Origin: Stigmatella ashevillena
Lineage (GTDB): Bacteria > Myxococcota > Myxococcia > Myxococcales > Myxococcaceae
Assembly (NCBI RefSeq): GCF_028368975.1
Contig: NZ_JAQNDM010000002.1
Location: forward strand, 4,830,425 to 4,894,424
Reading direction: 5' to 3'
DNA length: 64,000 nt
Both the position numbers and the translations under genes were made by a program. Below, one piece after another: positions 1 to 64,000 of this stretch. Each line of letters opens with the position of its first letter. The first letter of the stretch is position 1. The notes under the pieces were generated by a model, which saw only the letters and a program-made list of their open reading frames with translations, had not been told where the DNA came from and searched no databases.

Positions 1-246
1 GCTGAGGCGACGGTCGATCTCCGCGATCATCGCGTCAACGAGCGCCTTGTCCACACGCTCTTCGGCCCGATTCGGCGCCAACATCTCGGTGATGAAGGCT
101 TGCACGCCGCGCAGGGCGACATCATAGCCTTCGTCCTTGGGCTTGAGGCGGGCCTCGGACAGGATGGAGCTGAGCAGGGAGGTGTCGCTCTCCGCCACGA
201 CCCCCTCAGGAGTGCCACTCTTCTGGACATTCGTCTCGGTCTTCAT
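1..246 (-). CDS. tssC: T6SS contractile sheath large subunit TssC (N-terminal part, cut by window edge)
   Basis: Only the first 82 codons are present; the frame is open to the left edge. The readable N-terminus runs MKTETNVQKSGTPEG and then a helical stretch (SLLSSILSEARLKP ... GVQAFITEMLAP ... VDAMIAEIDRRLS). This is the usual TssC/VipB opening, with a Leu-rich helix followed by the segment that dimerises sheath subunits. TssC forms the cytoplasmic contractile sheath with TssB. The gene is last in the visible operon, 19 bases after tssB, the normal tssB-tssC order. Identity rests on both sequence and context. The tube and sheath-recycling genes presumably lie further left. Confidence 0.88.
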   Translation of the reverse strand, partial: MKTETNVQKSGTPEGVVAESDTSLLSSILSEARLKPKDEGYDVALRGVQAFITEMLAPNRAEERVDKALVDAMIAEIDRRLS

Positions 247-265
247 GGAGTCCCCTCTCTGGCGA

Positions 266-769
266 TTACGACTTCGCGCCGCTGTCGTCCTTCATGCCCA
301 ACTCCTGCATCAGCTTCTGCCGGGTGTCGGGATCACTGAGCAGAGCCTGGAGCTTCCGGCGGAACGCCGGGAGATTCCCCAGAGGCCCCTTGAGCGCATG
401 CAGCGCCGCGCGCAACTCCAGCAACTTCTTCAATTCGGGAACCTGATTGACGACGTTCTCAGGCGTGAAGTCCGCCAGGGAGCGGAACTGCAACGTCATG
501 GCCAGGCTGGCGCCGGACTCGTTGGAAAGCTTGTCAGGCACCGACAGAGACACCTGCAATTGCTGCTGCGCCATCACCTCGTTGAAGTTGTCTTTGTCGA
601 CGTTGATGGGCGCCCGCTCCTCCAGCGCCCGCGTGTCCTCTTGATGGGTGAAATCGCCCATCATCAGGATCTTGAGCGGCAGTTCGACCTGCTCTTGAGC
701 GTTTCCAGTGGCGGGCTTGTAGACGATGTTCACGCGCTCAGTGGGCGCAACGGAACTTTCCTTACTCAT
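266..769 (-). CDS. tssB: T6SS contractile sheath small subunit TssB
   Basis: A 167-residue protein, the usual size for TssB/VipA. It has the family hallmarks: an N-terminal strand ending in LPLKILMMGDF, a central block with QFRSLADFTPENVVNQVPEL, and a helical C-terminus (LRAALHALKGPLGN) that carries the short-chain sheath interactions. With TssC it makes the contractile sheath in the cytoplasm, which TssA caps. It lies 114 bases downstream of tssA, the largest spacing inside the operon, and 19 bases before tssC. I see no strong Shine-Dalgarno sequence before its ATG, so it may depend on read-through from upstream. Confidence 0.95.
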   Translation of the reverse strand: MSKESSVAPTERVNIVYKPATGNAQEQVELPLKILMMGDFTHQEDTRALEERAPINVDKDNFNEVMAQQQLQVSLSVPDKLSNESGASLAMTLQFRSLADFTPENVVNQVPELKKLLELRAALHALKGPLGNLPAFRRKLQALLSDPDTRQKLMQELGMKDDSGAKS

Positions 770-883
770 GAGCAGGGATTCCCCGGGTAATGGGTGAGCG
801 AGGACTGCACAACAGGGGTGGGAGAGACAAACAGGCGGACGAGCTATGAACGACCGAGCAGTCTAGAAACGCACTGTCTACAC

Positions 884-2545
884 TTACAGTATTAAACGCA
901 AAGATGCGGACGGGTCAAGCTGCACCAACCTTTTAAAGTGTAACCAGTTTTCGGAAGATGGGCTGACGGTATTTTTTTGGCTGATCCGGGCCACGATGAG
1001 CAGGCCCTCGAGGCACTCCGCCGACAAAGCGGGTTCCCACTCGTCCAGCCCTCGGCTGGCGCTCTCCGCGACGAGGGGTTCGTACAGCGCTTGGGACAAA
1101 GCCGGTTGTCCTGAAATGACACAAAATCTCGCCAGACTTAGACGCGCTTTGAACCGGGCACGTCCGTTGGGAGCCGCAGCGGCCTGCTGGTGAAGTTTCG
1201 CCAGGGCTTCTGAAACCCTCCCAGATGCAAGCAATTCCCGTAACTCGGGATGCAATGGATTGATTTCCTCTTCTGGCACCGCTGCGCGGGGGAGGGGAAT
1301 CGCAGGCGCTGGGTGCTCAACGACCTCGGCTTCCAGCCACTTCTGGGTGCGCTCATCCGCGAGAGGCGTTCCGTCCACCGAGAGAAGGTTCTCCAATCCA
1401 GGCATCCGCTTCAGCAGCGCGGCCACTTCCTGGCGCACCGTCTCACGTGCAGGCGCGTGGCTGGCCCCAAGGCCCGCCAGCGCGACCGCGCTGTAGCGCT
1501 GGAGTTCCAGCACGAACCGGTATTGCCCCAACGCTCCTTCGGACTCTTCCAGCAATTCCGCCCAGCGCGCATGGCTCTCCAGTCGATCCAATTGGGCCCG
1601 CAGCGAAGAGGGAATCGAAGCCACCTGCGTCCGGCCGGCAGCGCCCACCGCGGGGGGCTGCGTGAGGTGCAACCAGAGCCCCGCGCGGAGAACCCGGTAG
1701 GCGAGCGGATCCGAGGACTGCGCTTGCCGGAGCACCCGGGCGGTTTCCACCAGCGAACCTCCGATGTTCCTGAGGAACTCATGGGCTGAGTCCGCACTCC
1801 CGGGCGGCGCTCCGGGACTCCCTCCGGGCACCATGGCCGGGGGGAGGGGCTGCTCGGACTTGGCGGGCACTTGCGCGGGAGAAACTGGCGCGGCCGCAGG
1901 CACCTCGGGCTTGGACTCAATGGCCGAGACAGGCACGGAAGCGGGAGCCGGAGAGGACGACGCTGGGTGGGGAATCCGGCTCCGGAGCCGAATCACCCCC
2001 TCGAGCAGAGGGCTCAGAGCGGGCGCTTGCTCCTCGAAGCGGGCCCGGGAGATCTCCACCAACCTCCGGACCGCGGCCTCCAGTGCCTCGGCCACCTCCC
2101 CGTCCTCTCCCGCCACCGGTGTGGACGGCAGTGCAGCCGCCATCCGGTTCACGAACCACCCCACCGCGTTTGCGCGGCCCCGAAGCCGCTTGGCCTCCGG
2201 GAAGAGACTCGGCCAGTACTGCTCGAGCACGTCGGTGAGCACCGTCACCCCGGTCAACGTGCCGCGAAGCCCGTCGGTGACCGACAGGCCGTAAGCCAGG
2301 TACGAGGCGAGGTACAGGTCCTTGCTGCTCCGGCGCAACAGGTCTCCCGCCTGCTCGACCACCTTGCCCCAATTGACCGGTGCCCCCGTGGGCGACTCCA
2401 GGCCGGAGATCTCCAGGCTGAGGGCCTCGTAGGCGGGCTCGTGCTTCGCGGACGCCCCGGCCGGGGCCTCTTCGGAGATGGGCGCCGTCCAGGACCGGGC
2501 GCGCTCGTGGAGCTGTTCAAGAGAGGAGGGCATGAGGCGGGACAT
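884..2545 (-). CDS. tssA: T6SS assembly protein TssA (ImpA N-terminal domain)
   Basis: A 553-residue TssA-type protein. The N-terminal ImpA domain (about residues 15-140) contains the pattern DLLRRSSKDLYLASYLAYG and a WPSLFPEAKRLRGRANAV segment typical of ImpA/TssA. A Pro/Ala/Ser-rich linker follows (about 195-255), then a VasJ-like C-terminal helical part with HPELRELLASGRVSEAL. TssA primes and caps sheath/tube polymerisation on the baseplate. Its start lies three bases after the tagF stop, so the genes are almost certainly co-transcribed. The N-terminus could instead begin at the in-frame ATG four codons later. Confidence 0.92.
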   Translation of the reverse strand: MSRLMPSSLEQLHERARSWTAPISEEAPAGASAKHEPAYEALSLEISGLESPTGAPVNWGKVVEQAGDLLRRSSKDLYLASYLAYGLSVTDGLRGTLTGVTVLTDVLEQYWPSLFPEAKRLRGRANAVGWFVNRMAAALPSTPVAGEDGEVAEALEAAVRRLVEISRARFEEQAPALSPLLEGVIRLRSRIPHPASSSPAPASVPVSAIESKPEVPAAAPVSPAQVPAKSEQPLPPAMVPGGSPGAPPGSADSAHEFLRNIGGSLVETARVLRQAQSSDPLAYRVLRAGLWLHLTQPPAVGAAGRTQVASIPSSLRAQLDRLESHARWAELLEESEGALGQYRFVLELQRYSAVALAGLGASHAPARETVRQEVAALLKRMPGLENLLSVDGTPLADERTQKWLEAEVVEHPAPAIPLPRAAVPEEEINPLHPELRELLASGRVSEALAKLHQQAAAAPNGRARFKARLSLARFCVISGQPALSQALYEPLVAESASRGLDEWEPALSAECLEGLLIVARISQKNTVSPSSENWLHFKRLVQLDPSASLRLIL

Positions 2546-2548
2546 GGC

Positions 2549-3487
2549 TCACCACGACAAGGCGTGGAGCAGTTCCTCCAGGGAAGCGGTGGGAGAATCG
2601 ATGAGCCGGAGCTGCGTTCCGGAAAGGGACCGTCTCGCGCGCTCGATGGCCGACGCCAGGGAGGTCCGCAGCGGCCACAACCGGGAGCTTCCTCGCCCAG
2701 GACGCGCCAGGAGCAGGAACAGTTCCGGGACCGTGGCGCCCAGGCAGAGCAACAACCGCTGTCCCTCCTCGGACCAGGCGAACGCCGGAGGCATGGAAGG
2801 CCACCGCAGCAAACGCGCCGCGAGCTCCAACCACACGCCGGGTCCCAGCGCGGGGTTCAGCGGGCACTCCAAGATGACGTTCGCGGCCGCCTGCTGGCGG
2901 TCCCGTTCGCCCGTACAGGCCAGGAGGAAGGTATGAAGGGCATAGTAGAACCCACCCGGCAACTCGTCAGGGGGGCCCAGAGGCTCCAACAACTCTTTCC
3001 CGCGCCTTTCGGCCCACTGCCTCTGCAGGTACCGCTCCGCCGCGGCCAGTTCCTCGGGACGGGGCAACGGCAATTCGCGCACGGCCCTCGTGAGGGTTTC
3101 GAGATCCATGCCGGGGGCCGCTCGCAGGAGCGCGGCCCCCTCGGACAAGAACGGCCGACACGCCGTGAGGAGCGGGGCCAACCGGTCCGCCACGGCGGGG
3201 GCTGACAACTCAGCAAACACCGCCAGCGGGAATTGCCGTCCAACCCCATCCATGCTCGGAGCAAGCACGCCCAGCAAAACGTTCTGTTCCTTCGGCGCCG
3301 TGAAAAGAAAGGACACCACTCCGGAGGGCAAATCGCATCGCTCGGCATGCGCCGCCTCGACTCCCTCCGTCAGCCAGCGGTGAAGCTGGAGCGAGAGAGC
3401 ACTGGCGGCGTTGATCCGGATGAAGTCGGCATGGAAAGGCGCCTTGCCCACGACGCCTGTCCGTGTAGCCGCGGCCCGGACTCTCAT
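2549..3487 (-). CDS. tagF: T6SS-associated repressor TagF
   Basis: A 312-residue protein that opens with GVVGKAPFHADFIRINA, the N-terminal signature of the TagF family (pattern GKxPxxGDFI; here the usual Gly is Ala), followed by LQLHRWLTEGV. In other bacteria TagF represses T6SS after translation, in some cases by sequestering a forkhead-domain protein. No kinase/phosphatase (PpkA/PppA) or Fha gene is adjacent here, so how the repression is relieved is not visible. The gene abuts tssM (TGA directly followed by ATG) and lies three bases before tssA, which places it inside the operon. Confidence 0.88.
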   Translation of the reverse strand: MRVRAAATRTGVVGKAPFHADFIRINAASALSLQLHRWLTEGVEAAHAERCDLPSGVVSFLFTAPKEQNVLLGVLAPSMDGVGRQFPLAVFAELSAPAVADRLAPLLTACRPFLSEGAALLRAAPGMDLETLTRAVRELPLPRPEELAAAERYLQRQWAERRGKELLEPLGPPDELPGGFYYALHTFLLACTGERDRQQAAANVILECPLNPALGPGVWLELAARLLRWPSMPPAFAWSEEGQRLLLCLGATVPELFLLLARPGRGSSRLWPLRTSLASAIERARRSLSGTQLRLIDSPTASLEELLHALSW

Positions 3488-6400
3488 TCAGGGCATCCTG
3501 CTGCCAAGCATCTCGGCCTCGGGGCACCCTTTGAGGTTCCGGGCGATTCCCTGGGGCGGCAGCACCCGGGGATCCCGGAACAACTGCATCAGCTTCATCG
3601 ACTGGCTTCCGCTCGCTCCGAAGAAGGGATGCGCCAGACGCTCGGGCCGGATGTCGACGGAGACCTGGGCGCCATTGAACTCTTCAATCTCCCAGGTGGC
3701 CGTGAAGAAGCGCCCATCCGGACTGGGCTCGATCTTCTTCACGCGCTCCAGCAACCGGAACAGGCCCCACTCACCCGGCTGGCTGATCTCCGACATGTGC
3801 CCCTTCGAGTTGATGACTTGAAGGCTGGCCCCCAGCTCTCCGGCCTGCCCTGGCCAGATGAGCCGCTGCCAGACATTGTCGGGACCATTGCGGTAGAGCA
3901 CCTCGGTGCCATCCAGGGTGAACTTGACGGAAGCAATGTCCGAAGAGTCGGAACCCGGGGAGGTTCCCGCCCGGACTTTGATTTGGAACCGGACGAGCGG
4001 CTGCACCTCATCCCCAGGGAACAGCGCGGTCGACAGGGCGTTGAGCCGCTCCAGGTAGATGGGGAGATCGTCGCGGTACATGCTCACGGAACTCGGCGCC
4101 AGTTGCCACCGCCGCCCATTGGCCAGCAGATCTTCCTTCAGTTGGTTTTGAATGAACCGGCTCACCAGGCCGTTGGAGGGCCGCAAGAACTCGGCCAGCT
4201 CCGCCAGCGGCGCATCCTCCAGCGAGTCCTTGACGAAGGGATACCGGCGTCCCATCACGCCCATGAAGTGCCGGGTCACCTCGGAGCACCACAAATTGCT
4301 CTTCGTCCGGGACACCCCTTCGGTGACGATGATCTTCACATCCCGGATGGGCGGCAGGAGGAGCCTTGCAAACAGGGCCTGATTGCCTTCCTGAGAGCCG
4401 ATGAGCAGCTCGACGTCCTTCCGGACGGACTTGGTGCGCTCCATCAGAAGCCCGGACTCGGCCGGCTTCTCCTTCACATCCAGGATGGTGTTGAGCACCA
4501 GCGTGAGCTGGTCCTGGTAATAGTCGAGCTGAGTGACCTGCTCTTCCTTGTCCTCCGTGGACTGGGTCTTCGTGGCGAACCGAACGAGCCCTCCAAAGCT
4601 GTTCGCCACGTCCTCGGGCATAAGTTCCGTTTCGCCCTTTCCATCGCGGAGGTTGATCAGCCGATTGGAATCCCGCTCCTGCGTGGAGTCCCCCTTGAGG
4701 GTCCGCTCGATCAGCGCCTTGATGTCCTTGCCGCCCGCCTCCTTCGGCGTGGAGAGCTGGACGTTGTGCGCCACGGCCCGGAAAAGCTTCCCGAAGGGGG
4801 GTGGCTTGCCTCGGGTGAGGCTCGTCAGCATGCGCTCGGTCTGATCGATGTCGTGGGGCTCTTCGATGCGGATGGAGAAGAGGAACTCGGTCCACTCCTC
4901 GATGTACTTCTGGTAGTAACGCGTCCGCAGCTCGGCCTGCAGGTCCGCCTGGTCCTCCTTGGAGTCCCGGTTGAGCACCCAGGCCTGCGTGTCCTGGAAC
5001 GCCTCATCCAGCTGCCTTCTCAGCATCTCCTCCCAGGCCCTGCGGGTGAAGGCGCCCCGCACCTTGCGCGCGGCCCTCATCTCGGGAACCGCGCCCACGA
5101 TGTCGCTCAGGGTGAGGTCTGGATACTCGCGTGAGGCCTCGGCCATGAGTTGCTCAAGGTGCAGGGTCGCCAGCGGCACGCGATTGAGGGCACGACGGGT
5201 CCCGCGCACGAGTCCATCGTCCCGCACGAACCCCAGCCGCCTCGGATCCACGGCCAGCATCTCGATGTACGTCTCCGCATGCCGGGCGATGGTCTCCTCC
5301 AGCAGCACATCGCGGTCGGTTCCCCGGATGCCTCTCCAATGTCCGACGATCTGCCAGACCAACCAGGACTGGTGGGCCGCATCCAGCTCAGGCTCTCGCG
5401 GACTGCGCGGATAGGTGATGAGCAGGTACATCTTCAGATCGTCCATGTTGCGGCCGTACAGCTCCGAACTCGGCTTCCAATCGGGGCGATCCTGGTTCTC
5501 GGCGAACAGCTTCAGGGACTGCTTGATGCGGCCGTGCTGACGGCCCAGGAGAATTCCCTTGAGCTGGTCGTTGTAGAAGGTCTGCGCCAAGGGGAAGAGG
5601 TTGTTCCCCTGGTACATGCCCATCCGCAGCCAGAACGGCTCGCCGTCCACCTGGTAGTGGTGGAGCCGCTTGATCTGCTGCTGAAGCGGCGTCAGCTCCT
5701 CGACGCGTCGGATGTCGTCGTTCTCTTCCAGCTTCACGGAGACGATGGTGTCCCGGATGCTGCGCACCATCATGAGGTTCTGAAAGTAGGACACCAGGGG
5801 CAGGACCAGCACCAACGCCGCGGTGGCCATGCAGGCCACCGCCAACGTGAAGCGCTGCTTGCGCAGACGGAGCTCCTCCATGGAGCTGCGCACCGCGAGC
5901 TTCTGGTCCTGGAACATCACCTTGTTGAAGACGTCCCAGAGGAAGAAGCTCCGTCCCTCCACGGTCTCCGCGGGCGCGCGGTTGACGCCGAAGACCTCGG
6001 AAGCCCCGCCCGTGACCTGGCGCTCGGCGATGCGCACGTCCTGCGTGCCACTGGTGAAGTAGAGCCCGCGCATCACGGGCGTGTCCTGGAACACGCTCTC
6101 CATGAACAGCGGCTGGATGAACTCCGTCAGGCTCTTTCGGAGGGCGTCGAACCGCAGGGGGAACTGGTGAATCCGCTCGCGCGTCTCCAGCCGTCGCTCC
6201 TGTCCGATGCGCCGGATGGACCGGTGCTCCAGCACGGAGGTCAGCTCATCGAAGCGGCTGAGCAGCAGCTCCGAGGGAGCCTCCTGCTGGGTCGACAACG
6301 GGGCGGTGAAGCCCCAGATCTGACCACGCTCGGAGCGCGGGAGATCCGCGAACATCTCCACGAACCCCGGGAGCAAGTCGCACTTGGTGACCATCACATA

Positions 6401-7126
6401 GATGGGCACCACGACCTTGAGCCGCGTCGTCACCTCGTCCACCCGCTCGCGGATGCGCTGCCCCAAGGTACCGGCCGCCTGCGGGTCGGTGCCCATCAGG
6501 TCGCTCACGCTCACCGTGACGATCAACCCATTGATGGGCCGACTGGGGCGGTTGCGTCCCAGGATGTCGAGGAAGGCGAACCACTCTTCCCGGTCTTCGT
6601 CCCCGGTGGTGTAGCGACCCGCAGAGTCCAGGAACACGGCCTCGTTGGTGAGCCACCAGTCGCAGTTCCGGGTACCGCCCACGCCGCGGACGCCCCCGCT
6701 GCCGCGGCTGGACAGGTAGGGGAACTTCAACCCGGAGTTGCGCAGGGCCGTGCTCTTGCCCGTCCCTGGCGGGCCGATGATCAAATACCAGGGCAGCACC
6801 GCGAGTGCGTCCCGCCCTCCCCGGGCGAGCTTGGAGGTCTTCAGCGAGGCCACGGCCCGGGAGAACTCGGCCTTCATGGCCTGGATTTCAGGCTGAAGGT
6901 CCGGCCGTACCGTGCGCGCCTGCTCATCCGCCTGAGCGGTGATGTCCTCCTCGATCTTCTTCGCCGCCGCCTTGCGCGCACGGCGGCGGCGGATCCAGAT
7001 CCGTACGGCCAGGAAGACCGCTCCCAACCCCGTGAGGACAAGACCCGTCCAGGGCGGCAAGCCCAGCTTGAACACCGCGCCCCACCCCAGGGCCACCAGC
7101 ACCGCGATAAGCAGCGCGGCCTTCAT
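3488..7126 (-). CDS. tssM: T6SS inner-membrane protein TssM (IcmF family)
   Basis: A 1212-residue protein, within the normal TssM range. Two hydrophobic segments lie in the first 45 residues and a third near residues 430-455, the expected three-TM topology. Between them is the cytoplasmic GTPase-like domain with Walker A GPPGTGKST at about 118-126. The long remainder is periplasmic and matches IcmF-related and C-terminal TssM domains (for example GLYFTSGTQDV and GLVSRFIQNQL). TssM spans the envelope and links TssL to the TssJ lipoprotein. It overlaps tssL by four bases (ATGA) and has a clear AAGGAG ribosome site. The Walker motif is intact, so this TssM may bind nucleotide, which not all homologues do. 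Confidence 0.96.
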   Translation of the reverse strand: MKAALLIAVLVALGWGAVFKLGLPPWTGLVLTGLGAVFLAVRIWIRRRRARKAAAKKIEEDITAQADEQARTVRPDLQPEIQAMKAEFSRAVASLKTSKLARGGRDALAVLPWYLIIGPPGTGKSTALRNSGLKFPYLSSRGSGGVRGVGGTRNCDWWLTNEAVFLDSAGRYTTGDEDREEWFAFLDILGRNRPSRPINGLIVTVSVSDLMGTDPQAAGTLGQRIRERVDEVTTRLKVVVPIYVMVTKCDLLPGFVEMFADLPRSERGQIWGFTAPLSTQQEAPSELLLSRFDELTSVLEHRSIRRIGQERRLETRERIHQFPLRFDALRKSLTEFIQPLFMESVFQDTPVMRGLYFTSGTQDVRIAERQVTGGASEVFGVNRAPAETVEGRSFFLWDVFNKVMFQDQKLAVRSSMEELRLRKQRFTLAVACMATAALVLVLPLVSYFQNLMMVRSIRDTIVSVKLEENDDIRRVEELTPLQQQIKRLHHYQVDGEPFWLRMGMYQGNNLFPLAQTFYNDQLKGILLGRQHGRIKQSLKLFAENQDRPDWKPSSELYGRNMDDLKMYLLITYPRSPREPELDAAHQSWLVWQIVGHWRGIRGTDRDVLLEETIARHAETYIEMLAVDPRRLGFVRDDGLVRGTRRALNRVPLATLHLEQLMAEASREYPDLTLSDIVGAVPEMRAARKVRGAFTRRAWEEMLRRQLDEAFQDTQAWVLNRDSKEDQADLQAELRTRYYQKYIEEWTEFLFSIRIEEPHDIDQTERMLTSLTRGKPPPFGKLFRAVAHNVQLSTPKEAGGKDIKALIERTLKGDSTQERDSNRLINLRDGKGETELMPEDVANSFGGLVRFATKTQSTEDKEEQVTQLDYYQDQLTLVLNTILDVKEKPAESGLLMERTKSVRKDVELLIGSQEGNQALFARLLLPPIRDVKIIVTEGVSRTKSNLWCSEVTRHFMGVMGRRYPFVKDSLEDAPLAELAEFLRPSNGLVSRFIQNQLKEDLLANGRRWQLAPSSVSMYRDDLPIYLERLNALSTALFPGDEVQPLVRFQIKVRAGTSPGSDSSDIASVKFTLDGTEVLYRNGPDNVWQRLIWPGQAGELGASLQVINSKGHMSEISQPGEWGLFRLLERVKKIEPSPDGRFFTATWEIEEFNGAQVSVDIRPERLAHPFFGASGSQSMKLMQLFRDPRVLPPQGIARNLKGCPEAEMLGSRMP

Positions 7127-7815
7127 GACTGCTCCTTCGTGATGGAGGCCAGGTGGAGTTCGATCTCATGGACCATCGTGGAGACATTGCGGTCCAGGCT
7201 CAGGTACAGCCCTCCGTAGATGAGCAGCGCCAGGGCCACGGAGCCCATGGACATGGTCAGCAACGAGGCACGCCGCTTCGCGGAGGCCAGACGCTCCGAG
7301 GGCCGCTCTCCATGGGGCGAGAGCACGTCGAAGTCGAAGGGGCTGGCCCGCTCCAGATCTTTCTGCACGGCGTCGATGAGCGTGAGCAACTCCAGCTCGC
7401 CCCCTCGAATACGGAAGTGGCCCTGGAAGCCGAACAGCAGGCAGAGGTAGTAGACCCGCAGCACCTCCACCCGGTGCGAATCCTTGCGAATCCCCGCCAA
7501 CCGGTCGAAGAACCCGTCACCCGCCACGTTCTCGTCGAAGTAGTGGAGCTGCAGGGGGTTGCTCATCCAGAACTGGCGATATTGCTCGGGCTTTCCGAGC
7601 ACCGTCTCGTCGATGAGCGCGACCAGGGCATAGGCCATGTCCTGCGCATCCTGATGGCTGAAGCCCAGCGTGGCGGCACGGCGGAGCACCTCGTCCACCA
7701 CCCCGCGGAGACGGTGGTTCAGGGCTTCAGGCGGGGGCACCATGGCCGCCTCCGCCTGACGCAACTGGATGATGACGTCGAAGCAATCCTTCGTGGCTTC
7801 ATTGACGCGGTCCAT
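7123..7815 (-). CDS. tssL: T6SS inner-membrane protein TssL (DotU/IcmH family)
   Basis: A 230-residue DotU-type protein. The cytoplasmic helical domain (about 1-175) includes the family segments YALVALIDETVLG and FFDRLAGIR. A single membrane anchor lies near the C-terminus (about 185-210, LLTMSMGSVALALLIYGGLY), followed by a short periplasmic tail. It has no OmpA-like peptidoglycan-binding extension, so the cell-wall anchor must come from elsewhere. I chose the ATG at 7815 because AGGAG stands just upstream; a longer reading would run back into tssK. It overlaps tssM by ATGA, which suggests translational coupling of the two membrane-complex partners. Confidence 0.94.
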   Translation of the reverse strand: MDRVNEATKDCFDVIIQLRQAEAAMVPPPEALNHRLRGVVDEVLRRAATLGFSHQDAQDMAYALVALIDETVLGKPEQYRQFWMSNPLQLHYFDENVAGDGFFDRLAGIRKDSHRVEVLRVYYLCLLFGFQGHFRIRGGELELLTLIDAVQKDLERASPFDFDVLSPHGERPSERLASAKRRASLLTMSMGSVALALLIYGGLYLSLDRNVSTMVHEIELHLASITKEQS

Positions 7816-7846
7816 GAGGCTCCTGGCAAACGTGCCGCGAGGGCAC

Positions 7847-9214
7847 TCAGCGGCCCACCATCGGCACGGCAAGCAGTTCGATGCTGGTACGGCTGACTTC
7901 GAAGGGCTGAGGCAGGTAGAGGGCCACGTTCCGCTCCCGCATGGCGTTCTTCCAGTAGCCATCCTGGACGGAGAGCACGAAGTACGAGGTTCCCGGCTGC
8001 AGCGGAATCTCGGGCGGGGGGCGGTAGGTCACCTTGATGGGCACCCCAGGAGAAGCCGCGTGGACCACGTTGCGGATCTCTGAACCGCTGGCCACTTTGA
8101 TCAGCTTGGGAAGCTGCTCGGCCACCAGGTTCTCCGGCAGCTCGCTGCGCACGGTGAGGAAGAACTGGCCGCACCGGTCCAGCCGCTCGTCCGAGAGAGA
8201 CCCCCGGAAGATCCGGTCGCTTCCCAGCTCCATGGCCACCGTGAGGCACTGCTCCAGCGCCACGTTGCGCATCAGCTCGTTGATGCGGCGGAACAACTCC
8301 CCGAAGGTGGCGTGCAAGTGCGTGAACTGGAAGGACGGGAGCGTGGAGGGATCCGCGTCCGGGGCAAAGGTGCACAGCTGTCCCGCGCACCGGCTCAGCA
8401 TCAGGTACAGCTCCTGCGGCCTCAGGTTTCCCGCCTCCAGCGCATGGGAGAGGAACGGGATGATGCCGTTGAGCGTGTTCAACTCCAGGAACAGCGTGAC
8501 GTCCGAAGCGGTGAACTCGAGCGCCGAGGCGTCGCGGTGCCTCCGCCGGGAGGCAATGGTGCGCTGCTTGCCAATCAGCAGGCGCAACAGGAGCCGCAGC
8601 TCGTTCGTCAGATAGGGCGAGGCATCGATGCGCAGGCAAGGCGGAATGTAGTGGTCAACGAGCACCAGGTTTCCGGACTTGTCCCGGGCCAGCTCGGCGA
8701 TCTTGATGGCATCGAAGTCGTCCCGCGTCTCGCTCTCGAAGAGCAACCGGACGTTCCGCTGGGCGAACGCCACCGGGATGACCGAGGTCGAGGCATGCAG
8801 GTCGCTGATGGGCTGGTTCTTGGGGCTGAAGCGCGGGCTGGCTCCCACCCGGCCATTGACCCCGTAGCTCTCCACGCCATTGCGCTCCTTGGGAATGCCC
8901 AGGTAGACGTCCAGCGTGTGCTCCACGGCCGGAAAGTGCCCCTCGACCAACCGGGCCGCGGGCGCCTCTTCCTGCCCCCGCTCGAAGGTGATGGGCAGAC
9001 CATCCGGCAGCACGCCCGAGAAGCGCAGCAACTGAACCTGCCCAGCGCGCAATGCCTCCATGTCGAACTCCTGGGACACCACGCCCCAGGTGTAGGGCAA
9101 GAGCGCGGCAAGGCGCGCCTCCAGCAGGGTCTCGTGGTACAGGTCCTGCTGCTGCATGTGCTGGGGACTCATGAACATCCCCTCCGACCAGACCACCCGC
9201 TGTGGGGGCTTCAT
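7847..9214 (-). CDS. tssK: T6SS baseplate protein TssK
   Basis: A 455-residue protein with the near-invariant TssK opening VVWSEGMFMSPQHMQQQD and the middle block LLFESETRDDFDAIKIAEL. TssK is a trimeric adaptor that docks the phage-like baseplate onto the TssJLM membrane complex. The start has a strong GGAGG site five bases upstream of the ATG. Its first four bases overlap the tssJ stop (ATGA), and 31 bases separate it from tssL. Length and order match the canonical tssJ-tssK-tssL unit. Confidence 0.96.
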   Translation of the reverse strand: MKPPQRVVWSEGMFMSPQHMQQQDLYHETLLEARLAALLPYTWGVVSQEFDMEALRAGQVQLLRFSGVLPDGLPITFERGQEEAPAARLVEGHFPAVEHTLDVYLGIPKERNGVESYGVNGRVGASPRFSPKNQPISDLHASTSVIPVAFAQRNVRLLFESETRDDFDAIKIAELARDKSGNLVLVDHYIPPCLRIDASPYLTNELRLLLRLLIGKQRTIASRRRHRDASALEFTASDVTLFLELNTLNGIIPFLSHALEAGNLRPQELYLMLSRCAGQLCTFAPDADPSTLPSFQFTHLHATFGELFRRINELMRNVALEQCLTVAMELGSDRIFRGSLSDERLDRCGQFFLTVRSELPENLVAEQLPKLIKVASGSEIRNVVHAASPGVPIKVTYRPPPEIPLQPGTSYFVLSVQDGYWKNAMRERNVALYLPQPFEVSRTSIELLAVPMVGR

Positions 9215-9861
9215 GTCTTCCTCCGGAATGGCGGTTGTTCGCTTGGATTCGGATCTTCGAAGGTCCGCCCTCTCCCTTGGGAGGGCCCCGTTTTCAGAAG
9301 ATCAATCTGATAGCCTTGCAACTTGAAGCGGAGCTGCTCATCCGTGGACCGGGGGAGCCCCCGCTCTGCCTCGGGCTGCTGGCCACATTGGCTCTTGGAG
9401 ACGGTGGGCAACACCGTCAACGTGCGCCACGCATAGCCCAGAGGTTGCCGAAACAATCCCATCACCGCCACGTACCGGGCCTGGGGGTCGCGCTGAATCC
9501 ACCGTCCGATCGATTGGTTGGGGGGCACGGTGAATTCAGCCACCTGGAGGAGATCCTCTTCCAGCAACGCTTCCGGCTTATTCCATAACTTCTGAAAGCT
9601 GGCTTGCTCCACCCGGAGGGTGTCTTTGAGTTGGAAGAGCTGCACCACCGTGGGCATGGAGCGCCCACGTGGATCTGGATTGACCCGATCCGCAGCCTCG
9701 AGATGCAAATAGAACGGTGGAGGCTCCGCGCACGCCGCAAGCTGCTTGCCCGCGCATGACGAGCAAGCCAACAGCAGCAGGCAAAACCCGATAAGCCCGG
9801 GCAGCCTCCGCGCAACGACGTTGTGATCCTCCTGTACCCCCACTGCACAGGCTTTCGACAT
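9211..9861 (-). CDS. tssJ: T6SS outer-membrane lipoprotein TssJ
   Basis: A 216-residue lipoprotein and first gene of the visible operon. A basic N-terminus is followed by a hydrophobic core ending in a lipobox (LLLLAC, Cys near residue 33). The mature part has the TssJ transthyretin-like pattern: LHLEAADRVNPDPRGRSMP, then VVQLFQLKD, and later PQARYVAVMGLFRQP. TssJ anchors TssM to the outer membrane. Its stop overlaps the tssK start. The 286 bases upstream hold no gene and probably contain the operon promoter, though I could not pick a convincing -35/-10 or sigma-54 element there. Confidence 0.92.
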   Translation of the reverse strand: MSKACAVGVQEDHNVVARRLPGLIGFCLLLLACSSCAGKQLAACAEPPPFYLHLEAADRVNPDPRGRSMPTVVQLFQLKDTLRVEQASFQKLWNKPEALLEEDLLQVAEFTVPPNQSIGRWIQRDPQARYVAVMGLFRQPLGYAWRTLTVLPTVSKSQCGQQPEAERGLPRSTDEQLRFKLQGYQIDLLKTGPSQGRGRTFEDPNPSEQPPFRRKT

Positions 9862-9911
9862 GCATCCCCTGATTGCTTTGTGTTCCCCCCATCCCCCTGC
9901 CCAGTTGCCTC

Positions 9912-9926
9912 AGGCACGCTGTGCCT
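9912..9926. repeat. Perfect inverted repeat upstream of tssJ
   Basis: AGGCAC-GCT-GTGCCT, a perfect 6-base inverted repeat around a 3-base centre, lies 50 bases upstream of the tssJ start. It could be an operator half-site pair or a small hairpin in the tss leader. No T-tract follows on either strand, so it is not a standard terminator. A second small inverted repeat, GCAAC-CGATA-GTTGC, lies at 10019-10033. Function unknown. Confidence 0.35.
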
Positions 9927-10147
9927 TCACTCGAGACTGCATGACTCCAAGTCCGAGCAAGGTTCACAACCCTTATAAGTGCACCGTACGACAATGACCA
10001 TGAAGGGGTCAATGGCACGCAACCGATAGTTGCAGCACAGCAGTGCCTTTCTGCGGCTCCAGAAAGACACACCAAATGGGTTTTCCAGCCAAACCCCAGT
10101 TTACATCCTCATGGCATAACTCTTTCCGCGCCGAGAGGACTTGCTCT

Positions 10148-12760
10148 TCAAGACCGGCGCCGTCTGGAAAACCCCAACAACGCGAGCAGGCTCCAGAAAC
10201 TGGCGGCCCCTGCAGCGACATCCAGACCCGAAGCACTGCACCCTGCCCCACCCGATAGCGTCCCTGTCTCCTTGGGCAGCAAGACCTTGAAATGAACCAC
10301 GGGCGAATCCTCCTCGCTGTTGACGTTGTCCTTATCCGTGAACCTCCCGCTCAGCGAATGACTTCCCTCTTCCAAGCGATTTCCAGGCCGGAAGGTCCAG
10401 GTCCCGTCCACTCCTACTGAGGCTGTCCCGTGCGATGCACCATCAATCAAAACGGTGACCACACCGTTCGGATCGGCCGTTCCTGAAATAACAGGAGTTC
10501 CTGTATTGACCTCTGAACCGTCCGCAGGCTGAGCGATGTCTGGATACAAGGGGGCACCGACATGGACCTCCCAGTCCCAAGAGACAGGCGTAAGTTCTTC
10601 ATTTCTGGCCTTGTCCCTGGCCTTAACCTGCAAGGTGTGCGGCCCCCTCAGAAGAGCTTCGGTGACATGCGTTTTATTACAGTCCACAAAAGTTTTCTTG
10701 TCGAGGTTGCACTGATAGGTGACGCCCTCTTCGCTCGCTGTGAATTCGAACTTCGCGACGCGATCCTTGGACACCTTATCAGGACGGGCAACGATGGTTG
10801 TCGTTGGCGGCTTGGTATCAACAACAAACGGCTTGGTCACAGGAGGCCCGCTGGAGTTTCCTGCCTCATCCACTGCACTGACTGAGACCACATATTCTTT
10901 ATCCGTACCAAGATCACTACTCAACGTTGTCCACTGGCCGTTATCCGCAGCCTTGATATCGGGGAGCAACACATCACCGATACTTATTCTCACAGCACTC
11001 CGGGGCTCGGTCGTTCCTCTGATGAGCGGGGTTCTGGTAGACTCCAATGCATCAGGAAACATGATACTCACCACAGGTGGCATTGTATCGACCACCCAGT
11101 CGTAAGTTGCAACGGTCCCTATGTTACCGGCTTTATCCACCGCCCTCACGCGGAAGATTCGCGGTCCATCCGGAACTCTGTGGGACTGCCCAGAGTTACA
11201 ATCAAAGAAACCTCCGTCTTTAGCCAGAGAACATTGAAACTTAGCCCAATCAACATCCTCCGAAGAGAATGTAAAAACCGCATCAGCGCTGTTATCCAAT
11301 TCTCGGGGAGACGAATCAATACTGACTGATGGCGGTGCAAAATCGACTGTCCACGAATACTCGTCTAACACACTCTCATTGCCAGCAGCATCTCTCGCAC
11401 GAACAACGAATCTGTGTGGGCCTTCTCCTATGGGAAATCTATCCTCCATTGAGCTAGAACACGGCCGGAATTCCCCCTCAGTAGGTTTCTCATCCTTGGG
11501 ATTCAAGGCACAGTGAACCGCATGCACATCTCCAGGACTGGAAGAGGAGAAGGTAAACACCGCTTCATTCAACCTACTGTCTTTATCGGGCTTGCCATTG
11601 ATCGTGATATTAGGCGGCGTGGAATCAACGCGCCAAAAATGATTAACAACCCCGGAATAATTGCCAGCTACATCCTTGGCTCTTACATAAATCCGATGAT
11701 CGCCGTCCTGAACATTAAGTATCTCATGATGACTGGGGCATAAATCTGAATCACTTAACTGCGCTCTATCCATAGCACACTGTACCACCGGTCCTACATG
11801 ATTATCAGTAGCCACAAAATCAAACACAGCTGTCTTAGACTTGGTTAGCGCGCCTAGACTCGTCTCGATCACAACACTTGGCTTCGCAAGATCTACCGTC
11901 CAAGGCCAGGACACTTCTTTGAGGTTGCCCGCCCAATCTATTGCCTGAACGCGGAACAACTGCGGGCCTGTATCAACAGCCACCTTAATAGATGTGTTAG
12001 CACTACAGAGGCTAAATCCACCATCTACTGTGCATTGTGTCACCGCCAAATTACCACACGTTCCACCACTACAGGCACAAACCGATTGGATGGAATCTGA
12101 AGCAGAAAACACAAAAGTCGCCTCAGTCTTATTGGTCGGCGAAGGCGGAACATTGTCCGTGTTCAAGACAAGATTTGGAGCGGTGTTATCAACACGGACA
12201 GAAGCAAAAGCTGGACTGGAAATTTCACTCGGAGGACCCACCTTGTTTGCAGTGACTTCAATGTTGTAGCACTGCCCTTCTATGAATTCTGTAACGCCCC
12301 CGTCTTCCTCTGGATACCCAATTTCCACTATCCACGAGCCCAAGCCTTCATCATTAACCGGGCCGCTCACGGCAATATCAGAACGAGCTACCCTGGTATT
12401 AACCTTCACCTTGACAGTAGATCCTAAAGTCGCAAACCCTTCGAGCTTCAGCTTCAATGATGCGTTTACCCAAACGTTCCCCTGGTTCTCGCTCCCCGGC
12501 TGTGGAATGGGCCTATCCTGAGCTTCGGTTACCTTTATCTTTAGAGGGGGATCCTCCAGATCTGCCCACTCCCCCCCGTCAAAATCTTCCGGAACACTCG
12601 CCCCCTCGCCCTGGGCATGACGACCGTTGGCGGTGCCAGCAGAACGCTCTTTCAGCGCTCCGTACCGATCACTGCCCCCTCCCAATGAATCCGGTCCAGC
12701 CAGTGCAGACAGGAAACTGACCCCCAGGAACACAAGCGTCACACAGTGCCATTGCTTCAT
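10148..12760 (-). CDS. Secreted multi-Ig repeat protein with MYXO-CTERM-type tail
   Basis: An 870-residue surface protein. It has an N-terminal signal peptide (KQWHCVTLVFLGVSFLSALA) and a strong GGAAGAGGAG ribosome site. The middle carries about five copies of a roughly 90-residue Ig-like repeat with the pattern VFTFSS...CSL/C...DG.H.F.VRA.D.AGN....W.VD, plus two Ig-like units of another type (PLIRGTTEP and PVISGTADP). The C-terminus is GC, a hydrophobic stretch and RRRR, the architecture of MYXO-CTERM substrates that are cut and anchored by a myxosortase. It follows the OmpA-type gene by 30 bases, so the two are probably co-transcribed. The middle is clearly AT-richer than its flanks, unlike the rest of the window. 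An adhesin or surface-layer role is inferred only. Confidence 0.85.
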   Translation of the reverse strand: MKQWHCVTLVFLGVSFLSALAGPDSLGGGSDRYGALKERSAGTANGRHAQGEGASVPEDFDGGEWADLEDPPLKIKVTEAQDRPIPQPGSENQGNVWVNASLKLKLEGFATLGSTVKVKVNTRVARSDIAVSGPVNDEGLGSWIVEIGYPEEDGGVTEFIEGQCYNIEVTANKVGPPSEISSPAFASVRVDNTAPNLVLNTDNVPPSPTNKTEATFVFSASDSIQSVCACSGGTCGNLAVTQCTVDGGFSLCSANTSIKVAVDTGPQLFRVQAIDWAGNLKEVSWPWTVDLAKPSVVIETSLGALTKSKTAVFDFVATDNHVGPVVQCAMDRAQLSDSDLCPSHHEILNVQDGDHRIYVRAKDVAGNYSGVVNHFWRVDSTPPNITINGKPDKDSRLNEAVFTFSSSSPGDVHAVHCALNPKDEKPTEGEFRPCSSSMEDRFPIGEGPHRFVVRARDAAGNESVLDEYSWTVDFAPPSVSIDSSPRELDNSADAVFTFSSEDVDWAKFQCSLAKDGGFFDCNSGQSHRVPDGPRIFRVRAVDKAGNIGTVATYDWVVDTMPPVVSIMFPDALESTRTPLIRGTTEPRSAVRISIGDVLLPDIKAADNGQWTTLSSDLGTDKEYVVSVSAVDEAGNSSGPPVTKPFVVDTKPPTTTIVARPDKVSKDRVAKFEFTASEEGVTYQCNLDKKTFVDCNKTHVTEALLRGPHTLQVKARDKARNEELTPVSWDWEVHVGAPLYPDIAQPADGSEVNTGTPVISGTADPNGVVTVLIDGASHGTASVGVDGTWTFRPGNRLEEGSHSLSGRFTDKDNVNSEEDSPVVHFKVLLPKETGTLSGGAGCSASGLDVAAGAASFWSLLALLGFSRRRRS

Positions 12761-12790
12761 AGGTGCTCCTCTTCCTGTGATGCATGGACC

Positions 12791-14596
12791 CTAATCGGGC
12801 CAAATGATGTGGAACTCCACCCGGCGGTTGTTCTCCCGGCCCATCGACGTGCTGGGGTTGTCGATGGGCCGTGTGTCTCCGTAGCCCCGGGCCTCCAGCC
12901 TCTCCGGCGCCACGCCCTTCTGGATGAGGTACTGGCGCACCGCCACCGCGCGGGCCTGTGACAGTTGCAGGTTGGCGGAAGCAAAGCCCCGGTTGTCCGT
13001 GTGAGCTCCCACGACGATCAGGGGAAACTCCGGGTGCTCCTGAATCACCTTCACCACCCAGTCCAGCAAGGAGCGCGAGGCGGGGTCCAGAATGGGCTGC
13101 GCGGGAACGAACAGGACCTTCCCCGTCAGCTCAAAGCGGGCCCGGGAGAGCGTCACGAGCGGCAGTTCATGGTCCGGACAGCCATGGTTCTCTTCCTTCC
13201 CGGCCGCATCGGGGCAGCTGTCGAACCGGTTCGCAATGGTGTCTCCATCCCGGTCGGACTCCGGACACCCCTGGAGCTTGGCCTCTCCTGGCTGGTCGGG
13301 GCACTGATCGACGTCGTCCTCGATCTCATCGTGATCCCGGTCCTTCTTCGCGCACCCCCGCGCCTCCGGCGGGCCTGCCTCCGCAGGGCAGGAGTCCACG
13401 TCGTTGGGCACTCCGTCTTGATCGTCGTCGGGCATGGGGCAGCCATTCCAGGCGGCCGCGCCCACTTCGCTCGGGCAGGCGTCCAACGCATCCTCGATTC
13501 CGTCACCGTCCAGGTCACGCCGCAGGCAGCCGTTGCGCTCGAGGGTCCCCGCCTCATAGGGGCAGCGATCCACCCCGTTGAGGACCCCATCCTGGTCTTC
13601 GTCCATGCTGGGGCACTCCTCCGCCGTGTGCTCCAAGTCCGTGGAGCAGTTGACGGAAGACTCCCCCGGCAAGCGCGGCGGCGTCACACTTCCAAAGGCG
13701 GTCCCCACCATCAGGCGGAACAACGGGGTCCCCAGGGCGGCGCCGATGCCCATGCCGCCCAGCGCGAACACCTCCATGGAATGATTCACGAGGTAGCGGG
13801 ACCCCAGCAGGAACTCCACGGAGTCGCCCTGCGCCTCGTTCTGCCGATCGGCCAGGGGCACAGTGCCCCTCACATCCAATTCCCAGCGCAGCCGCCGACC
13901 CACGGTGGCGGCGACGGCGCCGATGCGGACCTCACTGCCCACCTGGGCTTGCTCGAAGACGGGATTGGGCAGGGCACTGAGCTTCTTGCGCAGCAGCACC
14001 TGGGTATCCAGGGCCACTCGAAACCAGCCAAACCGCCGACCCAGCATGAGTTGGGGAGTGACGTGCCCCCCCGCATCGCTGGACAACCCCGAGGCCTCTC
14101 CGAAAGGAAGTCCCACGCCCACGCCCAGCGCCACGTCTGCCCATCGGCCATTGCGCTGGGAAAGGGGACCCCACCGGACGCCCAGCACGGGGGTGGACAG
14201 CCCGTAGACCGGAGGCCGGACAAACCCCCGTCCACTCAAATCATCTCCCCCCTGGTGCGCCACCAGAGGAACCTGTGCGCCCAGTTCGAGCCAATCCCAA
14301 GGGGAATAGGCAGCCGCCAGGTGCGCGGACACCCGGTGCCCCACGATGCGATTCACTTCGCCGATGCGTGTCATGACAATCGGCTTGTTCTGGTATTGGC
14401 CCACGGTGGAGATCCGCAATTCCCCCTGCGGCAAGAGCTCTCCGGTTCCCAGCAGCAGGGACCCTGCCGCCCCCGGATTGAGTTCCAATCGCTCCAAGGG
14501 GAGTTCCGCCACCCCGGGCTCCGCCGCATTCGCCACGCCCACCGTCAGCCCGAGCCCCAGAAACGCCAGGAACAGCCCAGAATTGCCCCGCCTCAT
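12791..14596 (-). CDS. OmpA-family outer-membrane protein with thrombospondin type 3 repeats
   Basis: A 601-residue protein in three parts. After a signal peptide ending near VGVANA comes a region of about 280 residues with porin-like alternating strands. Next are about five Ca-binding TSP type 3 repeats (DQDGVLNGVDRCP, DLDGDGIEDALDACP and so on), about residues 310-450. Last is an OmpA peptidoglycan-binding domain with GAHTDNRG and GYGDTRP and the NNRRVEF ending. This is the usual plan of myxobacterial OmpA proteins that pin the outer membrane to the wall. I chose the ATG at 14596 because GAGGAG lies 8 bases upstream; an in-frame ATG 14 codons earlier lacks a ribosome site. It heads a two-gene unit with the Ig/MYXO-CTERM gene and is not a T6SS core gene. 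Confidence 0.9.
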   Translation of the reverse strand: MRRGNSGLFLAFLGLGLTVGVANAAEPGVAELPLERLELNPGAAGSLLLGTGELLPQGELRISTVGQYQNKPIVMTRIGEVNRIVGHRVSAHLAAAYSPWDWLELGAQVPLVAHQGGDDLSGRGFVRPPVYGLSTPVLGVRWGPLSQRNGRWADVALGVGVGLPFGEASGLSSDAGGHVTPQLMLGRRFGWFRVALDTQVLLRKKLSALPNPVFEQAQVGSEVRIGAVAATVGRRLRWELDVRGTVPLADRQNEAQGDSVEFLLGSRYLVNHSMEVFALGGMGIGAALGTPLFRLMVGTAFGSVTPPRLPGESSVNCSTDLEHTAEECPSMDEDQDGVLNGVDRCPYEAGTLERNGCLRRDLDGDGIEDALDACPSEVGAAAWNGCPMPDDDQDGVPNDVDSCPAEAGPPEARGCAKKDRDHDEIEDDVDQCPDQPGEAKLQGCPESDRDGDTIANRFDSCPDAAGKEENHGCPDHELPLVTLSRARFELTGKVLFVPAQPILDPASRSLLDWVVKVIQEHPEFPLIVVGAHTDNRGFASANLQLSQARAVAVRQYLIQKGVAPERLEARGYGDTRPIDNPSTSMGRENNRRVEFHIIWPD

Positions 14597-14902
14597 CAGG
14601 AATCTCCTCGCGGAGCATCCCGTTCGCCCATGACTCATGGACTCGTTTCCATGCGGTGAAGGTGAAGGACGGCACCGCCCGGCCCATTGGAAAGCCTCAA
14701 GGATGCGGCCCCGGTTTCTTGGCGAACGGATTTGAACTGTGCCCCCCTTGAACAGTTGCCCAGACGATACCACCCTCGCCACACAAAGGAAGACCCCTCC
14801 TGGCAGTCATGAAATGCAGGACTTCGCGTGCAGCCCTCCGCAGCGTCCCTCCCTCGCAACATTCCCAGGAAGTGTGGCACCTTGCGGGAAAGGGAGAGGG
14901 GC
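14597..14902. other. Divergent intergenic region with an AACTGT/ACAGTT inverted repeat
   Basis: 306 bases between the divergent ompA-like gene and the small plus-strand gene. It holds the inverted repeat AACTGT-N11-ACAGTT (14735-14740 and 14752-14757), of a size and spacing that could be a transcription-factor site serving either gene. I see no coding frame of quality and no convincing sigma-70 or sigma-54 promoter. Confidence 0.35.
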
Positions 14903-15361
14903 ATGTTCAACTCATCCATCAAGGGCAGAATTATCAGCAACCATGTGGACAAGGAAAAACGCCTAAAAGACGAAACAGCAGACACCACTGACATCAATTA
15001 CTTGTCGGCCAGGGGCTCCTGGAGCAAGCAATACCAGGATCTCCCCGACGATTCGCTGACGCGGGTCTGGCAGAAGCTGACGCCCGCAGCCGTGGTCGAA
15101 ATGCTCATCAATGCCGCCTCCCGGCCTCACCCCCTCTCCACCGGGAAGAGCACCTCTTACCTCGCCAGCGAGATGCTGCGGGAGATGCGGCACTCCTCTT
15201 GGGTGATCAAAGGCACAGCGCACGCGGGTGGGCAGAACAACTCCACCAGCGCGGATCCCGAACTTCACATCACGGTGAAGCTCGGCACCAAGAGAGCCCG
15301 GCACCTGACATGCCGCGAGCAGCCGCGGCTTCACATCATCAAAATCTCGGAAGAGGATTGA
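14903..15361 (+). CDS. Hypothetical protein, 152 residues
   Basis: I do not recognise this protein. It starts at an ATG preceded by GGGAGAGG. It has no signal peptide or membrane segment and is Ser/Thr- and charge-rich. The part TRVWQKLTPAAVVEMLINAA looks helical, and the last third (ADPELHITVKLGTKR ... HIIKISEED) looks strand-like. Lys and Asn codons such as aaa and aat are commoner near its start than in neighbouring genes. It stands alone between the divergent ompA-like gene and the convergent bestrophin gene, so context gives no role. Confidence 0.6.
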   Translation: MFNSSIKGRIISNHVDKEKRLKDETADTTDINYLSARGSWSKQYQDLPDDSLTRVWQKLTPAAVVEMLINAASRPHPLSTGKSTSYLASEMLREMRHSSWVIKGTAHAGGQNNSTSADPELHITVKLGTKRARHLTCREQPRLHIIKISEED

Positions 15362-15421
15362 CTTGAACGCGCGCTGAAGGACGGCGCATGTCCGTCAGCG
15401 CGCGCGGCCAACTCCTCGGCA

Positions 15422-16360
15422 TCACATCAGCACATAGGACTGGGGTTGCAACGGCTCGGGCGTGGGTTCTCCCAGCGCTTCGAGCAGTCCCCGCTCCGCC
15501 GTCCGGGCGATGGCGAGCAGGGGAAGCCCATTGGGCACCTGGCCGAAGGGGTTCTCCAGCTCATCGCCCAGCGCATCCAGCCCGAAGAAGGTATAGGCCA
15601 GGATGGCGGACAGCACCGGCGCCAGCCAGCCCAGCATCTCCGCCAAGCCAAAAGGCAATATCAGGCAGAACAGGTACGCCGTGCGGTGCAGCAGCACGGT
15701 GTACGCGAAGGGCAGGGGGGTGAAGCGGATGCGCTCGCAGGCCGCCAGAACCGCGGACAGGGCGCCCACCCGTTCACTCAAGGTCTGCCAGGGAATGTCG
15801 GCGAGACGGCCCGTGCGCCGCAGGGACGCGAGCTCATTCGCCATCTCGCGCAGCAGTGCATCCGGCGGGTTGATGCTGGCCCGGACGCGCCCGGCCTCTT
15901 CTGGCGAGAGGAAGCGGGCGAGGTTCTCGCGGTCATCGTGTCCTCGCAGGTAGCCGGCAAAGGCATACGCAAAGGCAATGCCGCGATGAATGAGCCGCCG
16001 CGCCTCCTGGCGCCCCTGTACCGGGACACCGGGCACCGCGCCATCATCAAGCAAGGCCACCGTCTCGCGGGCCAGGGAGCGCAGTTCGATGATGAGGGCC
16101 CCCCAGTGCTTCCGGGCCTCCCACCAACGGTCGTAGCTGGCGTTGTTGCGAAAGCCGAGGAAGATCGAGAGCGCGAGCCCCAGCAGGGACATCGGCACCG
16201 CCGTGCTGGGGGGAAGGTGGATGCCCAGATTCCTCGGTCCCCAAACCGCGAGACAGGAGAGCCCAGACACCCCCAGCACCTGCGGCAAGACCCGGGGAAG
16301 CACCGTGCCTCGAAGGATGTAGAGCAACTGCCATGCGGTAGGACGGGGACGGACGATCAT
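15422..16360 (-). CDS. Bestrophin-family anion channel
   Basis: A 312-residue protein of the bestrophin/UPF0187 family. It shows the conserved N-terminal helix and loop ending in SIFLGFRNNASYDRWWEARKHW (quoted here only as FRNNASYDRWWEAR), the family signature. A late membrane segment carries the block TFFGLDALGDELENPFG, which matches the conserved Ca-clasp/C-terminal region of bacterial homologues. These proteins form pentameric channels in the inner membrane. It is convergent with the small gene to its left and co-directional with the topoisomerase-helicase gene, whose stop lies 66 bases upstream. There may be read-through, but I see no functional link. Confidence 0.9.
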   Translation of the reverse strand: MIVRPRPTAWQLLYILRGTVLPRVLPQVLGVSGLSCLAVWGPRNLGIHLPPSTAVPMSLLGLALSIFLGFRNNASYDRWWEARKHWGALIIELRSLARETVALLDDGAVPGVPVQGRQEARRLIHRGIAFAYAFAGYLRGHDDRENLARFLSPEEAGRVRASINPPDALLREMANELASLRRTGRLADIPWQTLSERVGALSAVLAACERIRFTPLPFAYTVLLHRTAYLFCLILPFGLAEMLGWLAPVLSAILAYTFFGLDALGDELENPFGQVPNGLPLLAIARTAERGLLEALGEPTPEPLQPQSYVLM

Positions 16361-16426
16361 GGTGTGGCCAAAGGAGTGGCTTCAGCGGCGGCCATCCTGA
16401 CACCGGTCGGGCGGCGACGTGGGGAA

Positions 16427-19400
16427 TTACCGGCCCACGAGGGCCAGGAGCTGCGCGCCATAGCGCTCGACCAGCTTCGGCCCCACGCCCTGGATGGCCA
16501 TGAGGGCCTCTCGGTCCTCGGGCCTCATGGCGGCGATGGCCCCGAGCACCCGGTCCGTGAGGATGCGGAAGGCGGGAACCCGCCGCTTGCGCGCCTCGGC
16601 CAACCGCCACGCCTTGAGCGCCTCCACCAGCGCCGGAGAAGGCTTCGGGGGTGGCATCGCCTGCCGCCCTCCTCCACCTCGCCTCACGCCAATGTCTTGC
16701 GTCTCTTCCCAGTCCTCCTCGGCCATGGGGGGCGCATCCATCCCCTCCCAATCCCGGACAACGGAAGCATTGCCTCCCGGCGGCTGCCGCGGGGCTGCTC
16801 GGCGCGCTTCTGGCGCCCCTCGCGGGGCCGCGCGGCGGGGTTTCGCCGGGCGCGCTCCGGCGGCCTTGCCCCGGGAGGTCCGGCGCTTCTTCGCGGATTT
16901 CGCCTCGAGCGGCATCGGCAGCATCACCAGGTTGGGTTCGATGACGCGCGTGCGCTGGCCCTCTGGGGTGAGCGTCAGCCGTTGGAACGAAATGCTCTGC
17001 CCGTCCTTCTCGAAGGAGTCACCGCTCAACCGGGTCAGCCCCGCGCGCACCATGCCTCCCACCAAGCGCTCGAACTCGCGGCGCGGCAGCGCGTCCCCGA
17101 AGAGCTCGCGGTGCAGACGACCCGTGGCCTGTCCATCCCGCTCGTGCAACGCATCCAGGATGCGGCCCAGGGCCTGCAACTCGCGCTCGCCCGGCTCGGC
17201 GAAGCGCAAGGTGACACACGTCTCGGGCGCGCACACATCACACAGCCCACAGGGCTTGCCCGAGTCCTGCACGTCGCCGAAATGGCTCACCAGGTGCCGC
17301 ATCCGGCACCCCGAGGCCTCTGCGTAACGCCCCATCTGCTCCAGGTGGAGCATCTTGCGCTCGCGCTGCGCCGTGTACGGCGCCGGCCACTCGGGCCTCC
17401 CCCGGCGCACGCTCTCGTCCGGGGTCATCTCCAGCCCTCCGTGAATCCAGAGCTGCTCGAGGGCCTTGTCGAACACCTCGGGGTCCATGCGCACGCGGGC
17501 CTGAATGGCCTCCTTGGGCTCCAACTCGGGACTGGCCGCATGGAATAGCTTCGCCAGCACGGAAGGCTCCGGGTAGTCGCGCTGGTGGAAGAACTCGTGC
17601 GTGCGGCGGTCCACGTAGGAGTGCAGCAACACCGCGCGAGAGGGTTTTCCATCCCGCCCCGCACGCCCCAGTTCCTGGTAGTAGCCCTCCAGGCTCGCGG
17701 GCAGTGCCGCATGCACAACGGTGCGGACATCTGCCTTGTCGATGCCCATCCCAAAAGCTGTCGTGGCGACAATCACTTCCAACCGCCCTGACAGGAATGC
17801 CGACTGGACCCGGTCCCGATCCGCCGGGGCCATCCCCGCGTGATACACGGCCGAGGGGAAGTCCTCCGCCAGCCGCTCCGCGAACTGCTCGGCGTGCTTG
17901 CGCGTGGAAGCGTAGACGATGGCGGGGCGGTTCTCAGGCTCGGCCAGCACATCGCGGATGGCATCGCCCCGCTGGCCGGGGTTCAGCTCGCGCACTTCGA
18001 TGGCGATGTTGGTGCGGCGGAAACCATGAATGAAGGTGCGCGAGGCCCCGCCCCGCAAGCCCTTCAGCCCCAGTTGCTGGACGATGTCGCGCTGCACATC
18101 CGGCGTCGCCGTGGCGGTGAGCGCGACGACGGGCGAGGGACGCAGCAGGGGCAACCGCGCGCCCAGCAGCCGGTAGTCCGGCCGGAAATCATGTCCCCAC
18201 TGGGAGATGCAGTGCGCCTCGTCGATGGCGATGAGCGCGGGCGGGCGCCGCGCCAGCAACTCCACGAAGCCAGGAACCCCCAAGCGCTCGGGCGCGATGA
18301 AGAGAAAATCCAGCCGCCCTTCCAGGTAGTCCGTGCACACCTGGCGCGAGGCAGCCCTGTCCCGCCCCGAGTGGATGCGCTCCGCCGCGAACCCAAGCGA
18401 CTGGAGCCGCGTCACCTGATCCTCCATCAAGGCGATGAGCGGGCTGACCACCAGCGTCGTCCCTGCCCGCGCCAGCCCTGGAAGCTGATAGCAGAGGGAC
18501 TTGCCCGCCCCCGTCGGCATCACCAGCAGCAGGTCCTCCCCCGCCGTGGCCGCCTTGCATACCTCCTCCTGGTATGGCCGGAAGTCCTCGAAGCCAAAGG
18601 CCTCTTTGAGCAGCCCCCGCAGCGCGTGGGGGGGCGTGGGGGTACGCGGGGTGCGTTCCACGCTGCGTCGGGAGGTTCCCTGCGGAGCCTCCACGCGCGC
18701 ACGCACGGTAGAAGGGCTGCTGGGGCTTGCGCCTGCCTGCCGGGGGCTTGAAAGCGGGGCACTCGCGGCCCTTTGCACGCCCAGAACCGTGGCGCTGGCC
18801 TGAGGAGCCCCAGAGGAAGGCGCACTGCTCGGGGAAGGCGGCCTCGGAGCCTCCCCACGCGGTGGCAGGGGCTGCGCGGGCATCTTGCCCACCACCTCGA
18901 TGACATAGGCCTCGATGCCCCGCAGGAAGGCTTGCAGGTCTCCCTGGCCTCGCTCGATGCGCTGAAGCCAGGCCTCCCACTGCCCTGTCATCGCTGGCGT
19001 CTTCACATCCGGGTGCACCACCTGGATGAGCCGGATGCCCTTCTCCGTCACCTCCAGGGACTTGCCCCGGCGCTGGAGGTACTCGCGCTCCAACAACACC
19101 TCGATGATGGCCGCGCGCGTGGCCGGTGTGCCCAGCCCCGTCTCCTTCATCGCGTCCGCCAGTTCCTTCTCGTCCAGCGTCCGCCCGGCGGTCTCCATCG
19201 CGGTCAACAGCGACGCATCCGTGAGGCGCGGAGGCGGCCGCGTGCGCTTCTTCACCGCCTCCACGTCTTCCACGCGCTGCTTCTGGCCCCGCGCCAGCAC
19301 GGCGGGGAGATCCTGCGGCTCGTCCTCGGGCTCTTTGCCTTCGCCCTCTTCCTTCGGGCCCTTGCCCTCGCGGCCCTTCGGCGGCCGCTGTCCTCCTCCG

Positions 19401-20866
19401 ATGTCCAACACCTTCCAGCCCACGCGCACCACCTGCGTGCCCGAGCTGTGAAAGCGATCCACCCGGGGCGAACCCGGGGCAGGCCCCGCCGAACTCACCG
19501 CCGTCACCACCGTGGTGACGGCCCAGACATGCTCGTCATGCCACGCCGCGAGCAACCGCCGACACACCAACTCATAGAGCCGCTTCTCATCCGGCGGCAG
19601 CCGCTCCCCCTCGGGGGAGGTGGCGGTGGGAATGATGGCGTGGTGATCCGTCACCTTCGCGTCGTCCACGAAGCGCCGACCCAGGGGCTTCTCCCCCGTT
19701 CCGGGCGCCAGCAAGGGCTCGTACGGCGCGCGGATGGCACGCACCACCTCGGGCAGGGTCTCCGCCACCGAGGCCGACAGGTGTCGGCTCGCCGTGCGCG
19801 GATAGCTCAGCAGCTTGTGTTTCTCGTACAGGTTCTGCGCCAGCTCCAACGTCCGCTGCGCGCTGAAGCCATAGAGCCGGTTCGCGTGCCGCTGCAGCTC
19901 CGTCAAGTCATAGAGGAGCGGCGACGGCATCCGCTTCGTCTCGGAGGTGAGCGACTCGATGGAGGCCTGGCCCGAGCGGACCCGCCCCATCACCGCTCCC
20001 GCCTCCACGCCATCGGCCGGCAGGCGCCGGGCCTCGCGGGCCGTCTCCGCCGTGCGGGCCCCTCCCTTCGGCTCCGCCTCGCGGAACCACGTCCCCCGGT
20101 ACTGCGTCCCCGCGGGCACCCCGGGCGCCTGGGGCGCGAAGGTGGCCACCACTTCCAGGTAGTCCTCCGGGACGAAGTCGCGGATGGCCAGCTCCCGCTC
20201 CACCAACATCGCCAAGGTAGGCGTCTGCACGCGTCCCACCGACAGCGTCTCCCCACATGCCAGCGTGTAGAGGCGCGACAGGTTCATCCCCACCAGCCAG
20301 TCCGCCCGGCTGCGCCCCTTCGCCGCGTCCGCCAGCGCGTCGTACGCGCGGCCCTCCTTGAGCGTCCGGAAGCCCTCGCGGATGGCCCCCTCCGTCAGCG
20401 ACGACACCCACAGCCGCTTCACCGGCTTGCGGCACCCGGCGGCCTCGTAGATGTAGCGAAATATGAGCTCGCCCTCGCGCCCCGCATCCGTGGCGCACAC
20501 CACCCCGGCCACCTCGGGCGCGTTCACCACCCCGCGCACCACCTCGAACTGCGACCGTGTGTTCCCAGAGACCACCAAGGGCCACTCGCTGGGCAGCATG
20601 GGCAATTGCTCCCGGTGCCAGCGCTTCCACTCAGGGTGTATCTCGTGTGGCTGCGCCAGTCCCACCAAGTGCCCGATGGCCCACGTCACCACGTAGCCGT
20701 TGCCCCGGAACCAGCCCTCGCCCCGCTGCGTGGCCCCGAGCGCCCGGGCGATGTCCCGCGCCACCGCGGGCTTCTCGGCCACCACGGCCAGCACGGACGA
20801 AGGCCCTCGGGGCGTCATGCCTCCGCCTGTCTGCTGGCGTGTCTCCCTCTCGGGTGCTGTGCCCAT
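16427..20866 (-). CDS. Topoisomerase III - RecQ helicase - HRDC fusion protein
   Basis: One uninterrupted frame of about 1479 residues joins two enzymes. The N-terminal 700 residues are a type IA topoisomerase of the TopB class: TOPRIM start [20 protein letters not shown], the motif [19 protein letters not shown], and catalytic Tyr near residue 355 in [14 protein letters not shown] low-complexity Ser/Pro/Ala linker leads to RecQ: Walker [16 protein letters not shown] near 780, [18 protein letters not shown] near 880, a four-Cys zinc site with CGLCDVC near 1190, and a winged-helix part. A second basic linker leads to a C-terminal HRDC domain. It would pass or decatenate strands at structures unwound by its own helicase. 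I chose the start at 20866 because GAGGTG lies 7 bases upstream; ATGs at 20881 and 20818 are alternatives. Confidence 0.93.
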
Positions 20867-21040
20867 CTCATCCCACCTCATACCTCCCCCTCCCCCGGCC
20901 CGCCTACCCACCCCGTGACGTCCCACCGCTCACGGCGAGCCCCCTTCCTTATCCCGGTGGACCGACACCTCGCCCGCCCCGGCGCCTCCTTGCACACAAG
21001 GCCGCCCGCTCTGCGGACAAGAAGGCATTCATCCCACCTG

Positions 21041-21187
21041 TGTGAAACCATTCACAGCCATTCAATCCCTCTCCTGTGAAACGCGTCACACAAAAGGCAC
21101 TCCGGTGTGAAGCCTTTCACCGCTCCGAGCCCCTCGGGTGTGACGCCGCTCACAGGCTCGGGCCCCTCGGGTGTGAAACCTTTCACA
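21041..21187. promoter_or_regulatory. Phased array of five TGTGA-N6-TCACA operators
   Basis: Five near-identical 16-base palindromes stand at 21041-21056, 21075-21090, 21106-21121, 21139-21154 and 21172-21187. Four are perfect TGTGA-N6-TCACA; the third has a final C instead of A. Start-to-start distances are 34, 31, 33 and 33 bases, about three helical turns, so all lie on one face of the DNA. The form is the classical CRP/FNR-family site. The spacers also partly repeat (CCCCTCGGG precedes the last two). The array lies 164 bases before the small plus-strand gene and 175 bases before the divergent topoisomerase-helicase gene, and may serve either. The rest of 20867-21350 shows no gene. Confidence 0.8.
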
Positions 21188-21350
21188 CCCCCGCGAGAGC
21201 GCTGTACACGGTGATGTTTTCATGCAACTGTTTGCATCAGCTTCCCGGGGCGGCGGCGCCATTGCCCGCTCCGGATCGCGCCTTCCGCCAGGGCGATCAG
21301 GGGAGTGGTACCGCGCAGCCACCATGGTCTGTGCATCCAGGAGACGCGCA

Positions 21351-21743
21351 ATGTCGCAATCGCTTGAGCAGCACCGTTCGCAGGGGGGGAAGTTGCCGGG
21401 GGGGGTGTGCGAGCTGGTCCTGTTCGCGGACGAGGGCACGGGTGCCCCCGCGACGAAGGCGCTCTCCCGGATGTCGTGGGGGGGCAGTGAGCTGTCCATG
21501 GAAGAGACTGTCACGGCACCGGGGCTGGCCGCTTTCGGTGGGGAAAAGCGGTTGCAGCTCGCCGCCCTCGCGGCCTCGAGGGTGACGCTTTCGTTGCGCC
21601 AGGTGGTGGAGGGAAGGACGTGGCTCGCTTCGCTGCTGCGCAGCCCGGAGTCCCGCCAGGGGCCCGCGGCGCGCCGCCGGACGAGCCGGGTTCTGGCCCT
21701 CCATCCCACGCGGCTGGTGAACGTGCTGAACAAAGAATGCTGA
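21351..21743 (+). CDS. Hypothetical protein, 130 residues, downstream of the operator array
   Basis: I do not recognise this protein. The ATG is preceded by AGGAG with good spacing, third positions are strongly G/C, and a textbook terminator lies downstream, so I believe it is a real transcription unit. The product (MSQSLEQHRSQGGKLPG ... ELVLFADEGTG) has no signal peptide, no membrane helix and no known motif. Its C-terminus is Arg-rich (AARRRTSRVLALHPTRLVN). Its last codons come from a 14-base tandem repeat. The operator array upstream implies tight regulation by a CRP-like factor. Confidence 0.6.
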   Translation: MSQSLEQHRSQGGKLPGGVCELVLFADEGTGAPATKALSRMSWGGSELSMEETVTAPGLAAFGGEKRLQLAALAASRVTLSLRQVVEGRTWLASLLRSPESRQGPAARRRTSRVLALHPTRLVNVLNKEC

Positions 21744-21758
21744 ACAAAGAGTGCTGAA
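21723..21758 (+). repeat. 14-base tandem repeat at the 3' end of a gene
   Basis: GTGCTGAACAAAGA, ATGCTGAACAAAGA and GTGCTGAA follow each other: 2.6 copies of a 14-base unit. The first copy supplies the final codons and the second carries the stop codon of the 130-residue protein. The unit is not a multiple of three, so a change in copy number would alter the protein's end. Confidence 0.75.
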
Positions 21759-21880
21759 GTCCTCTCCAGGGGGCGCCGGGGAATCCAAGGGCTCCGGCCT
21801 CCCTGGATGAGGATGCAGTCCGAAACCCGGGACGGATTCGCTCTCCTGAGGGGGTGAACGAACGCTGGCCCGGGTCGGTG

Positions 21881-21920
21881 AAGGGGATGTCTCGCAAGAG
21901 GCACCCCCTTTGCTTTTTTT
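21881..21920 (+). terminator. Strong intrinsic terminator
   Basis: The stem AAGGGG-AT-GTCTC closes on a GCAA tetraloop with GAGGC-AC-CCCCTT. TGC and seven T residues follow directly. The GNRA loop, long stem and T-tract make it an unusually good factor-independent terminator for this GC-rich DNA. It is oriented to end transcription from the small gene at 21351-21743. It finishes one base before the stop codon of the convergent epimerase gene. Confidence 0.85.
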
Positions 21921-23060
21921 CTAGGGCCGGGCCGTGGGCGGCCCCCCAGCCCCCGCCTGCTGGTGCCAGGCGGCGAGCACCTCGCGCTCCCGCTCCGAGG
22001 AGAGGCCCGAGCGCAGCTTCGCCTGCCGCTCCGGGGGCAGCGTCCGGAACCAGGTCAGCGTGTCCCGCACGGTCTCTTCCAGGGGGCGGAACCCCAGCCC
22101 CCGGGCCTGGGCCCGGGCGTTGCTCACCCGGCTCATGCCCAGCTCCGCGCTGGCGCGGGGAATCCACACGGGCATGTCCGACCAGGGGCTCACCTTCTGC
22201 GCCTCCAGGAAGGGGGTGGCCGCCCAGGTGAAGGTGGCGTTGCCTCCATTGGCCGCCTTGCACGTCTCCAGCAGCTTGCGAATGGGCAGCGTGTCCGCCG
22301 GCCCCGTCGCGTTGAAGACACCCATGTCTTGGTTTTCCACCAGGTCCACGAGGAAGGCCGCCAAGTCCCTCACGTCAATGAATTGCACCGGGTCCTCGCC
22401 ATCCCCCGGGGCCAGCACCTCTCCCCCCTGCGCCACACGCACCGGCCAGTAGGTGAAGCGGTCCGTCGGGTCGTCCGGCCCCACGATGAGGCCCGGCCGC
22501 ACGTTCGAGACGCGCCCCGGCATGGCGCGCTCCGCGGCCTGCTCGCACAGCGCCTTGAGGGCGCCGTAGTGCTGGGAGACGTCCTCCGTCGTCTCGTCCG
22601 CCACCGTGGCCAGGGGCGAGTCCTCGTTGATGCCGCCCTTGCTCGTGTCTTCGTAGACGGAGATGGAGGAGACGAACAGGTAGTGGCCCACATGGGGGGC
22701 GAGCAGCTCCGCGCTGGCCTTCACCACCCGCGGCACATACCCGGAGGTGTCGATGACGGCATCCCACTTCCGGCCCTCCAGGGCCTGGAGCTTGCCGTCG
22801 CGGTCGCCCTGGAGCTTTTCCACCTGCGGGAAGAGCCCGGGCCGTGTCTTCCCCCGGTTGAAGAGGGTGAGGGTATGGCCCCGGGACAGGGCCCGCTCCA
22901 CCAGCGCGGGGCCCAGGAAGGCGGTCCCCCCCAGAATGAGGATCTTCTTCTTCGCCACGGGCCGCTCCCGGTCCGCTGTCTTCGTCGAAGCACAGCCCAT
23001 CGCCCAGAGCGAGCCGAGCGCGGCCGCCCCCTTCATCAATCTCCTGCGAGTCAGACTCAT
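21921..23060 (-). CDS. Tat-exported lipoprotein NAD-dependent epimerase/dehydratase
   Basis: A 379-residue extended SDR/epimerase. The N-terminus MSLTRRRLMKGAAALG is a twin-arginine signal and ends in a lipobox (LWAMGC), so the enzyme should be folded in the cytoplasm and then anchored outside it. The Rossmann nucleotide-binding motif is ILILGGTAFLGPALVERA, followed by FNRGKT, VIDTSGYVPR, LFVSSISVYED and the catalytic YxxxK-like HYGALKALCE. An outward-facing NAD-dependent epimerase is uncommon, and the substrate is unknown. GGAGG precedes the start by 11 bases. Longer in-frame readings to the right would run into the transporter gene and are rejected. Confidence 0.87.
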   Translation of the reverse strand: MSLTRRRLMKGAAALGSLWAMGCASTKTADRERPVAKKKILILGGTAFLGPALVERALSRGHTLTLFNRGKTRPGLFPQVEKLQGDRDGKLQALEGRKWDAVIDTSGYVPRVVKASAELLAPHVGHYLFVSSISVYEDTSKGGINEDSPLATVADETTEDVSQHYGALKALCEQAAERAMPGRVSNVRPGLIVGPDDPTDRFTYWPVRVAQGGEVLAPGDGEDPVQFIDVRDLAAFLVDLVENQDMGVFNATGPADTLPIRKLLETCKAANGGNATFTWAATPFLEAQKVSPWSDMPVWIPRASAELGMSRVSNARAQARGLGFRPLEETVRDTLTWFRTLPPERQAKLRSGLSSEREREVLAAWHQQAGAGGPPTARP

Positions 23061-23095
23061 GTCCGTGTTGTCCTCCGGGAAAAATACGTGAGGCC

Positions 23096-24379
23096 TCAGA
23101 GGGCCTGGGCATCCGTGGAAAGGGCGGCGGGCGCCTGGGTGCGTTCGCGGACGCGGGGGTGGCGGGCCAGGTAGACGGAGACCGCCAGCCACAGCCCGGC
23201 CACGGGGGCGGAGGCCAGCAACAGTCCCGCGGCGCCCAGCCCCAGCGCCTTGAGCCCGTCTTCGATCCAGGTCGCCAGCGTGTCGCCGCCCCGGTACACC
23301 ACCGTGTCGATGACGCTCTTGGCCTTGTACTTCTCCTCGCGGCCCACCGTGGTGAAGAGCAGCTCGCGGGACGGGCGCTCCAGGGCGTAGTGCGTGGCCC
23401 CCCGCAACGAGCGGACCCCGATGAACAACCACACCGAGGGCAGCACCGCCAACCCCACGAAGCCCAGCAGGGTGAGCACCGGCGTCACCGCCAGCGCCAC
23501 CACCAGCCCCAGCTTCGACAGGAGGCGCGCCGTGACGAGGGTCTGGAGCCCCAGCGTGACAACCTGCACCCACAGATCGATGTTGGCGAATGCCGCCGTG
23601 CGCTCGGCCTCGCCAATGGCCACCGCGTCCACGAGCCGCACCTGCAGGAGGTACAGGAAGGTGGAGGTGACGGTGTAGAAGACCGTCTGGAACCCCAGCG
23701 CCATCAGGAACGGCGAGGTGGCCAGCAACCGGAGCCCCGCGAGGATGCCGCCCCCCACCGGCCCCTCCTCGGACGGCGTGGCATGGGCATCATGGGCCCA
23801 GCGCGAGAGCCGCTGGACGCACCGCACGCTCACCTCCAGCAGCACCAGCGCCACGAGAATCAGGTTCACGGGCCCCACGGGAACGGCCAGCACACGCACC
23901 AGCAGCAGCCCGGCGATGACGCCCGCGGTGCCCCCCGCGGCGATGAGGCCAAAGAGGCGCCGGGCCTGCTCGCTGGCGAACAGGTCCGCCATGAAGCTCC
24001 AGAAGATGGAGACGACAAAGAGGTTGTAGACGCTGACCCAGACATAGAAGGCGCGCGCCACCCACTCGCGCGACACGCCCAGCTTCAGCAGCACGAAGAA
24101 GCCCAGCAGCTGCACCAGGAAGAGGCGGTAGATGAACGGAATGACGCGCCTGCGAGGCCAACGCGACACCAGCGCCGAGAACACAGGCACGGCGACCAGC
24201 ATCACCCCGAAGGTGGCCATGAACAGCCACTTGAGCTGCCTCACCCCGCCGGCCGTGCCCATCGCGTCGCGCAGCGGCTTGAGGATGAAGTAGCCCCCCA
24301 TCAACGTGAAGAAATAGAGGAAGGACCAGAGCACCGCCCCCCCCTCCTCCTCCCTCACCTCCACGAAGCGTCTGAGCAT
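23096..24379 (-). CDS. ATP/ADP-translocase-like membrane transporter
   Basis: A 427-residue protein with about twelve hydrophobic helices. The N-terminal motif FFTLMGGYFILKPLRDAMG and the middle GLIAAGGTAGVIAGLLL resemble the nucleotide (NTP/NDP) antiporter family known from plastids and rickettsias, whose relatives in free-living bacteria are of unknown substrate. The segment ERPSRELLFTTVGREEKYKAKS is also typical of these relatives. It follows the aminotransferase gene on the same strand, with about 105 bases between, and precedes the epimerase by 35 bases. I would call it a member of the AAA/MFS-like group and not assign ATP as substrate. Confidence 0.78.
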   Translation of the reverse strand: MLRRFVEVREEEGGAVLWSFLYFFTLMGGYFILKPLRDAMGTAGGVRQLKWLFMATFGVMLVAVPVFSALVSRWPRRRVIPFIYRLFLVQLLGFFVLLKLGVSREWVARAFYVWVSVYNLFVVSIFWSFMADLFASEQARRLFGLIAAGGTAGVIAGLLLVRVLAVPVGPVNLILVALVLLEVSVRCVQRLSRWAHDAHATPSEEGPVGGGILAGLRLLATSPFLMALGFQTVFYTVTSTFLYLLQVRLVDAVAIGEAERTAAFANIDLWVQVVTLGLQTLVTARLLSKLGLVVALAVTPVLTLLGFVGLAVLPSVWLFIGVRSLRGATHYALERPSRELLFTTVGREEKYKAKSVIDTVVYRGGDTLATWIEDGLKALGLGAAGLLLASAPVAGLWLAVSVYLARHPRVRERTQAPAALSTDAQAL

Positions 24380-24484
24380 GGGTGACGGTCGCGCCCCTCA
24401 CGGCAACGGCACCGCCCTTCCTCTCGGGCGTGCCGCCCTCAACCTCGTGCCAAGACGCCTATTCCCGGGCCCCGGCGCGCAGGC

Positions 24485-25777
24485 TCACCCGCCGGCCAGC
24501 ACCGCCCGCAGGGCGGCCTCCACCCGGGGCAGCGCCTCCTGGATCTCCGTCACGGACGTGGCCCCCACCGAGAGCCGGAACCAGCCCGTGTCCTCCATCA
24601 ACCCGAACGCCTGGAAGGGCACCACCGCGAAGCTCGCCTTGTCCAGCAAGAGCTTGCGGATGTCGTCATTGCCCTTCAGCCCCGCCTTGCCCACCAGATC
24701 GAAGCGCACCGAGAGGTAGATGGCTCCCTGCGGCGCGATGGCCTCCACCGGCAGCCCCGCCGCGCGCATCCGCGTGAAGCCCTGGTGCAGCGCCTCCAGC
24801 CGCACGTCCACCTGGCGCCGCATCGACTCCAGGAAGGCGGTGTTGGAGCCCACCGCGTCCAGGTAGCGCGCTGTCGCCACCTGCTCGGCCTTGGGCGCCC
24901 ACGCCCCCACGTGCCCCAGCACATCGCGCATCCGAGAGATGAGCGCCGGTGGCCCCACCCCCCACCCCACGCGCACCCCCGTGGCCGCGAAGGCCTTGGA
25001 GATGCCATCCACGAAGACGGTGTAGTGCGCCATCTCGGGCACCAGCTCCACCGGCGTCACGTGCTTCACCCGGCCGAAGCTCAGCGTCCAGTAGATGTGG
25101 TCATACATCAGGATGAGCGGCCGCTCGCCCCGCCCCTGGCGCGCCCGGTTCTCCGCCACGATTTGCTCGCAGATGGCCTTGAGCGCCCCCGGGTCGATCA
25201 TCGTCCCGGTGGGGTTGAGCGGACTGCCCAGGCACAAGAGCCGCGCGCCCGGCAGGTGCGGCGTCAACTGCTCCACCGTGGGCATGAAGCCATGGGCGGC
25301 GTCCGTGACGACCACCGTCTCTTTGGCCCCCATCATGTGCACGTAGTGGTTGTTGTTCCACGAAGGCACCGGGTAGATGACCCGGTCCCCGGCATCCAGC
25401 ACCGTTTGGTACGTGCCGTAGATGATGGGCCGCGCGCCGCCGGTGATGACGATCCCCTCCACCGGGTACTTCAATCCCAGGCTCCGCTCGTAGAAGCGCT
25501 GCACGCTCAAGCGCAGCTCCAGCACCCCATCCGAGGGCGGGTAGTTCGTCTCCCCGGCCTGGAGCGCCGCGGAGATGCCCTCGCCCAGCGCGGTGGGAAT
25601 GGGGAACTCGCGCGGACTGAAGTCTCCCACGGTCAGGTTGCACACCTGGCGCCCCTGGGCGGCCAGCTCGCGAATCTCCGCCGCGATGCGGAGGATGTCG
25701 CTGCCCTTCAGGCCGCGCGCCATGGTGCCAACGTGGGTGTCTTCCCGCTTGGGAAGAGAGGTCAGATCGAGGGCCAT
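24485..25777 (-). CDS. Class I/II PLP-dependent aminotransferase
   Basis: A 430-residue fold-type I aminotransferase. Visible motifs are NYPPSDG near the start, the substrate/PLP segment SPLNPTGTMI, the Asp-Tyr pair in LILMYDHIYW, and the PLP lysine in VDGISKAFAATGVRVGW followed by the phosphate-binding Arg. It belongs with the aspartate-aminotransferase-like enzymes; the donor and acceptor cannot be read from sequence. I chose the ATG at 25777 because the domain begins right after it. An in-frame ATG at 25834 would add 19 non-conserved residues. The gene is divergent from the DUF1028 gene across about 380 bases of structured non-coding DNA. Confidence 0.9.
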   Translation of the reverse strand: MALDLTSLPKREDTHVGTMARGLKGSDILRIAAEIRELAAQGRQVCNLTVGDFSPREFPIPTALGEGISAALQAGETNYPPSDGVLELRLSVQRFYERSLGLKYPVEGIVITGGARPIIYGTYQTVLDAGDRVIYPVPSWNNNHYVHMMGAKETVVVTDAAHGFMPTVEQLTPHLPGARLLCLGSPLNPTGTMIDPGALKAICEQIVAENRARQGRGERPLILMYDHIYWTLSFGRVKHVTPVELVPEMAHYTVFVDGISKAFAATGVRVGWGVGPPALISRMRDVLGHVGAWAPKAEQVATARYLDAVGSNTAFLESMRRQVDVRLEALHQGFTRMRAAGLPVEAIAPQGAIYLSVRFDLVGKAGLKGNDDIRKLLLDKASFAVVPFQAFGLMEDTGWFRLSVGATSVTEIQEALPRVEAALRAVLAGG

Positions 25778-25928
25778 CGAGATGTCGCTCCGGTCGGCGC
25801 CCGGCACCGCTGCCTGCTCGGGCGGCGGGACCATACACGCCTTCCCAACATCCAAAGTGGTTTGAGGAGCGTAGAACTCGCCTCGAAGGGCAACGTGCAA
25901 ACCCGCCTCCCAGGACACGACGGGACGT

Positions 25929-26023
25929 CAGGTGTGACCCACCTGTCCCCAAAAACGTCGCCCTTTCGGACAGGCAAGCCCTGGGGGCTCGCGGTACACG
26001 AGAAGACCGCGAGAGCTGTTTTT
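25929..26023 (+). promoter_or_regulatory. Attenuator-like leader with alternative stems and a terminator
   Basis: Three stems can form on the plus strand. Stem A is CAGGTG-TGACC-CACCTG (25929-25945). Stem B is CCTGTCC (25942-25948) with GGACAGG (25968-25974). A and B share four bases, so they exclude each other. Stem C is CTCGCGGT (25988-25995) with ACCGCGAG (26006-26013), followed by AGCTG and five T, a terminator form. The element lies 137 bases before the DUF1028 start, which suggests conditional termination of that transcript or the end of a small RNA. The rest of the 25778-26159 gap shows nothing I can name. Confidence 0.5.
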
Positions 26024-26159
26024 CAAAGAAAATAAGCAAAATAGGACACTGCTCAAAGAACGGATAAACGCCAGAACCGGAGGGGCTTGTCCCTTGCAAG
26101 TGCCTCCCAACGCACCGGGTCCCCCCTCCGTTCCCCCTCTGCCCCCGCGAGGTCTCACC

Positions 26160-27158
26160 ATGACACCCGACTCTCGATGCTTCTTCGTACTGGCCCTCTT
26201 GCTCTCGGCGGCGGCCTCCGCTCAGTCCGAGCCCCAGGCCGCGCTCAACCCCGACGTGCTCGGCACCCGCTCCATCGTGGCGTGCGATGTGACGGCCCAA
26301 GCCTGCGGCGTGGCCGTGATGTCTTTTCCTGTCACCTCCTCCATGGTGCCCTACGGCAAGCCCGGCCTGGCGCTGGCCAACCAGATGCTGCCCTCGGTGG
26401 AGATCGCCAACACCATCATCGCCCGCATCGACTCGGGCCAGCACCCACAGCAGGCCATCAATGCCGCGCTCTCTCAGCCGGACGCCGCGCCGGGAAGTCG
26501 GCAGATTGGCGTGGCGATCCTGAGGAACAACACCGTGCAGGTGGGCCAGTACACGGGCCAGGACAGCTGGACGGAGCGGTGCTCGCTGCTGGGCGCCACC
26601 TACGCGGTCCAGGCCGCAGGACAGACGAGCGCCGCGGTGTGCCAGGCCATGGCGCAGGGATTCGAGCGCGCGCGCGGCAGCCTCGCCGTGCGGCTCATGG
26701 AGTCGCTCAAGGCGGGCGCCGCGGTCGGCCAGGACGCGCGCGGCGAGCGCTCGGGCACCGTGCGCGTCTGGGCCCCGGCCTCGCAAACGGACGGCTTCAC
26801 CCACTACATCGCTGACGCCTCGGTGGCCGGCAAGCGGGACGCGCTCCAACTGCTGGAGTCCGAGCTGTTCCGGTACCTGGGGCAGATGGTCCGTGAGTCT
26901 CCCGCGAACCGGGTGGAGTTGGATCCCTGGACCATCATGAGCCTGAAGTGGGCGCTCAAGGAGACGCGGTACTACCGCGGCATGGTGGACTTCCTGTGGA
27001 CGCCCGAGGCCGAGACGGCCCTGATGGCGTACCAGGCCTCCAACGCCCTCTTCCCCCGGGGCACCCTCCGGTCCAGCGGAAAAACCTACATCGACTGGGC
27101 CCTCGTGCAGTTCATCCTGCGCGCGCCAGAGGGCTCGGTGCAGTCCGCTTCCCGGTAA
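26160..27158 (+). CDS. Secreted DUF1028 (Ntn-hydrolase-like) protein with PG-binding-like C-terminus
   Basis: A 332-residue protein with a signal peptide (RCFFVLALLLSAAASAQS). The DUF1028 domain follows (about 30-225): SIVACDVTAQACGVAVMS at its start and GAAVGQDARGERSGTVRVW at its end, the two conserved ends of the family, which is thought to have an Ntn-hydrolase fold. The C-terminal third (LKWALKETRYYRGMVDFLWT ... ALMAYQASN) resembles a peptidoglycan-binding type 1 repeat. A secreted cell-wall-associated hydrolase is a fair inference; activity is unproven. The start has GAGGT 8 bases upstream. Confidence 0.8.
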   Translation: MTPDSRCFFVLALLLSAAASAQSEPQAALNPDVLGTRSIVACDVTAQACGVAVMSFPVTSSMVPYGKPGLALANQMLPSVEIANTIIARIDSGQHPQQAINAALSQPDAAPGSRQIGVAILRNNTVQVGQYTGQDSWTERCSLLGATYAVQAAGQTSAAVCQAMAQGFERARGSLAVRLMESLKAGAAVGQDARGERSGTVRVWAPASQTDGFTHYIADASVAGKRDALQLLESELFRYLGQMVRESPANRVELDPWTIMSLKWALKETRYYRGMVDFLWTPEAETALMAYQASNALFPRGTLRSSGKTYIDWALVQFILRAPEGSVQSASR

Positions 27159-27237
27159 ACCAGGGCTGGCACCCGGTGTCCGCTCATGCGAGAGGGGACA
27201 CCCGCCCGGAGCTCCGGGCGTCTTGGGAGGGTGAGGG

Positions 27238-27930
27238 ATGACGCAGGTGAAGGTCTTCGGACGTTGGATGAGCACCCTGTGGCTGTCGGGTGCGCTCCTG
27301 GCCGCCGGGTGCGCGAAGAAGGAAGAGCCTCCCCCCCCTCCTCCTCCTCCCCCTGCGGCCGCGCCCACTCCGGAACCCGCGCCGCCCCCTCCTCCCGCCG
27401 CTCCCGCCGCCGCGCCGGAGACTCCCGTGGCGCCGGAGACTCCCGCAGCGCCCACACCGCCGCCTCCAGCGGCTCCCTCCCCCGGGCTCCAGGACCGGGA
27501 GTGGGGCACGGACCGCCGGGCGGTGCAGCACGCCCCGTCCGCCCCCGTGACGCTGCGCTCGGTGCGCACCGGGCGCAACGAGGGCTTTGACCGGGTGGTG
27601 TTCGAATTCGACGGCCCCCAGGTGCCGGGCTACCGCGTCGAGTACGTGGAGAAGCCCGTCGTCAAATGTGGCTCGGGAGACCCCACGGAGGTGGCGGGCC
27701 AAGGCGCCCTCCAGGTGAGCATCACCCCCGCGCAGGCCCACGAGGCAGGCCAGGTGACCGTGGCCGAGCGTGAGCGCAAGCTCGCACTGCCCGCACTTCA
27801 GGCGCTGAAGCTGACGTGTGACTTCGAGGCCGAGGTCATCTGGGTGCTCGGCACGCCCCAGGCACGGCAGCCCTACCGCGTTCTGGAGCTGCGCGAGCCC
27901 ACCCGCCTCGTGGTGGACGTGCAGCACTGA
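27238..27930 (+). CDS. Pro-rich lipoprotein with AMIN-like domain
   Basis: A 230-residue lipoprotein. The lipobox is LLAAGC, followed by KKEE and a 55-residue linker made almost only of Pro, Ala, Glu and Thr, the kind that crosses the periplasm or wall. The C-terminal half has the AMIN-like pattern: VRTGRNEGFDRVVFEFDG, then PGYRVEYVEKPV and a terminal RVLELREPTRLVVDV. AMIN-related domains bind wall or envelope polymers. GGGAGGG precedes the ATG. It lies 79 bases after the DUF1028 gene on the same strand, and the two may form a wall-associated unit. It is convergent with the glucanotransferase gene. Confidence 0.82.
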   Translation: MTQVKVFGRWMSTLWLSGALLAAGCAKKEEPPPPPPPPPAAAPTPEPAPPPPPAAPAAAPETPVAPETPAAPTPPPPAAPSPGLQDREWGTDRRAVQHAPSAPVTLRSVRTGRNEGFDRVVFEFDGPQVPGYRVEYVEKPVVKCGSGDPTEVAGQGALQVSITPAQAHEAGQVTVAERERKLALPALQALKLTCDFEAEVIWVLGTPQARQPYRVLELREPTRLVVDVQH

Positions 27931-27937
27931 GCGCGCT

Positions 27938-29959
27938 TCACGGCTGCCGGGTCCCCGCGGCCCGCTGCTCCAGGGCGTCGATCAAAGGTTGATGCCGTGC
28001 GCGCGCCGAAGCGTCTCCCGCGCGCAGGGCCAATGCCAGCACCCGGGGCAGATCCAGGGCCGCCCCCCGCCCGAGCTTCTCCGGGTACTCGCGTGCGTAG
28101 TCCGTCGGCACCCGCAGGCTCCAGTTCTCCTCGTTGACGGTGCCGGGCACGTTGTAGACGTCCGTCATCCCCAGCAGGTCCGCGAAGAAGATGGACACGT
28201 TCTGGGCCCGGCTCGCGAAGAGGTCCGCGAACTTCGCCTGTTCGAGCAGCCCCGGCTCCTCACACAGCCGGCGCGCGAAAGCCTCGCGCCCCTCGGCCTC
28301 CGGGTGCAGCCGCCACGCCAGGTAATCGGCCTGCTCGCGCCAGGCGCCCGTCTCCCGCCACCCGGCCGCCACCCGCCACAGCGGGGGCGTGTCGTGGGTG
28401 CCCACCATGACCCAGTCCTCTGGCGCCGCGTTCTCGCTCCGGTAGACGTCGGCCGGGTCCTTCAGGTTCGCCTTCTGGGTGACGCGGAAGCGGCCCATGC
28501 CGTACTGCGCGAGCACGCGCTGGAGCGGATACGGCTGGGTGCTGAGCACCTCGCCCAGCAAGTCCGTCAGCTGCCGTCCGTGGCGGCGCGCGGAGGTGAC
28601 GATGGTGTCGATGAGCACGCTGTACTGGCGCACCTGCTCCGGCGTGAGCGTGCGCACCCAGCCATCCGCGTGGCGCGGCACCGACATGTCCAGCTGCGCG
28701 GCGGTGGCGATGGCATGGCGCGCCAACTCCGGGTGATCGGCCAGCGCCGGGGAGTCGAGCAGCCGCGCTCCCTCCCGCACCGCCCGCATCGCATCCGGCG
28801 CGTTCGCGCGGTAGACCCAGGGACACACCAGCCCATGCGGGTGATCGATGCGCAGCCCGTCGTACTCGCCGAGCATCTTGTCCATCCGCGCCTCCATGAA
28901 GCGCAGCACGGGGCCGGGACGGTGCTCCGGGGACAGCCCCTCGCGCGGCTCGAAGAAGCGCGAGGGATCCAACACCGGATAGTTCCAGGGTTGCCCCTCG
29001 GGGTTGGTGCGGCTCGGCGGGGCCCCCATCAGGTACGTGCGCAGGAAGAGCCCCTGCCAGGCCCACGCGTCCTCCAGTGAGAAGCCGATCTGAAGATCCC
29101 CGTAGAGCTTCAGCCCCCCGCGAGCCGCCCGCTCCCGGAGCTGGCCGTGCGCGGCGTGGACGAGGAACTGGTGAAAGGCATAGCGCTCGAAAAGCACCGC
29201 GTGCTTCGCGCGCAGCGCACTGCCCCGGGCCTCGCACGCGCTCTCCCGGCCCGGCGCCGGGGCGAACAACCGCGCGTCGTGCGCCGCCTCCCCCCGCCCC
29301 ATCCACTGCCGCCAGTCGCGCTGGCCGTGCTCGACACAGAGGGCCTCGAAGAGCGCATCGCGCAACAACCAGCTCCGGTTCTCCCGGGCGAAGTCCTCGA
29401 AGCGCCGCACCCACTCCCTCACCCAGGGGCGCGCATCCTCCCGGCCCTGCTCGCGCTGGAGCGCTTCCCAGGCATCATCGAGCGCGGCCCGCTGGGTGCG
29501 GAACGCATACCGGTACCGAGGCCCCGGCCCCTCCCGCATCGGGCGCGAGGAGACGAGGGCGGCCAGATGCCCCGCAGGCAAGAGCCCTTCACCCGGCAAG
29601 AGCCCTTCACCGGCCTCCTGCCCCGCGAGCTGCGCCAGCGGGATGTTGAGGACGTTGCGCGAAAAAAGCGTGGCGTCATAGGGCGAGGCGTTGGACTCGG
29701 AGGTCTGCCCCTGGGGCCCCAGTTGAATGCCGGTGAAGCCCAGCTCCTGGATGAACTCGAGGAAGCGCGTGGCGCCCCGGCTGTACGGAGAGCCGCGGCC
29801 CGTGTCCTCCTCTGGCTCGCTGGGAAAACACGGGTCGTGAATGCTCAGCACCAGGTTGCGCACGTCCAACGCTTCCAGGGCCGCGGCGATGAGCTGTCGA
29901 GAGGGGTCCGGCATGGGGGCGTCCGTGGAGACTCGTTCGAGGCCCCAAACACCTATCAT
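27938..29959 (-). CDS. malQ: 4-alpha-glucanotransferase (GH77)
   Basis: A 673-residue GH77 protein. The N-terminal block (NLVLSIHDPCFP ... RFLEFIQELGFTGIQLGPQG) aligns with the family opening, and NASPYDATLFSRN with SPYxxxSxFAxN. The first catalytic Asp is in the GLRIDHPHGL loop; the middle Glu may be in TDLLGEVLSTQP; the third motif is GTHDTPPLW. These enzymes transfer maltosyl units in glycogen/maltodextrin use. An 18-base duplication at 29577-29611 encodes GEGLLPGEGLLP, a small local expansion. The start is uncertain: the ATG at 29959 has GGGAGG directly against it, and the ATG at 29914 has none. Confidence 0.85.
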   Translation of the reverse strand: MIGVWGLERVSTDAPMPDPSRQLIAAALEALDVRNLVLSIHDPCFPSEPEEDTGRGSPYSRGATRFLEFIQELGFTGIQLGPQGQTSESNASPYDATLFSRNVLNIPLAQLAGQEAGEGLLPGEGLLPAGHLAALVSSRPMREGPGPRYRYAFRTQRAALDDAWEALQREQGREDARPWVREWVRRFEDFARENRSWLLRDALFEALCVEHGQRDWRQWMGRGEAAHDARLFAPAPGRESACEARGSALRAKHAVLFERYAFHQFLVHAAHGQLRERAARGGLKLYGDLQIGFSLEDAWAWQGLFLRTYLMGAPPSRTNPEGQPWNYPVLDPSRFFEPREGLSPEHRPGPVLRFMEARMDKMLGEYDGLRIDHPHGLVCPWVYRANAPDAMRAVREGARLLDSPALADHPELARHAIATAAQLDMSVPRHADGWVRTLTPEQVRQYSVLIDTIVTSARRHGRQLTDLLGEVLSTQPYPLQRVLAQYGMGRFRVTQKANLKDPADVYRSENAAPEDWVMVGTHDTPPLWRVAAGWRETGAWREQADYLAWRLHPEAEGREAFARRLCEEPGLLEQAKFADLFASRAQNVSIFFADLLGMTDVYNVPGTVNEENWSLRVPTDYAREYPEKLGRGAALDLPRVLALALRAGDASARARHQPLIDALEQRAAGTRQP

Positions 29960-30011
29960 CCTCCCAGGCCGGAGCCCGCTCCCTGTTGCTCGAGCCCCTC
30001 GCTTTTCCCCA

Positions 30012-30977
30012 CTACGGCTGAGCGCTCGGCGGCGTCTCGCTGATGATCAGCGTGTTCGGGGAGAACCGCTCGCCGCAGGTGGACACCTGCCGGCCATCCG
30101 CGCACTGCACCGGCTCCGTGGCCCGCGTGTGCGAGGTGAAGCAGCTGGCGCCCTGGCTGGTCCACTCGGCCTCGGCCACCCACGGCTCGGAGTCCGTCTG
30201 CACACTCTGGGTGTCGTACAGGTTCACCCAGTTGCCATCCTGCGTGTACGAGGTGCCGTCGCCGCAGAAGTCCGCGCGGATCAGCCGCGTACAGGCCTGG
30301 TGGTGCTCTTCCAGGCTCACGCCTTCCACCGACTGCCAGGGCTTGTAGCCAAAGCGCACGCACTTGGCGAGCGCGGCCCCGTCACACGCGAAGGTGAACA
30401 CCGTGTTGTCGTGGATCTTCGAGCCGCCGCCCTCGACGCCTTGCTTGTAGTTCCAGGTCCCCTCCAGCGGGATGGCCTTCAGCGCCGCGCCGTCCGCCGT
30501 GGTGCAGATGGGGTGCCACGCGCCCGTCTTCGTGTCTTGGAAGGACACATCATAGGACCAGACATCTTGATCCACGCCGCTGCCCTGGGTGACGCCGTCA
30601 ATGCGCAGCGGCAGCGTGCTCCCATCCTCCAGGTTTCCCACCAGGTGCAGCTTGACGAGATCCTGCCCCGACAGCTCCTCGCCCCGCCCCACCCCGTGGA
30701 GGGCCGAACCCTCCAGCCACAGCGCCTTCATCGGCAGTCCCATTCCCTCCCGCACCGCGCCCTCGTACCGCACCGACACCAGCATCTGGTTCATCCACGG
30801 GCCGTTCACATTCCGCCCGTTCACATTCCGCCCGTTCAACGTCGGACCATTGGCCGCTGCCAACCCCGCCACCACCCCTCCCACCGTCGCGGGGGCCGTG
30901 TCTTCCACCCCCTCCGTTCCGCAACCCACAGTCACCCACATCCCCAACGCCGCCGCCACCACGTGCCGAGCACCCAC
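30012..30977 (-). CDS. ADYC-domain lipoprotein with NG-repeat linker
   Basis: A 321-residue predicted lipoprotein that starts at GTG (30977), with GGAGGTG spaced four bases upstream. The signal ends at VTVGC. A short linker carries the repeat LNGRNVNGRNVNG, followed by a domain rich in Cys and Trp that looks like the ADYC domain: VWSYDVSFQDTKTGAWHPIC, then NTVFTFACDGAALAKCVRFGYKPW and HHQACTRLIRADFCGDG. The function of ADYC proteins is unknown; they are frequent in myxobacteria. I rejected a longer reading with an upstream ATG because it lacks a ribosome site and a signal. Confidence 0.82.
   Translation of the reverse strand: MGARHVVAAALGMWVTVGCGTEGVEDTAPATVGGVVAGLAAANGPTLNGRNVNGRNVNGPWMNQMLVSVRYEGAVREGMGLPMKALWLEGSALHGVGRGEELSGQDLVKLHLVGNLEDGSTLPLRIDGVTQGSGVDQDVWSYDVSFQDTKTGAWHPICTTADGAALKAIPLEGTWNYKQGVEGGGSKIHDNTVFTFACDGAALAKCVRFGYKPWQSVEGVSLEEHHQACTRLIRADFCGDGTSYTQDGNWVNLYDTQSVQTDSEPWVAEAEWTSQGASCFTSHTRATEPVQCADGRQVSTCGERFSPNTLIISETPPSAQP
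30802..30838 (-). repeat. 15-base tandem repeat encoding NGRNV units
   Basis: CCGTTCACATTCCGC occurs twice exactly (30802-30816, 30817-30831), and a third partial copy follows. On the minus strand it encodes the repeated NGRNV pentapeptide in the linker of the ADYC lipoprotein. The unit is a whole number of codons, so the linker can grow or shrink without a frameshift. Confidence 0.8.
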
Positions 30978-31179
30978 GGGACACCTCCCAGCCAACCCAG
31001 ACTGCAAGCGGACGGTGTGCAGTGGGAGGGAGGGCGACAAGGTACGGGGAAGCCCTCGAGCACTTGGACCGTCGCGTCAGCAGCACTCGGCTCACCCCCA
31101 AGCGCTGTCCTGGCGACACTCCCGTCACGGGCGCGACAGTGTGCTTTCCAAGCCAGCAGAAACTTCTTGGTAGGGAGGA

Positions 31180-34100
31180 TCAGCGAGCAGGTACTGGCAG
31201 CGTGGCGCAGATGCGCAAGCCCACCGTCGGGTCCCGGGCGTCGCGCTCGGGCAGTTCCCGGTTGGACGAGCGGGCAGTCGGGGAGGCGAAATAGTAGCTG
31301 CCCCCCCTCACCACGGGCTTGCCTGGCTCGAGCCACGAATAGGCCCACTCCCAAACGTTGCCCGCCAGGTCGTCCACCCCAAAGGGGCTGCGGGAGGCAG
31401 GGTGGCTGCCCACTTCATCCGGGCCGAAGCCGCCGGCTTCCTTGCCGTAGGTGAGATCAAAGTTGGCCTCGCGCGGCGCCAACCGGTCTCCATGGGGGTA
31501 CTCGCGCCCATCGGCCCCGCGGGCGGCGCGCTCCCACTCCAGTTCAGAACAGAGGCGGGCTCCGGGCACCCGGCCCGTCTTCGACAGCCACGCGGCATAG
31601 GCCTCCGCGCTGTCGAAGTTGATGCCGGAGACGGGCATCTTCAGCCAGTCCTGCTCGGCGTTCCAGCTGCGCTTCGCGTAGCGCAGCTTCTCGCCGGCGC
31701 GCGCCGTATAAAGGATGGAGCTGGGCTGCATCTTCAGCTGCCAGGTGTCCCCCACCTGCTCCAGCTTCAAGAGCGAGCCCAGGGAGCCCACCGCCGGCGC
31801 ATGCTTCGCCCGCTGGCCGGGGGGCAGGGACTCCAGGAAGGCGATCCAGTCCGCATACGTCGTCTCATGGCGGGCAATCAGGAAGCCCTGCGTCTTCATC
31901 TCGTGGATGGGAACGGCGTTGAAGAACTCCCGCACGCTCTCATCCTCGGCGCTGCCGAAGAGCACCTGCCCCGGGGGCACGTAGACGAAGCCCCTCGGCA
32001 GCGAGCCCTTGGGCAGCAGCGCCTGCTCCAGGACCCGCCGCTCGCCCCGCACCAGCCGCAGCGGCAGGAGCAGCGGCTCGTGGTCCGGCGCGCTCGCCTC
32101 GAGGCGATAGTTCCCCGGGGGAACCTGGAGGTCCTCCGGGCTATTGGAGGGCACCGGCACTGGAGTGCCCAGCACCTCGTGGCCCTCCGCATCGCGGGAG
32201 ACCGGGAGCAGCCGCGCCTGGGCCGCCGAGGGCTTGAACGACACCGTGAGGTGCGCCGGCTCGCTCCACTGGTGCCAGCGGTGTCCCCCTACATCATAGA
32301 GCCGCAGCCGCTGAAGCAAGGTGGGGAGGGTGACCTTCTCATCCTCCTGCTCGGCCAGCAGGGCGCGCTCGTGCAGGTAGCTGGCCAGCTCGTCCCAGAC
32401 TTCCTTTCGGCCGGGCTCCAGTACCAGCGCGCGCTCCAGCCGGTCCGCCACGGCATCGAAGCTCTCGCGCACCTGCGCGCCGCGGGCCGCGGCGTGCGCC
32501 CAGGCCTTGTCGCCCTCCGTCTTACGGCCAGCGCTGTAGAGCCGGAAGGCCTCATCGCGCTCGGCGCTCAGCGCTTGGCGCTTGCTCCGGGCCTCGTCGA
32601 GCGCCTGCGAAGCCTCGCTCAGCTGGGCTTGAACCTCCTGGCTCAACCTCCAGCGCTCCCGCAGCCGCCCGCCACCGTAGACGAGCGCCAGCAGGATGAG
32701 GAACCCCGCGGCCAGCGCGCGCCGCATCTGGCGGCTGCGCACCACCGTGCGGCGGGACACCTCCAGGAAGTCCTGCTCCCGGCGCGTCAGCTCCCCCGGA
32801 TCCAGCACTGACGTCTCCGCGAGCTGGCGCGGCCCCCAGAGCACATCGCGCGCGTGCCCCAGCCGCTCCCAGTGGGCGGCGGCCGTCTCCAGCCGCGATT
32901 GCACCTCGCGGCGCTCGGTGGCCTCCACCAGCCAGCGCGCCAGCGTCTTCCACCCAGTGACGAGCGCCTCGTGGGCCACTTCGTAGGAGGTGCCTTCCTC
33001 CGCCTCGCGCGCCACGAGCAGCCGCGCGCGCACCAGCGCCTCCAGCGCGGCGCGGTAGCGCGGATCCTCGCCCACGAGCTCCCGGTCCGTCTTGCGCGCG
33101 CGCGTGCCGTCCGCGGTGATGAGGCGCAGCAGCACCCCGCGCGCGGCCACCCGTTGATCCGGCAGCAGGCTGTCCACCGCCCCATCCGCGTGCCGTGCCA
33201 GGGCGCCCGACACCCCGCCCAACCCATCCAGCGCCGCCTGGGTGATGACGCCCGCGCCCCGGTCCCGCGCCTCCCACAGCTCGGCCAGGGCGAACTGGAG
33301 CAGCGGTAGCCCGCCCTCGGTGGCGGCGGTGGCAGACACCAGCGTGTCCACCAGGGCCTCGGACTCGAAGCGCACGCCCTTGACGCGCGCCGGGCCCATG
33401 ATGGCCTCGCGCATCTCCTCCGGCGTCAGCGCGCGCAACAGGTACAGCGCGCGCGGCACCGCGGCGCCCAGCCCCGGCACGCCGGTCAACCGGGTGAGAA
33501 AATCGCTTCGGCCCGTGGCCAACAACCGGACGCCGGTGACGCCCTCGGCCAGCTCCCCCAGCGCGATGCCCGCCTGCGCCGCCTCCTCGGGGTGCGCGAG
33601 CGTCACCAACTCCTCGAGCTGATCCACGTACAGCAAGAGCCCTTCGTGCGCGCCCAGCTTCGCGCGCAGCCGGCGCGCCAGCGTGGCAGGCTCGGCGTGC
33701 AGGCTCTCGGCGAGCGCCTCCTCGGCGACTTCCAAGATGGGCGCCAGCGCGGCGGCGAGCGCGGTCACCGGGTGGCGGCCCGGCACCAGCCGCATGGAGC
33801 GCCAGCGCCGCCCATCCTCCAGCGCCCCATCCGCGACGAGGGGAATGACGCCCGCGAGGCACAAGGAGGACTTGCCCACGCCGGAGTCACCGGTGATGAG
33901 CAGGAAAGGCTCGCCCTTGAGCCGCTCCAGCACCGCGCGCTGCTCGCGCCGGCGGCCGAAGAACAGGGCGCGGTGCTCGGCCTCGAAGGCCTGGAGGCCG
34001 CGGAAGGGGTTGCCTTCGGGAATGGTGCCCGAGGCCAACTCGTCCCGGCCCAACTGCTCCAGCGCGTCGAGCAGCACCGCGGCGGACGCATAGCGCTCGG

Positions 34101-34992
34101 AGGGCTCGCGCCGCAGACACCGGTCGATGACGGCGGCCAGCCCCGTGTCCACCCCCGGCGTGACTTCGGCGAGCGGCCGTGCATCGCGCGTGCGGACCAA
34201 CTCGGACAGCTCGCGCCAGGGCACGTCGCGGAACGGCCCCTTGCCCGAGCACAGCTCGTAGAGCACCACCCCCAGCGAGTACACATCGCTGCGCGCCGTC
34301 AGCTCCTCGCCCGCCCACGCCTCCGGAGACATGTAATAGGGCGTCCCCACCAGCGCGCCCCGGGGCAGCGAGGGCAGGAAGACCCCATCCAACGAGCGGG
34401 CCCCGAACCCGGCGGACGCCTCGGGATCCAGCTCCGCGGGCAGCACGGGCGGCGTGGCCGGACGGCCCGGGCCCGCTTCGGCAGCGGCGGCGGCCGGGTC
34501 CAGCAGCTTGGCGAGGCCAAAGTCGAGCAGCTTCACCTCGCCGCCCTCGGTGAGCACGGCATTGCCCGGCTTGATGTCCCGGTGCAGCACCCCGCGCCGG
34601 TGCGCCGCGCTCAGCCCGCGCGCCAGGTCCTTGCCAATGGACAGCACGCGCTCAGAAGGGGCGGGCTTGGCCACCCGGTCCAGGCTCACCCCGCGGATGA
34701 ACTCGGAGATGAGGTAGGGCTGATCCTCCAGCTGGCCCACGCGGTAGAGGGTGACGACATTGGGGTGCTGGATGCGGGCCGCGGCGCGGGCCTCCACCAG
34801 GAAGCGCGCCAAGGCGTTCTGGCCCAGGGCGGGGATGAACTTCACTGCCACGGGGCGCTCGAGCAGCGTGTCGTGCGCCAGGTACACCCGCCCCGTGCGC
34901 CCACGGCCGATCAGCCGGATCAGCCGGTACTCGTCGAACTCCTCGGGAGGAGTCCACGCATCAGGTGGGTTCAGGGAGGCTGGGGAGGCCAC
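31180..34992 (-). CDS. Ser/Thr kinase - nSTAND ATPase - FGE-like multidomain receptor
   Basis: A 1270-residue protein. Residues 20-320 are a kinase with Gly loop IGRGRTGRVY, Lys51, catalytic HRDIKPGN (Asp139) and DFG at 157-159, all intact. After NPFRGLQAFEAEHRALFFGR comes an nSTAND-type NTPase with Walker A GDSGVGKSS and a KGVRF/LLQFALAELWEA winged-helix part. One membrane helix follows (RRALAAGFLILLALVYGGG), then a coiled segment. The C-terminal 260 residues are FGE-sulfatase-like: PRGFVYVPPGQVLFGS, EWERAARGADGREYP and AGNVWEWAYSWL. The Cys pair of true formylglycine-generating enzymes is absent from GGSYYFASPTARSS, so this is probably a sensor or binding module. It lies 68 bases after the receiver gene on the same strand. 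Confidence 0.92.
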   Translation of the reverse strand: MASPASLNPPDAWTPPEEFDEYRLIRLIGRGRTGRVYLAHDTLLERPVAVKFIPALGQNALARFLVEARAAARIQHPNVVTLYRVGQLEDQPYLISEFIRGVSLDRVAKPAPSERVLSIGKDLARGLSAAHRRGVLHRDIKPGNAVLTEGGEVKLLDFGLAKLLDPAAAAAEAGPGRPATPPVLPAELDPEASAGFGARSLDGVFLPSLPRGALVGTPYYMSPEAWAGEELTARSDVYSLGVVLYELCSGKGPFRDVPWRELSELVRTRDARPLAEVTPGVDTGLAAVIDRCLRREPSERYASAAVLLDALEQLGRDELASGTIPEGNPFRGLQAFEAEHRALFFGRRREQRAVLERLKGEPFLLITGDSGVGKSSLCLAGVIPLVADGALEDGRRWRSMRLVPGRHPVTALAAALAPILEVAEEALAESLHAEPATLARRLRAKLGAHEGLLLYVDQLEELVTLAHPEEAAQAGIALGELAEGVTGVRLLATGRSDFLTRLTGVPGLGAAVPRALYLLRALTPEEMREAIMGPARVKGVRFESEALVDTLVSATAATEGGLPLLQFALAELWEARDRGAGVITQAALDGLGGVSGALARHADGAVDSLLPDQRVAARGVLLRLITADGTRARKTDRELVGEDPRYRAALEALVRARLLVAREAEEGTSYEVAHEALVTGWKTLARWLVEATERREVQSRLETAAAHWERLGHARDVLWGPRQLAETSVLDPGELTRREQDFLEVSRRTVVRSRQMRRALAAGFLILLALVYGGGRLRERWRLSQEVQAQLSEASQALDEARSKRQALSAERDEAFRLYSAGRKTEGDKAWAHAAARGAQVRESFDAVADRLERALVLEPGRKEVWDELASYLHERALLAEQEDEKVTLPTLLQRLRLYDVGGHRWHQWSEPAHLTVSFKPSAAQARLLPVSRDAEGHEVLGTPVPVPSNSPEDLQVPPGNYRLEASAPDHEPLLLPLRLVRGERRVLEQALLPKGSLPRGFVYVPPGQVLFGSAEDESVREFFNAVPIHEMKTQGFLIARHETTYADWIAFLESLPPGQRAKHAPAVGSLGSLLKLEQVGDTWQLKMQPSSILYTARAGEKLRYAKRSWNAEQDWLKMPVSGINFDSAEAYAAWLSKTGRVPGARLCSELEWERAARGADGREYPHGDRLAPREANFDLTYGKEAGGFGPDEVGSHPASRSPFGVDDLAGNVWEWAYSWLEPGKPVVRGGSYYFASPTARSSNRELPERDARDPTVGLRICATLPVPAR

Positions 34993-35060
34993 GATCAGTG
35001 CCTACGCGCTTGGACCGGGGTGATCAACCCTCCTACGGCCCCAGAGCGCGTGCTGCGAGG

Positions 35061-35513
35061 CTAACGCTTGCCCTTCGCCTTGCTCGGCTTGAGCATCGTC
35101 CGGATCTTGTCCTCGAGGTCCGAGGGCAGACACGGCTTGGCGACGAACTCGTCGGCGCCGGCCTCCTTCGCGTGGCTCTCGCTGCCGGCCAGCACGTGGC
35201 CGCTGAGCGCCATCACGGGGATGTCGCGCGTGCGGATGTCATTCTTGATGAGCCGCGTGGCCTCCCACCCGTCCATCACCGGCAGGGAGAGATCCATGAG
35301 GATGATGTCGGGCGAGGCCTCCTGGGCCTTCTCCACGGCCTCTGCCCCATTGCGCGCCGTCTCCACGACGAAGCCCGCGAACTCGAGGTACTCCGCGTAC
35401 ATCTCCCGCGCGTCATCGAAGTCATCGACGACGAGCACCCGCTTCTTGGCCGGCGAGGGTTGGACCGCTGCACCCACATCCTCTGGCAGTATCTTGGTTG
35501 CCGACTGGCTCAT
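35061..35513 (-). CDS. Stand-alone response regulator receiver protein
   Basis: A 150-residue protein with one receiver domain and no output domain. The acidic pair is Asp30/Asp31 (VLVVDDFDD), the phosphoacceptor is Asp74 (IILMDLSLPVMDG), the switch Ser is in ALSGH, and the Lys is in FVAKPCLP. Short polar tails flank it; the C-terminus is basic (KPSKAKGKR). Such DivK/CheY-like proteins act through partner proteins. The next gene on the same strand is the large kinase/FGE-like protein, but no histidine kinase is near, so its phosphodonor is unknown. The ATG at 35513 has GGAG upstream; the ATG at 35549 has none. Confidence 0.92.
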   Translation of the reverse strand: MSQSATKILPEDVGAAVQPSPAKKRVLVVDDFDDAREMYAEYLEFAGFVVETARNGAEAVEKAQEASPDIILMDLSLPVMDGWEATRLIKNDIRTRDIPVMALSGHVLAGSESHAKEAGADEFVAKPCLPSDLEDKIRTMLKPSKAKGKR

Positions 35514-35694
35514 GGCGCGGGGCTCCAACGGGGAAATGACAGGGACCATTCTATACACGCCCACCCGGCCGCGCCTTGTCCCCCCGGCCGGGAATGAGTA
35601 CGCCAAAGTGCGCCCACACTGTCCTGCACAGGACATCTCCCCCCAAAAACCCAGTCCCGGAGGGAGGTTGACCCGTGTGGAGCGAACGTCCAGC

Positions 35695-37329
35695 TTACGG
35701 CAGAGGCGGAATGGCGCCCGTATTGAACAGGGCCGCCGTCATGTCCGAGACCAGGGTGACGCCCCAGGCGTTGGCGTAGCCGTTGCGTGACGGATCCTTG
35801 ATGCCGCTGAAGGACACCACCACGGGCAGCCCTCCGGGGAAGGCCGCGGGATCCAACGACTTGCTCCCCGTGAACCGGAAGGAGTGGCGCGTGGTGAACC
35901 CGGAGGCGGCGATGGAGAACACCGGCTCCTCGGCGGGCGTGCGCGTCACCACGGGGGCCAGCGGCTCATCGGCCAGCAGGGAGAAGCCCGTCTTGTTGCC
36001 CACCTCGCCCACGGCGTTGCCCACCGTGCCGTTGCCATCCAGGTCCGCGTTGAAGAACACGAACGCGGGCTGGGTGCCGTAGCGGCTCAGCACATGGTTG
36101 AAGTGGATGTACACCTGCTCGTTCGGATCCAGCAGGCCGTTCACGTAGCCCACCCCCGGCTTGACGTCGCGGAACTGCACGCTCTCGATGGTGGTGAACT
36201 GAGGCTGGAACAAGTCCCCGCCAAAGAAGGAGACGGTGTTGTTGAACTGCGTGGCGCCCGTGGCCGAGCCGTTGAGGGCCACCGCGCGCAGCGCGAGGTT
36301 GTACTCCTTGCCCGGCTGGAACGGCACCTCCGGCTGGATGATCAGCACGGTGCCGCCCCCCGACACCGACTTGGTGAAGTTCAAGAGCTGGCCGCTGTAC
36401 TCGTCCGTGAGGCCAGCGATGATGGAGGTGGGCTGCACCGGCTGGTTGAAGACGATGGAGACGCCCTCGCCCGAGCGGACCATGTTGAAGATGGGGTCCT
36501 TCGAGCCGCCCTTCAGCGAGGCGATGCTGCTGTGGCTGATGCCCAGGCTCGCCTCCGGGGTGTAGGCATACGGCAGGCTCTCGGTGCGCTGCGTGCCGCT
36601 CTCCAGCAGCGCCTGCCCGGAGTAGGTGACCACCTTGCCGCCGGCCTCGAACACACCGTCATTGTTGACGTCCAGCGCGGCGACCGAGAGCCGGTACTCG
36701 CCCTGGAGCCGCTGCAGCTCGGCCGGACGGGGCACCCGCTCGAAGGTCAGCAGGCCCTGGGCATCCGCGGTCGCCTCGACGACCACGGTGCTGGTGGTCC
36801 GCTCGGAGGCGCCGAAGAGCACCTTGCCCGCGGGGTCCACCTCCAGCGTGCCCTGGGCGCCCGCGGCGGGACGGCCATCCGGACTGAAGACGTAGACTTT
36901 CAACGAGCCGTTGAGCTCGCTCAGCAGGACGGGGCCGAAGCTCGCGTTGCCATTGTTGATGGGGACGTTGCCCGCCGAGGTGGGCACGATGGAGGTGGCG
37001 CGCAGCGAGGAGAAGCCGTCCTTGCTGAAGGTCAGCAGCACCTCGGCGCCGCCCGGCACGTTCTGGAAGGTGAAGTTGCCGCTGTCGTCCGTGTTGACGG
37101 AGGCCGCGCTGGGCGTGCTGCCAATCGTCATCGTGACGGTGGCGCCCGACAGCGGCCGCTGCTGCGTCGTCAGCACCTGGCCGGAGACGGTCCCCCGAGG
37201 CGTCGAGGGCACCACCACCGAGATGTTGTTCGGATCCCGGATGCCATCCGCGATGCCATCCCCATCGTCATCGGACGGACCACACCCTACGGCCAGGAGG
37301 GACACCGCGGCCATTGCCAGCTTCTTCAT
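35695..37329 (-). CDS. Lipoprotein with carboxypeptidase-regulatory-like and Ig-like domains
   Basis: A 544-residue surface lipoprotein. The signal MKKLAMAAVSLLAVGC is followed by an Asp-rich DDDGDGIADGIRDPNN, a TSP3/EF-hand-like Ca site. A carboxypeptidase-regulatory-like fold comes next (TVSGQVLTTQQRPLSGATV ... GNFTFQNVPGG). Later parts have Ig-like strands (SIVFNQPVQPTSIIAGL, FQPGKEYNLALRAVAL) and another Asp-rich loop (NADLDGNGTVGNAVG). Two adjacent ATGs stand after AGGTGG; the second (37329) has the better spacing. It is a lone gene on this strand, and the HIT gene diverges from it. Role unknown; an adhesive or structural surface protein is likely. Confidence 0.83.
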   Translation of the reverse strand: MKKLAMAAVSLLAVGCGPSDDDGDGIADGIRDPNNISVVVPSTPRGTVSGQVLTTQQRPLSGATVTMTIGSTPSAASVNTDDSGNFTFQNVPGGAEVLLTFSKDGFSSLRATSIVPTSAGNVPINNGNASFGPVLLSELNGSLKVYVFSPDGRPAAGAQGTLEVDPAGKVLFGASERTTSTVVVEATADAQGLLTFERVPRPAELQRLQGEYRLSVAALDVNNDGVFEAGGKVVTYSGQALLESGTQRTESLPYAYTPEASLGISHSSIASLKGGSKDPIFNMVRSGEGVSIVFNQPVQPTSIIAGLTDEYSGQLLNFTKSVSGGGTVLIIQPEVPFQPGKEYNLALRAVALNGSATGATQFNNTVSFFGGDLFQPQFTTIESVQFRDVKPGVGYVNGLLDPNEQVYIHFNHVLSRYGTQPAFVFFNADLDGNGTVGNAVGEVGNKTGFSLLADEPLAPVVTRTPAEEPVFSIAASGFTTRHSFRFTGSKSLDPAAFPGGLPVVVSFSGIKDPSRNGYANAWGVTLVSDMTAALFNTGAIPPLP

Positions 37330-37459
37330 CATCTCCACCTTTAAAGTGACTCTGATATGTCCACGCCGTGACACACCGGCGGCGTGAGACACTCTCCCGG
37401 CTCGGGCCGCAGCGTCAAGCGGGGGCCTGGAGCACCCACCCGCCCCAGAGGGTAATGCG

Positions 37460-37903
37460 ATGGCGGATGTGAACGAGCCCTGTCTGGGCTGTGCCGTGGT
37501 GGGGGGCGCCACCCGCCCGGTGGGCGGCGTGCTCGCCCGGGCCCCGGGGCTGGTGGTGCACGGGGTGGCGGGGCCGAGCCCGCTGCCTGGCTGGCTGGTC
37601 ATCTCCAGCGAGCGGCACGTGCGCGCCTGGTACGAGCTGGACGAAGAGGCCGCGCGCGAGCTGGGCCCCCTGGCCGCCCGGGTGATGCGGGCCCAGCGCG
37701 AGGTGCTCGGGGCCGAGCACGCCTACGCCTTCGCCATTGGCGACGTGCTGCGTCACTTCCACCTGCACCTGGTGCCCCGCTTCGCGCAGACCCCCCGGCG
37801 GCTCTGGGGCCGCGGCGCCTTCGATGCCACCGAGGCCGACCACCTGCCCGCAGGCGCGTTGGAGGCCGCGGCCCAGGCGCTCGCCGGGGCCCTGACGCGC
37901 TGA
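37460..37903 (+). CDS. HIT-family hydrolase-like protein
   Basis: A 147-residue HIT protein. The catalytic triad motif HFHLHLVPR is at residues 99-107, the HxHxHxx form of the HIT superfamily. The N-terminal CLGCAVVGG recalls the CxxC metal site of some HIT proteins. The middle helix EEAARELGPLAARVMRAQREVLG fits the family. Members hydrolyse or transfer nucleotide phosphates such as Ap4A; the substrate here is not evident. It lies 37 bases before the methyltransferase gene on the same strand, possibly in one unit. Confidence 0.85.
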   Translation: MADVNEPCLGCAVVGGATRPVGGVLARAPGLVVHGVAGPSPLPGWLVISSERHVRAWYELDEEAARELGPLAARVMRAQREVLGAEHAYAFAIGDVLRHFHLHLVPRFAQTPRRLWGRGAFDATEADHLPAGALEAAAQALAGALTR

Positions 37904-37940
37904 GGCCAAGGCAGCCCTCCCCTCCCAGCCCCCCTGTCCG

Positions 37941-38756
37941 ATGACGGTCCCCTCCAACACGCTGTGGCCCCTGGCTGTCACCACCTCCGACCGGCGGGAC
38001 CCGGGTCTCGCGGAGCGGGCCCAGCAGGCAGCCCAGGAAGTGGGGGTGCCGTATGTGACGCGGCACCACAAGCTGCCGCTGAAGAACCTGCTGGCGGACA
38101 CGGCCCAGGCCCTGGTCGTCTTCGAGGCCTCGGCGGTAGCGCTCGTGGACTCCCAGGGCGTGCTGCGCTTCTCTCCCGGCCTGGGCTACCTAAGGGTGAA
38201 GCAGCTCGACGCGGGCGTACAAGAGGACATGCTCGTTCGCATCGCGGAGCTGCGCCCGGGAGAGCGCGTCCTCGATTGCACGCTCGGGCTGGGCGCCGAT
38301 GCCCAGGTGGCCGCGCGTCTGGTGGGACCCGCCGGCACGCTCACCGCGCTGGAGAAGAGCCCCGCGCTCTACCTCCTCGCCCGGCATGGGTTGGAGGCCC
38401 TTCCCCGCCACCCGGGCGCCTGTCCCATCCAGGTGGTGCACGCCGACGCGGACACCTACCTGCGAACCCTGCCGGACCAGGCCTTCGACGTCGTGCTCTT
38501 CGATCCGATGTTCGAGCGCAAGCGCAGATCCTCCCACGCCTTCGAGATGCTCCGCCGCCACGCGGACTACACGCCCCTCACCCGCGCGACGCTCGCCGAG
38601 GCCCAGCGCGTGGCCCGGCGCGTGGTGGTGCTCAAGGGCTCGCGCTACTCCAGCGACTTCCCGAAGCTCGGCGTCCAGCACGAGCCCGTCCGGCCCAACG
38701 GCACCATTCTCTGGGCGAAGCTGCCCGGCGGCCTCACCGCCCCAGGCTCAAAATGA
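37941..38756 (+). CDS. RsmJ-like class I SAM-dependent methyltransferase
   Basis: A 271-residue protein. The SAM-binding motif I is VLDCTLGLGADAQVAARLVG, followed by LTALEKSPALYLLARHGL and VVHADADTYL. The motif FDPMFERKRRSSHAFEML matches the DPMxPxxxKS-type motif of RsmJ (16S rRNA G1516 N2-methyltransferase) and relatives. An N-terminal part of about 90 residues (DRRDPGLAERAQQAAQEVGVP) also fits RsmJ-like proteins. The target is therefore probably rRNA but not certain. Its last nine bases overlap the 3' end of the convergent SDR gene, so the two transcripts are antisense at their ends. Confidence 0.82.
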   Translation: MTVPSNTLWPLAVTTSDRRDPGLAERAQQAAQEVGVPYVTRHHKLPLKNLLADTAQALVVFEASAVALVDSQGVLRFSPGLGYLRVKQLDAGVQEDMLVRIAELRPGERVLDCTLGLGADAQVAARLVGPAGTLTALEKSPALYLLARHGLEALPRHPGACPIQVVHADADTYLRTLPDQAFDVVLFDPMFERKRRSSHAFEMLRRHADYTPLTRATLAEAQRVARRVVVLKGSRYSSDFPKLGVQHEPVRPNGTILWAKLPGGLTAPGSK

Positions 38757-39524
38757 GGGCAGGCCGCCGGCCACATGCGAGGACAGGCCGCCGTCGATGA
38801 CCAGCGCGCTGCCATTGATGTAGCCCCCGGAGGGCCCGGCGAGGAAGGCCACCAGCTGAGCGATCTCCTCGGAGGTTCCAAACCGCCCCGCGGGGATCCG
38901 CTTCAGCAGCTCCTTGCGGACCTCCGGATCCGCCTTCGCCAGCATCTCCGTGTCGATGTAGCCGGGGCAGAGGGCGTTGCAGGTGATGCCGTAGGCGCCC
39001 CACTCGGCGGCGACGGCCTTGGAGTAGCCCACGACCGCGTGCTTGGTGGCCGCGTAGGTCGAGGAGAGCGCCCCGCCAAACAGCCCCATGATGGAGGAGA
39101 TGTTGATGATCCGTCCAAACCCGCGCGCCTTCATGCGGGGCAGCGCCCACCGGCAGAGGTGATGAAGGCCGTCCACATTCACCCCGAACAAGGCGTCCCA
39201 CTCCTCCTTGGGAACCTCGTCCGCGCGGTGGAAGGGCCCTCCGAGGCCGGCATTGTTCACGAGCACACCGGGGGCTCCGAGGCGCGCTTCCATCCGGGTG
39301 AGCATCGCCTCCACCGCGGCCTCCTCCGCGACATCGCAGACAAACGGCCACACCTGGGCCCCCGCCGCGGTCAGCTTCTTCTCGAGCGTGGACAGGGCCT
39401 CCCCATCCCGCGCCACCAGGGCCACCCGGAAGGCGTTTCGCGCGAGGGCCTCCGCGATCGCCGCGCCAATGCCCCGGCTGGCTCCGGTGACGATCGCGAG
39501 CGGGGCCTCCGGGGGCGAGCCCAT
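38748..39524 (-). CDS. SDR-family NAD(P)-dependent oxidoreductase
   Basis: A 258-residue classical short-chain dehydrogenase. The cofactor motif is TGASRGIGAAIA, then VNNAGLGGPF, the catalytic Ser in NISSIMGLFGG, and the YAATK motif. The end INGSALVIDGGLSSH is typical of 3-oxoacyl-ACP-reductase-like SDRs. The substrate is not evident. It is the distal gene of an SDR-SDR pair whose stop and start share one base (TGATG), which suggests coupled translation. Its own 3' end overlaps the convergent methyltransferase gene by nine bases. Confidence 0.93.
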   Translation of the reverse strand: MGSPPEAPLAIVTGASRGIGAAIAEALARNAFRVALVARDGEALSTLEKKLTAAGAQVWPFVCDVAEEAAVEAMLTRMEARLGAPGVLVNNAGLGGPFHRADEVPKEEWDALFGVNVDGLHHLCRWALPRMKARGFGRIINISSIMGLFGGALSSTYAATKHAVVGYSKAVAAEWGAYGITCNALCPGYIDTEMLAKADPEVRKELLKRIPAGRFGTSEEIAQLVAFLAGPSGGYINGSALVIDGGLSSHVAGGLPSF

Positions 39525-40195
39525 CAGAGCACGCCCTTGGGAGGCAGGAGCCGGATCTCATCCACCCGGACATTCAAGGGCTTGCGCGCAATCTCCCAGA
39601 TGCTCTGGGCCACCTCCTCGATGGGAAGCATGTCGTCCGGACTGAACTCCGGACGCGTGTGCCAGATGGACGTGTAGACAGCCCCCAGCGAGATGAGCGT
39701 GGCCCGGATGGAGTAGGCCTTCCCCTCCTCGTTCAGGATGCCCGTCAGCCCACGGACCCCATGCTTGGACGCGGCATAGGCCGCATTCATGGGCAGGGCG
39801 AGATGGTCACTCACCGAACCAATGTGGATGATTCTCCCGCCGCCCTGCTCCTTCATCCGCTTGAACGCCTCGCGCGAGCACAGGAACGCGCCCGTCAGGT
39901 TCACGTCGAGCGTCTTGCGCCAGTCCTGAATCGACGTCTCCTGGATCGGCGTGAAAATCCCGATGCCCGCGCAGTTGACCAGCAGGCCGATGGGGCCCAG
40001 CTCCTTCTCCACCTTCTCGAACATCGCCGCCACGGAGGCCTCATCCGTGATGTCCACCCGGAGCGTGTCCCCGATGTCCTGCGGAACGTCATTCGAGGCG
40101 CATACCGTGCGCAAGCCCTCGGCCCTCAGTTTGCGAATGACCGCTGTGCCAATGTCTCCGGTCCCGCCAACGACGATCGCATTCCGGGCTGCCAT
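39524..40195 (-). CDS. SDR-family oxidoreductase
   Basis: A 223-residue short-chain dehydrogenase. The cofactor motif is VVGGTGDIGTAVI, a variant of TGxxxGxG. The NNAG equivalent is VNCAGIGIF, the catalytic Ser is in IHIGSVSDH, and the YAASK motif is intact. The start at 40195 has GAGAGG upstream. It is coupled to the following SDR by a one-base overlap and lies 38 bases after the Coq4-like gene. The three genes read as a small operon, perhaps in redox or quinone/lipid metabolism, which is inferred from context alone. Confidence 0.9.
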   Translation of the reverse strand: MAARNAIVVGGTGDIGTAVIRKLRAEGLRTVCASNDVPQDIGDTLRVDITDEASVAAMFEKVEKELGPIGLLVNCAGIGIFTPIQETSIQDWRKTLDVNLTGAFLCSREAFKRMKEQGGGRIIHIGSVSDHLALPMNAAYAASKHGVRGLTGILNEEGKAYSIRATLISLGAVYTSIWHTRPEFSPDDMLPIEEVAQSIWEIARKPLNVRVDEIRLLPPKGVL

Positions 40196-40233
40196 GAACG
40201 GTGCCTCTCCAGATGAGAAAGACCGGAACTCTA

Positions 40234-40968
40234 TCACCCCACCGCGCCATGAACGGAGGGGAAGAACGGCAGGGAGGTGAAACCGCCGCAGGAATTCACC
40301 CCACCGCGCCCCAGGAACTCCGGGGCCCGCGCGGGGATGCCGAACTGCTGCCGCAGCGCCTCCAGCGGCACCTCCAGCAGCGCCTCGAACCGCGCTCCCA
40401 GCAGGGCCGAGGCGGCCACGCCCCGCTCGAAGTCCACCGCCTGGATCTGCCCTGTGTAGATGTCGCGCAGGTGCTTGTACCGCCCCTGCGAGATGTCCGG
40501 ATGCGAGGCCGCTTCCGACAGGAAGAGCGCGAGCGCCACGGGTGCCAGGCCGAGCACGAATGACTGCACGGCGACCTCGTCCGCGTCCGACGTCTCATAG
40601 GCGCCCAGCACGTGGAGGAAGTCGTGGCTCTTGTTGAGCCTGTGAACGGCGTATTGCGTGGGCGTCGCGTCCGCCCCCAGGCGCGACTGGATGGGAAAGA
40701 AGCCGGGGGACAGATGGTAGTGCGCCATGTAGCGCGCATAAGCGTGGCCCAGGGAGCCTTCGGGCAGCGCCGCGAGGGCCTCGGGCTCCGGAAGCGGCGG
40801 ATCCCAACGCTCGGCATGAAGCCTCGAGAAGCCCGGCACCTCGCGCAAGGCGGCATCGCTGGCGGCCTGGGCTCCGGCGGACCCCAGAAGGGGAATGATC
40901 TCCCCCAAGGTGGCCCGCCGCTCCGTCAGGCCCCGGGCAAGCTCCAGTGAAGTGTCAGGCACGGGCAT
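40234..40968 (-). CDS. Coq4-family protein
   Basis: A 244-residue protein with the Coq4 metal motif HDxxH-x11-E: His115, Asp116 and His119 in NKSHDFLHV and Glu131 in DADEVAV, with exactly eleven residues between. GSLGHAYARYM and the later LRDIYTGQIQAVDFERG fit the family. In mitochondria Coq4 acts in coenzyme Q assembly and can carry out oxidative decarboxylation of the ring. Myxobacteria mainly use menaquinone, so a different lipid or quinone substrate is possible. The start is uncertain: ATG 40968 has GGAG against it, and GTG 41022 would add 18 residues but has no ribosome site. Confidence 0.8.
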   Translation of the reverse strand: MPVPDTSLELARGLTERRATLGEIIPLLGSAGAQAASDAALREVPGFSRLHAERWDPPLPEPEALAALPEGSLGHAYARYMAHYHLSPGFFPIQSRLGADATPTQYAVHRLNKSHDFLHVLGAYETSDADEVAVQSFVLGLAPVALALFLSEAASHPDISQGRYKHLRDIYTGQIQAVDFERGVAASALLGARFEALLEVPLEALRQQFGIPARAPEFLGRGGVNSCGGFTSLPFFPSVHGAVG

Positions 40969-41197
40969 CTCCAGGCAGAAGCCGTTCCGGCACGTCGCGC
41001 GCCGGGGCTCTCCCGCGGCCACGTTATTTCGACCCGGATGGAGCCTTCAAATCCTGCGCGCCGTTGCCTGGAGAACGTGGTTCACGGACCGGGTGTTGGA
41101 GCCACGACACGCCCCAGGGGCTGTGTCGTGAAATCACGAGCCGCTGGGACCTTCGTCCCTAGCGTGGCGCTCCCATCTTTTGAGAAGGAGTTCATGC

Positions 41198-42637
41198 ATG
41201 TGGCGCAGGAATCACCGCGGCATCATCGCCGTGGGAGCTGTCTTTCTGGCCCTGGGCTGCGCCTCCGCGCAGCCGGCCAAGGATCCCAAACCCGGCAACC
41301 AGAAGACGCCCACGCCCAAGGAGACCGGGGAGCAGACCTACAACTTCCCGGTGGTGGCCGAGGAAAGCTTCCAGGCCGTCATGGACCGCGACATGAAGGA
41401 GAAGGGCGGGGTCATGCGCCGCCAGCAGACGCTCCTGGAGTCCCGGTATGATCTCTCCCACCGGCCCTCGAAGCTCATGATGTCGGGGGGCCGCAAGGCC
41501 CTGCAGGAGGGTGTCCGCGTCAAACTCCCGAAGGGGGTGACCTGGGAGCAGCTCGCCGCCATGAGCCCGACCGAGATTCGCGAGAAGGGCCTCTTTCCTC
41601 AAGGCTTCCTTCCCCTGCCCCACGTGAAGCACGCGGTGGGTGGGCAGGTGTTCCCGCAGATGGAGATCGACGAGATCCGCAAGCAAGAGGCCCGCTCCCT
41701 GGAGCGCTTCGACGTCGGCTTCGACCTTCCCGAGCACCTCTTGCCGGAGTTCCCTCCGCCCATCTTCCTCTCGCAGCGGCCCGAGCTGGGCGATGTCTCC
41801 CAGGGCAAGGTCCTCACCATCCGGAACTTCTACGACATCATGAACGGCAAGCTCACGCCGGTTCAGATGGACGGCCTGCGCCAGCTCCTCACGCCGTTTC
41901 CGCAGGCGGAGTTCAACGCGACCGACAGCCGGAAGGTGACCGAGGGAAGCCTGGGCGTCACCTGCCTGGACTGCCACACGAACGGCCATACCAACGCGGC
42001 CTTCCACCTGAACCCGGACACCCGGCCCCAGGCCGCGCGCTTCCGGCTGGACACCACCAGCCTCCGGGGCCTGTTCAACCAGCAGATCCACGGCTCGAAG
42101 CGCTCGCTGCGCTCCGTCGAGGACTTCACCGAGTTCGAGCAGCGCACCGCCTACTTCAATGGAGACATCGCGGATGCCGCCAAGAAGGGCGTGAATGAGC
42201 CAGACCGCCCCACCCAGGTGGCGATGATGGCCCAGATGCAGAACATGTTCGACTTCCCGCCCGCCCCCAAGCTACTGCCCACCGGGCGCCTGGACCCGGC
42301 CCTGGCCACGGACCTGGAGAAGCTCGGGGAGACGGTCTTCCACGGCAAGGGCCAGTGCGCCAGCTGCCACCCGGCGCCCACCTTCCTCGACAACAACATG
42401 CACGATCTCAAGGTCGAGCGATTCTTCAAGCCGCAGACCATCAATGACCAGTTCATCCACGCCGATGGCCCCATCAAGGCGTTCACCCTGCGCGGCATCA
42501 AGGACTCGCCCCCGTACCTGCACGATGGGCGCTTGATGACGCTCGAGGACACAGTGGAGTTCTTCAACCTCGTCCTGGGTCTCAAGCTGGAGCCCCGCGA
42601 GAAGGAAGCGCTCGTCCATTATATGCGGGCCCTCTAA
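41198..42637 (+). CDS. Di-haem cytochrome c lipoprotein (peroxidase/MauG-like class)
   Basis: A 479-residue predicted lipoprotein with a signal ending LALGC (Cys21). Two c-type haem sites are visible: CLDCH near residue 254 and CASCH near 386, with PAPTFLDNNMHDLKVERF after the second. The C-terminal LHDGRLMTLEDTVEFFNLVLGL matches the end of di-haem cytochrome c peroxidases and MauG-like proteins. The first haem is unusually far in, after a long N-terminal region. A role in periplasmic or surface redox chemistry, peroxide removal or cofactor oxidation fits; the substrate is unknown. AGGAG precedes the start by seven bases. It is followed by the TonB-receptor fusion gene after 62 bases, likely one unit. 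Confidence 0.85.
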   Translation: MWRRNHRGIIAVGAVFLALGCASAQPAKDPKPGNQKTPTPKETGEQTYNFPVVAEESFQAVMDRDMKEKGGVMRRQQTLLESRYDLSHRPSKLMMSGGRKALQEGVRVKLPKGVTWEQLAAMSPTEIREKGLFPQGFLPLPHVKHAVGGQVFPQMEIDEIRKQEARSLERFDVGFDLPEHLLPEFPPPIFLSQRPELGDVSQGKVLTIRNFYDIMNGKLTPVQMDGLRQLLTPFPQAEFNATDSRKVTEGSLGVTCLDCHTNGHTNAAFHLNPDTRPQAARFRLDTTSLRGLFNQQIHGSKRSLRSVEDFTEFEQRTAYFNGDIADAAKKGVNEPDRPTQVAMMAQMQNMFDFPPAPKLLPTGRLDPALATDLEKLGETVFHGKGQCASCHPAPTFLDNNMHDLKVERFFKPQTINDQFIHADGPIKAFTLRGIKDSPPYLHDGRLMTLEDTVEFFNLVLGLKLEPREKEALVHYMRAL

Positions 42638-42699
42638 ATCCCCTCCAGAGACGATTTCGGGCGCCCCCCGTAGACCTCCCCGCCCTGGGCGGGGAGAAT

Positions 42700-45579
42700 G
42701 TGGGTGCTCCCATGATCTGGTTTCGGCCCGCCTTCCTCCTCTTGCTGCCGCTGCTGCTCGCTTCCCCGCTCGCGCTGGCCAACAACACCGCCGACGAGGC
42801 GGATGTCGCCTTCGAGCTGGGAAACGAAGCCTACGCCCGGGGCAACTACAACGAGGCCCTGAGCGCCTACTTCACCAGCTACCGCCTGGTGCCCAACCGC
42901 AACGTCCTCTTCAACATCGCCCGCTGTTACGAGGCCCAGAACCGCCTCAACGAGGCCTACCGCTACTACGACGACCTCTCCAACGAGGCGCTCTCCAACG
43001 ACGACGCCACCGAGGTGCGGCGCGCCCTGGAGCGGCTCCGTCCCCGGGTGGCCCTGGTGCGCGTCACCACCGTCCCCGAAGGCGCCGAGGTCTATATCGA
43101 TCGCACGGACCTGGGCAGCCGGGGGCGCTCCCCCCAGACGCTCGCGCTGTCCCCCGGGCGCCACAAGGTCATGGTGAGCAAGGAGGGCTACCAGCCCGCC
43201 GAGGCCACCGTGTTCCTCGCGCGCGGCAAGCCGGTGTCCCAGGACATCGCGCTGACCCTCATCACCGGCCTCGTGGAGCTGACGGGCACCCCCGAGGGGG
43301 CCGAGGTGCGCAACGCGCCGGACGGCCCCGTGCTCACCCAGGTGCCCGGCACGCTGCGCCTACCGCCCGGCCAGCACCTGCTCTACGTCCGCGCGCCGGG
43401 CCACGCCCCCGCCCAGCTCGTCGCCGAAGTGACCGCCGATGCCACCGTGAGGGTCCCCGTGGCGCTGCGCGTTCAGGAGAAGCCCTCCGGGCGCCTCGTC
43501 GTCACCGCCAACCGCGACAACGCCAGCGTGCGCGTGGATGGGCAGCCCGCGGGCTTCACCCCCACTGTGCTCACCCTGCCCGAGGGCGAGCACACGCTGG
43601 AAGTCGAGAGCCTCGAGGTGCGCCCCCTGCGCAAGCAGGTGCACGTGGTGGCCGAGCAGGAAGTCAAAGTCCACGCCGAGCTGCGCTACATCCCCCCGCC
43701 CGTGCGCGCCGCCTCCAAGGGCCTGCTCTCCGTGGACGAGGCCCCCGCCTCCACCACCGTGCTCTCCCAGGAGGAGCTGCGCGCCTTCGGCTGGCGCACC
43801 CTGGCCGAGGCCCTGTCCGGGGTGCGCGGTTTCTTCCTCGTGGATGACCGCAACTACACCCACGTGGGCGTGCGCGGCTTCTCCCCGCCCGGAGACCTCA
43901 ACACCCGCCTGCTCATCCTCTGGGATGGCCATGCGCTGAACGACGTGTGGGCTGGCCAGGGCTACGCGGCGCACGACCTCGCGGTGGACCTGGAAGAGGT
44001 GGAGCGCATCGAGGTGGTGCGCGGCCCGGGCAGCGCCCTGTACGGCACGGGCGCCTTCTTCGCCGTCATCAACGTGGTGCCGCGCGAGTCGCTGGGCACG
44101 CGGCGCGCGGAGCTGACCGGGGCGGTGGGGGCGCTGGGCACCACCCGCGTGCACGCCACCTCGGGCTGGGACAACGGCACGGGCCGCTCGGTGCTCGTCT
44201 CCGCCGCGGGAATACACGCCCGGGGCGCGGACACCACGCCGCTCGGCCCCGGCGTCCGCGTGGTGGGGCTCGACGGGGAGCGGGCGGGCACCGCCTCCCT
44301 GCGCGCGCGCCTGGGCCACCTCACCCTGATGGCCCAGCTCCACGGCCGCCGGAAGGACATCCCCACCGGCGCCTCCCACACGGTGATCGGCGCCGAGGGC
44401 ACCCAGGTCCAGGACGTGCGCGGCTTCGCCGAGGCCCGGTATGAGCGCCCCCTGGGCGAGCGCGTCACCCTGTCCCTCCGAGGCTCGCTCGATCTGAGCC
44501 GGTACCGGGGCTACTGGATGTATTACGAGGATGCCGAGGGCTCACCCCTCACCCGGGACACCGACGCCGGCCAGGCCGAGTGGCTCTCGGCCGAGGCGCG
44601 GGTGCTGCTGAACCTGTTCGCGGGCAACCACCTCACGCTCGGCCTGGAGGGCCAGCACCAGCTGCGCATCGAGCAGGAAGTTTTTGGCGGCGAGGGCCTG
44701 CTGCCCTTGAACAAGCGCACGCTGCTGTCGCTCTACCTCCTGGACGAGTGGCGCATGCACCCGCGGCTGAGCCTGTCGGTGGGCATCCGCGTGGACCGGT
44801 ACTCGGACCTGAACACCACCCCCTTCACCCCCCGGCTGGCCGTCATCGGGCGCCCCTACGCGGTGGGCCTCACCAAGTTCGTCGTGGGCCGCGCCTTCCG
44901 CGCCCCCAACGCCTACGAGTTGTTCTACGAGGACCGGCTCGTCACCCAGCGGCCCGCGCTCGAGTTGGATCCGGAGACCATCACCACCTTCGAGCTGGAG
45001 CACTCGCACGACCTGACGGATGAGCTGCGGCTGACGCTCGCGGGCTACCACAACCGCATCTCCAACCTGGTGACGCTGGAGCAGGAGCAGCTGGGCACGC
45101 CCCAGTGCGGCGCCCCCACCGGCACCGAGCAGTGCCTCGTCTACCGCAACAACTCCGGCGAGACGCTCGCCTGGGGCGCCGAGGCCGGCATCCACTGGCA
45201 ACCGGGCCGCTACCTCCTGGTGGACGTGAGCTACTCCTATGTGACGTTGCGCAATGCCTCGGACGAGGTGCAGTCCGCCTCCCCGGCCCACATCGCCTCC
45301 GGACGCCTGCTGCTGCCCCTGGGCAACGGGGAGATGCGGCTGGCCACCCAGGCCACCTACCAGAGCACGCGCAAGAGCAGCGCCGACGGCCCCAGCGTGG
45401 GCGAGGCCGTGCTCGTCAGCTTTGGTGTCTCCGGGGACCTGGCCCGCTTCCGCTACTTCGCCGGCGTCCAGAACCTGCTGGATGAGCGGTACGCGCTTCC
45501 AGTGAGCAACGAAATCTCCACGGAACCCGTGCCCCAATACGGCCGCACCTTCACCCTTCAGCTCACGGGAGCCTTCTGA
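42700..45579 (+). CDS. TPR-PEGA-TonB-dependent receptor fusion
   Basis: A 959-residue protein with a signal peptide (RPAFLLLLPLLLASPLALA). TPR-like repeats come first (VAFELGNEAYARGNYNEALSA, about 30-110), then three PEGA repeats (VTTVPEGAEVYIDRTDLG, ELTGTPEGAEVRNA and VTANRDNASVRVDG, about 120-320). A TonB plug follows (TVLSQEELRAFGWRTLAEAL ... RIEVVRGPGSALYGTGAFFAVINV), then a 22-strand-type barrel ending in a terminal Phe (TLQLTGAF). TonB receptors import siderophores, glycans or cofactors through the outer membrane. The periplasm-facing TPR-PEGA front is unusual and may bind a partner or the wall. It is two bases from the Nudix gene downstream. The start is GTG 42700 or ATG 42712. Confidence 0.9.
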   Translation: MGAPMIWFRPAFLLLLPLLLASPLALANNTADEADVAFELGNEAYARGNYNEALSAYFTSYRLVPNRNVLFNIARCYEAQNRLNEAYRYYDDLSNEALSNDDATEVRRALERLRPRVALVRVTTVPEGAEVYIDRTDLGSRGRSPQTLALSPGRHKVMVSKEGYQPAEATVFLARGKPVSQDIALTLITGLVELTGTPEGAEVRNAPDGPVLTQVPGTLRLPPGQHLLYVRAPGHAPAQLVAEVTADATVRVPVALRVQEKPSGRLVVTANRDNASVRVDGQPAGFTPTVLTLPEGEHTLEVESLEVRPLRKQVHVVAEQEVKVHAELRYIPPPVRAASKGLLSVDEAPASTTVLSQEELRAFGWRTLAEALSGVRGFFLVDDRNYTHVGVRGFSPPGDLNTRLLILWDGHALNDVWAGQGYAAHDLAVDLEEVERIEVVRGPGSALYGTGAFFAVINVVPRESLGTRRAELTGAVGALGTTRVHATSGWDNGTGRSVLVSAAGIHARGADTTPLGPGVRVVGLDGERAGTASLRARLGHLTLMAQLHGRRKDIPTGASHTVIGAEGTQVQDVRGFAEARYERPLGERVTLSLRGSLDLSRYRGYWMYYEDAEGSPLTRDTDAGQAEWLSAEARVLLNLFAGNHLTLGLEGQHQLRIEQEVFGGEGLLPLNKRTLLSLYLLDEWRMHPRLSLSVGIRVDRYSDLNTTPFTPRLAVIGRPYAVGLTKFVVGRAFRAPNAYELFYEDRLVTQRPALELDPETITTFELEHSHDLTDELRLTLAGYHNRISNLVTLEQEQLGTPQCGAPTGTEQCLVYRNNSGETLAWGAEAGIHWQPGRYLLVDVSYSYVTLRNASDEVQSASPAHIASGRLLLPLGNGEMRLATQATYQSTRKSSADGPSVGEAVLVSFGVSGDLARFRYFAGVQNLLDERYALPVSNEISTEPVPQYGRTFTLQLTGAF

Positions 45580-45580
45580 C

Positions 45581-46099
45581 ATGCACGCCCCGCTGGAAAC
45601 CCGGAAGGTGGCACAGCAGCTCACCAACGCCCTGACCCGCGTGGCGTACCGGGGGGCCTACTCGCTGGCCATGGCGTACTGGTTCGTCCGCCGCCCCGAG
45701 GGCAGCGGCGTCCTCGTCGGCATCTGGTGTGGCCAACGCGTTCTGTTGCTCCAGAACTCGTACAAGCGCCTGTTCAGCATGCCGGGAGGCGGCGCTCACC
45801 GGGGCGAGTCCGTCCCGGAGACGGGCGCGCGCGAGCTGCGCGAGGAGGTGGGCCTCACCGTGGCGCCTGCCTCCCTGCGCGACGCCTTCGAGGTGGTGGT
45901 GTGGGAGGAGTTCAAGCGGGACCATGTCTTTTTCGTGGAACTGGACGTGGAGACTGAACCCCCGCTCACCCTCGACCAACGCGAGGTGGTTTGGGCAAAC
46001 TTCATCGATGTCCGGGACGCGTTGCGGCTGCCTCTGTCCGCCCACGTCCGTGCCTACCTCACCGACGCCGTGCGAAGACGGCCCCGCCCTCCGCCCTGA
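45581..46099 (+). CDS. Nudix hydrolase
   Basis: A 172-residue Nudix protein. The full Nudix box is present: GGAHRGE, seven residues, then RELREEVGL. The N-terminal segment before it (GVLVGIWCGQRVLLLQNSY) is the usual first strand pair. Such enzymes hydrolyse nucleoside diphosphates linked to other moieties; the substrate is not evident. It starts one base after the TonB-receptor stop and is followed after five bases by a GNAT gene, so it is probably part of a longer co-transcribed run. Confidence 0.9.
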   Translation: MHAPLETRKVAQQLTNALTRVAYRGAYSLAMAYWFVRRPEGSGVLVGIWCGQRVLLLQNSYKRLFSMPGGGAHRGESVPETGARELREEVGLTVAPASLRDAFEVVVWEEFKRDHVFFVELDVETEPPLTLDQREVVWANFIDVRDALRLPLSAHVRAYLTDAVRRRPRPPP

Positions 46100-46104
46100 A
46101 ACAC

Positions 46105-46599
46105 ATGCGCTCTCCTGCCTCTCCGCTCTCCCTGGATGCCCTCGCGCTGAGCTTCATCTCCCCCGGGCATCCTCTCTATGAGGAAGAGCTGGAACTGCGC
46201 TTCCGCGTGCTGCGCGAGCCCCTGGGTTTTCCGCGCTCCGCGGTGGCCTTTCCCTTCGAGCAGGAGAGCCTCCACCTAGTGGCCCACCAGGGAGGCACCG
46301 TGGCGGGGTGTGTCCTCTTCCACCCCGAAAGCCCCTCGGAAGGCCGCCTCTTCCAGATGGCCGTCTTGCCTGCCCTCCAAGGGCGCGGGCTGGGGGCGCG
46401 GCTCGTCTCCGGGCTCGAGGCGGAGCTGCCGCGGCGCGGCATGCGCTCCGTCCACCTCCATGCGCGCGCCCCCGTGGTCCCTTTCTATGAGCGCCTGGGC
46501 TACACCGTCTTCGGTGAGCCTTTCACGGAAGTGAACATTCCCCATCGGCACATGCGCAAGTCGCTGCCATCCTCTATCCTCGGTGGCCTGGAGGCGTAA
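46105..46599 (+). CDS. GNAT-family N-acetyltransferase
   Basis: A 164-residue GNAT protein. The acetyl-CoA motif is MAVLPALQGRGLGARLVSGL and the fold ends with APVVPFYERLGYTVFGEPF. ElaA-like proteins share this ending. The substrate is unknown. ATG 46105 lies five bases after the Nudix stop, and the next gene begins six bases after its stop. I reject a longer reading that starts inside the Nudix gene. Confidence 0.88.
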   Translation: MRSPASPLSLDALALSFISPGHPLYEEELELRFRVLREPLGFPRSAVAFPFEQESLHLVAHQGGTVAGCVLFHPESPSEGRLFQMAVLPALQGRGLGARLVSGLEAELPRRGMRSVHLHARAPVVPFYERLGYTVFGEPFTEVNIPHRHMRKSLPSSILGGLEA

Positions 46600-46605
46600 G
46601 GCGCA

Positions 46606-47394
46606 ATGACGGGCACCCCAGAGCGCGAACTGGCAACGCGTGCACGAGACTTCCTCGAGCTGCACGAGCGGATCCACCGCGTCGAGGACGCGCGCGCGCA
46701 GCAGGCGCTGCTCGAACAACTCCAACACCCGTCCCGCCCCTTCATCGTCTCCTTCGTCAACGCGCACGCGGCCAACCTGGGGTGGAACACGCCGGCCATG
46801 CTGGAAAGCCTGCTGAGATCGGATCTGCTGCTGCGCGATGGCATCGGCGTGAAGCTGGGGCTCCAGGCCTTCGGGCAGCCGCCCGGGCTGAACATGAACG
46901 GCACCGACTTCATCCCGCGCATCGCCCACGCCTACCGGGGCCGCCGCGCCGCGCTCTTCGGCACCAAGTCCCCCTGGCTGGACACCGCGCGGCAGAAGCT
47001 GGAGGACGCGGGGCTCCTCGTCGTGGCCTGCCACGATGGCTTCTCCCCGCCGGAGACGTACCTGGAGCTGGCCGCCGAAACGAAGCCGGAGCTCATCCTG
47101 CTCGCCATGGGCATGCCCAAGCAGGAGGACATCGCGGTGCGCCTGCGCGAGCGCCTCACGCACCCGGTGCTCATCGTCAACGGCGGCGCCATCCTCGACT
47201 TCCTCGGAGGCAAGGTCTCCCGGGCACCCCCCATGCTCCGCACGCTCGGCCTGGAGTGGATGTACCGCCTCTATTTGGAGCCGCAAAGGCTCGCTCGCCG
47301 GTATCTTCTCGGAATACCGGTCTTCTTCTCACACGTGGCCGTCACCCGGTTGGTTGATCCCCAAACGTCCAAGGGCCAGAAAGGGTCAATCTGA
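46606..47394 (+). CDS. WecG/TagA/CpsF-family glycosyltransferase (GT26)
   Basis: A 262-residue GT26 protein. Family blocks visible are IVSFVNAHAANLGWNT, RDGIGVKLGLQAFG, NMNGTDFIPRI, LLAMGMPKQE and NGGAILDFLGGKVSRAPPM. The basic end EWMYRLYLEPQRLARRYLLG is the membrane-association region. These enzymes add a ManNAc-type sugar to a lipid-linked precursor in enterobacterial common antigen, teichoic acid or exopolysaccharide synthesis. The acyltransferase 3 gene follows within 106 bases, so the pair may build or decorate a surface polysaccharide. Confidence 0.92.
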   Translation: MTGTPERELATRARDFLELHERIHRVEDARAQQALLEQLQHPSRPFIVSFVNAHAANLGWNTPAMLESLLRSDLLLRDGIGVKLGLQAFGQPPGLNMNGTDFIPRIAHAYRGRRAALFGTKSPWLDTARQKLEDAGLLVVACHDGFSPPETYLELAAETKPELILLAMGMPKQEDIAVRLRERLTHPVLIVNGGAILDFLGGKVSRAPPMLRTLGLEWMYRLYLEPQRLARRYLLGIPVFFSHVAVTRLVDPQTSKGQKGSI

Positions 47395-47500
47395 GAGCCT
47401 CCCTCCCCATTGTGTACGGCTTCCCCTCACACGAGCGACCCACCCTTCGGAGTGGGGGGCTTGTGGTGCGCGAAGAAGTGCGCGTTCCTTGAGAGCGGCC

Positions 47501-48664
47501 ATGGCCTTCGATCGCGCCCATGCGGAATTCCTGAGCACCCGTCACTTCCCAGGACTGGATGGACTGCGCTGCTTGAGCGTCCTCCTGGTGGTGGCGTACC
47601 ACGTCTCCGGCCAGCACTCGGGCCTGCTGGGGCGTGGCTACCTGGGTGTCTCGCTCTTCTTCGCCATCAGTGGCTTCCTCATCACCACGCTGCTGTTGCG
47701 TGAGCGCGATGGGCACGGCCGCATCTCCCTGGCCCGCTTCTATGGCCGACGCGCGCTGCGCATCTTCCCGCTCTACTACGCGGTGATCGCCGTGTACGTG
47801 GTGACGGTGCTGATCCTGGAGAAGGGCGTCCTGGAGAAGGCCGAGTTCTTCGGCAACCTGCCGGCCTTCCTCACGTACACCTCCAACTGGTTCGTGCCGC
47901 TGGTGCCGGACAAGCGCATCATCTTCTACTTCGCCTGGTCGCTGGCCACCGAGGAACAGTTCTATTTGATCTGGCCCGGGGTAATGCGCGTGGCGCGCCG
48001 CTGGGGGGCCCCGGCCTTCATGGGGGTGCTGCTCACCGTGTCGCTCATTGCGCCGTGGGCGGTGGAGACGGGCCGACTCGACGGGGGACCGCTCTGGGTG
48101 CGGATCCTCGCCAGCTTCTCCCCGGCCATCTGCCTGGGCTGTCTGGCCGCGTACACCGTGCACTCGCGCGCGGGCTTCGCATGGGTGTACCGGGCGCTGG
48201 GAGCGCCGTGGTGTGCCCCGGCGCTCCTGGTCCTCGTGCTGGCCGCCGTGTCCACGGATGGGACGGCCTTCTGGCTCACCTCGCTGGTGATGACGGCGCT
48301 GGTGGTGGCCTGCTGCCTGCGCAATGATCACCTGCTCATGCCGCTGCTCACCCTGGCGCCGGTGCGCTACATCGGGATGATCAGCTACGGCATCTACCTG
48401 ATGCACATGCTGGCGCTGAACACGGTGCGGCGCGCGCTGCCGGGCCAGGGCTTCACCATCTACTTCCTGCTGACCATCGCCCTGAGCGTGGTGGGTGCGG
48501 GCCTGAGCTACCGCTACTTCGAGAGCCGCTTCCTGCGCATCAAGCAGCGCCTGACACTGGAGCCCAAATCCCCGGCCGGCCCCGCCCCGGAGAAGCACGT
48601 CCAGGCCGCGGTGACATCGCGGCCTCCGCCCTCGACCGCGCCTGCCTCGAATCCCGTGCCGTGA
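47501..48664 (+). CDS. Acyltransferase 3 family membrane protein
   Basis: A 387-residue integral membrane acyltransferase (OafA/YrhL type) with about ten hydrophobic helices. The family opening FPGLDGLRCLSVLLVVAYHV carries the catalytic His. GYLGVSLFFAISGFLIT and RFYGRRALRIFPLYY follow, and WSLATEEQFYLIWP is the next conserved block. A Pro-rich cytoplasmic tail ends the protein. Such enzymes O-acetylate or succinylate surface polysaccharides, lipids or antibiotics. It follows the GT26 gene, consistent with glycan modification. Nothing upstream supports a longer start. Confidence 0.92.
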   Translation: MAFDRAHAEFLSTRHFPGLDGLRCLSVLLVVAYHVSGQHSGLLGRGYLGVSLFFAISGFLITTLLLRERDGHGRISLARFYGRRALRIFPLYYAVIAVYVVTVLILEKGVLEKAEFFGNLPAFLTYTSNWFVPLVPDKRIIFYFAWSLATEEQFYLIWPGVMRVARRWGAPAFMGVLLTVSLIAPWAVETGRLDGGPLWVRILASFSPAICLGCLAAYTVHSRAGFAWVYRALGAPWCAPALLVLVLAAVSTDGTAFWLTSLVMTALVVACCLRNDHLLMPLLTLAPVRYIGMISYGIYLMHMLALNTVRRALPGQGFTIYFLLTIALSVVGAGLSYRYFESRFLRIKQRLTLEPKSPAGPAPEKHVQAAVTSRPPPSTAPASNPVP

Positions 48665-48720
48665 ACCCCGAGCGCCCCCCTCCGCACCGTCCAAGGTAGA
48701 GTGAGGGGGGCAGCGCGGAG

Positions 48721-48762
48721 CGCTCGGGGAGACCCGCTCGGGGAGGCCCGCTCGGGGAGAAA
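48721..48762 (+). repeat. Three 14-base tandem repeats carrying GGGGAG motifs just before a start codon
   Basis: CGCTCGGGGAGACC, CGCTCGGGGAGGCC and CGCTCGGGGAGAAA follow one another with no gap. The last copy stands directly before the ATG of the HD-domain gene at 48765 and supplies its Shine-Dalgarno (GGGGAG). The other copies put two more such motifs further upstream. Confidence 0.8.
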
Positions 48763-48764
48763 CT

Positions 48765-49382
48765 ATGGTGGCTGAGAATCAGGTCCCGTTGCACGGCAGC
48801 GGCATGCAGCAGATCGTCGGCTTCATCCTGGAGTTGGACAAGCTCAAGGGGGTGACGCGCAAGACCCGGCCGCTGGGCCTTGCGCGCTATGAGAACTCCG
48901 CCGAGCACAGCTGGCAGATCGCGATGCTGGCCGCCTCCCTGGCGCACCATGCCGACACGGCCCTGAATGTCCCGCACGTGGTCAGCATGCTGCTGGTGCA
49001 CGACATTGGCGAGATCGACACCGGGGACACCCTGGCCTATGCCGAGGGCGGCTGGGACGAGCGCAAGGCGGCCGAGCGGGCGGCGGTGAAGCGGATTTTC
49101 GGACTGCTGCCAGAAGCCCAGGGGGCCGCCTTCCTGGCGTTGTGGGAAGAGTTCGAGCGCGGCGACACGCCGGAAGCCCGCTTCGCCCATGCTGTGGACC
49201 GGGCCATGCCGGTCTTGCTGAACCTGGCCAACGAGGGGCAGAGCTGGCGCGAGAACGGCATCAGCCATGAGCGCGTCGTCCGCCGCATCGCCCCGCCGAT
49301 CCAGGCGGGCTGCCCGGCCCTGTGGGAGTATCTGGAAGTCCGCCTCGAAGAGGCTCGCCAGAAGGGCTGGTTCGGCGCCTGA
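48765..49382 (+). CDS. HD-domain nucleotidase-like phosphohydrolase
   Basis: A 205-residue HD-domain protein of the YfbR/5'-deoxynucleotidase-like type. The signature ENSAEHSWQIAMLA gives the first His, LLVHDIGEIDTGD the HD pair, and AHAVDRAMPVL the last Asp. Such proteins remove phosphate from (deoxy)nucleoside monophosphates. The ATG follows the third copy of a 14-base repeat. Its stop and the next start share one base (TGATG), so it is coupled to a Nudix hydrolase, a sensible pairing for nucleotide clean-up. Confidence 0.9.
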   Translation: MVAENQVPLHGSGMQQIVGFILELDKLKGVTRKTRPLGLARYENSAEHSWQIAMLAASLAHHADTALNVPHVVSMLLVHDIGEIDTGDTLAYAEGGWDERKAAERAAVKRIFGLLPEAQGAAFLALWEEFERGDTPEARFAHAVDRAMPVLLNLANEGQSWRENGISHERVVRRIAPPIQAGCPALWEYLEVRLEEARQKGWFGA

Positions 49383-49783
49383 TGCCCCCCTCCATCGACA
49401 AGATCGCCTGGATCCACCTCGCCAACGGTCGCATCCTGACCGCCCGCTCCAAGGGAAAGGACACCTATTACCTGCCTGGAGGAAAAAGGGATCCGGGCGA
49501 GACGGACCTCGACACCCTCGCGCGGGAAATCGAGGAGGAACTGTCGGTTCGCATCAAGCCCGAAACCATCTCGCACCTCGGCACGTTCGAAGCCCAGGCC
49601 CACGGCAAGGCGGACGGGGTCCAGGTCCGGATGGCCTGCTACACGGCGGACTTCGACGGAGAGCTGAAGCCCGCCTCGGAGATCGAGGAATTGGCCTGGC
49701 TGACCTACGCGGACCGAGACCGTGTCTCCTTGGTCAGCCAGATCATCTTCGAGAAGCTCCGGGAGCTGAAACAGCTGTCCTGA
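49382..49783 (+). CDS. Nudix hydrolase
   Basis: A 133-residue Nudix protein. The box is GGKRDPGE, seven residues, then REIEEELSV. The opening DKIAWIHLANGRILTARSKG and the YYLPGGK strand fit small MutT-like enzymes. It overlaps the HD-domain gene by one base, which suggests fixed stoichiometry. The ending (SLVSQIIFEKLRELKQL) is helical. The convergent GNAT gene lies 17 bases away. Confidence 0.92.
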   Translation: MPPSIDKIAWIHLANGRILTARSKGKDTYYLPGGKRDPGETDLDTLAREIEEELSVRIKPETISHLGTFEAQAHGKADGVQVRMACYTADFDGELKPASEIEELAWLTYADRDRVSLVSQIIFEKLRELKQLS

Positions 49784-49800
49784 CGCTCCGTCTCCTCCCT

Positions 49801-50310
49801 TTAGAAGTCGCGCGCCAACAGCTTCACGGGCTCCGCCCCTGCGGAGAGCGTCATCAGCCGCTCGAACCTCAAGCCCAGCTTTTCGAGCAACTGGATCGAT
49901 CGGTCATTGTCGGGGGAGGCGATCGCCACGAGGCGCTTCAGGCCCAGGGACTCATGCCCATACGCCACCACCGCCGAGGCCGCTTCGTAGGCATATCCCT
50001 TGCCCCAGAAGCCGGGAAGAAAGGCGAAGCCAATGTCCACATCCGGCAAGGCGTCTCTCTTGATCAGCCCACAGAGCCCGATGGACTGGCCATCCTCTTT
50101 CAGTCCCACCCGGTACAGGCCGAAGCCGAGCCGGGCGTACATCTCGAGCGGCCCCTTGAGCAGATAGCCCCGTGCATCGTCGAGGGTCCTCACGCCCTTG
50201 TCGCCGATGAACCGCAGCCACGAGGGCTCATTCACCAGCTTCAAGATGAACCCAGCATCCTCGAGGGAAAGCCTGCGGAGGATCAGCCGGTCTGTTTCCA
50301 AGACTTTCAT
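49801..50310 (-). CDS. GNAT-family acetyltransferase (RimJ/RimL-like)
   Basis: A 169-residue protein of the Acetyltransf_3 type. It opens METDRLILRRLSLEDAGFI-like (here KVLETDRLILRRLSLED) and has DIGFAFLPGFWGKGYAYEAA as the acetyl-CoA loop and ASPDNDRSIQLLEKLGLRFE near the end. Such enzymes acetylate ribosomal-protein N-termini, antibiotics or small amines. The ATG at 50310 begins the conserved domain; an upstream reading adds 35 unrelated residues. It is divergent from the nucleotidyltransferase pair. Confidence 0.87.
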   Translation of the reverse strand: MKVLETDRLILRRLSLEDAGFILKLVNEPSWLRFIGDKGVRTLDDARGYLLKGPLEMYARLGFGLYRVGLKEDGQSIGLCGLIKRDALPDVDIGFAFLPGFWGKGYAYEAASAVVAYGHESLGLKRLVAIASPDNDRSIQLLEKLGLRFERLMTLSAGAEPVKLLARDF

Positions 50311-50401
50311 TTCGGATTCCAAGCGCACCTCGTACCGGGGGACTGTCAGGGATGGGCCTCTACCACGTCCCTGGCCCTCCGCCCTCCTCCAGGAGAAACG
50401 A

Positions 50402-51712
50402 ATGACCCGAGACACCTCACCGCCCGGGCAAGACCGCTCCGAAACGCCCGCCCGGCCCCGGGGCTACGAACAGGTAGACCGGCTCTCCGTGCCGCTGCCT
50501 CACGGCACCGAAGTGACGACGCGCGTGGAGCGGCTCGCCGGAGAGCGGCGCATCCCCCAGGGCGTGGTGGGCCGCGTGGCGCGCGCCCGCGACGGAGGCT
50601 TCGATGTGCAGATCGTCGGCGTGGGCGAACTCTGGTACGCCCGGGACGAGTTGGTGCCCCGCAAGCCGGGCCAGCTCCAGTTCGCGCTCCGGCGCGCCGC
50701 CACCTGGGACGCCCTGCGCCCCTGCGTGGTGCTGGAGACCCTCGTGGGCTCTCACGCCTGGGGGCTCGCCAACGAGGCCTCCGACATCGACACGCGCGGC
50801 GTCTTTGGCCTTCCCCTGCCCTGGCACTTCGGACTCGCGGACAAGGCGAAGGACCTCGTCAGCGCGGATGGCAGCCACACCTTCTGGGAGTTCTCCAAGG
50901 CGGTGGAGCAGGCCCTGCGCGCTGACCCCAACACGCTGGAGATGCTCTTCGTCCCCAGTGCGCGTGCCTTGGATGTGCTCGGCGAGTGGTTGCTCGCCGA
51001 GCGCGAGGCCTTCGTGTCCAAGGCCCTCTTCGGCAGCTTCGGACGCTATGCCATGAGCCAGCTCGACAAGCTCACCCGCAGCCAGCGGCTCGCCGAGCAC
51101 CGGGACCTCGTGCTCGCGTGGTTGTGCGAGGAGCCCGCGCCGTCGCTCGACGAGGTGGCCCGGAGGCTGTCCGCCATCTCTCCGCGCACCGCGCCGACCC
51201 CCGAGGACGCGCTGCTCTCGGCCAAGACGTACCTCAAGCAGCTCTACCGCTCGCTGTCGGACCAGGGCCTCATCGAAGCCAACGACTTCGCCGCCCTCAT
51301 CCGGTACGCGCGCGGCGGGGGTCAGCGGCCTCCCAGCGCCCGCGAGCTGCGGCCGAAGAACGCGTACAACCTCTTGCGCTTGGTGGTGCTCGCCACCGGC
51401 TGGTTGAAGGAGGGCGTCCCCACCTTCGAGGTGTCCGGCGCCATCAAGGCCCGCCTGCTGGACATCAAGGCGGGACACGTCCCGCTGGAGGACGTGCTGC
51501 GCGACGCCGAGGCACTCGCCCCGGAACTGGAGGAAGCCCACCGCCTCAGTGCGCTCCCCGCGCTGCCAGACTACGGACGCGCGGACCGGCTGCTGCGCCG
51601 GGCCGGAGAGGAGCTGGCGCGGCGCTGGGTGTTGCAGGAGCCCGGACCGCTGGGACGGGAGGCGCCCTCGCCTCCGGTCTTCGAAGACAAGGAAAAGGAA
51701 GAGGAATCATGA
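50402..51712 (+). CDS. COG3541-type nucleotidyltransferase with N-terminal SH3-like extension
   Basis: A 436-residue predicted nucleotidyltransferase. The NTase motif is VGSHAWGLANEASDIDTRGV (GSxxxG then DxD), followed by FWEFSKAVEQALRADPNTLEMLF, typical of COG3541/YcgL-like proteins. An N-terminal part of about 90 residues reads like a small beta-barrel (GVVGRVARARDGGFDVQIVGVG). The last third is helical. AGGAG precedes the ATG. Its stop overlaps the start of a second COG3541-type gene (ATGA), so both are made together. The substrate is unknown; relatives have been discussed as RNA-repair or RNA-modifying enzymes, and I cannot test that here. Confidence 0.83.
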   Translation: MTRDTSPPGQDRSETPARPRGYEQVDRLSVPLPHGTEVTTRVERLAGERRIPQGVVGRVARARDGGFDVQIVGVGELWYARDELVPRKPGQLQFALRRAATWDALRPCVVLETLVGSHAWGLANEASDIDTRGVFGLPLPWHFGLADKAKDLVSADGSHTFWEFSKAVEQALRADPNTLEMLFVPSARALDVLGEWLLAEREAFVSKALFGSFGRYAMSQLDKLTRSQRLAEHRDLVLAWLCEEPAPSLDEVARRLSAISPRTAPTPEDALLSAKTYLKQLYRSLSDQGLIEANDFAALIRYARGGGQRPPSARELRPKNAYNLLRLVVLATGWLKEGVPTFEVSGAIKARLLDIKAGHVPLEDVLRDAEALAPELEEAHRLSALPALPDYGRADRLLRRAGEELARRWVLQEPGPLGREAPSPPVFEDKEKEEES

Positions 51713-52488
51713 CGGATCCATTGATGACGGAACACCAGACCCGCATCGCCGACCGTGTCCTCGACGAAGAGGCCGCGCGCCGGCAACACCTCGTCGTCTC
51801 CCTCACGGGCGCGCACGCGTATGGCTTTCCCTCGCCCGACAGCGACCTCGACCTCAAGTGCGTGCACATCACGCCCACTGCCCACCTGCTGCGGCTGGAG
51901 CAGCGCACCACGCCCGCCGAGCGTCTGGAAGTCTTGGAGGGCGTCGAAGTGGACTACTCGTCCAACGAGCTGGGCCCCGTGCTCCTCGGTGTGCTCCAGG
52001 GCAATGGCAACTTCGTGGAGCGGCTGCTCGGGGCCCATGCCCTGAGGGGCTCGGCCGAGCTGGAGTCCCTGCGGCCCCGCGTGCGGGGGGTGCTGTCGCG
52101 GCGCCTCCACCGGCACTACCGCGGCTTCGCCCAGGGACAGCTGCGCGAGTGGGAGAAGACGGGCTTTCGCTCCACGAAGAAGCTCCTCTACGTGCTGCGC
52201 ACGACGCTCACCGGCACCCATGTGCTGCTCACGGGCGAGGTGGAAACGGACCTCACCGCCCTGATGGACCGCTACGGCTTCGCGGAGGCGGGGGAGCTCG
52301 TCGCGTGGAAGCGGCGGGGGGAGCGCAGTGAGCTGTCCGAGGCACTCTCCGAGCGCTGGCGCGAACAGACCGGGCGTGCCTTCGAGCAGCTCGACTCGGC
52401 GCGCGAGCGTTCCGTGCTTCCCGAGGAACCCCGGGAAACGGAGGCCCTGGAGGCGTGGCTGCTCGACGTGCGGCGCTCACACTGGTGA
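51709..52488 (+). CDS. COG3541-type nucleotidyltransferase, second copy
   Basis: A 259-residue predicted nucleotidyltransferase. The motif is SLTGAHAYGFPSPDSDLDLK, with GAHAYG and DSDLD in place of GSHAWG and SDID, then VDYSSNELGPVLLGVLQGNG. The basic centre LSRRLHRHYRGFAQGQLR could contact nucleic acid. It overlaps the first nucleotidyltransferase gene by four bases (ATGA). The two differ in length and only share the catalytic core, so they are diverged paralogues and not a recent duplication. They may work as a heteromer. Confidence 0.82.
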   Translation: MTDPLMTEHQTRIADRVLDEEAARRQHLVVSLTGAHAYGFPSPDSDLDLKCVHITPTAHLLRLEQRTTPAERLEVLEGVEVDYSSNELGPVLLGVLQGNGNFVERLLGAHALRGSAELESLRPRVRGVLSRRLHRHYRGFAQGQLREWEKTGFRSTKKLLYVLRTTLTGTHVLLTGEVETDLTALMDRYGFAEAGELVAWKRRGERSELSEALSERWREQTGRAFEQLDSARERSVLPEEPRETEALEAWLLDVRRSHW

Positions 52489-52543
52489 GCCCGCGGTGCG
52501 CCGCGCGCTATAAGGGCGGACCCGAACCCCCCGAGGAGATTCC

Positions 52544-53161
52544 GTGACGAACGCACTTGAGCCGCGCCCCCGAACCGAGCTGGCCCCTGGCCGCTTTGGC
52601 CAGAGCCGCTATGTCATCCGCCGCAAGTTCTTCAAGCTCTTCGGGGGTGCCTTCCACATCTACGATGAGGCGGGCGGGCTCGCCTTCTACTCGAAGATGA
52701 AGGCGTTCAAATTGAAGGAGGACCTGCGCGTCTTCACGGGCGAGGACATGCAGGAGCAGGTGCTCACCATCCAGGCGCGCACCATCCTGGACTTTGGGGC
52801 CACGTATGACGTGACGGACCCCAGGACGGGGGAGAAGCTGGGCGCCCTGCGCCGCAAGGGATTCAAGTCGATGCTGCGCGACGAGTGGGTGGTGCTGGAC
52901 GCGCGAGACCAGGAAGTGGGTCTCATCCAAGAGGACAGCATCGCGCTCGCGCTGGTGCGGCGCTTCCTGTCCAACCTGGTGCCGCAGACCTTCACGGGCA
53001 CGGTGGGAGGAGAGCCGGTGCTGAGCTTCCGCCAGCACTTCAACCTCTTCATCCAGCGCATTTCGCTCGACTACTCCATGGATCGCTCGGGACGGTTGGA
53101 CCGCCGCATGGGCATCGCGGCGGCCGTGCTCCTGTGCGCCATCGAAGGCCGCCAACAGTAG
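52544..53161 (+). CDS. LURP-one-related / scramblase-like protein
   Basis: A 205-residue protein of the LURP-one-related, tubby-C-like group. It opens YVIRRKFFKLFGGAFHIYDE and then alternates strands such as LAFYSKMKAFKLKEDLRVF and TILDFGATYDVTD. It ends with FIQRISLDYSMDRSGRLDRR and a short hydrophobic helix (MGIAAAVLLCAIEG), the tubby-like end. GTG start, with GAGGAG spaced five bases. Such proteins may bind phosphoinositides or membranes; the bacterial role is unknown. It stands alone, 55 bases after the nucleotidyltransferase pair. Confidence 0.8.
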   Translation: MTNALEPRPRTELAPGRFGQSRYVIRRKFFKLFGGAFHIYDEAGGLAFYSKMKAFKLKEDLRVFTGEDMQEQVLTIQARTILDFGATYDVTDPRTGEKLGALRRKGFKSMLRDEWVVLDARDQEVGLIQEDSIALALVRRFLSNLVPQTFTGTVGGEPVLSFRQHFNLFIQRISLDYSMDRSGRLDRRMGIAAAVLLCAIEGRQQ

Positions 53162-53207
53162 GACAGTAAATTCCCGAAGGCATCCTGCGGGATTCGGCTG
53201 GTCTCCC

Positions 53208-53438
53208 ATGAGCATGGAACTCTATGTGCGCGACCTCTGCACTCTCCTCAAAGAGAATGCCCTGGAAGCCAAGGAAGAGAGCAGAACCGCTCCAGAAGCT
53301 CAGCGTGCATTTGCGCTGGGCCGCTTGATGGCATTTCACGAGGTGATTTCCTTGATGCAGCAGCAAGCCCAGGCATTCGGCATCAGCTTGGAAGAACTGG
53401 GTCTAGACACTATTCGGCCTGAGAAAGATCTCGTTTAA
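53208..53438 (+). CDS. Small hypothetical protein, 76 residues
   Basis: I do not recognise it. It is mostly helical and charged (LCTLLKENALEAKEESRTAPE, LMAFHEVISLMQQQAQAF), with no signal or membrane segment. The ribosome site is weak. A second in-frame ATG lies two codons later. It lies 46 bases after the LURP-one gene and 20 bases before the convergent phosphatase gene. Confidence 0.6.
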   Translation: MSMELYVRDLCTLLKENALEAKEESRTAPEAQRAFALGRLMAFHEVISLMQQQAQAFGISLEELGLDTIRPEKDLV

Positions 53439-53458
53439 GCAGGCTGCGTTTGGAGACC

Positions 53459-54259
53459 TCAGGCCGACAGGAGCCGCTCCTTGAGCCTCTGCAACGTGTC
53501 CTGATCGATTCCGCAGGCTTCGCGGAGGTAGCTCTCCACGGAGCCGTACCTCGCCATGAGGGTGCTGAGCACCTCGTTCAGGAATTCGGGGTGCGCCCCC
53601 GCGATCAACCGCATGCGCTCCGGCGAGACCTGGAACAACGTCATGATCCGCATCACCTGGATGAACTTCTCCAGGCGCGGCCCGAAGAAGTCGTTGGTCC
53701 GCAGGTAGTCCTCCATCACCCCCTCGACGGGGACGCCGACCAGCAGTTGGATCAGGGCCGCCACAAAGCCGGTGCGGTCCTTGCCCGCAGTGCAGTGAAT
53801 CAGCGCCGGAAGGCTCTGCTCCCCGGAGAGCAGCGTGATGACCTCGCGGATACGGGCCGTCTGGTCGAACGCGAGGTGGTGGTAATAGGCGCTGCTGAAC
53901 TCCCGGAACCGCTCGCCGCCGGTCTTGCCGAACAGGAAACCGAGCAGCTTCCTGCGGTTGCCGTCATGGGTCGCCTGCTCATGGAGCGGAACGTTGACCA
54001 CCCGGATTGACGCTGCCGGCAGGCGCAGCCGCCTCTTCTGGCTCTCCCTCGGAGCGCGCAGATCGCAGATCAGCTTGATGCCGAGCCCTTGCAGCTTGAC
54101 CAGGTCTCCAGCGTTCAGGCGAGACAGCTCGTCCGAGCGGAACAGCACGCCGGTCCGGAACGTCCGGCCGTCCGCCGTCTTCCGGCCGCCGACGTCGCGG
54201 AAGTTCGACAGCCTCTGGAAGGGGTGAACGATCTGTCGAAGCTCCCGGTCGGCTTCCAT
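53459..54259 (-). CDS. Tyrosine/serine protein phosphatase (Y_phosphatase3 family)
   Basis: A 266-residue protein-tyrosine-phosphatase-like enzyme. The opening NFRDVGGRKTADGRTFRTG is the family signature, and the P-loop HCTAGKDRTGFVAAL (CX5R) is intact. The acid is likely in the EYLEFA-like helical region before it. Such phosphatases act on phosphotyrosine or inositol phosphates. The Ser/Thr kinase gene diverges from it with 84 bases between the starts, and a second CX5R phosphatase lies 3 kb on, so this patch is rich in phosphosignalling. Confidence 0.9.
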   Translation of the reverse strand: MEADRELRQIVHPFQRLSNFRDVGGRKTADGRTFRTGVLFRSDELSRLNAGDLVKLQGLGIKLICDLRAPRESQKRRLRLPAASIRVVNVPLHEQATHDGNRRKLLGFLFGKTGGERFREFSSAYYHHLAFDQTARIREVITLLSGEQSLPALIHCTAGKDRTGFVAALIQLLVGVPVEGVMEDYLRTNDFFGPRLEKFIQVMRIMTLFQVSPERMRLIAGAHPEFLNEVLSTLMARYGSVESYLREACGIDQDTLQRLKERLLSA

Positions 54260-54343
54260 CTCTCATTCATCTCCGTGCCATGGGTGGACACTCGGTTCTA
54301 TCATCGGAGGAGCACCTCCCATGAAGTGAGCTGAAGGGCCCCC

Positions 54344-55789
54344 ATGGACAGAACTCAGGCTTCCGCGCTGCATCCAGCACTGCTCCCTCTGGGGACCGAC
54401 GTGGGCCCCTGGCGCGTGGTGGGCTGGGGCGGCCAAGGTGTCTATGGAGCGGTCTATCAAGCAGTGAGGGCGGGAGCGGAGCCAGCCCACCCTGTCGCCC
54501 TCAAACTGGCCCTGCTGCCAAGAGACCCCCGCTTCGCGCGCGAGCGGGAGCTGCTCGCCCGCGTGGAACACCCCAGCATTCCGCGCCTTCTGGACTCCGG
54601 GGAGTGGCAGCACCCCCTCGGAACGGTTCATCCCTACATCGTCATGGAGTGGGTGGATGGAACGCCACTCTACGAGTGGGTCCAGGAGCATCAACCCGCT
54701 CCGGAGCAGGTGGTGCGGCTGCTGGCGCAGACCGCGCGCGCCCTCGAAGCCCTTCACGCCCAGGGAGCCGTCCATCGGGATGTGAAGGGCGGCAATGTAC
54801 TGGTGCGGCGCTCCGATGGCCGCGCGATGCTCGTGGACTTCGGCTCGGGCATCCATTCCGGCGCGGCCACCCTGACGCCCCCAGGCGCCTGGACAGGCAC
54901 CCCGGCCTACCGCTCCGCCGAGTCCTCGCTGTTCTCGCTGCGACACATGAGGGATGTCGCCGCTCGGTATAGCGACAAGCCCACGGATGACCTCTACGCA
55001 CTGGGCGTTACCGCCTACCGGCTCATCACCGGGACGTACCCGGAGCTGAGCGACCCCTTCAAGGATGAAGTCGGCGTCTGGCAACTTGGAGAAATGAACT
55101 CACCACCTCCGAGTGCCCTCGTTCCCCAGATCGACCCACAGCTCGACACGTTGATCGTTCGAATGCTCCGAGTCCATCCCGAGGAGCGGGGAACCGCGAG
55201 AGAACTCGCGGAAGCCCTGGAGCAGGTATCAGAGCGCATCACGCTCCAGCGCGCTCCGCCCCAGATGACTCCTCAACCTGCGGAGATGTCCTCTTCCACG
55301 CGCCCCTCCCCCCCACCCGCTGTCAGCCGAATGCGTGCGCCCCCCAGGTGGCCCCAGGCCATGGCAGCGGCGACAGCCCTGATGCTGTCCGCCTGGGCGG
55401 GATGGGCGGTTCGCGATGGAATCCTGGCGATGCCCTCCGCCACTCGACCGGAGGCAGCAGACTCCGAGAGGGAAGAGGCGAGCACGGTGGGCCTGGGCGA
55501 TACCGCGTCGAGGGCGCCCACCTCCAGCGCTCCGGATGCCTCCGTTCCGGAGGTGATGGCCGAGGACTCGCTGCCCGAGCCCCGAGAAGGGCAGGCAACA
55601 CCCGATGCAAAAGGCCGCTGCCCTCGTAAGGGGCAGCTCGCCCTCAACGGGGGCTGCTGGGTCCGCCTCGGGTTGGAGCGCGAAGATTGCGAGGGGAGCG
55701 GCTACGTCTTCACGAGCCAGTGCTATGGCCCCGTTCTTTCCAACCCACGCCACCGCCAGCCCACCTCCGATCCAGGAAGCCAGCCGTAA
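54344..55789 (+). CDS. Receptor-like Ser/Thr protein kinase
   Basis: A 481-residue kinase. The Gly loop WGGQGVYGAVY is slightly unusual. Lys54, catalytic HRDVKGGN (Asp146, Pro replaced by Gly) and DFG at 165-167 are intact, so activity is likely. A membrane helix (about 338-356) separates it from an extracytoplasmic tail. The tail is Ser/Pro-rich with four Cys in about 40 residues (GRCPRKGQLALNGGCWVR and EDCEGSGYVFTSQCYG). This kinase-TM-Cys-tail plan is common in myxobacteria and the tail is the likely sensor. The phosphatase gene diverges at its left. Confidence 0.9.
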   Translation: MDRTQASALHPALLPLGTDVGPWRVVGWGGQGVYGAVYQAVRAGAEPAHPVALKLALLPRDPRFARERELLARVEHPSIPRLLDSGEWQHPLGTVHPYIVMEWVDGTPLYEWVQEHQPAPEQVVRLLAQTARALEALHAQGAVHRDVKGGNVLVRRSDGRAMLVDFGSGIHSGAATLTPPGAWTGTPAYRSAESSLFSLRHMRDVAARYSDKPTDDLYALGVTAYRLITGTYPELSDPFKDEVGVWQLGEMNSPPPSALVPQIDPQLDTLIVRMLRVHPEERGTARELAEALEQVSERITLQRAPPQMTPQPAEMSSSTRPSPPPAVSRMRAPPRWPQAMAAATALMLSAWAGWAVRDGILAMPSATRPEAADSEREEASTVGLGDTASRAPTSSAPDASVPEVMAEDSLPEPREGQATPDAKGRCPRKGQLALNGGCWVRLGLEREDCEGSGYVFTSQCYGPVLSNPRHRQPTSDPGSQP

Positions 55790-55805
55790 GACACGCGCTG
55801 GGCGT

Positions 55806-55830
55806 CACCCCTCCCCCCTTGAAAGGGGTG
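55806..55830. terminator. Possible convergent-gene hairpin
   Basis: CACCCC (55806-55811) pairs with GGGGTG (55825-55830), and CCCCT with AGGGG inside gives an alternative pairing. It lies between the convergent kinase and secreted-protein genes, where a shared terminator is expected. No clear T-tract follows on either strand, so the call is weak. Confidence 0.35.
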
Positions 55831-55834
55831 CCTC

Positions 55835-56344
55835 TTAAAGGCGGATAGGGCTTCTTCCATCACCAAAGGTGAAGGTTTCATTCCAGAAGTCTCCACCCGA
55901 GTAGCACCAGGGCGATGCAACCAGCATTCCTGGTACCCCCGCGACGGTCTCAATCCTCAAGCACTCATTACCTGACTGGATCACGTATGGATAAACGCGC
56001 ATCTCAGGAGGCATGTTGGCAGACCAGGGATTCAGCATGAACTTGAACAACTGCGCATGAAAGTTCGTGCAGGGCTGCAACACGAATTGATTGTTGATCT
56101 TACGGCTCAGACAGTTGCCATCCATTTGTGACTGAATCAGGTGGAAGCCAGCAAAAGCAGATGGAATAACATTGAACAACTGGGCGGTGTCCCCTGGCCG
56201 GTATGGGCTGTTCTGCACCCAACTCCCACCCCCATCCAGCACTTGGGAGCCCCACCGGTACTGGAGGGTCTGCTGAGCCTCGGCAAGCGATGGCAGCGCA
56301 ACAAAGAACAGCATGGCAGCGGTTGTGACAACACGTGAGGGCAT
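55835..56344 (-). CDS. Secreted ricin-B-like hypothetical protein
   Basis: A 169-residue secreted protein with a signal ending SLAEAQ. The rest has four Cys and pieces that resemble beta-trefoil lectin strands: SQMDGNCLSRKINNQFVLQPC (quoted only in part) and QSGNECLRIETVAG, each with the Gly-Asn-Cys-Leu motif typical of ricin-B-like repeats. I see no catalytic motif. It is divergent from the lipoprotein gene at 56439 across 94 bases. G+C is lower than in neighbours. A secreted carbohydrate- or surface-binding protein is a reasonable but unproven guess. Confidence 0.65.
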   Translation of the reverse strand: MPSRVVTTAAMLFFVALPSLAEAQQTLQYRWGSQVLDGGGSWVQNSPYRPGDTAQLFNVIPSAFAGFHLIQSQMDGNCLSRKINNQFVLQPCTNFHAQLFKFMLNPWSANMPPEMRVYPYVIQSGNECLRIETVAGVPGMLVASPWCYSGGDFWNETFTFGDGRSPIRL

Positions 56345-56438
56345 CGAGCTATCCCCGTCTGGCGGTTTTGACCGCTTTTACTACATTTGGGCCCCAACAG
56401 ATAGAGTGAAATGCAGTTGGAGCCAGAAGGAATTGCGA

Positions 56439-57050
56439 ATGTGCGTTTGGGACTTCCCCAGGCTCGTTGCGCTGTACGGCCTGATGGCAAGTGGGGCACT
56501 CGGCTGTGCACACACGCATGGCTCACCCACAGCGATGATCGAGCGCCTGGTCGATCAACACGCCGTGGCCAGCGTCTTCCCGCCAAGAGCCCATTTGGAC
56601 TCACAGTTCAAATGGGTAGACGGGGTCCAATCTCTGATTGTGGACTACTCCTTCGACCGCCACGACCCCGCTGAGCACTACCTGCTTCTGGTCTCCTTGG
56701 CACCGGCCGGTCACTTCCTGAATCCCATTCAGTACGAAGCCCGCCGGGCTGCCTTTCAACAAACGGGGAGATCCCTCGAAGCCGAATTTCCGTCGATCGG
56801 ACTCCGCGCTCAGCGAGAGTTCTTCGGATTTGGCCCAGGAGGGGCATCTTACGGCCTCACCTTCACCACCCAGGATGGCCAGCAGGATGTCCGTGTCGCG
56901 GTGAGCCTTCTCCTTCCCAACACCGTGAATGAGCCGAACCTGGATCTGGATGCCTTTGCCCGGCACATCGAGGCGCGGTACGACGCTCACTTTGCGAAAT
57001 CCACCTCTGGGAATAGCCAAGCACGGAGAGGGTTGAGGGATTCCAACTGA
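56439..57050 (+). CDS. Hypothetical lipoprotein, 203 residues
   Basis: I do not recognise it. The signal peptide has a lipobox ASGALGC and AAGGAA before the ATG at 56439. The mature part has alternating strands and helices, for example EHYLLLVSLAPAGHFLNP and YGLTFTTQDGQQDVRVAVSLL. Longer readings run into the divergent gene and are rejected. It precedes the membrane-phosphatase gene by 46 bases on the same strand. Confidence 0.75.
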   Translation: MCVWDFPRLVALYGLMASGALGCAHTHGSPTAMIERLVDQHAVASVFPPRAHLDSQFKWVDGVQSLIVDYSFDRHDPAEHYLLLVSLAPAGHFLNPIQYEARRAAFQQTGRSLEAEFPSIGLRAQREFFGFGPGGASYGLTFTTQDGQQDVRVAVSLLLPNTVNEPNLDLDAFARHIEARYDAHFAKSTSGNSQARRGLRDSN

Positions 57051-57096
57051 GCCAGTCTTTCACGCCCATGGCCAGCCCGTGTGGAGAGGGCCTGAT

Positions 57097-57786
57097 TTGA
57101 AATACGTACTGACTTTCGGTGTGCAGGCCCTGTTGCTGGGGGGCTGGGCCCTCCACGTGAAGGGGGTGGGGCTGCTGCTGCTTTGGCCGGCCTTGAGCTT
57201 GCTCCTCGTGGCGCTGGCATACGCGGGCGCAGGCGCGCGGATCTTTGGCAAGCAACCGGATGGGACCCTGCGGCTGCCCGCCCTGGTGGCGCTCCTGCCC
57301 TACCTGCTCTTGACGTGGGGCGTGTGGCATCTGGCCCGCGTGTTCTCCCGGGAGCCCCCGTACGCCGAGGTGGTGCCGGGTCTGTTCATCGGGCGCCGGT
57401 TGCTTCCGGGGGAACTGCCTCCCCACATCAGCACGGTGCTCGATCTGACCGCTGAATTCATCGAGCCCCGAGACGTCCGCGAAGCCTGCCGCTACAGGGC
57501 ACTGCCCATCCTGGACGCATCGACCCTGCCGCTGGCCAGTGTCGTTCCGGTCCTCCGCGAGCTGGCCGGGCTGGCCCAGCCGCTCTACGTTCACTGTGCC
57601 CAGGGGCATGGCCGAACGGGCATGATCGCCGCCGCGCTGCTCGTGGCCCGTCGCCAGGCTCCCGATGTTCCAACCGCGCTCGCGCTCGTGCAGCGCGCAC
57701 GTCCAGGTGTACGCCTGTCCAGGGCGCAAACGGAGGCGCTCAAGGCGCTGGCCGTGGCGCTCCATGCCGGAGCGACGCAGCCCTGA
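57097..57786 (+). CDS. Membrane-anchored dual-specificity-type phosphatase
   Basis: A 229-residue protein. It has three or four hydrophobic helices in the first 90 residues (VQALLLGGWALHVKG, LLLLWPALSLLLVALAYAG and ALVALLPYLLLTWGVWHLA), then a cytoplasmic phosphatase domain: VVPGLFIGRRLLPGELP, TVLDLTAEF and the P-loop YVHCAQGHGRTGMIAAAL (CX5R). It probably acts on phosphoproteins or phospholipids. I chose TTG 57097 because GGAGAGGG lies 8 bases upstream; GTG 57079 is the alternative. A short decayed copy of its P-loop region occurs 1.4 kb downstream (58958-59045). Confidence 0.82.
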   Translation: MKYVLTFGVQALLLGGWALHVKGVGLLLLWPALSLLLVALAYAGAGARIFGKQPDGTLRLPALVALLPYLLLTWGVWHLARVFSREPPYAEVVPGLFIGRRLLPGELPPHISTVLDLTAEFIEPRDVREACRYRALPILDASTLPLASVVPVLRELAGLAQPLYVHCAQGHGRTGMIAAALLVARRQAPDVPTALALVQRARPGVRLSRAQTEALKALAVALHAGATQP

Positions 57787-57883
57787 GCTGGGCGTCTGGG
57801 GGCTTCAGGTCGCAGCGGGGCCTTCCCGAGAAACGGAGAACTCTCCCGGGATCCACTTCCCTTATGATGCGCGATTCTCCTCG

Positions 57884-58384
57884 TCAACCGCTGGCGTTAT
57901 CTGGCGGAACGGTTCCTTCTTGGGCTGCTTCCTGGCGCGCATGGGCAATGGATCCAAGAAGCTCGCTCCTCCGCGTGCGGTCCCTGGGTAACCGCAGAAC
58001 TCGCCGCTCCGCATCCGCCAGCATCGCGAAAGCTTCCCGCGCTCTCTCGGGGAAGCACGGCAACGACTGGACGTAGAGACATGCCACGTGGACACGCATT
58101 CTCAAGTCCGTGTAGCCAACCCGTTGAACGCGCCGCAGATGCAGCCCGAACTCCTCCCAAGTCGTGAACTGCAAAAAAACATTGGTGAGAATAGCCCTCG
58201 CGGTCAGACGCCGAATCTGTCTCCGTTCAAAGTCTGAGCGCGCACCACGCAGACACCGCCTCTCAAAATCCCGCAGCGCCAGCACTTCCACCTCAACGGG
58301 TGCCTTGGCGTGATGGAAGGTCACAAAAAGGTAGTCCAGTTCATTGCCGACTCTGTGCCACCACTCAGCACGCGTGCGCCTCAC
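57884..58384 (-). CDS. Small soluble protein, possible immunity partner of the upstream lipoprotein
   Basis: A 166-residue, very Arg-rich helical protein with no signal or membrane segment (for example EVEVLALRDFERRCLRGARS and LRRVQRVGYTDLRMRVHVACL). I do not recognise the family. It is translationally coupled to the lipoprotein gene: GTG start at 58384, GGAGG six bases upstream inside the lipoprotein gene, and a GTGA stop/start overlap. Such tight coupling of a secreted Cys-rich lipoprotein to a small cytosolic protein is typical of toxin/immunity pairs. The pairing is inferred from architecture, not from homology. Confidence 0.55.
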   Translation of the reverse strand: MRRTRAEWWHRVGNELDYLFVTFHHAKAPVEVEVLALRDFERRCLRGARSDFERRQIRRLTARAILTNVFLQFTTWEEFGLHLRRVQRVGYTDLRMRVHVACLYVQSLPCFPERAREAFAMLADAERRVLRLPRDRTRRSELLGSIAHARQEAAQEGTVPPDNASG

Positions 58385-58893
58385 CTGTCGCCTCCGGGAC
58401 ACGGTTTGTCATCCCACGTTGCGGGCCAGTCACCGCGTTTCTTGCACTCCTCATAGCACGATTGACATTGAGTAGACCCCCATTGTCCTCGCTCGATGTC
58501 CTCTCCTCCTTGTTGGATGCACCAGGCATAGTGATCCCCGCATAGCTCCTTTCGCCGCGCGCGCTCTTTCGCGTCGGCAGACTTATTTTCGAATGTTCCG
58601 GGAGGCGGTAGGCGATTTGGATCATTCGGCCTCTGGGTGGGAGGCGTTGCTCCGCAACGCGCGTACTCGCCTGGATGCCTCTTGAGGCAGCACGAGACGG
58701 TGCTGTCCGTCTGGCTGCACTCCTCGCCGGGCGCGGTCTGCGCGATGGCATCCGCAAAACTTGATCCGCCGATGCCCCGTGGGCCCTGATGCACAGGCGC
58801 GACCGTGCTGCATCCACCAAGGCAGAGTAGACCAGCCCAGACCCAGAGAGCCGACGACGCGACGAAGACCCGAGCGATTCTGTGACGTTCCAT
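58381..58893 (-). CDS. Cys-rich lipoprotein, possible polymorphic-toxin-type effector
   Basis: A 170-residue lipoprotein with a lipobox LLCLGGC. After the lipid anchor come about 85 residues of Pro/Gln/Thr-rich linker. The C-terminal part holds a compact Cys/Trp motif: KELCGDHYAWCIQQGG, then QCQSCYEECKKRGDWPAT and PCPGG. I cannot assign it to a known toxin family. The plan (lipoprotein signal, linker, small compact C-terminal domain, coupled small downstream gene) resembles contact-dependent lipoprotein toxins of myxobacteria such as the SitA/SitI pairs passed by outer-membrane exchange. GGAGAG precedes the ATG. Confidence 0.6.
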   Translation of the reverse strand: MERHRIARVFVASSALWVWAGLLCLGGCSTVAPVHQGPRGIGGSSFADAIAQTAPGEECSQTDSTVSCCLKRHPGEYARCGATPPTQRPNDPNRLPPPGTFENKSADAKERARRKELCGDHYAWCIQQGGEDIERGQWGSTQCQSCYEECKKRGDWPATWDDKPCPGGDR

Positions 58894-58957
58894 GGTTTCT
58901 CTCCGCTTGGTTCCAGATGCTGGCGACGTTCGACCCTATGGGGTTATCGCCGATGGT

Positions 58958-59045
58958 GATCTGGCCGGGCTGACCCAGCCGTTCTACGTTCACTGTGCCC
59001 AGAGACGGACATGACCGAACGGGCATGAGCACAGCCGCGCTGCTC
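58958..59045 (+). pseudogene. Decayed fragment of the membrane phosphatase gene
   Basis: This 88-base stretch matches 57559-57642 of the phosphatase gene at about nine in ten positions, on the same strand. It starts at the ELAGLAQP codons and ends just past the P-loop. A four-base insertion falls inside the P-loop, and the reading YVHCAQRRT then meets TGA, so no active phosphatase can be made. The fragment lies directly after the lipoprotein gene and ends three bases before the imm11 gene's stop. Confidence 0.85.
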
Positions 59046-59048
59046 CTC

Positions 59049-59621
59049 TTAGACCTCCTCAAACCTCGTGCCTGTGGCCCCTATGCGGTCCAGGGCATCC
59101 TTGATCTCCTCGCCCACAATCAGGGTGACCACCCACCCCTCGGGACGGAACACCTTGGCGCTCCCCAACTTGGCCTTATCGATGCGCATGTCACGTACGG
59201 AGGCATATTGGCCAACTATGTCCGGGAGGCCATCTTCATGCGTCCAGAGCCGGATGCGCGAGGCCTTCTCGTCGATACAGCGGATGAGGCGTGTGGCCAC
59301 GAGGATGAGGTACTGATCCGGCCGCCCCTCCACGTCCACGGGGATCAGTTGCACATCATCTGGGGCGAGTTCCGCGAAAATGGAGGCGACCCGGACATGA
59401 ACCACCGGGAGACCCACGCCCGCTTCGGTGAAGTCCAGTGGAGTGCCCACGATTTCGATGGGAATTCTCAAGCGCTCCGTCGTGTGAACGGGAGTTCCAC
59501 GTGTGAACTGCCTGTCATCTACTTGCCGTCCCTGAGCGTCCGTCGGCGTATCGAGGTCCCAGCGGTGCGGGACGCTCACATCGTCGGTGAGCTTGAAAAA
59601 CCGCTTGAGCATGGGCTTCAT
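59049..59621 (-). CDS. Imm11-family immunity protein
   Basis: A 190-residue protein of the Imm11 (DUF1629-related) family that neutralises polymorphic toxins. Typical blocks are KRFFKLTDDVSVPHRWDL, then TPLDFTEAGVGLPVVHVRVA, IFAELAPDDVQLIPVDVEG and LILVATRLIRCIDEKAS, ending GATGTRFEEV. In myxobacteria such genes usually follow an AHH-nuclease or related toxin gene. Here the upstream 300 bases hold only a 25-codon remnant frame whose stop overlaps this start (ATGA), so the toxin is gone or was never there. It is an orphan immunity gene. The start is ATG 59621 or the in-frame ATG 59612. Confidence 0.82.
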   Translation of the reverse strand: MKPMLKRFFKLTDDVSVPHRWDLDTPTDAQGRQVDDRQFTRGTPVHTTERLRIPIEIVGTPLDFTEAGVGLPVVHVRVASIFAELAPDDVQLIPVDVEGRPDQYLILVATRLIRCIDEKASRIRLWTHEDGLPDIVGQYASVRDMRIDKAKLGSAKVFRPEGWVVTLIVGEEIKDALDRIGATGTRFEEV

Positions 59622-59924
59622 TCAATGGGGTCACTTCTGGGTGTCAGGGTGCGGCGTGGGTCCTCCACAGAATCCGCCAAAGACTCATGGGCCATCCCTC
59701 ATTTCCCAGCCAGTGCCATTATGAAACGGACTGCTCACCTGGGCAATCCGCTCTCTTGGACACCCAAGACGCGGGGCTCACTCCGTTGTTTCTCACTCCG
59801 CAGGCAAGCGCTCCAACTCATCCCGCTGCGAGCGTCCCGGAGCGGGGCGGGTGCGGGGACTTACTCCCGTGAGGATAGCAAAGCGTTCCTGCGAAGCTCC
59901 ACTTCATCACGTAATGTTGCGGAC
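59622..59924. other. Gene-poor stretch upstream of the orphan immunity gene
   Basis: About 300 bases with no gene. On the minus strand a frame MAHESLADSVEDPRRTLTP (about 25 codons, after an in-frame stop) ends in a TGA that overlaps the imm11 ATG. This looks like the stub of a lost partner gene. The rest shows no promoter I can support. Confidence 0.4.
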
Positions 59925-61012
59925 ATGACCGCACACGCACCTGCCAGCACTCAGCTCACCGCGGACCGCATCTACCGAGGCGGACCCATTCTCACGATGA
60001 ACGACGCCCAACCCCAGGTGGAGGCCCTGGCGATCCGAGGCAAACGCATCCTCGCGGTGGGGACCTGGGAGCAACTCCAGGGCCTCGTGGACAGAGACAC
60101 GGAAGTGGTGGACCTGGCGGGCCGCACGATGGTGCCAGGCTTCATCGATGCGCATGGGCACATCAATCGCCGAGGCGCTGGCGAAGTACATCCGGAAAAA
60201 GGAAATTCCCTCCCGGCACATTCGTGCTCGCCAACGGGTATGACGACTCATTCGCCGCGTCCCTGAGGGTGCTCTTCCTGGATGTGCTCATGTTCCCGAA
60301 GTGGACGGAGGCCGATGCCATCGACGCACTCCCCCAACTGCCTCGGAAGGAGTACGTGGGCCACCTCAAGGTGGGCGGCGTGAAGATCACCCAGGATGGC
60401 TCGCCGCAAGGCAAGACGGCGTTTCTCACGCAGCCCTACCACAAGCCGCCCCCGGACCAGGAAGCCACTTACCGGGGTCAGCCCATCCTGCCGCAGGAAG
60501 AGCTGAACACCGAGGAGGAGAAGGCGTTCACGAAGGGCTGGCAGCTCCACGTCCACTGCAACGGCGACGCGGCGGCGGACATGCTGCTGGAGGCGGTGTC
60601 GCGGGCCACCGCGAAACTCGGGCCTGCCGACCGGCGGCCGGTGATGGTGCACTCACAGACCGTTCGAGAGAATCCGTTGGATCAGATGAAGGCGCTGGGC
60701 ATCATCCCCACCTTCTTCGTGGCGCATACCTTCTACTGGGGTGACTGGCACGCCAACGAGACGCTGGGACAGGAGCGGGCCGAGCGCATCTCGCCGCTGC
60801 GCTCCGCGTCGAACCGAGGAATGCTCTACACGATTCACAACGACTCGCCGGTGGTGCCGCCAGACATCTCGCCGCTCATGTGGAGCGCGGTGGCCCGCAC
60901 CACGCGCAGCCAGCAAGCGCTGGGGGCCGAGCAGCGCGCGACGCCGCTCCTTGCCTCTCGGATGGGGACAGGGCCTTCGTTCGCCTTCCTGCCCCGGCAC
61001 ACCTGCTGCTGA
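59925..61012 (+). pseudogene. Multiply deleted amidohydrolase (YtcJ-like) pseudogene
   Basis: Two frames hold pieces of one metal-dependent amidohydrolase. The first (59925-60200) gives IYRGGPILTMNDAQPQ, the AIRGKRILAVG strand and VPGFIDAHGHINR, the metal-binding HxH. A frame change follows at about 60200. The second (from about 60200) reads PPGTFVLANGYDDS, then jumps to LRVLFLDVLMFPKWTEAD, GGVKITQDGSPQGKT and LHVHCNGDAAADMLLEAV with the later metal His. The usual sequence between the GYDDS and LFLDV parts is missing. After RSQQALGAEQRAT the reading leaves the family and stops, so the C-terminus is lost too. At least two deletions and a frameshift make it non-functional. Confidence 0.85.
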
Positions 61013-61084
61013 GACAAGGGAAGCCCCCGGGCTCCCGGCGAACCAGCTTCCGGAAAGGCTCCTGGGTCTGGTGCTTGCTAGAGA

Positions 61085-62200
61085 CTACCGGGCAGGTGCA
61101 AAGAGGAAGGGATAGGCAACAAATACTTCGCTGCCGGGTTTGAAGGGGAAGACCCAGTGGAGAAGAGCGGTTCGGATGCAGTTGCCCACCGCCTCATTCC
61201 CCAGAGTGTTCTCGACGATCTCAACGCTCCGAGTGCTGCCGCTGGGCGTGATGCCGAAGCGGACCACCGCCTTGCCACTAAGACTGGGGTTGAGTTTGAG
61301 TTCCCGTTCGTAGCAGTTCCCGATGACCTTCAGGCGCGCCTTGACGTAGCGGTCCAGCCCATGCGCGTCCACGCCGGAGCCCTCCACCTCTGGGAGCGCA
61401 GTCCTGACGAGGCCTGTCAACGTGTCCTCCGGAGTGGAGCCCGCCCCCTGGGCGCTTTTGATCCCCGTGTCTATCGAGCCTGCTCCTCTCCAATCTCCCC
61501 CCATGTGCGCAGGGGCTCTGGTGATAATGCGCTCGTCCATCTCGCTTGGCGCATCCGCATTCTCAACCTGCCGAGCCGGAATCGAAGGAGCTGGCATGAG
61601 CGACTCATTCGCCCTGCCCACGACCTCACCCTCCACGCTGGGATTGAGCCCTTCGCTCATTCCTCTGAGTGCACTCGCACCCTCTGCCTCCTTGACCGCC
61701 CTAGGAGGCTCCGGCAAGGGCGGCACCGTCTCCGACGGCTCGGTGCTGGTGCAGTCGATCAAGCGTGCAATGACGTATCGTTTCCCCAAATTCTCGTAGC
61801 GGGGTAAGTAGGGCAATTGAAGGACCACTTTGGCCGCTACGGTGCGGTGGCGCTCGGCAGCCATCCGCCGGGCGAGTATCTCCGTCGGCTCTCTGAGCGT
61901 CTTGGGAACAACGGCGAGAATAGCGCCCACGGAACCAAGCACCGCCATCACCTTTCGGATGCCCGTTTTGGTAAGGAAGCCGGCAAGGGCACTGCCGATG
62001 GCGGCGACTGCGGCTCCGATCAAGAGAAAGGTGTTGGCCACCCAGCGAGCACTCTCCGCCTGCTGCTGCAATGTTTCGAGCCGGGCGTCGCACTGCTCCA
62101 ACATGGCGTTAATGTCCGTTTCGCGGACACCCTGGCCACTGGCCCATGAGGGCAACACCAGCAGCAAGAGGGAAAGAAACAGGTAGAGGTGCTTCTCCAT
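61085..62200 (-). CDS. AgmX/PglI C-terminal domain protein
   Basis: A 371-residue protein. A signal peptide (LYLFLSLLLLVLPSWASG) is followed by a short helix and two membrane segments (NTFLLIGAAVAAIGSALAGFL and VMAVLGSVGAILAVVPK). A long Pro/Glu/Ser-rich linker leads to the C-terminal 100 residues, which match the AgmX/PglI domain: ARLKVIGNCYERELKLNPSL, GKAVVRFGITPSGSTRSVEIV and FPFKPGSEVFVAYPFLF. This TonB-like domain is known from myxobacterial gliding-motility and related envelope proteins. The two early membrane segments are unusual for it. It is convergent with the amidohydrolase pseudogene. Confidence 0.83.
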   Translation of the reverse strand: MEKHLYLFLSLLLLVLPSWASGQGVRETDINAMLEQCDARLETLQQQAESARWVANTFLLIGAAVAAIGSALAGFLTKTGIRKVMAVLGSVGAILAVVPKTLREPTEILARRMAAERHRTVAAKVVLQLPYLPRYENLGKRYVIARLIDCTSTEPSETVPPLPEPPRAVKEAEGASALRGMSEGLNPSVEGEVVGRANESLMPAPSIPARQVENADAPSEMDERIITRAPAHMGGDWRGAGSIDTGIKSAQGAGSTPEDTLTGLVRTALPEVEGSGVDAHGLDRYVKARLKVIGNCYERELKLNPSLSGKAVVRFGITPSGSTRSVEIVENTLGNEAVGNCIRTALLHWVFPFKPGSEVFVAYPFLFAPAR

Positions 62201-62330
62201 ATAGGTCCCTCGAAAGAGCCTACGAGGCTATCCCGGCTGGAATGCTTAGTGACACCGGCCAGAGCACAGAGGCCTCGATGCGTAGGAATCTATTGCAGCC
62301 CCTGGTTCGTGACAGCGCCCTCCTCAAGAC

Positions 62331-64000
62331 CTAGGGGGGAGAAGCACGAGGGGACTGTCCCCTCGAGGGCGCCAGCGTCAAATCCAGCACCGTGATGGAG
62401 TAGGGCGGCAGCAACGCCTCCAACGAGTCTGTCTTCGGGGCCATCTCCTGCTGCTCGGCGAAACCGTTGGGGTCGCCCGTGTACGTCAGCACCCGCGCAT
62501 CCCTCAGCGCCCCGCAGCCCTTGAGTTCCACCCGCGCCGCGCGCGCCGTCTCTGGCTCCAGGTTGAGGGCAATGGCCACCACGCGCTGTCCATCCACGCT
62601 GCGCGAGGCGAACAGCGAGGTGCCCTCTCCCGCCCGTGTCGGCACGTACAGGTCCTGGAAACGGCCGCCCTTGCCATCGAAGTCCCGGTACGCCCGGAAG
62701 GCCCACCACGTGGGGCTGCGCTCGGGCGGATAGGTGAAGTGGTACGCCGCCGTGAGGTTGCCCTCCGCGAAGCGGCCCAGCGCCTCGGCCTGCGCCAGCC
62801 CGCCGCTCATGTGCCGCGTGGCGCCGAAGTTGTACTCGCCCAACGCCAGGCCCAGGCCCGGGTAGTTGTCCGCCACCATCTTCTTGAGCCGGGGGATGAG
62901 CCGCACCGGCTCGCCGATCCACGACTCGTCCTTGTAGTTGTCGTCCCAGAGCGCGCGCGTGGAGCGGATGCGCCGCGCCGAGGTGTCCTCGTCCGTCTCC
63001 CCTGCCTCCTCCAAGCCGATGCCCGTACCCTGCGGATAGAAGTGCACGTCCAGCACGTCCAAGAGCCGCACGCCCGTCTTCTTCTGGTGCTCTCTCAGCT
63101 TGCGCAGGTACCAGGGCAAGAGCGGCACGTTGCCGTGTGCCTTCCGGTCCGCGTCCGCCGGGCGTCCCTTGTCCACGTCCGCTGCCGAGCGGAAGTACGC
63201 CGTCCACCCCCACTCCGCCGGCCCCGCGATGACGGCCTCCGGATCCGCCTGCCGCACCGCCGTGCCGTAGGCGACGGTGCGCTCCAGCAACTCGTCATAC
63301 GTGGTGGGCGCCGGGTGCACGTCCCGGTGCGTCGAGTTCCACAGCATCGGCTCGTTGTCGAGGAAGTACATCTGCACGCTGCGCCCTCGGCCCAAGTCCT
63401 TCTGCCGCATCGCCCTCACCCACTCGGCGATGAACTCTGGCGGGGCCGCCACGCTCGTCTGCTCCGGCGGCAGCGGCGGCAAGAGCGCACCCGAAGGCGA
63501 CTTGCCGTTGCCCGCCTCCGGCATCTCCGGCGCCACCTTCTCCTGCGACTTGAACTTCGAGGTGGGGAAGCTCACCGATGACGTGTCCTTGGCCACCCAG
63601 CCGATGATGGGCAGCGTGAGGGCTGACTGGACGCCGTGGGCGCGGTTGCTCAGCAGGAACTCCTCGTAGGTGAACTTCGGCTCATCCCCCGGCGACGTGT
63701 TGCGGAAGTACCAGTCGTTGGCCGTGTTCCACGCGTTGATCCGCCAGTTGTAGCGCGTGGTGGGGTTGCCGCCCCAGCGGCGCACCGTGGCCCCCATCTC
63801 CCACAGGTGCGCGTCCTTGCTCTCGCGCAGGGCGTTGAAGGCGATGCCGTAGATGAGCGGGCTGATGGCGTGGGTGGGCTCCGTGCAGAGCACCGACAGG
63901 CTCGCGGCCTTCGGAGGCCCCACCGCCACGCGCCCGCCCCCCATCGAGAGCTCGCCCACCATCGCCGCCTCCATGCCCGTCAGGCCGATCCGGTCCAGCT
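62331..64000 (-). CDS. Glycoside hydrolase family 44 protein (5' end cut by window edge)
   Basis: At least 547 residues are readable; the frame is open past the right edge, where LDRIGLTG precedes the first in-window ATG. That stretch looks like the end of a carbohydrate-binding beta-sandwich, so the true protein is probably longer with a signal peptide. GH44 features are IYGIAFNALRESKDAHLWEM, VRRWGGNPTTRYNWR, the acid/base Glu in YFLDNEPMLWN, the nucleophile Glu in LALGEYNFGA, and VLDVHFYPQG. GH44 enzymes cut beta-1,4-glucans or mannans, in keeping with a myxobacterial predatory/degradative lifestyle. The C-terminal beta-sandwich ends ITVLDLTL. Confidence 0.88.
   Translation of the reverse strand, partial: LDRIGLTGMEAAMVGELSMGGGRVAVGPPKAASLSVLCTEPTHAISPLIYGIAFNALRESKDAHLWEMGATVRRWGGNPTTRYNWRINAWNTANDWYFRNTSPGDEPKFTYEEFLLSNRAHGVQSALTLPIIGWVAKDTSSVSFPTSKFKSQEKVAPEMPEAGNGKSPSGALLPPLPPEQTSVAAPPEFIAEWVRAMRQKDLGRGRSVQMYFLDNEPMLWNSTHRDVHPAPTTYDELLERTVAYGTAVRQADPEAVIAGPAEWGWTAYFRSAADVDKGRPADADRKAHGNVPLLPWYLRKLREHQKKTGVRLLDVLDVHFYPQGTGIGLEEAGETDEDTSARRIRSTRALWDDNYKDESWIGEPVRLIPRLKKMVADNYPGLGLALGEYNFGATRHMSGGLAQAEALGRFAEGNLTAAYHFTYPPERSPTWWAFRAYRDFDGKGGRFQDLYVPTRAGEGTSLFASRSVDGQRVVAIALNLEPETARAARVELKGCGALRDARVLTYTGDPNGFAEQQEMAPKTDSLEALLPPYSITVLDLTLAPSRGQSPRASPP

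Follow-up and report, generated by a model that had tools for sequence, protein, structure and literature searches.

The closest described relatives of the locus reported here are promoters that carry more than one site for a protein of the CRP/FNR family. At class III CRP promoters of Escherichia coli, one CRP site lies near the class-I position and the next ~32 bp upstream, with peaks of the Crp motif at −61.5 and −93.5, 32 bp apart (PMC5957442). The Vibrio cholerae tfoX promoter likewise carries several canonical CRP sites; these are two in number, placed at −84.5 and −41.5 and thus 43 bp apart, and the proximal one overlaps the −35 region (PMC4595672). At the mrpC promoter of Myxococcus xanthus there are at least four sites for a single CRP/FNR-family protein, MrpC, but the motif is another one and the setting is that of negative autoregulation through competition with MrpB at a sigma-54 promoter (PMC10701913). 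The window analysed here, a 64,000-nucleotide stretch of the Stigmatella ashevillena genome, holds a longer row of CRP-type sites between two divergent genes.

Results

A scan of the window located five 16-bp TGTGA-N6-TCACA dyads at 21041–21187. Site 1 (21041–21056, TGTGAAACCATTCACA), site 2 (21075–21090, TGTGAAACGCGTCACA), site 4 (21139–21154, TGTGACGCCGCTCACA) and the promoter-proximal site 5 (21172–21187, TGTGAAACCTTTCACA) are perfect, and site 3 (21106–21121, TGTGAAGCCTTTCACC) has one mismatch, its last base being C. Start-to-start spacings are 34, 31, 33 and 33 bp, and the rescan upheld the preliminary description in the number of sites, the count of perfect ones, the 31–34-base spacing and the CRP/FNR-type consensus. 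The array accounts for four of the 14 perfect matches in the 10.95-Mb genome (two contigs), where a reversed control pattern matched once, and no site with one mismatch or fewer occurred in 118,469 bp of background, taken from 18 fetched loci picked regardless of the motif and with known arrays excluded. On these two counts, the array is not a product of chance.

The sites had also been called helically phased. The part of this claim that stands is the near-constant repeat of ~33 bp, which is the unusual feature of the array: in random-spacing trials, a range of 3 bp or less arose with P ~0.01. Strict phasing, in which every site would face the same side of the helix, was rejected; at 10.5 bp per turn, neighbouring sites are offset by 86, −17, 51 and 51 degrees, the first and last sites lie 171 degrees apart, and the phasing value R = 0.59 was equalled in 25% of trials with random spacings of 20–44 bp. 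Because the sites lie on differing faces of the DNA, contacts between neighbours would require bending or flexible contacts.

All five sites occur in register in four of the seven genomes of the genus (G000, the genome of the window, with G005, G004 and G001), at spacings of 34 (33 in G004), 31, 33 and 33 bp, and the single mismatch of site 3 is at the same end in the three other array genomes; a search of relatives, as the preliminary description had proposed, thus recovered both sites and spacing. The 3.4-kb loci of the remaining genomes (G002, G003 and G006) contain no site within two mismatches. Across the four array genomes, invariant positions number 48 of 50 in the cores, 23 of 30 in the inner parts and 34 of 67 in the spacers (core versus spacer, Fisher p = 2e-8), a difference that amounts to a single deep comparison with little independent evolution, as the four genomes form two close pairs.

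A 33-bp tandem unit of 2.7 copies was detected in the array by TRF, suggesting growth by tandem duplication. Such a unit would also be expected if the array were a neutral tandem repeat, a series of RNA hairpins or a CRISPR-like array with no DNA-binding protein involved, and the dyads could form short hairpins. We nevertheless consider this reading extremely improbable: the cores are kept while the spacers change, the last base of site 3 is unpaired in all four genomes, and the motif also precedes crp-1 and other conserved genes outside any array (see below). Rfam returned three matches, all below their gathering scores; AEV_CRE, which covers the array (26.4 bits against a gathering score of 100), was rejected as an RNA element and taken as a chance match from the repeated dyads.

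Among 147 genomes of the class, an exact two-site pattern (exact dyads, 14–20 bp between sites) matched the same four genomes and no others. A search of 84,980 species for an exact three-site pattern, in a collection from which the window's own and near records were possibly left out, gave four records: one from Coriobacteriales, two Legionellales MAGs and Paenibacillus plantiphilus. These resemble the present array in having TGTGA-N6-TCACA at 30–34-bp spacing, but differ in their three sites, AT-rich surroundings and other neighbouring genes, and by eye the genes behind them show no resemblance to the small gene that follows the array. The two Legionellales arrays (L047, 5550–5628; L049, 5237–5314) lie between what appears by eye to be the same divergent gene pair. 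Arrays of this kind recur across bacteria, and the conserved five-site version with its ~33-bp repeat is unusual, in line with the rarity supposed at the outset. No five-site or comparable array was reported in the literature searched on tandem CRP promoters and homotypic clusters, and PMC8026907 contains none of the motif terms looked for.

Downstream of the array on the plus strand lies a gene for a protein of 130 aa (21351–21743), preceded by AGGAG at 21339–21343. The protein has no match in Pfam or NCBIfam; homologues are present in all seven genomes of the genus, with a weak one in another genus (G013). By dN/dS it evolves like a coding gene (0.09 for G000–G005, 0.52 for G004–G001 and ~0.53–0.57 between the pairs). 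Its AlphaFold2 model is poor (mean pLDDT 51, pTM 0.18), with helices at 59–75 and 78–96. The perfect terminator formerly ascribed to this gene could not be recovered: a consensus scan of 20800–21950 found no plus-strand terminator after the gene, its sole plus-strand match (21200–21213) lying upstream of the gene and its other match (21769–21754) on the minus strand.

Between site 5 and the small gene is a plus-strand core block (21202–21261), CTGTACA...TTCATGCAACTGTTTGCATCAGCT...GGCGCCAT, also abbreviated CTGTACA...TTCATGCAAnTnTTTG...CAGCT. Site 5 ends 14 bp before CTGTACA, and no array site overlaps the block. A consensus scan of 20800–21950 found no sigma-70 consensus promoter, so the assignment of TGTACA (21203–21208) as a −35 element stays a guess; if it is correct, the centre of site 5 falls near −59, with the other sites upstream of it every ~33 bp. 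In the array-less genomes G002, G006 and G003, and in G013, the small gene is preceded by a different shared block, CAAG-N3-TTGGCG followed by GGAAAACTC; G002 and G006 alone have GCAAGTGTTTG in exact form. The resemblance of this block to GCAACTGTTTG of the core block is a faint hint that the core may be the older promoter of the small gene, of which the Kelch-repeat gene described next would have received a copy.

The two-site pattern search of the 147 genomes also revealed a second array, of three sites, in G005 (C1:9462819) and G001 (C20:115169), with spacings of 31/33 and 31/34 bp. The protein encoded behind it has Kelch repeats as well as PKD-type domains, and its start reads like a lipoprotein signal. 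When the two arrays of G005 are compared, the last sites are identical at 15 of 16 positions and the core blocks at 53 of 62 aligned columns; identity is 2 of 14 in the linker formed by the next 14 bp, 31 of 66 beyond the core block and 52 of 112 columns for the 100 bp upstream. The linker sequence is therefore free, yet the distance from last site to core block is kept (13–14 bp), pointing to a nearly fixed distance. A search for the core block with up to three mismatches found four places in three of the seven genomes, each adjoining an array; that pattern misses the array-1 copies of G004 and G001, which are one base longer.

The Kelch/PKD proteins of G000–G006 form a large family, G000 by itself having 24 matching stretches. 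Of 30 fetched loci of this family, three have a site apart from the two with arrays, a perfect one at L107 and one-mismatch sites at L113 and L114, and the family as a general target was rejected on this ground. The site at L107 (position 1337; G001, C26) is a single perfect one, 164 bp (start to start) before the Kelch-family stretch.

On the other side of the array, the minus strand encodes a topoisomerase III–RecQ–HRDC fusion (16427–20881) whose start, MRW(D/E), is kept in all seven genomes of the genus. The protein, of ~1480 aa, is a natural fusion of RecQ–Top3 partners, with domains of topoisomerase III, RecQ helicase and HRDC in one chain, and long homologues start beside the small gene in G005, G004, G001, G002, G006 and G013, with a start piece in G003. 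In the latter genome, 6.6 kb separate the topoisomerase start (L085, 372) from the small gene (6981), and the interval between them contains, at a distance of 4.5 kb from the original, a partial copy of the start region of the topoisomerase gene (L085, 372–4927).

The array sits nearly midway between the starts of the two genes, at distances of 160 bp (topoisomerase) and 164 bp (small gene), a position that would suit service to the topoisomerase–helicase gene, alone or jointly with the small gene. We regard this as unlikely. At array 2, which has the same downstream block, the ORFs picked include no divergent gene, and a CTTCCTTATC block on the minus strand (20944–20953), ~65 bp before the topoisomerase gene, is kept not only in G000, G004 and G001 (with a one-base deletion in G005) but also in the array-less G002, G006 and G003. 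Together, the linkage seen at array 2 and the retention of the CTTCCTTATC block where there is no array make the small gene the more likely target. The proposal that the array is a switch for one of the divergent units is probably right, with the small gene as the more likely unit.

CRP-type proteins were collected with PF13545 at E 1e-7 or better. CRP-1 (G000 C2:4061014–4061673) and its paralogue CRP-2 (G000 C2:7340853–7341530) both combine cNMP and HTH_Crp_2 domains and have in common the recognition helix TRESTNK (R-E-x3-K). In E. coli CRP, R180 reads G2, and E181 and R185 read G4:C4 (PMC11253593; roles of these residues also in PMC10127613), and DdrI, with K at the last position of the helix, bound TGTGA(N6)TCACA (PMC11253593). 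By analogy, the helix of CRP-1 and CRP-2 is expected to read G4, and in these two the genome encodes CRP-cluster proteins of the predicted G4-reading type. In a hand-read alignment, their FGE...PRST cassette aligns with M. tuberculosis chains, with V and T replacing the presumed cAMP-contacting T and N of the C helix.

The preliminary description had pointed to MrpC as a lead and had noted one mismatch to its motif on each side of most sites. The protein that we take to be MrpC, from its sequence and its helix rather than a database label, is encoded in all seven genomes of the genus, as is CRP-1. The published motif, TGTYN8RAC, has the same outer TGT and AC as the array sites and was reported as E. 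coli CRP-like (PMC4320627). The mismatches are indeed there, but they fall exactly on positions 4 and 13: of the 20 sites in the four genomes, every one carries G at position 4 and none carries R at position 13. The helix of the MrpC-type protein, SRSFVST, has neither the E nor the R/K by which G4 is read, and TGTYN8RAC does not occur in 20880–21350. MrpC was rejected as the binder on these grounds, and use of the array as an MrpC operator in development is very unlikely. In the literature found on these bacteria there is work on MrpC, and none that we recognised on the CRP-1/CRP-2 pair.

A site with one mismatch or fewer lies upstream of crp-1 in all seven genomes of the genus, in six of them as one of a pair 23 bp apart when the partner is allowed two mismatches, and upstream of the MrpC-type gene none was found in any of the seven with up to two mismatches. 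Across the family, 17 of 30 CRP-1/CRP-2-like loci, with start codons placed by rule of thumb, have a site with one mismatch or fewer within 350 bp upstream and 13 have none, the latter comprising all four CRP-2 loci and 9 of the 26 other, CRP-1-like loci. In genus g32, all seven fetched loci (L208, L211, L213, L215–L218) show a pair of sites, 23 bp apart, upstream of the crp-1-like gene. A comparison of 96 family genomes, confounded by descent, gave 267 perfect motifs (control 22) in the 49 with a CRP-1-like protein and 34 (control 13) in the 47 without; within genus g38, counts do not separate the two groups (30 motifs in 14 genomes with the protein, 19 in 13 without).

CRP-2 is present in all four array genomes and in none of the three array-less genomes of the genus, a co-occurrence that may go back to a single event of descent. 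In genera g8 and g12, which encode two CRP-like proteins, the two-site pattern had no match, so a second CRP alone does not bring arrays.

All perfect sites of G000, G004, G005 and G001 were inspected with their neighbours; for G002, G003 and G006 this was done with one listed place each left out and two G006 places unlisted. The regions inspected were 12 of G000 (four around one-mismatch sites) and 40 of the other genomes, and domains were scanned in G000. In all four array genomes, the motif is found before genes for a homologous S8 protease that has an I9 domain and for a protein of 437–448 aa with a weak TPR match below the Pfam cut-off. It also occurs in all four between a divergent gene pair, one member of which encodes a GH3 glycosidase and the other a TPR-type protein that has two cNMP-binding domains, where the site, TGTGAGCCGGCTCACA, is identical throughout. 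This pair adjoins crp-2 (L029, 1851–5031; G000 C2:7338350–7341530), and the group could possibly form a cyclic-nucleotide signalling cluster. The remaining sites are common to two genomes or none, and some, which are intragenic (e.g., L152/L170 and L027), may be due to chance.

Discussion

We consider it probable, from comparison of the sequences, that the array is a lineage-specific, class-III-like activation array for CRP-1 and/or CRP-2, partly copied to a second gene. It would act as a homotypic operator of CRP-1 and/or its paralogue, with CRP dimers occupying five neighbouring sites: the proximal one, 13–14 bp before the core block that faces the small gene, would be close to the class-I position, and the further ones would follow every ~33 bp, as at class-III promoters. 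Such an arrangement would most likely raise occupancy by the activator and make the small gene respond more steeply to the signal of the regulator, which is perhaps a cyclic nucleotide. The array may have grown by duplication of a ~33-bp unit, and array and core block would later have come to stand before the gene for the Kelch-repeat protein as well, if we infer the order of events correctly.

CRP-type proteins can repress, and nothing in the sequence fixes the sign of the effect; moreover, two paralogues with the same helix could compete. CRP-1 or CRP-2 might therefore bind the array and repress, or the array might titrate the regulator. We consider this rather unlikely, since no site overlaps the core block and the 14-bp distance is kept at both arrays, as would be expected of activator sites, and activation by CRP-1 and/or CRP-2 appears more likely. 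A bolder version of activation, also rather unlikely in our view, is that the array is portable: in the CRP-2 lineage, a CRP operator would have been enlarged to five sites, forming an uncommonly steep, near-digital switch for the small gene, and the array with its core promoter would have been captured by the gene for a Kelch-repeat protein of surface type. If this is true, bacteria would here offer a natural example of clustered homotypic operators and of the capture of a promoter.

Beyond the array, the neighbours of the motif point to a CRP regulon that may include the protease, the glycosidase, the cNMP/TPR protein and others. The two arrays, the array-less sister genomes and the two CRP paralogues with the same helix together provide a natural series on the steepness of homotypic operators.

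The layout of the array resembles that of a class-III promoter lengthened to five sites. As in the E. coli promoters, its sites are of CRP type, and site 5 would lie near −59, counted from the guessed −35 element TGTACA, compared with −61.5 in E. coli (PMC5957442); it differs in having five sites instead of two and a core that lacks a sigma-70 consensus. Promoters with multiple CRP sites are already known; a conserved array of five at a ~33-bp repeat is rare among them.
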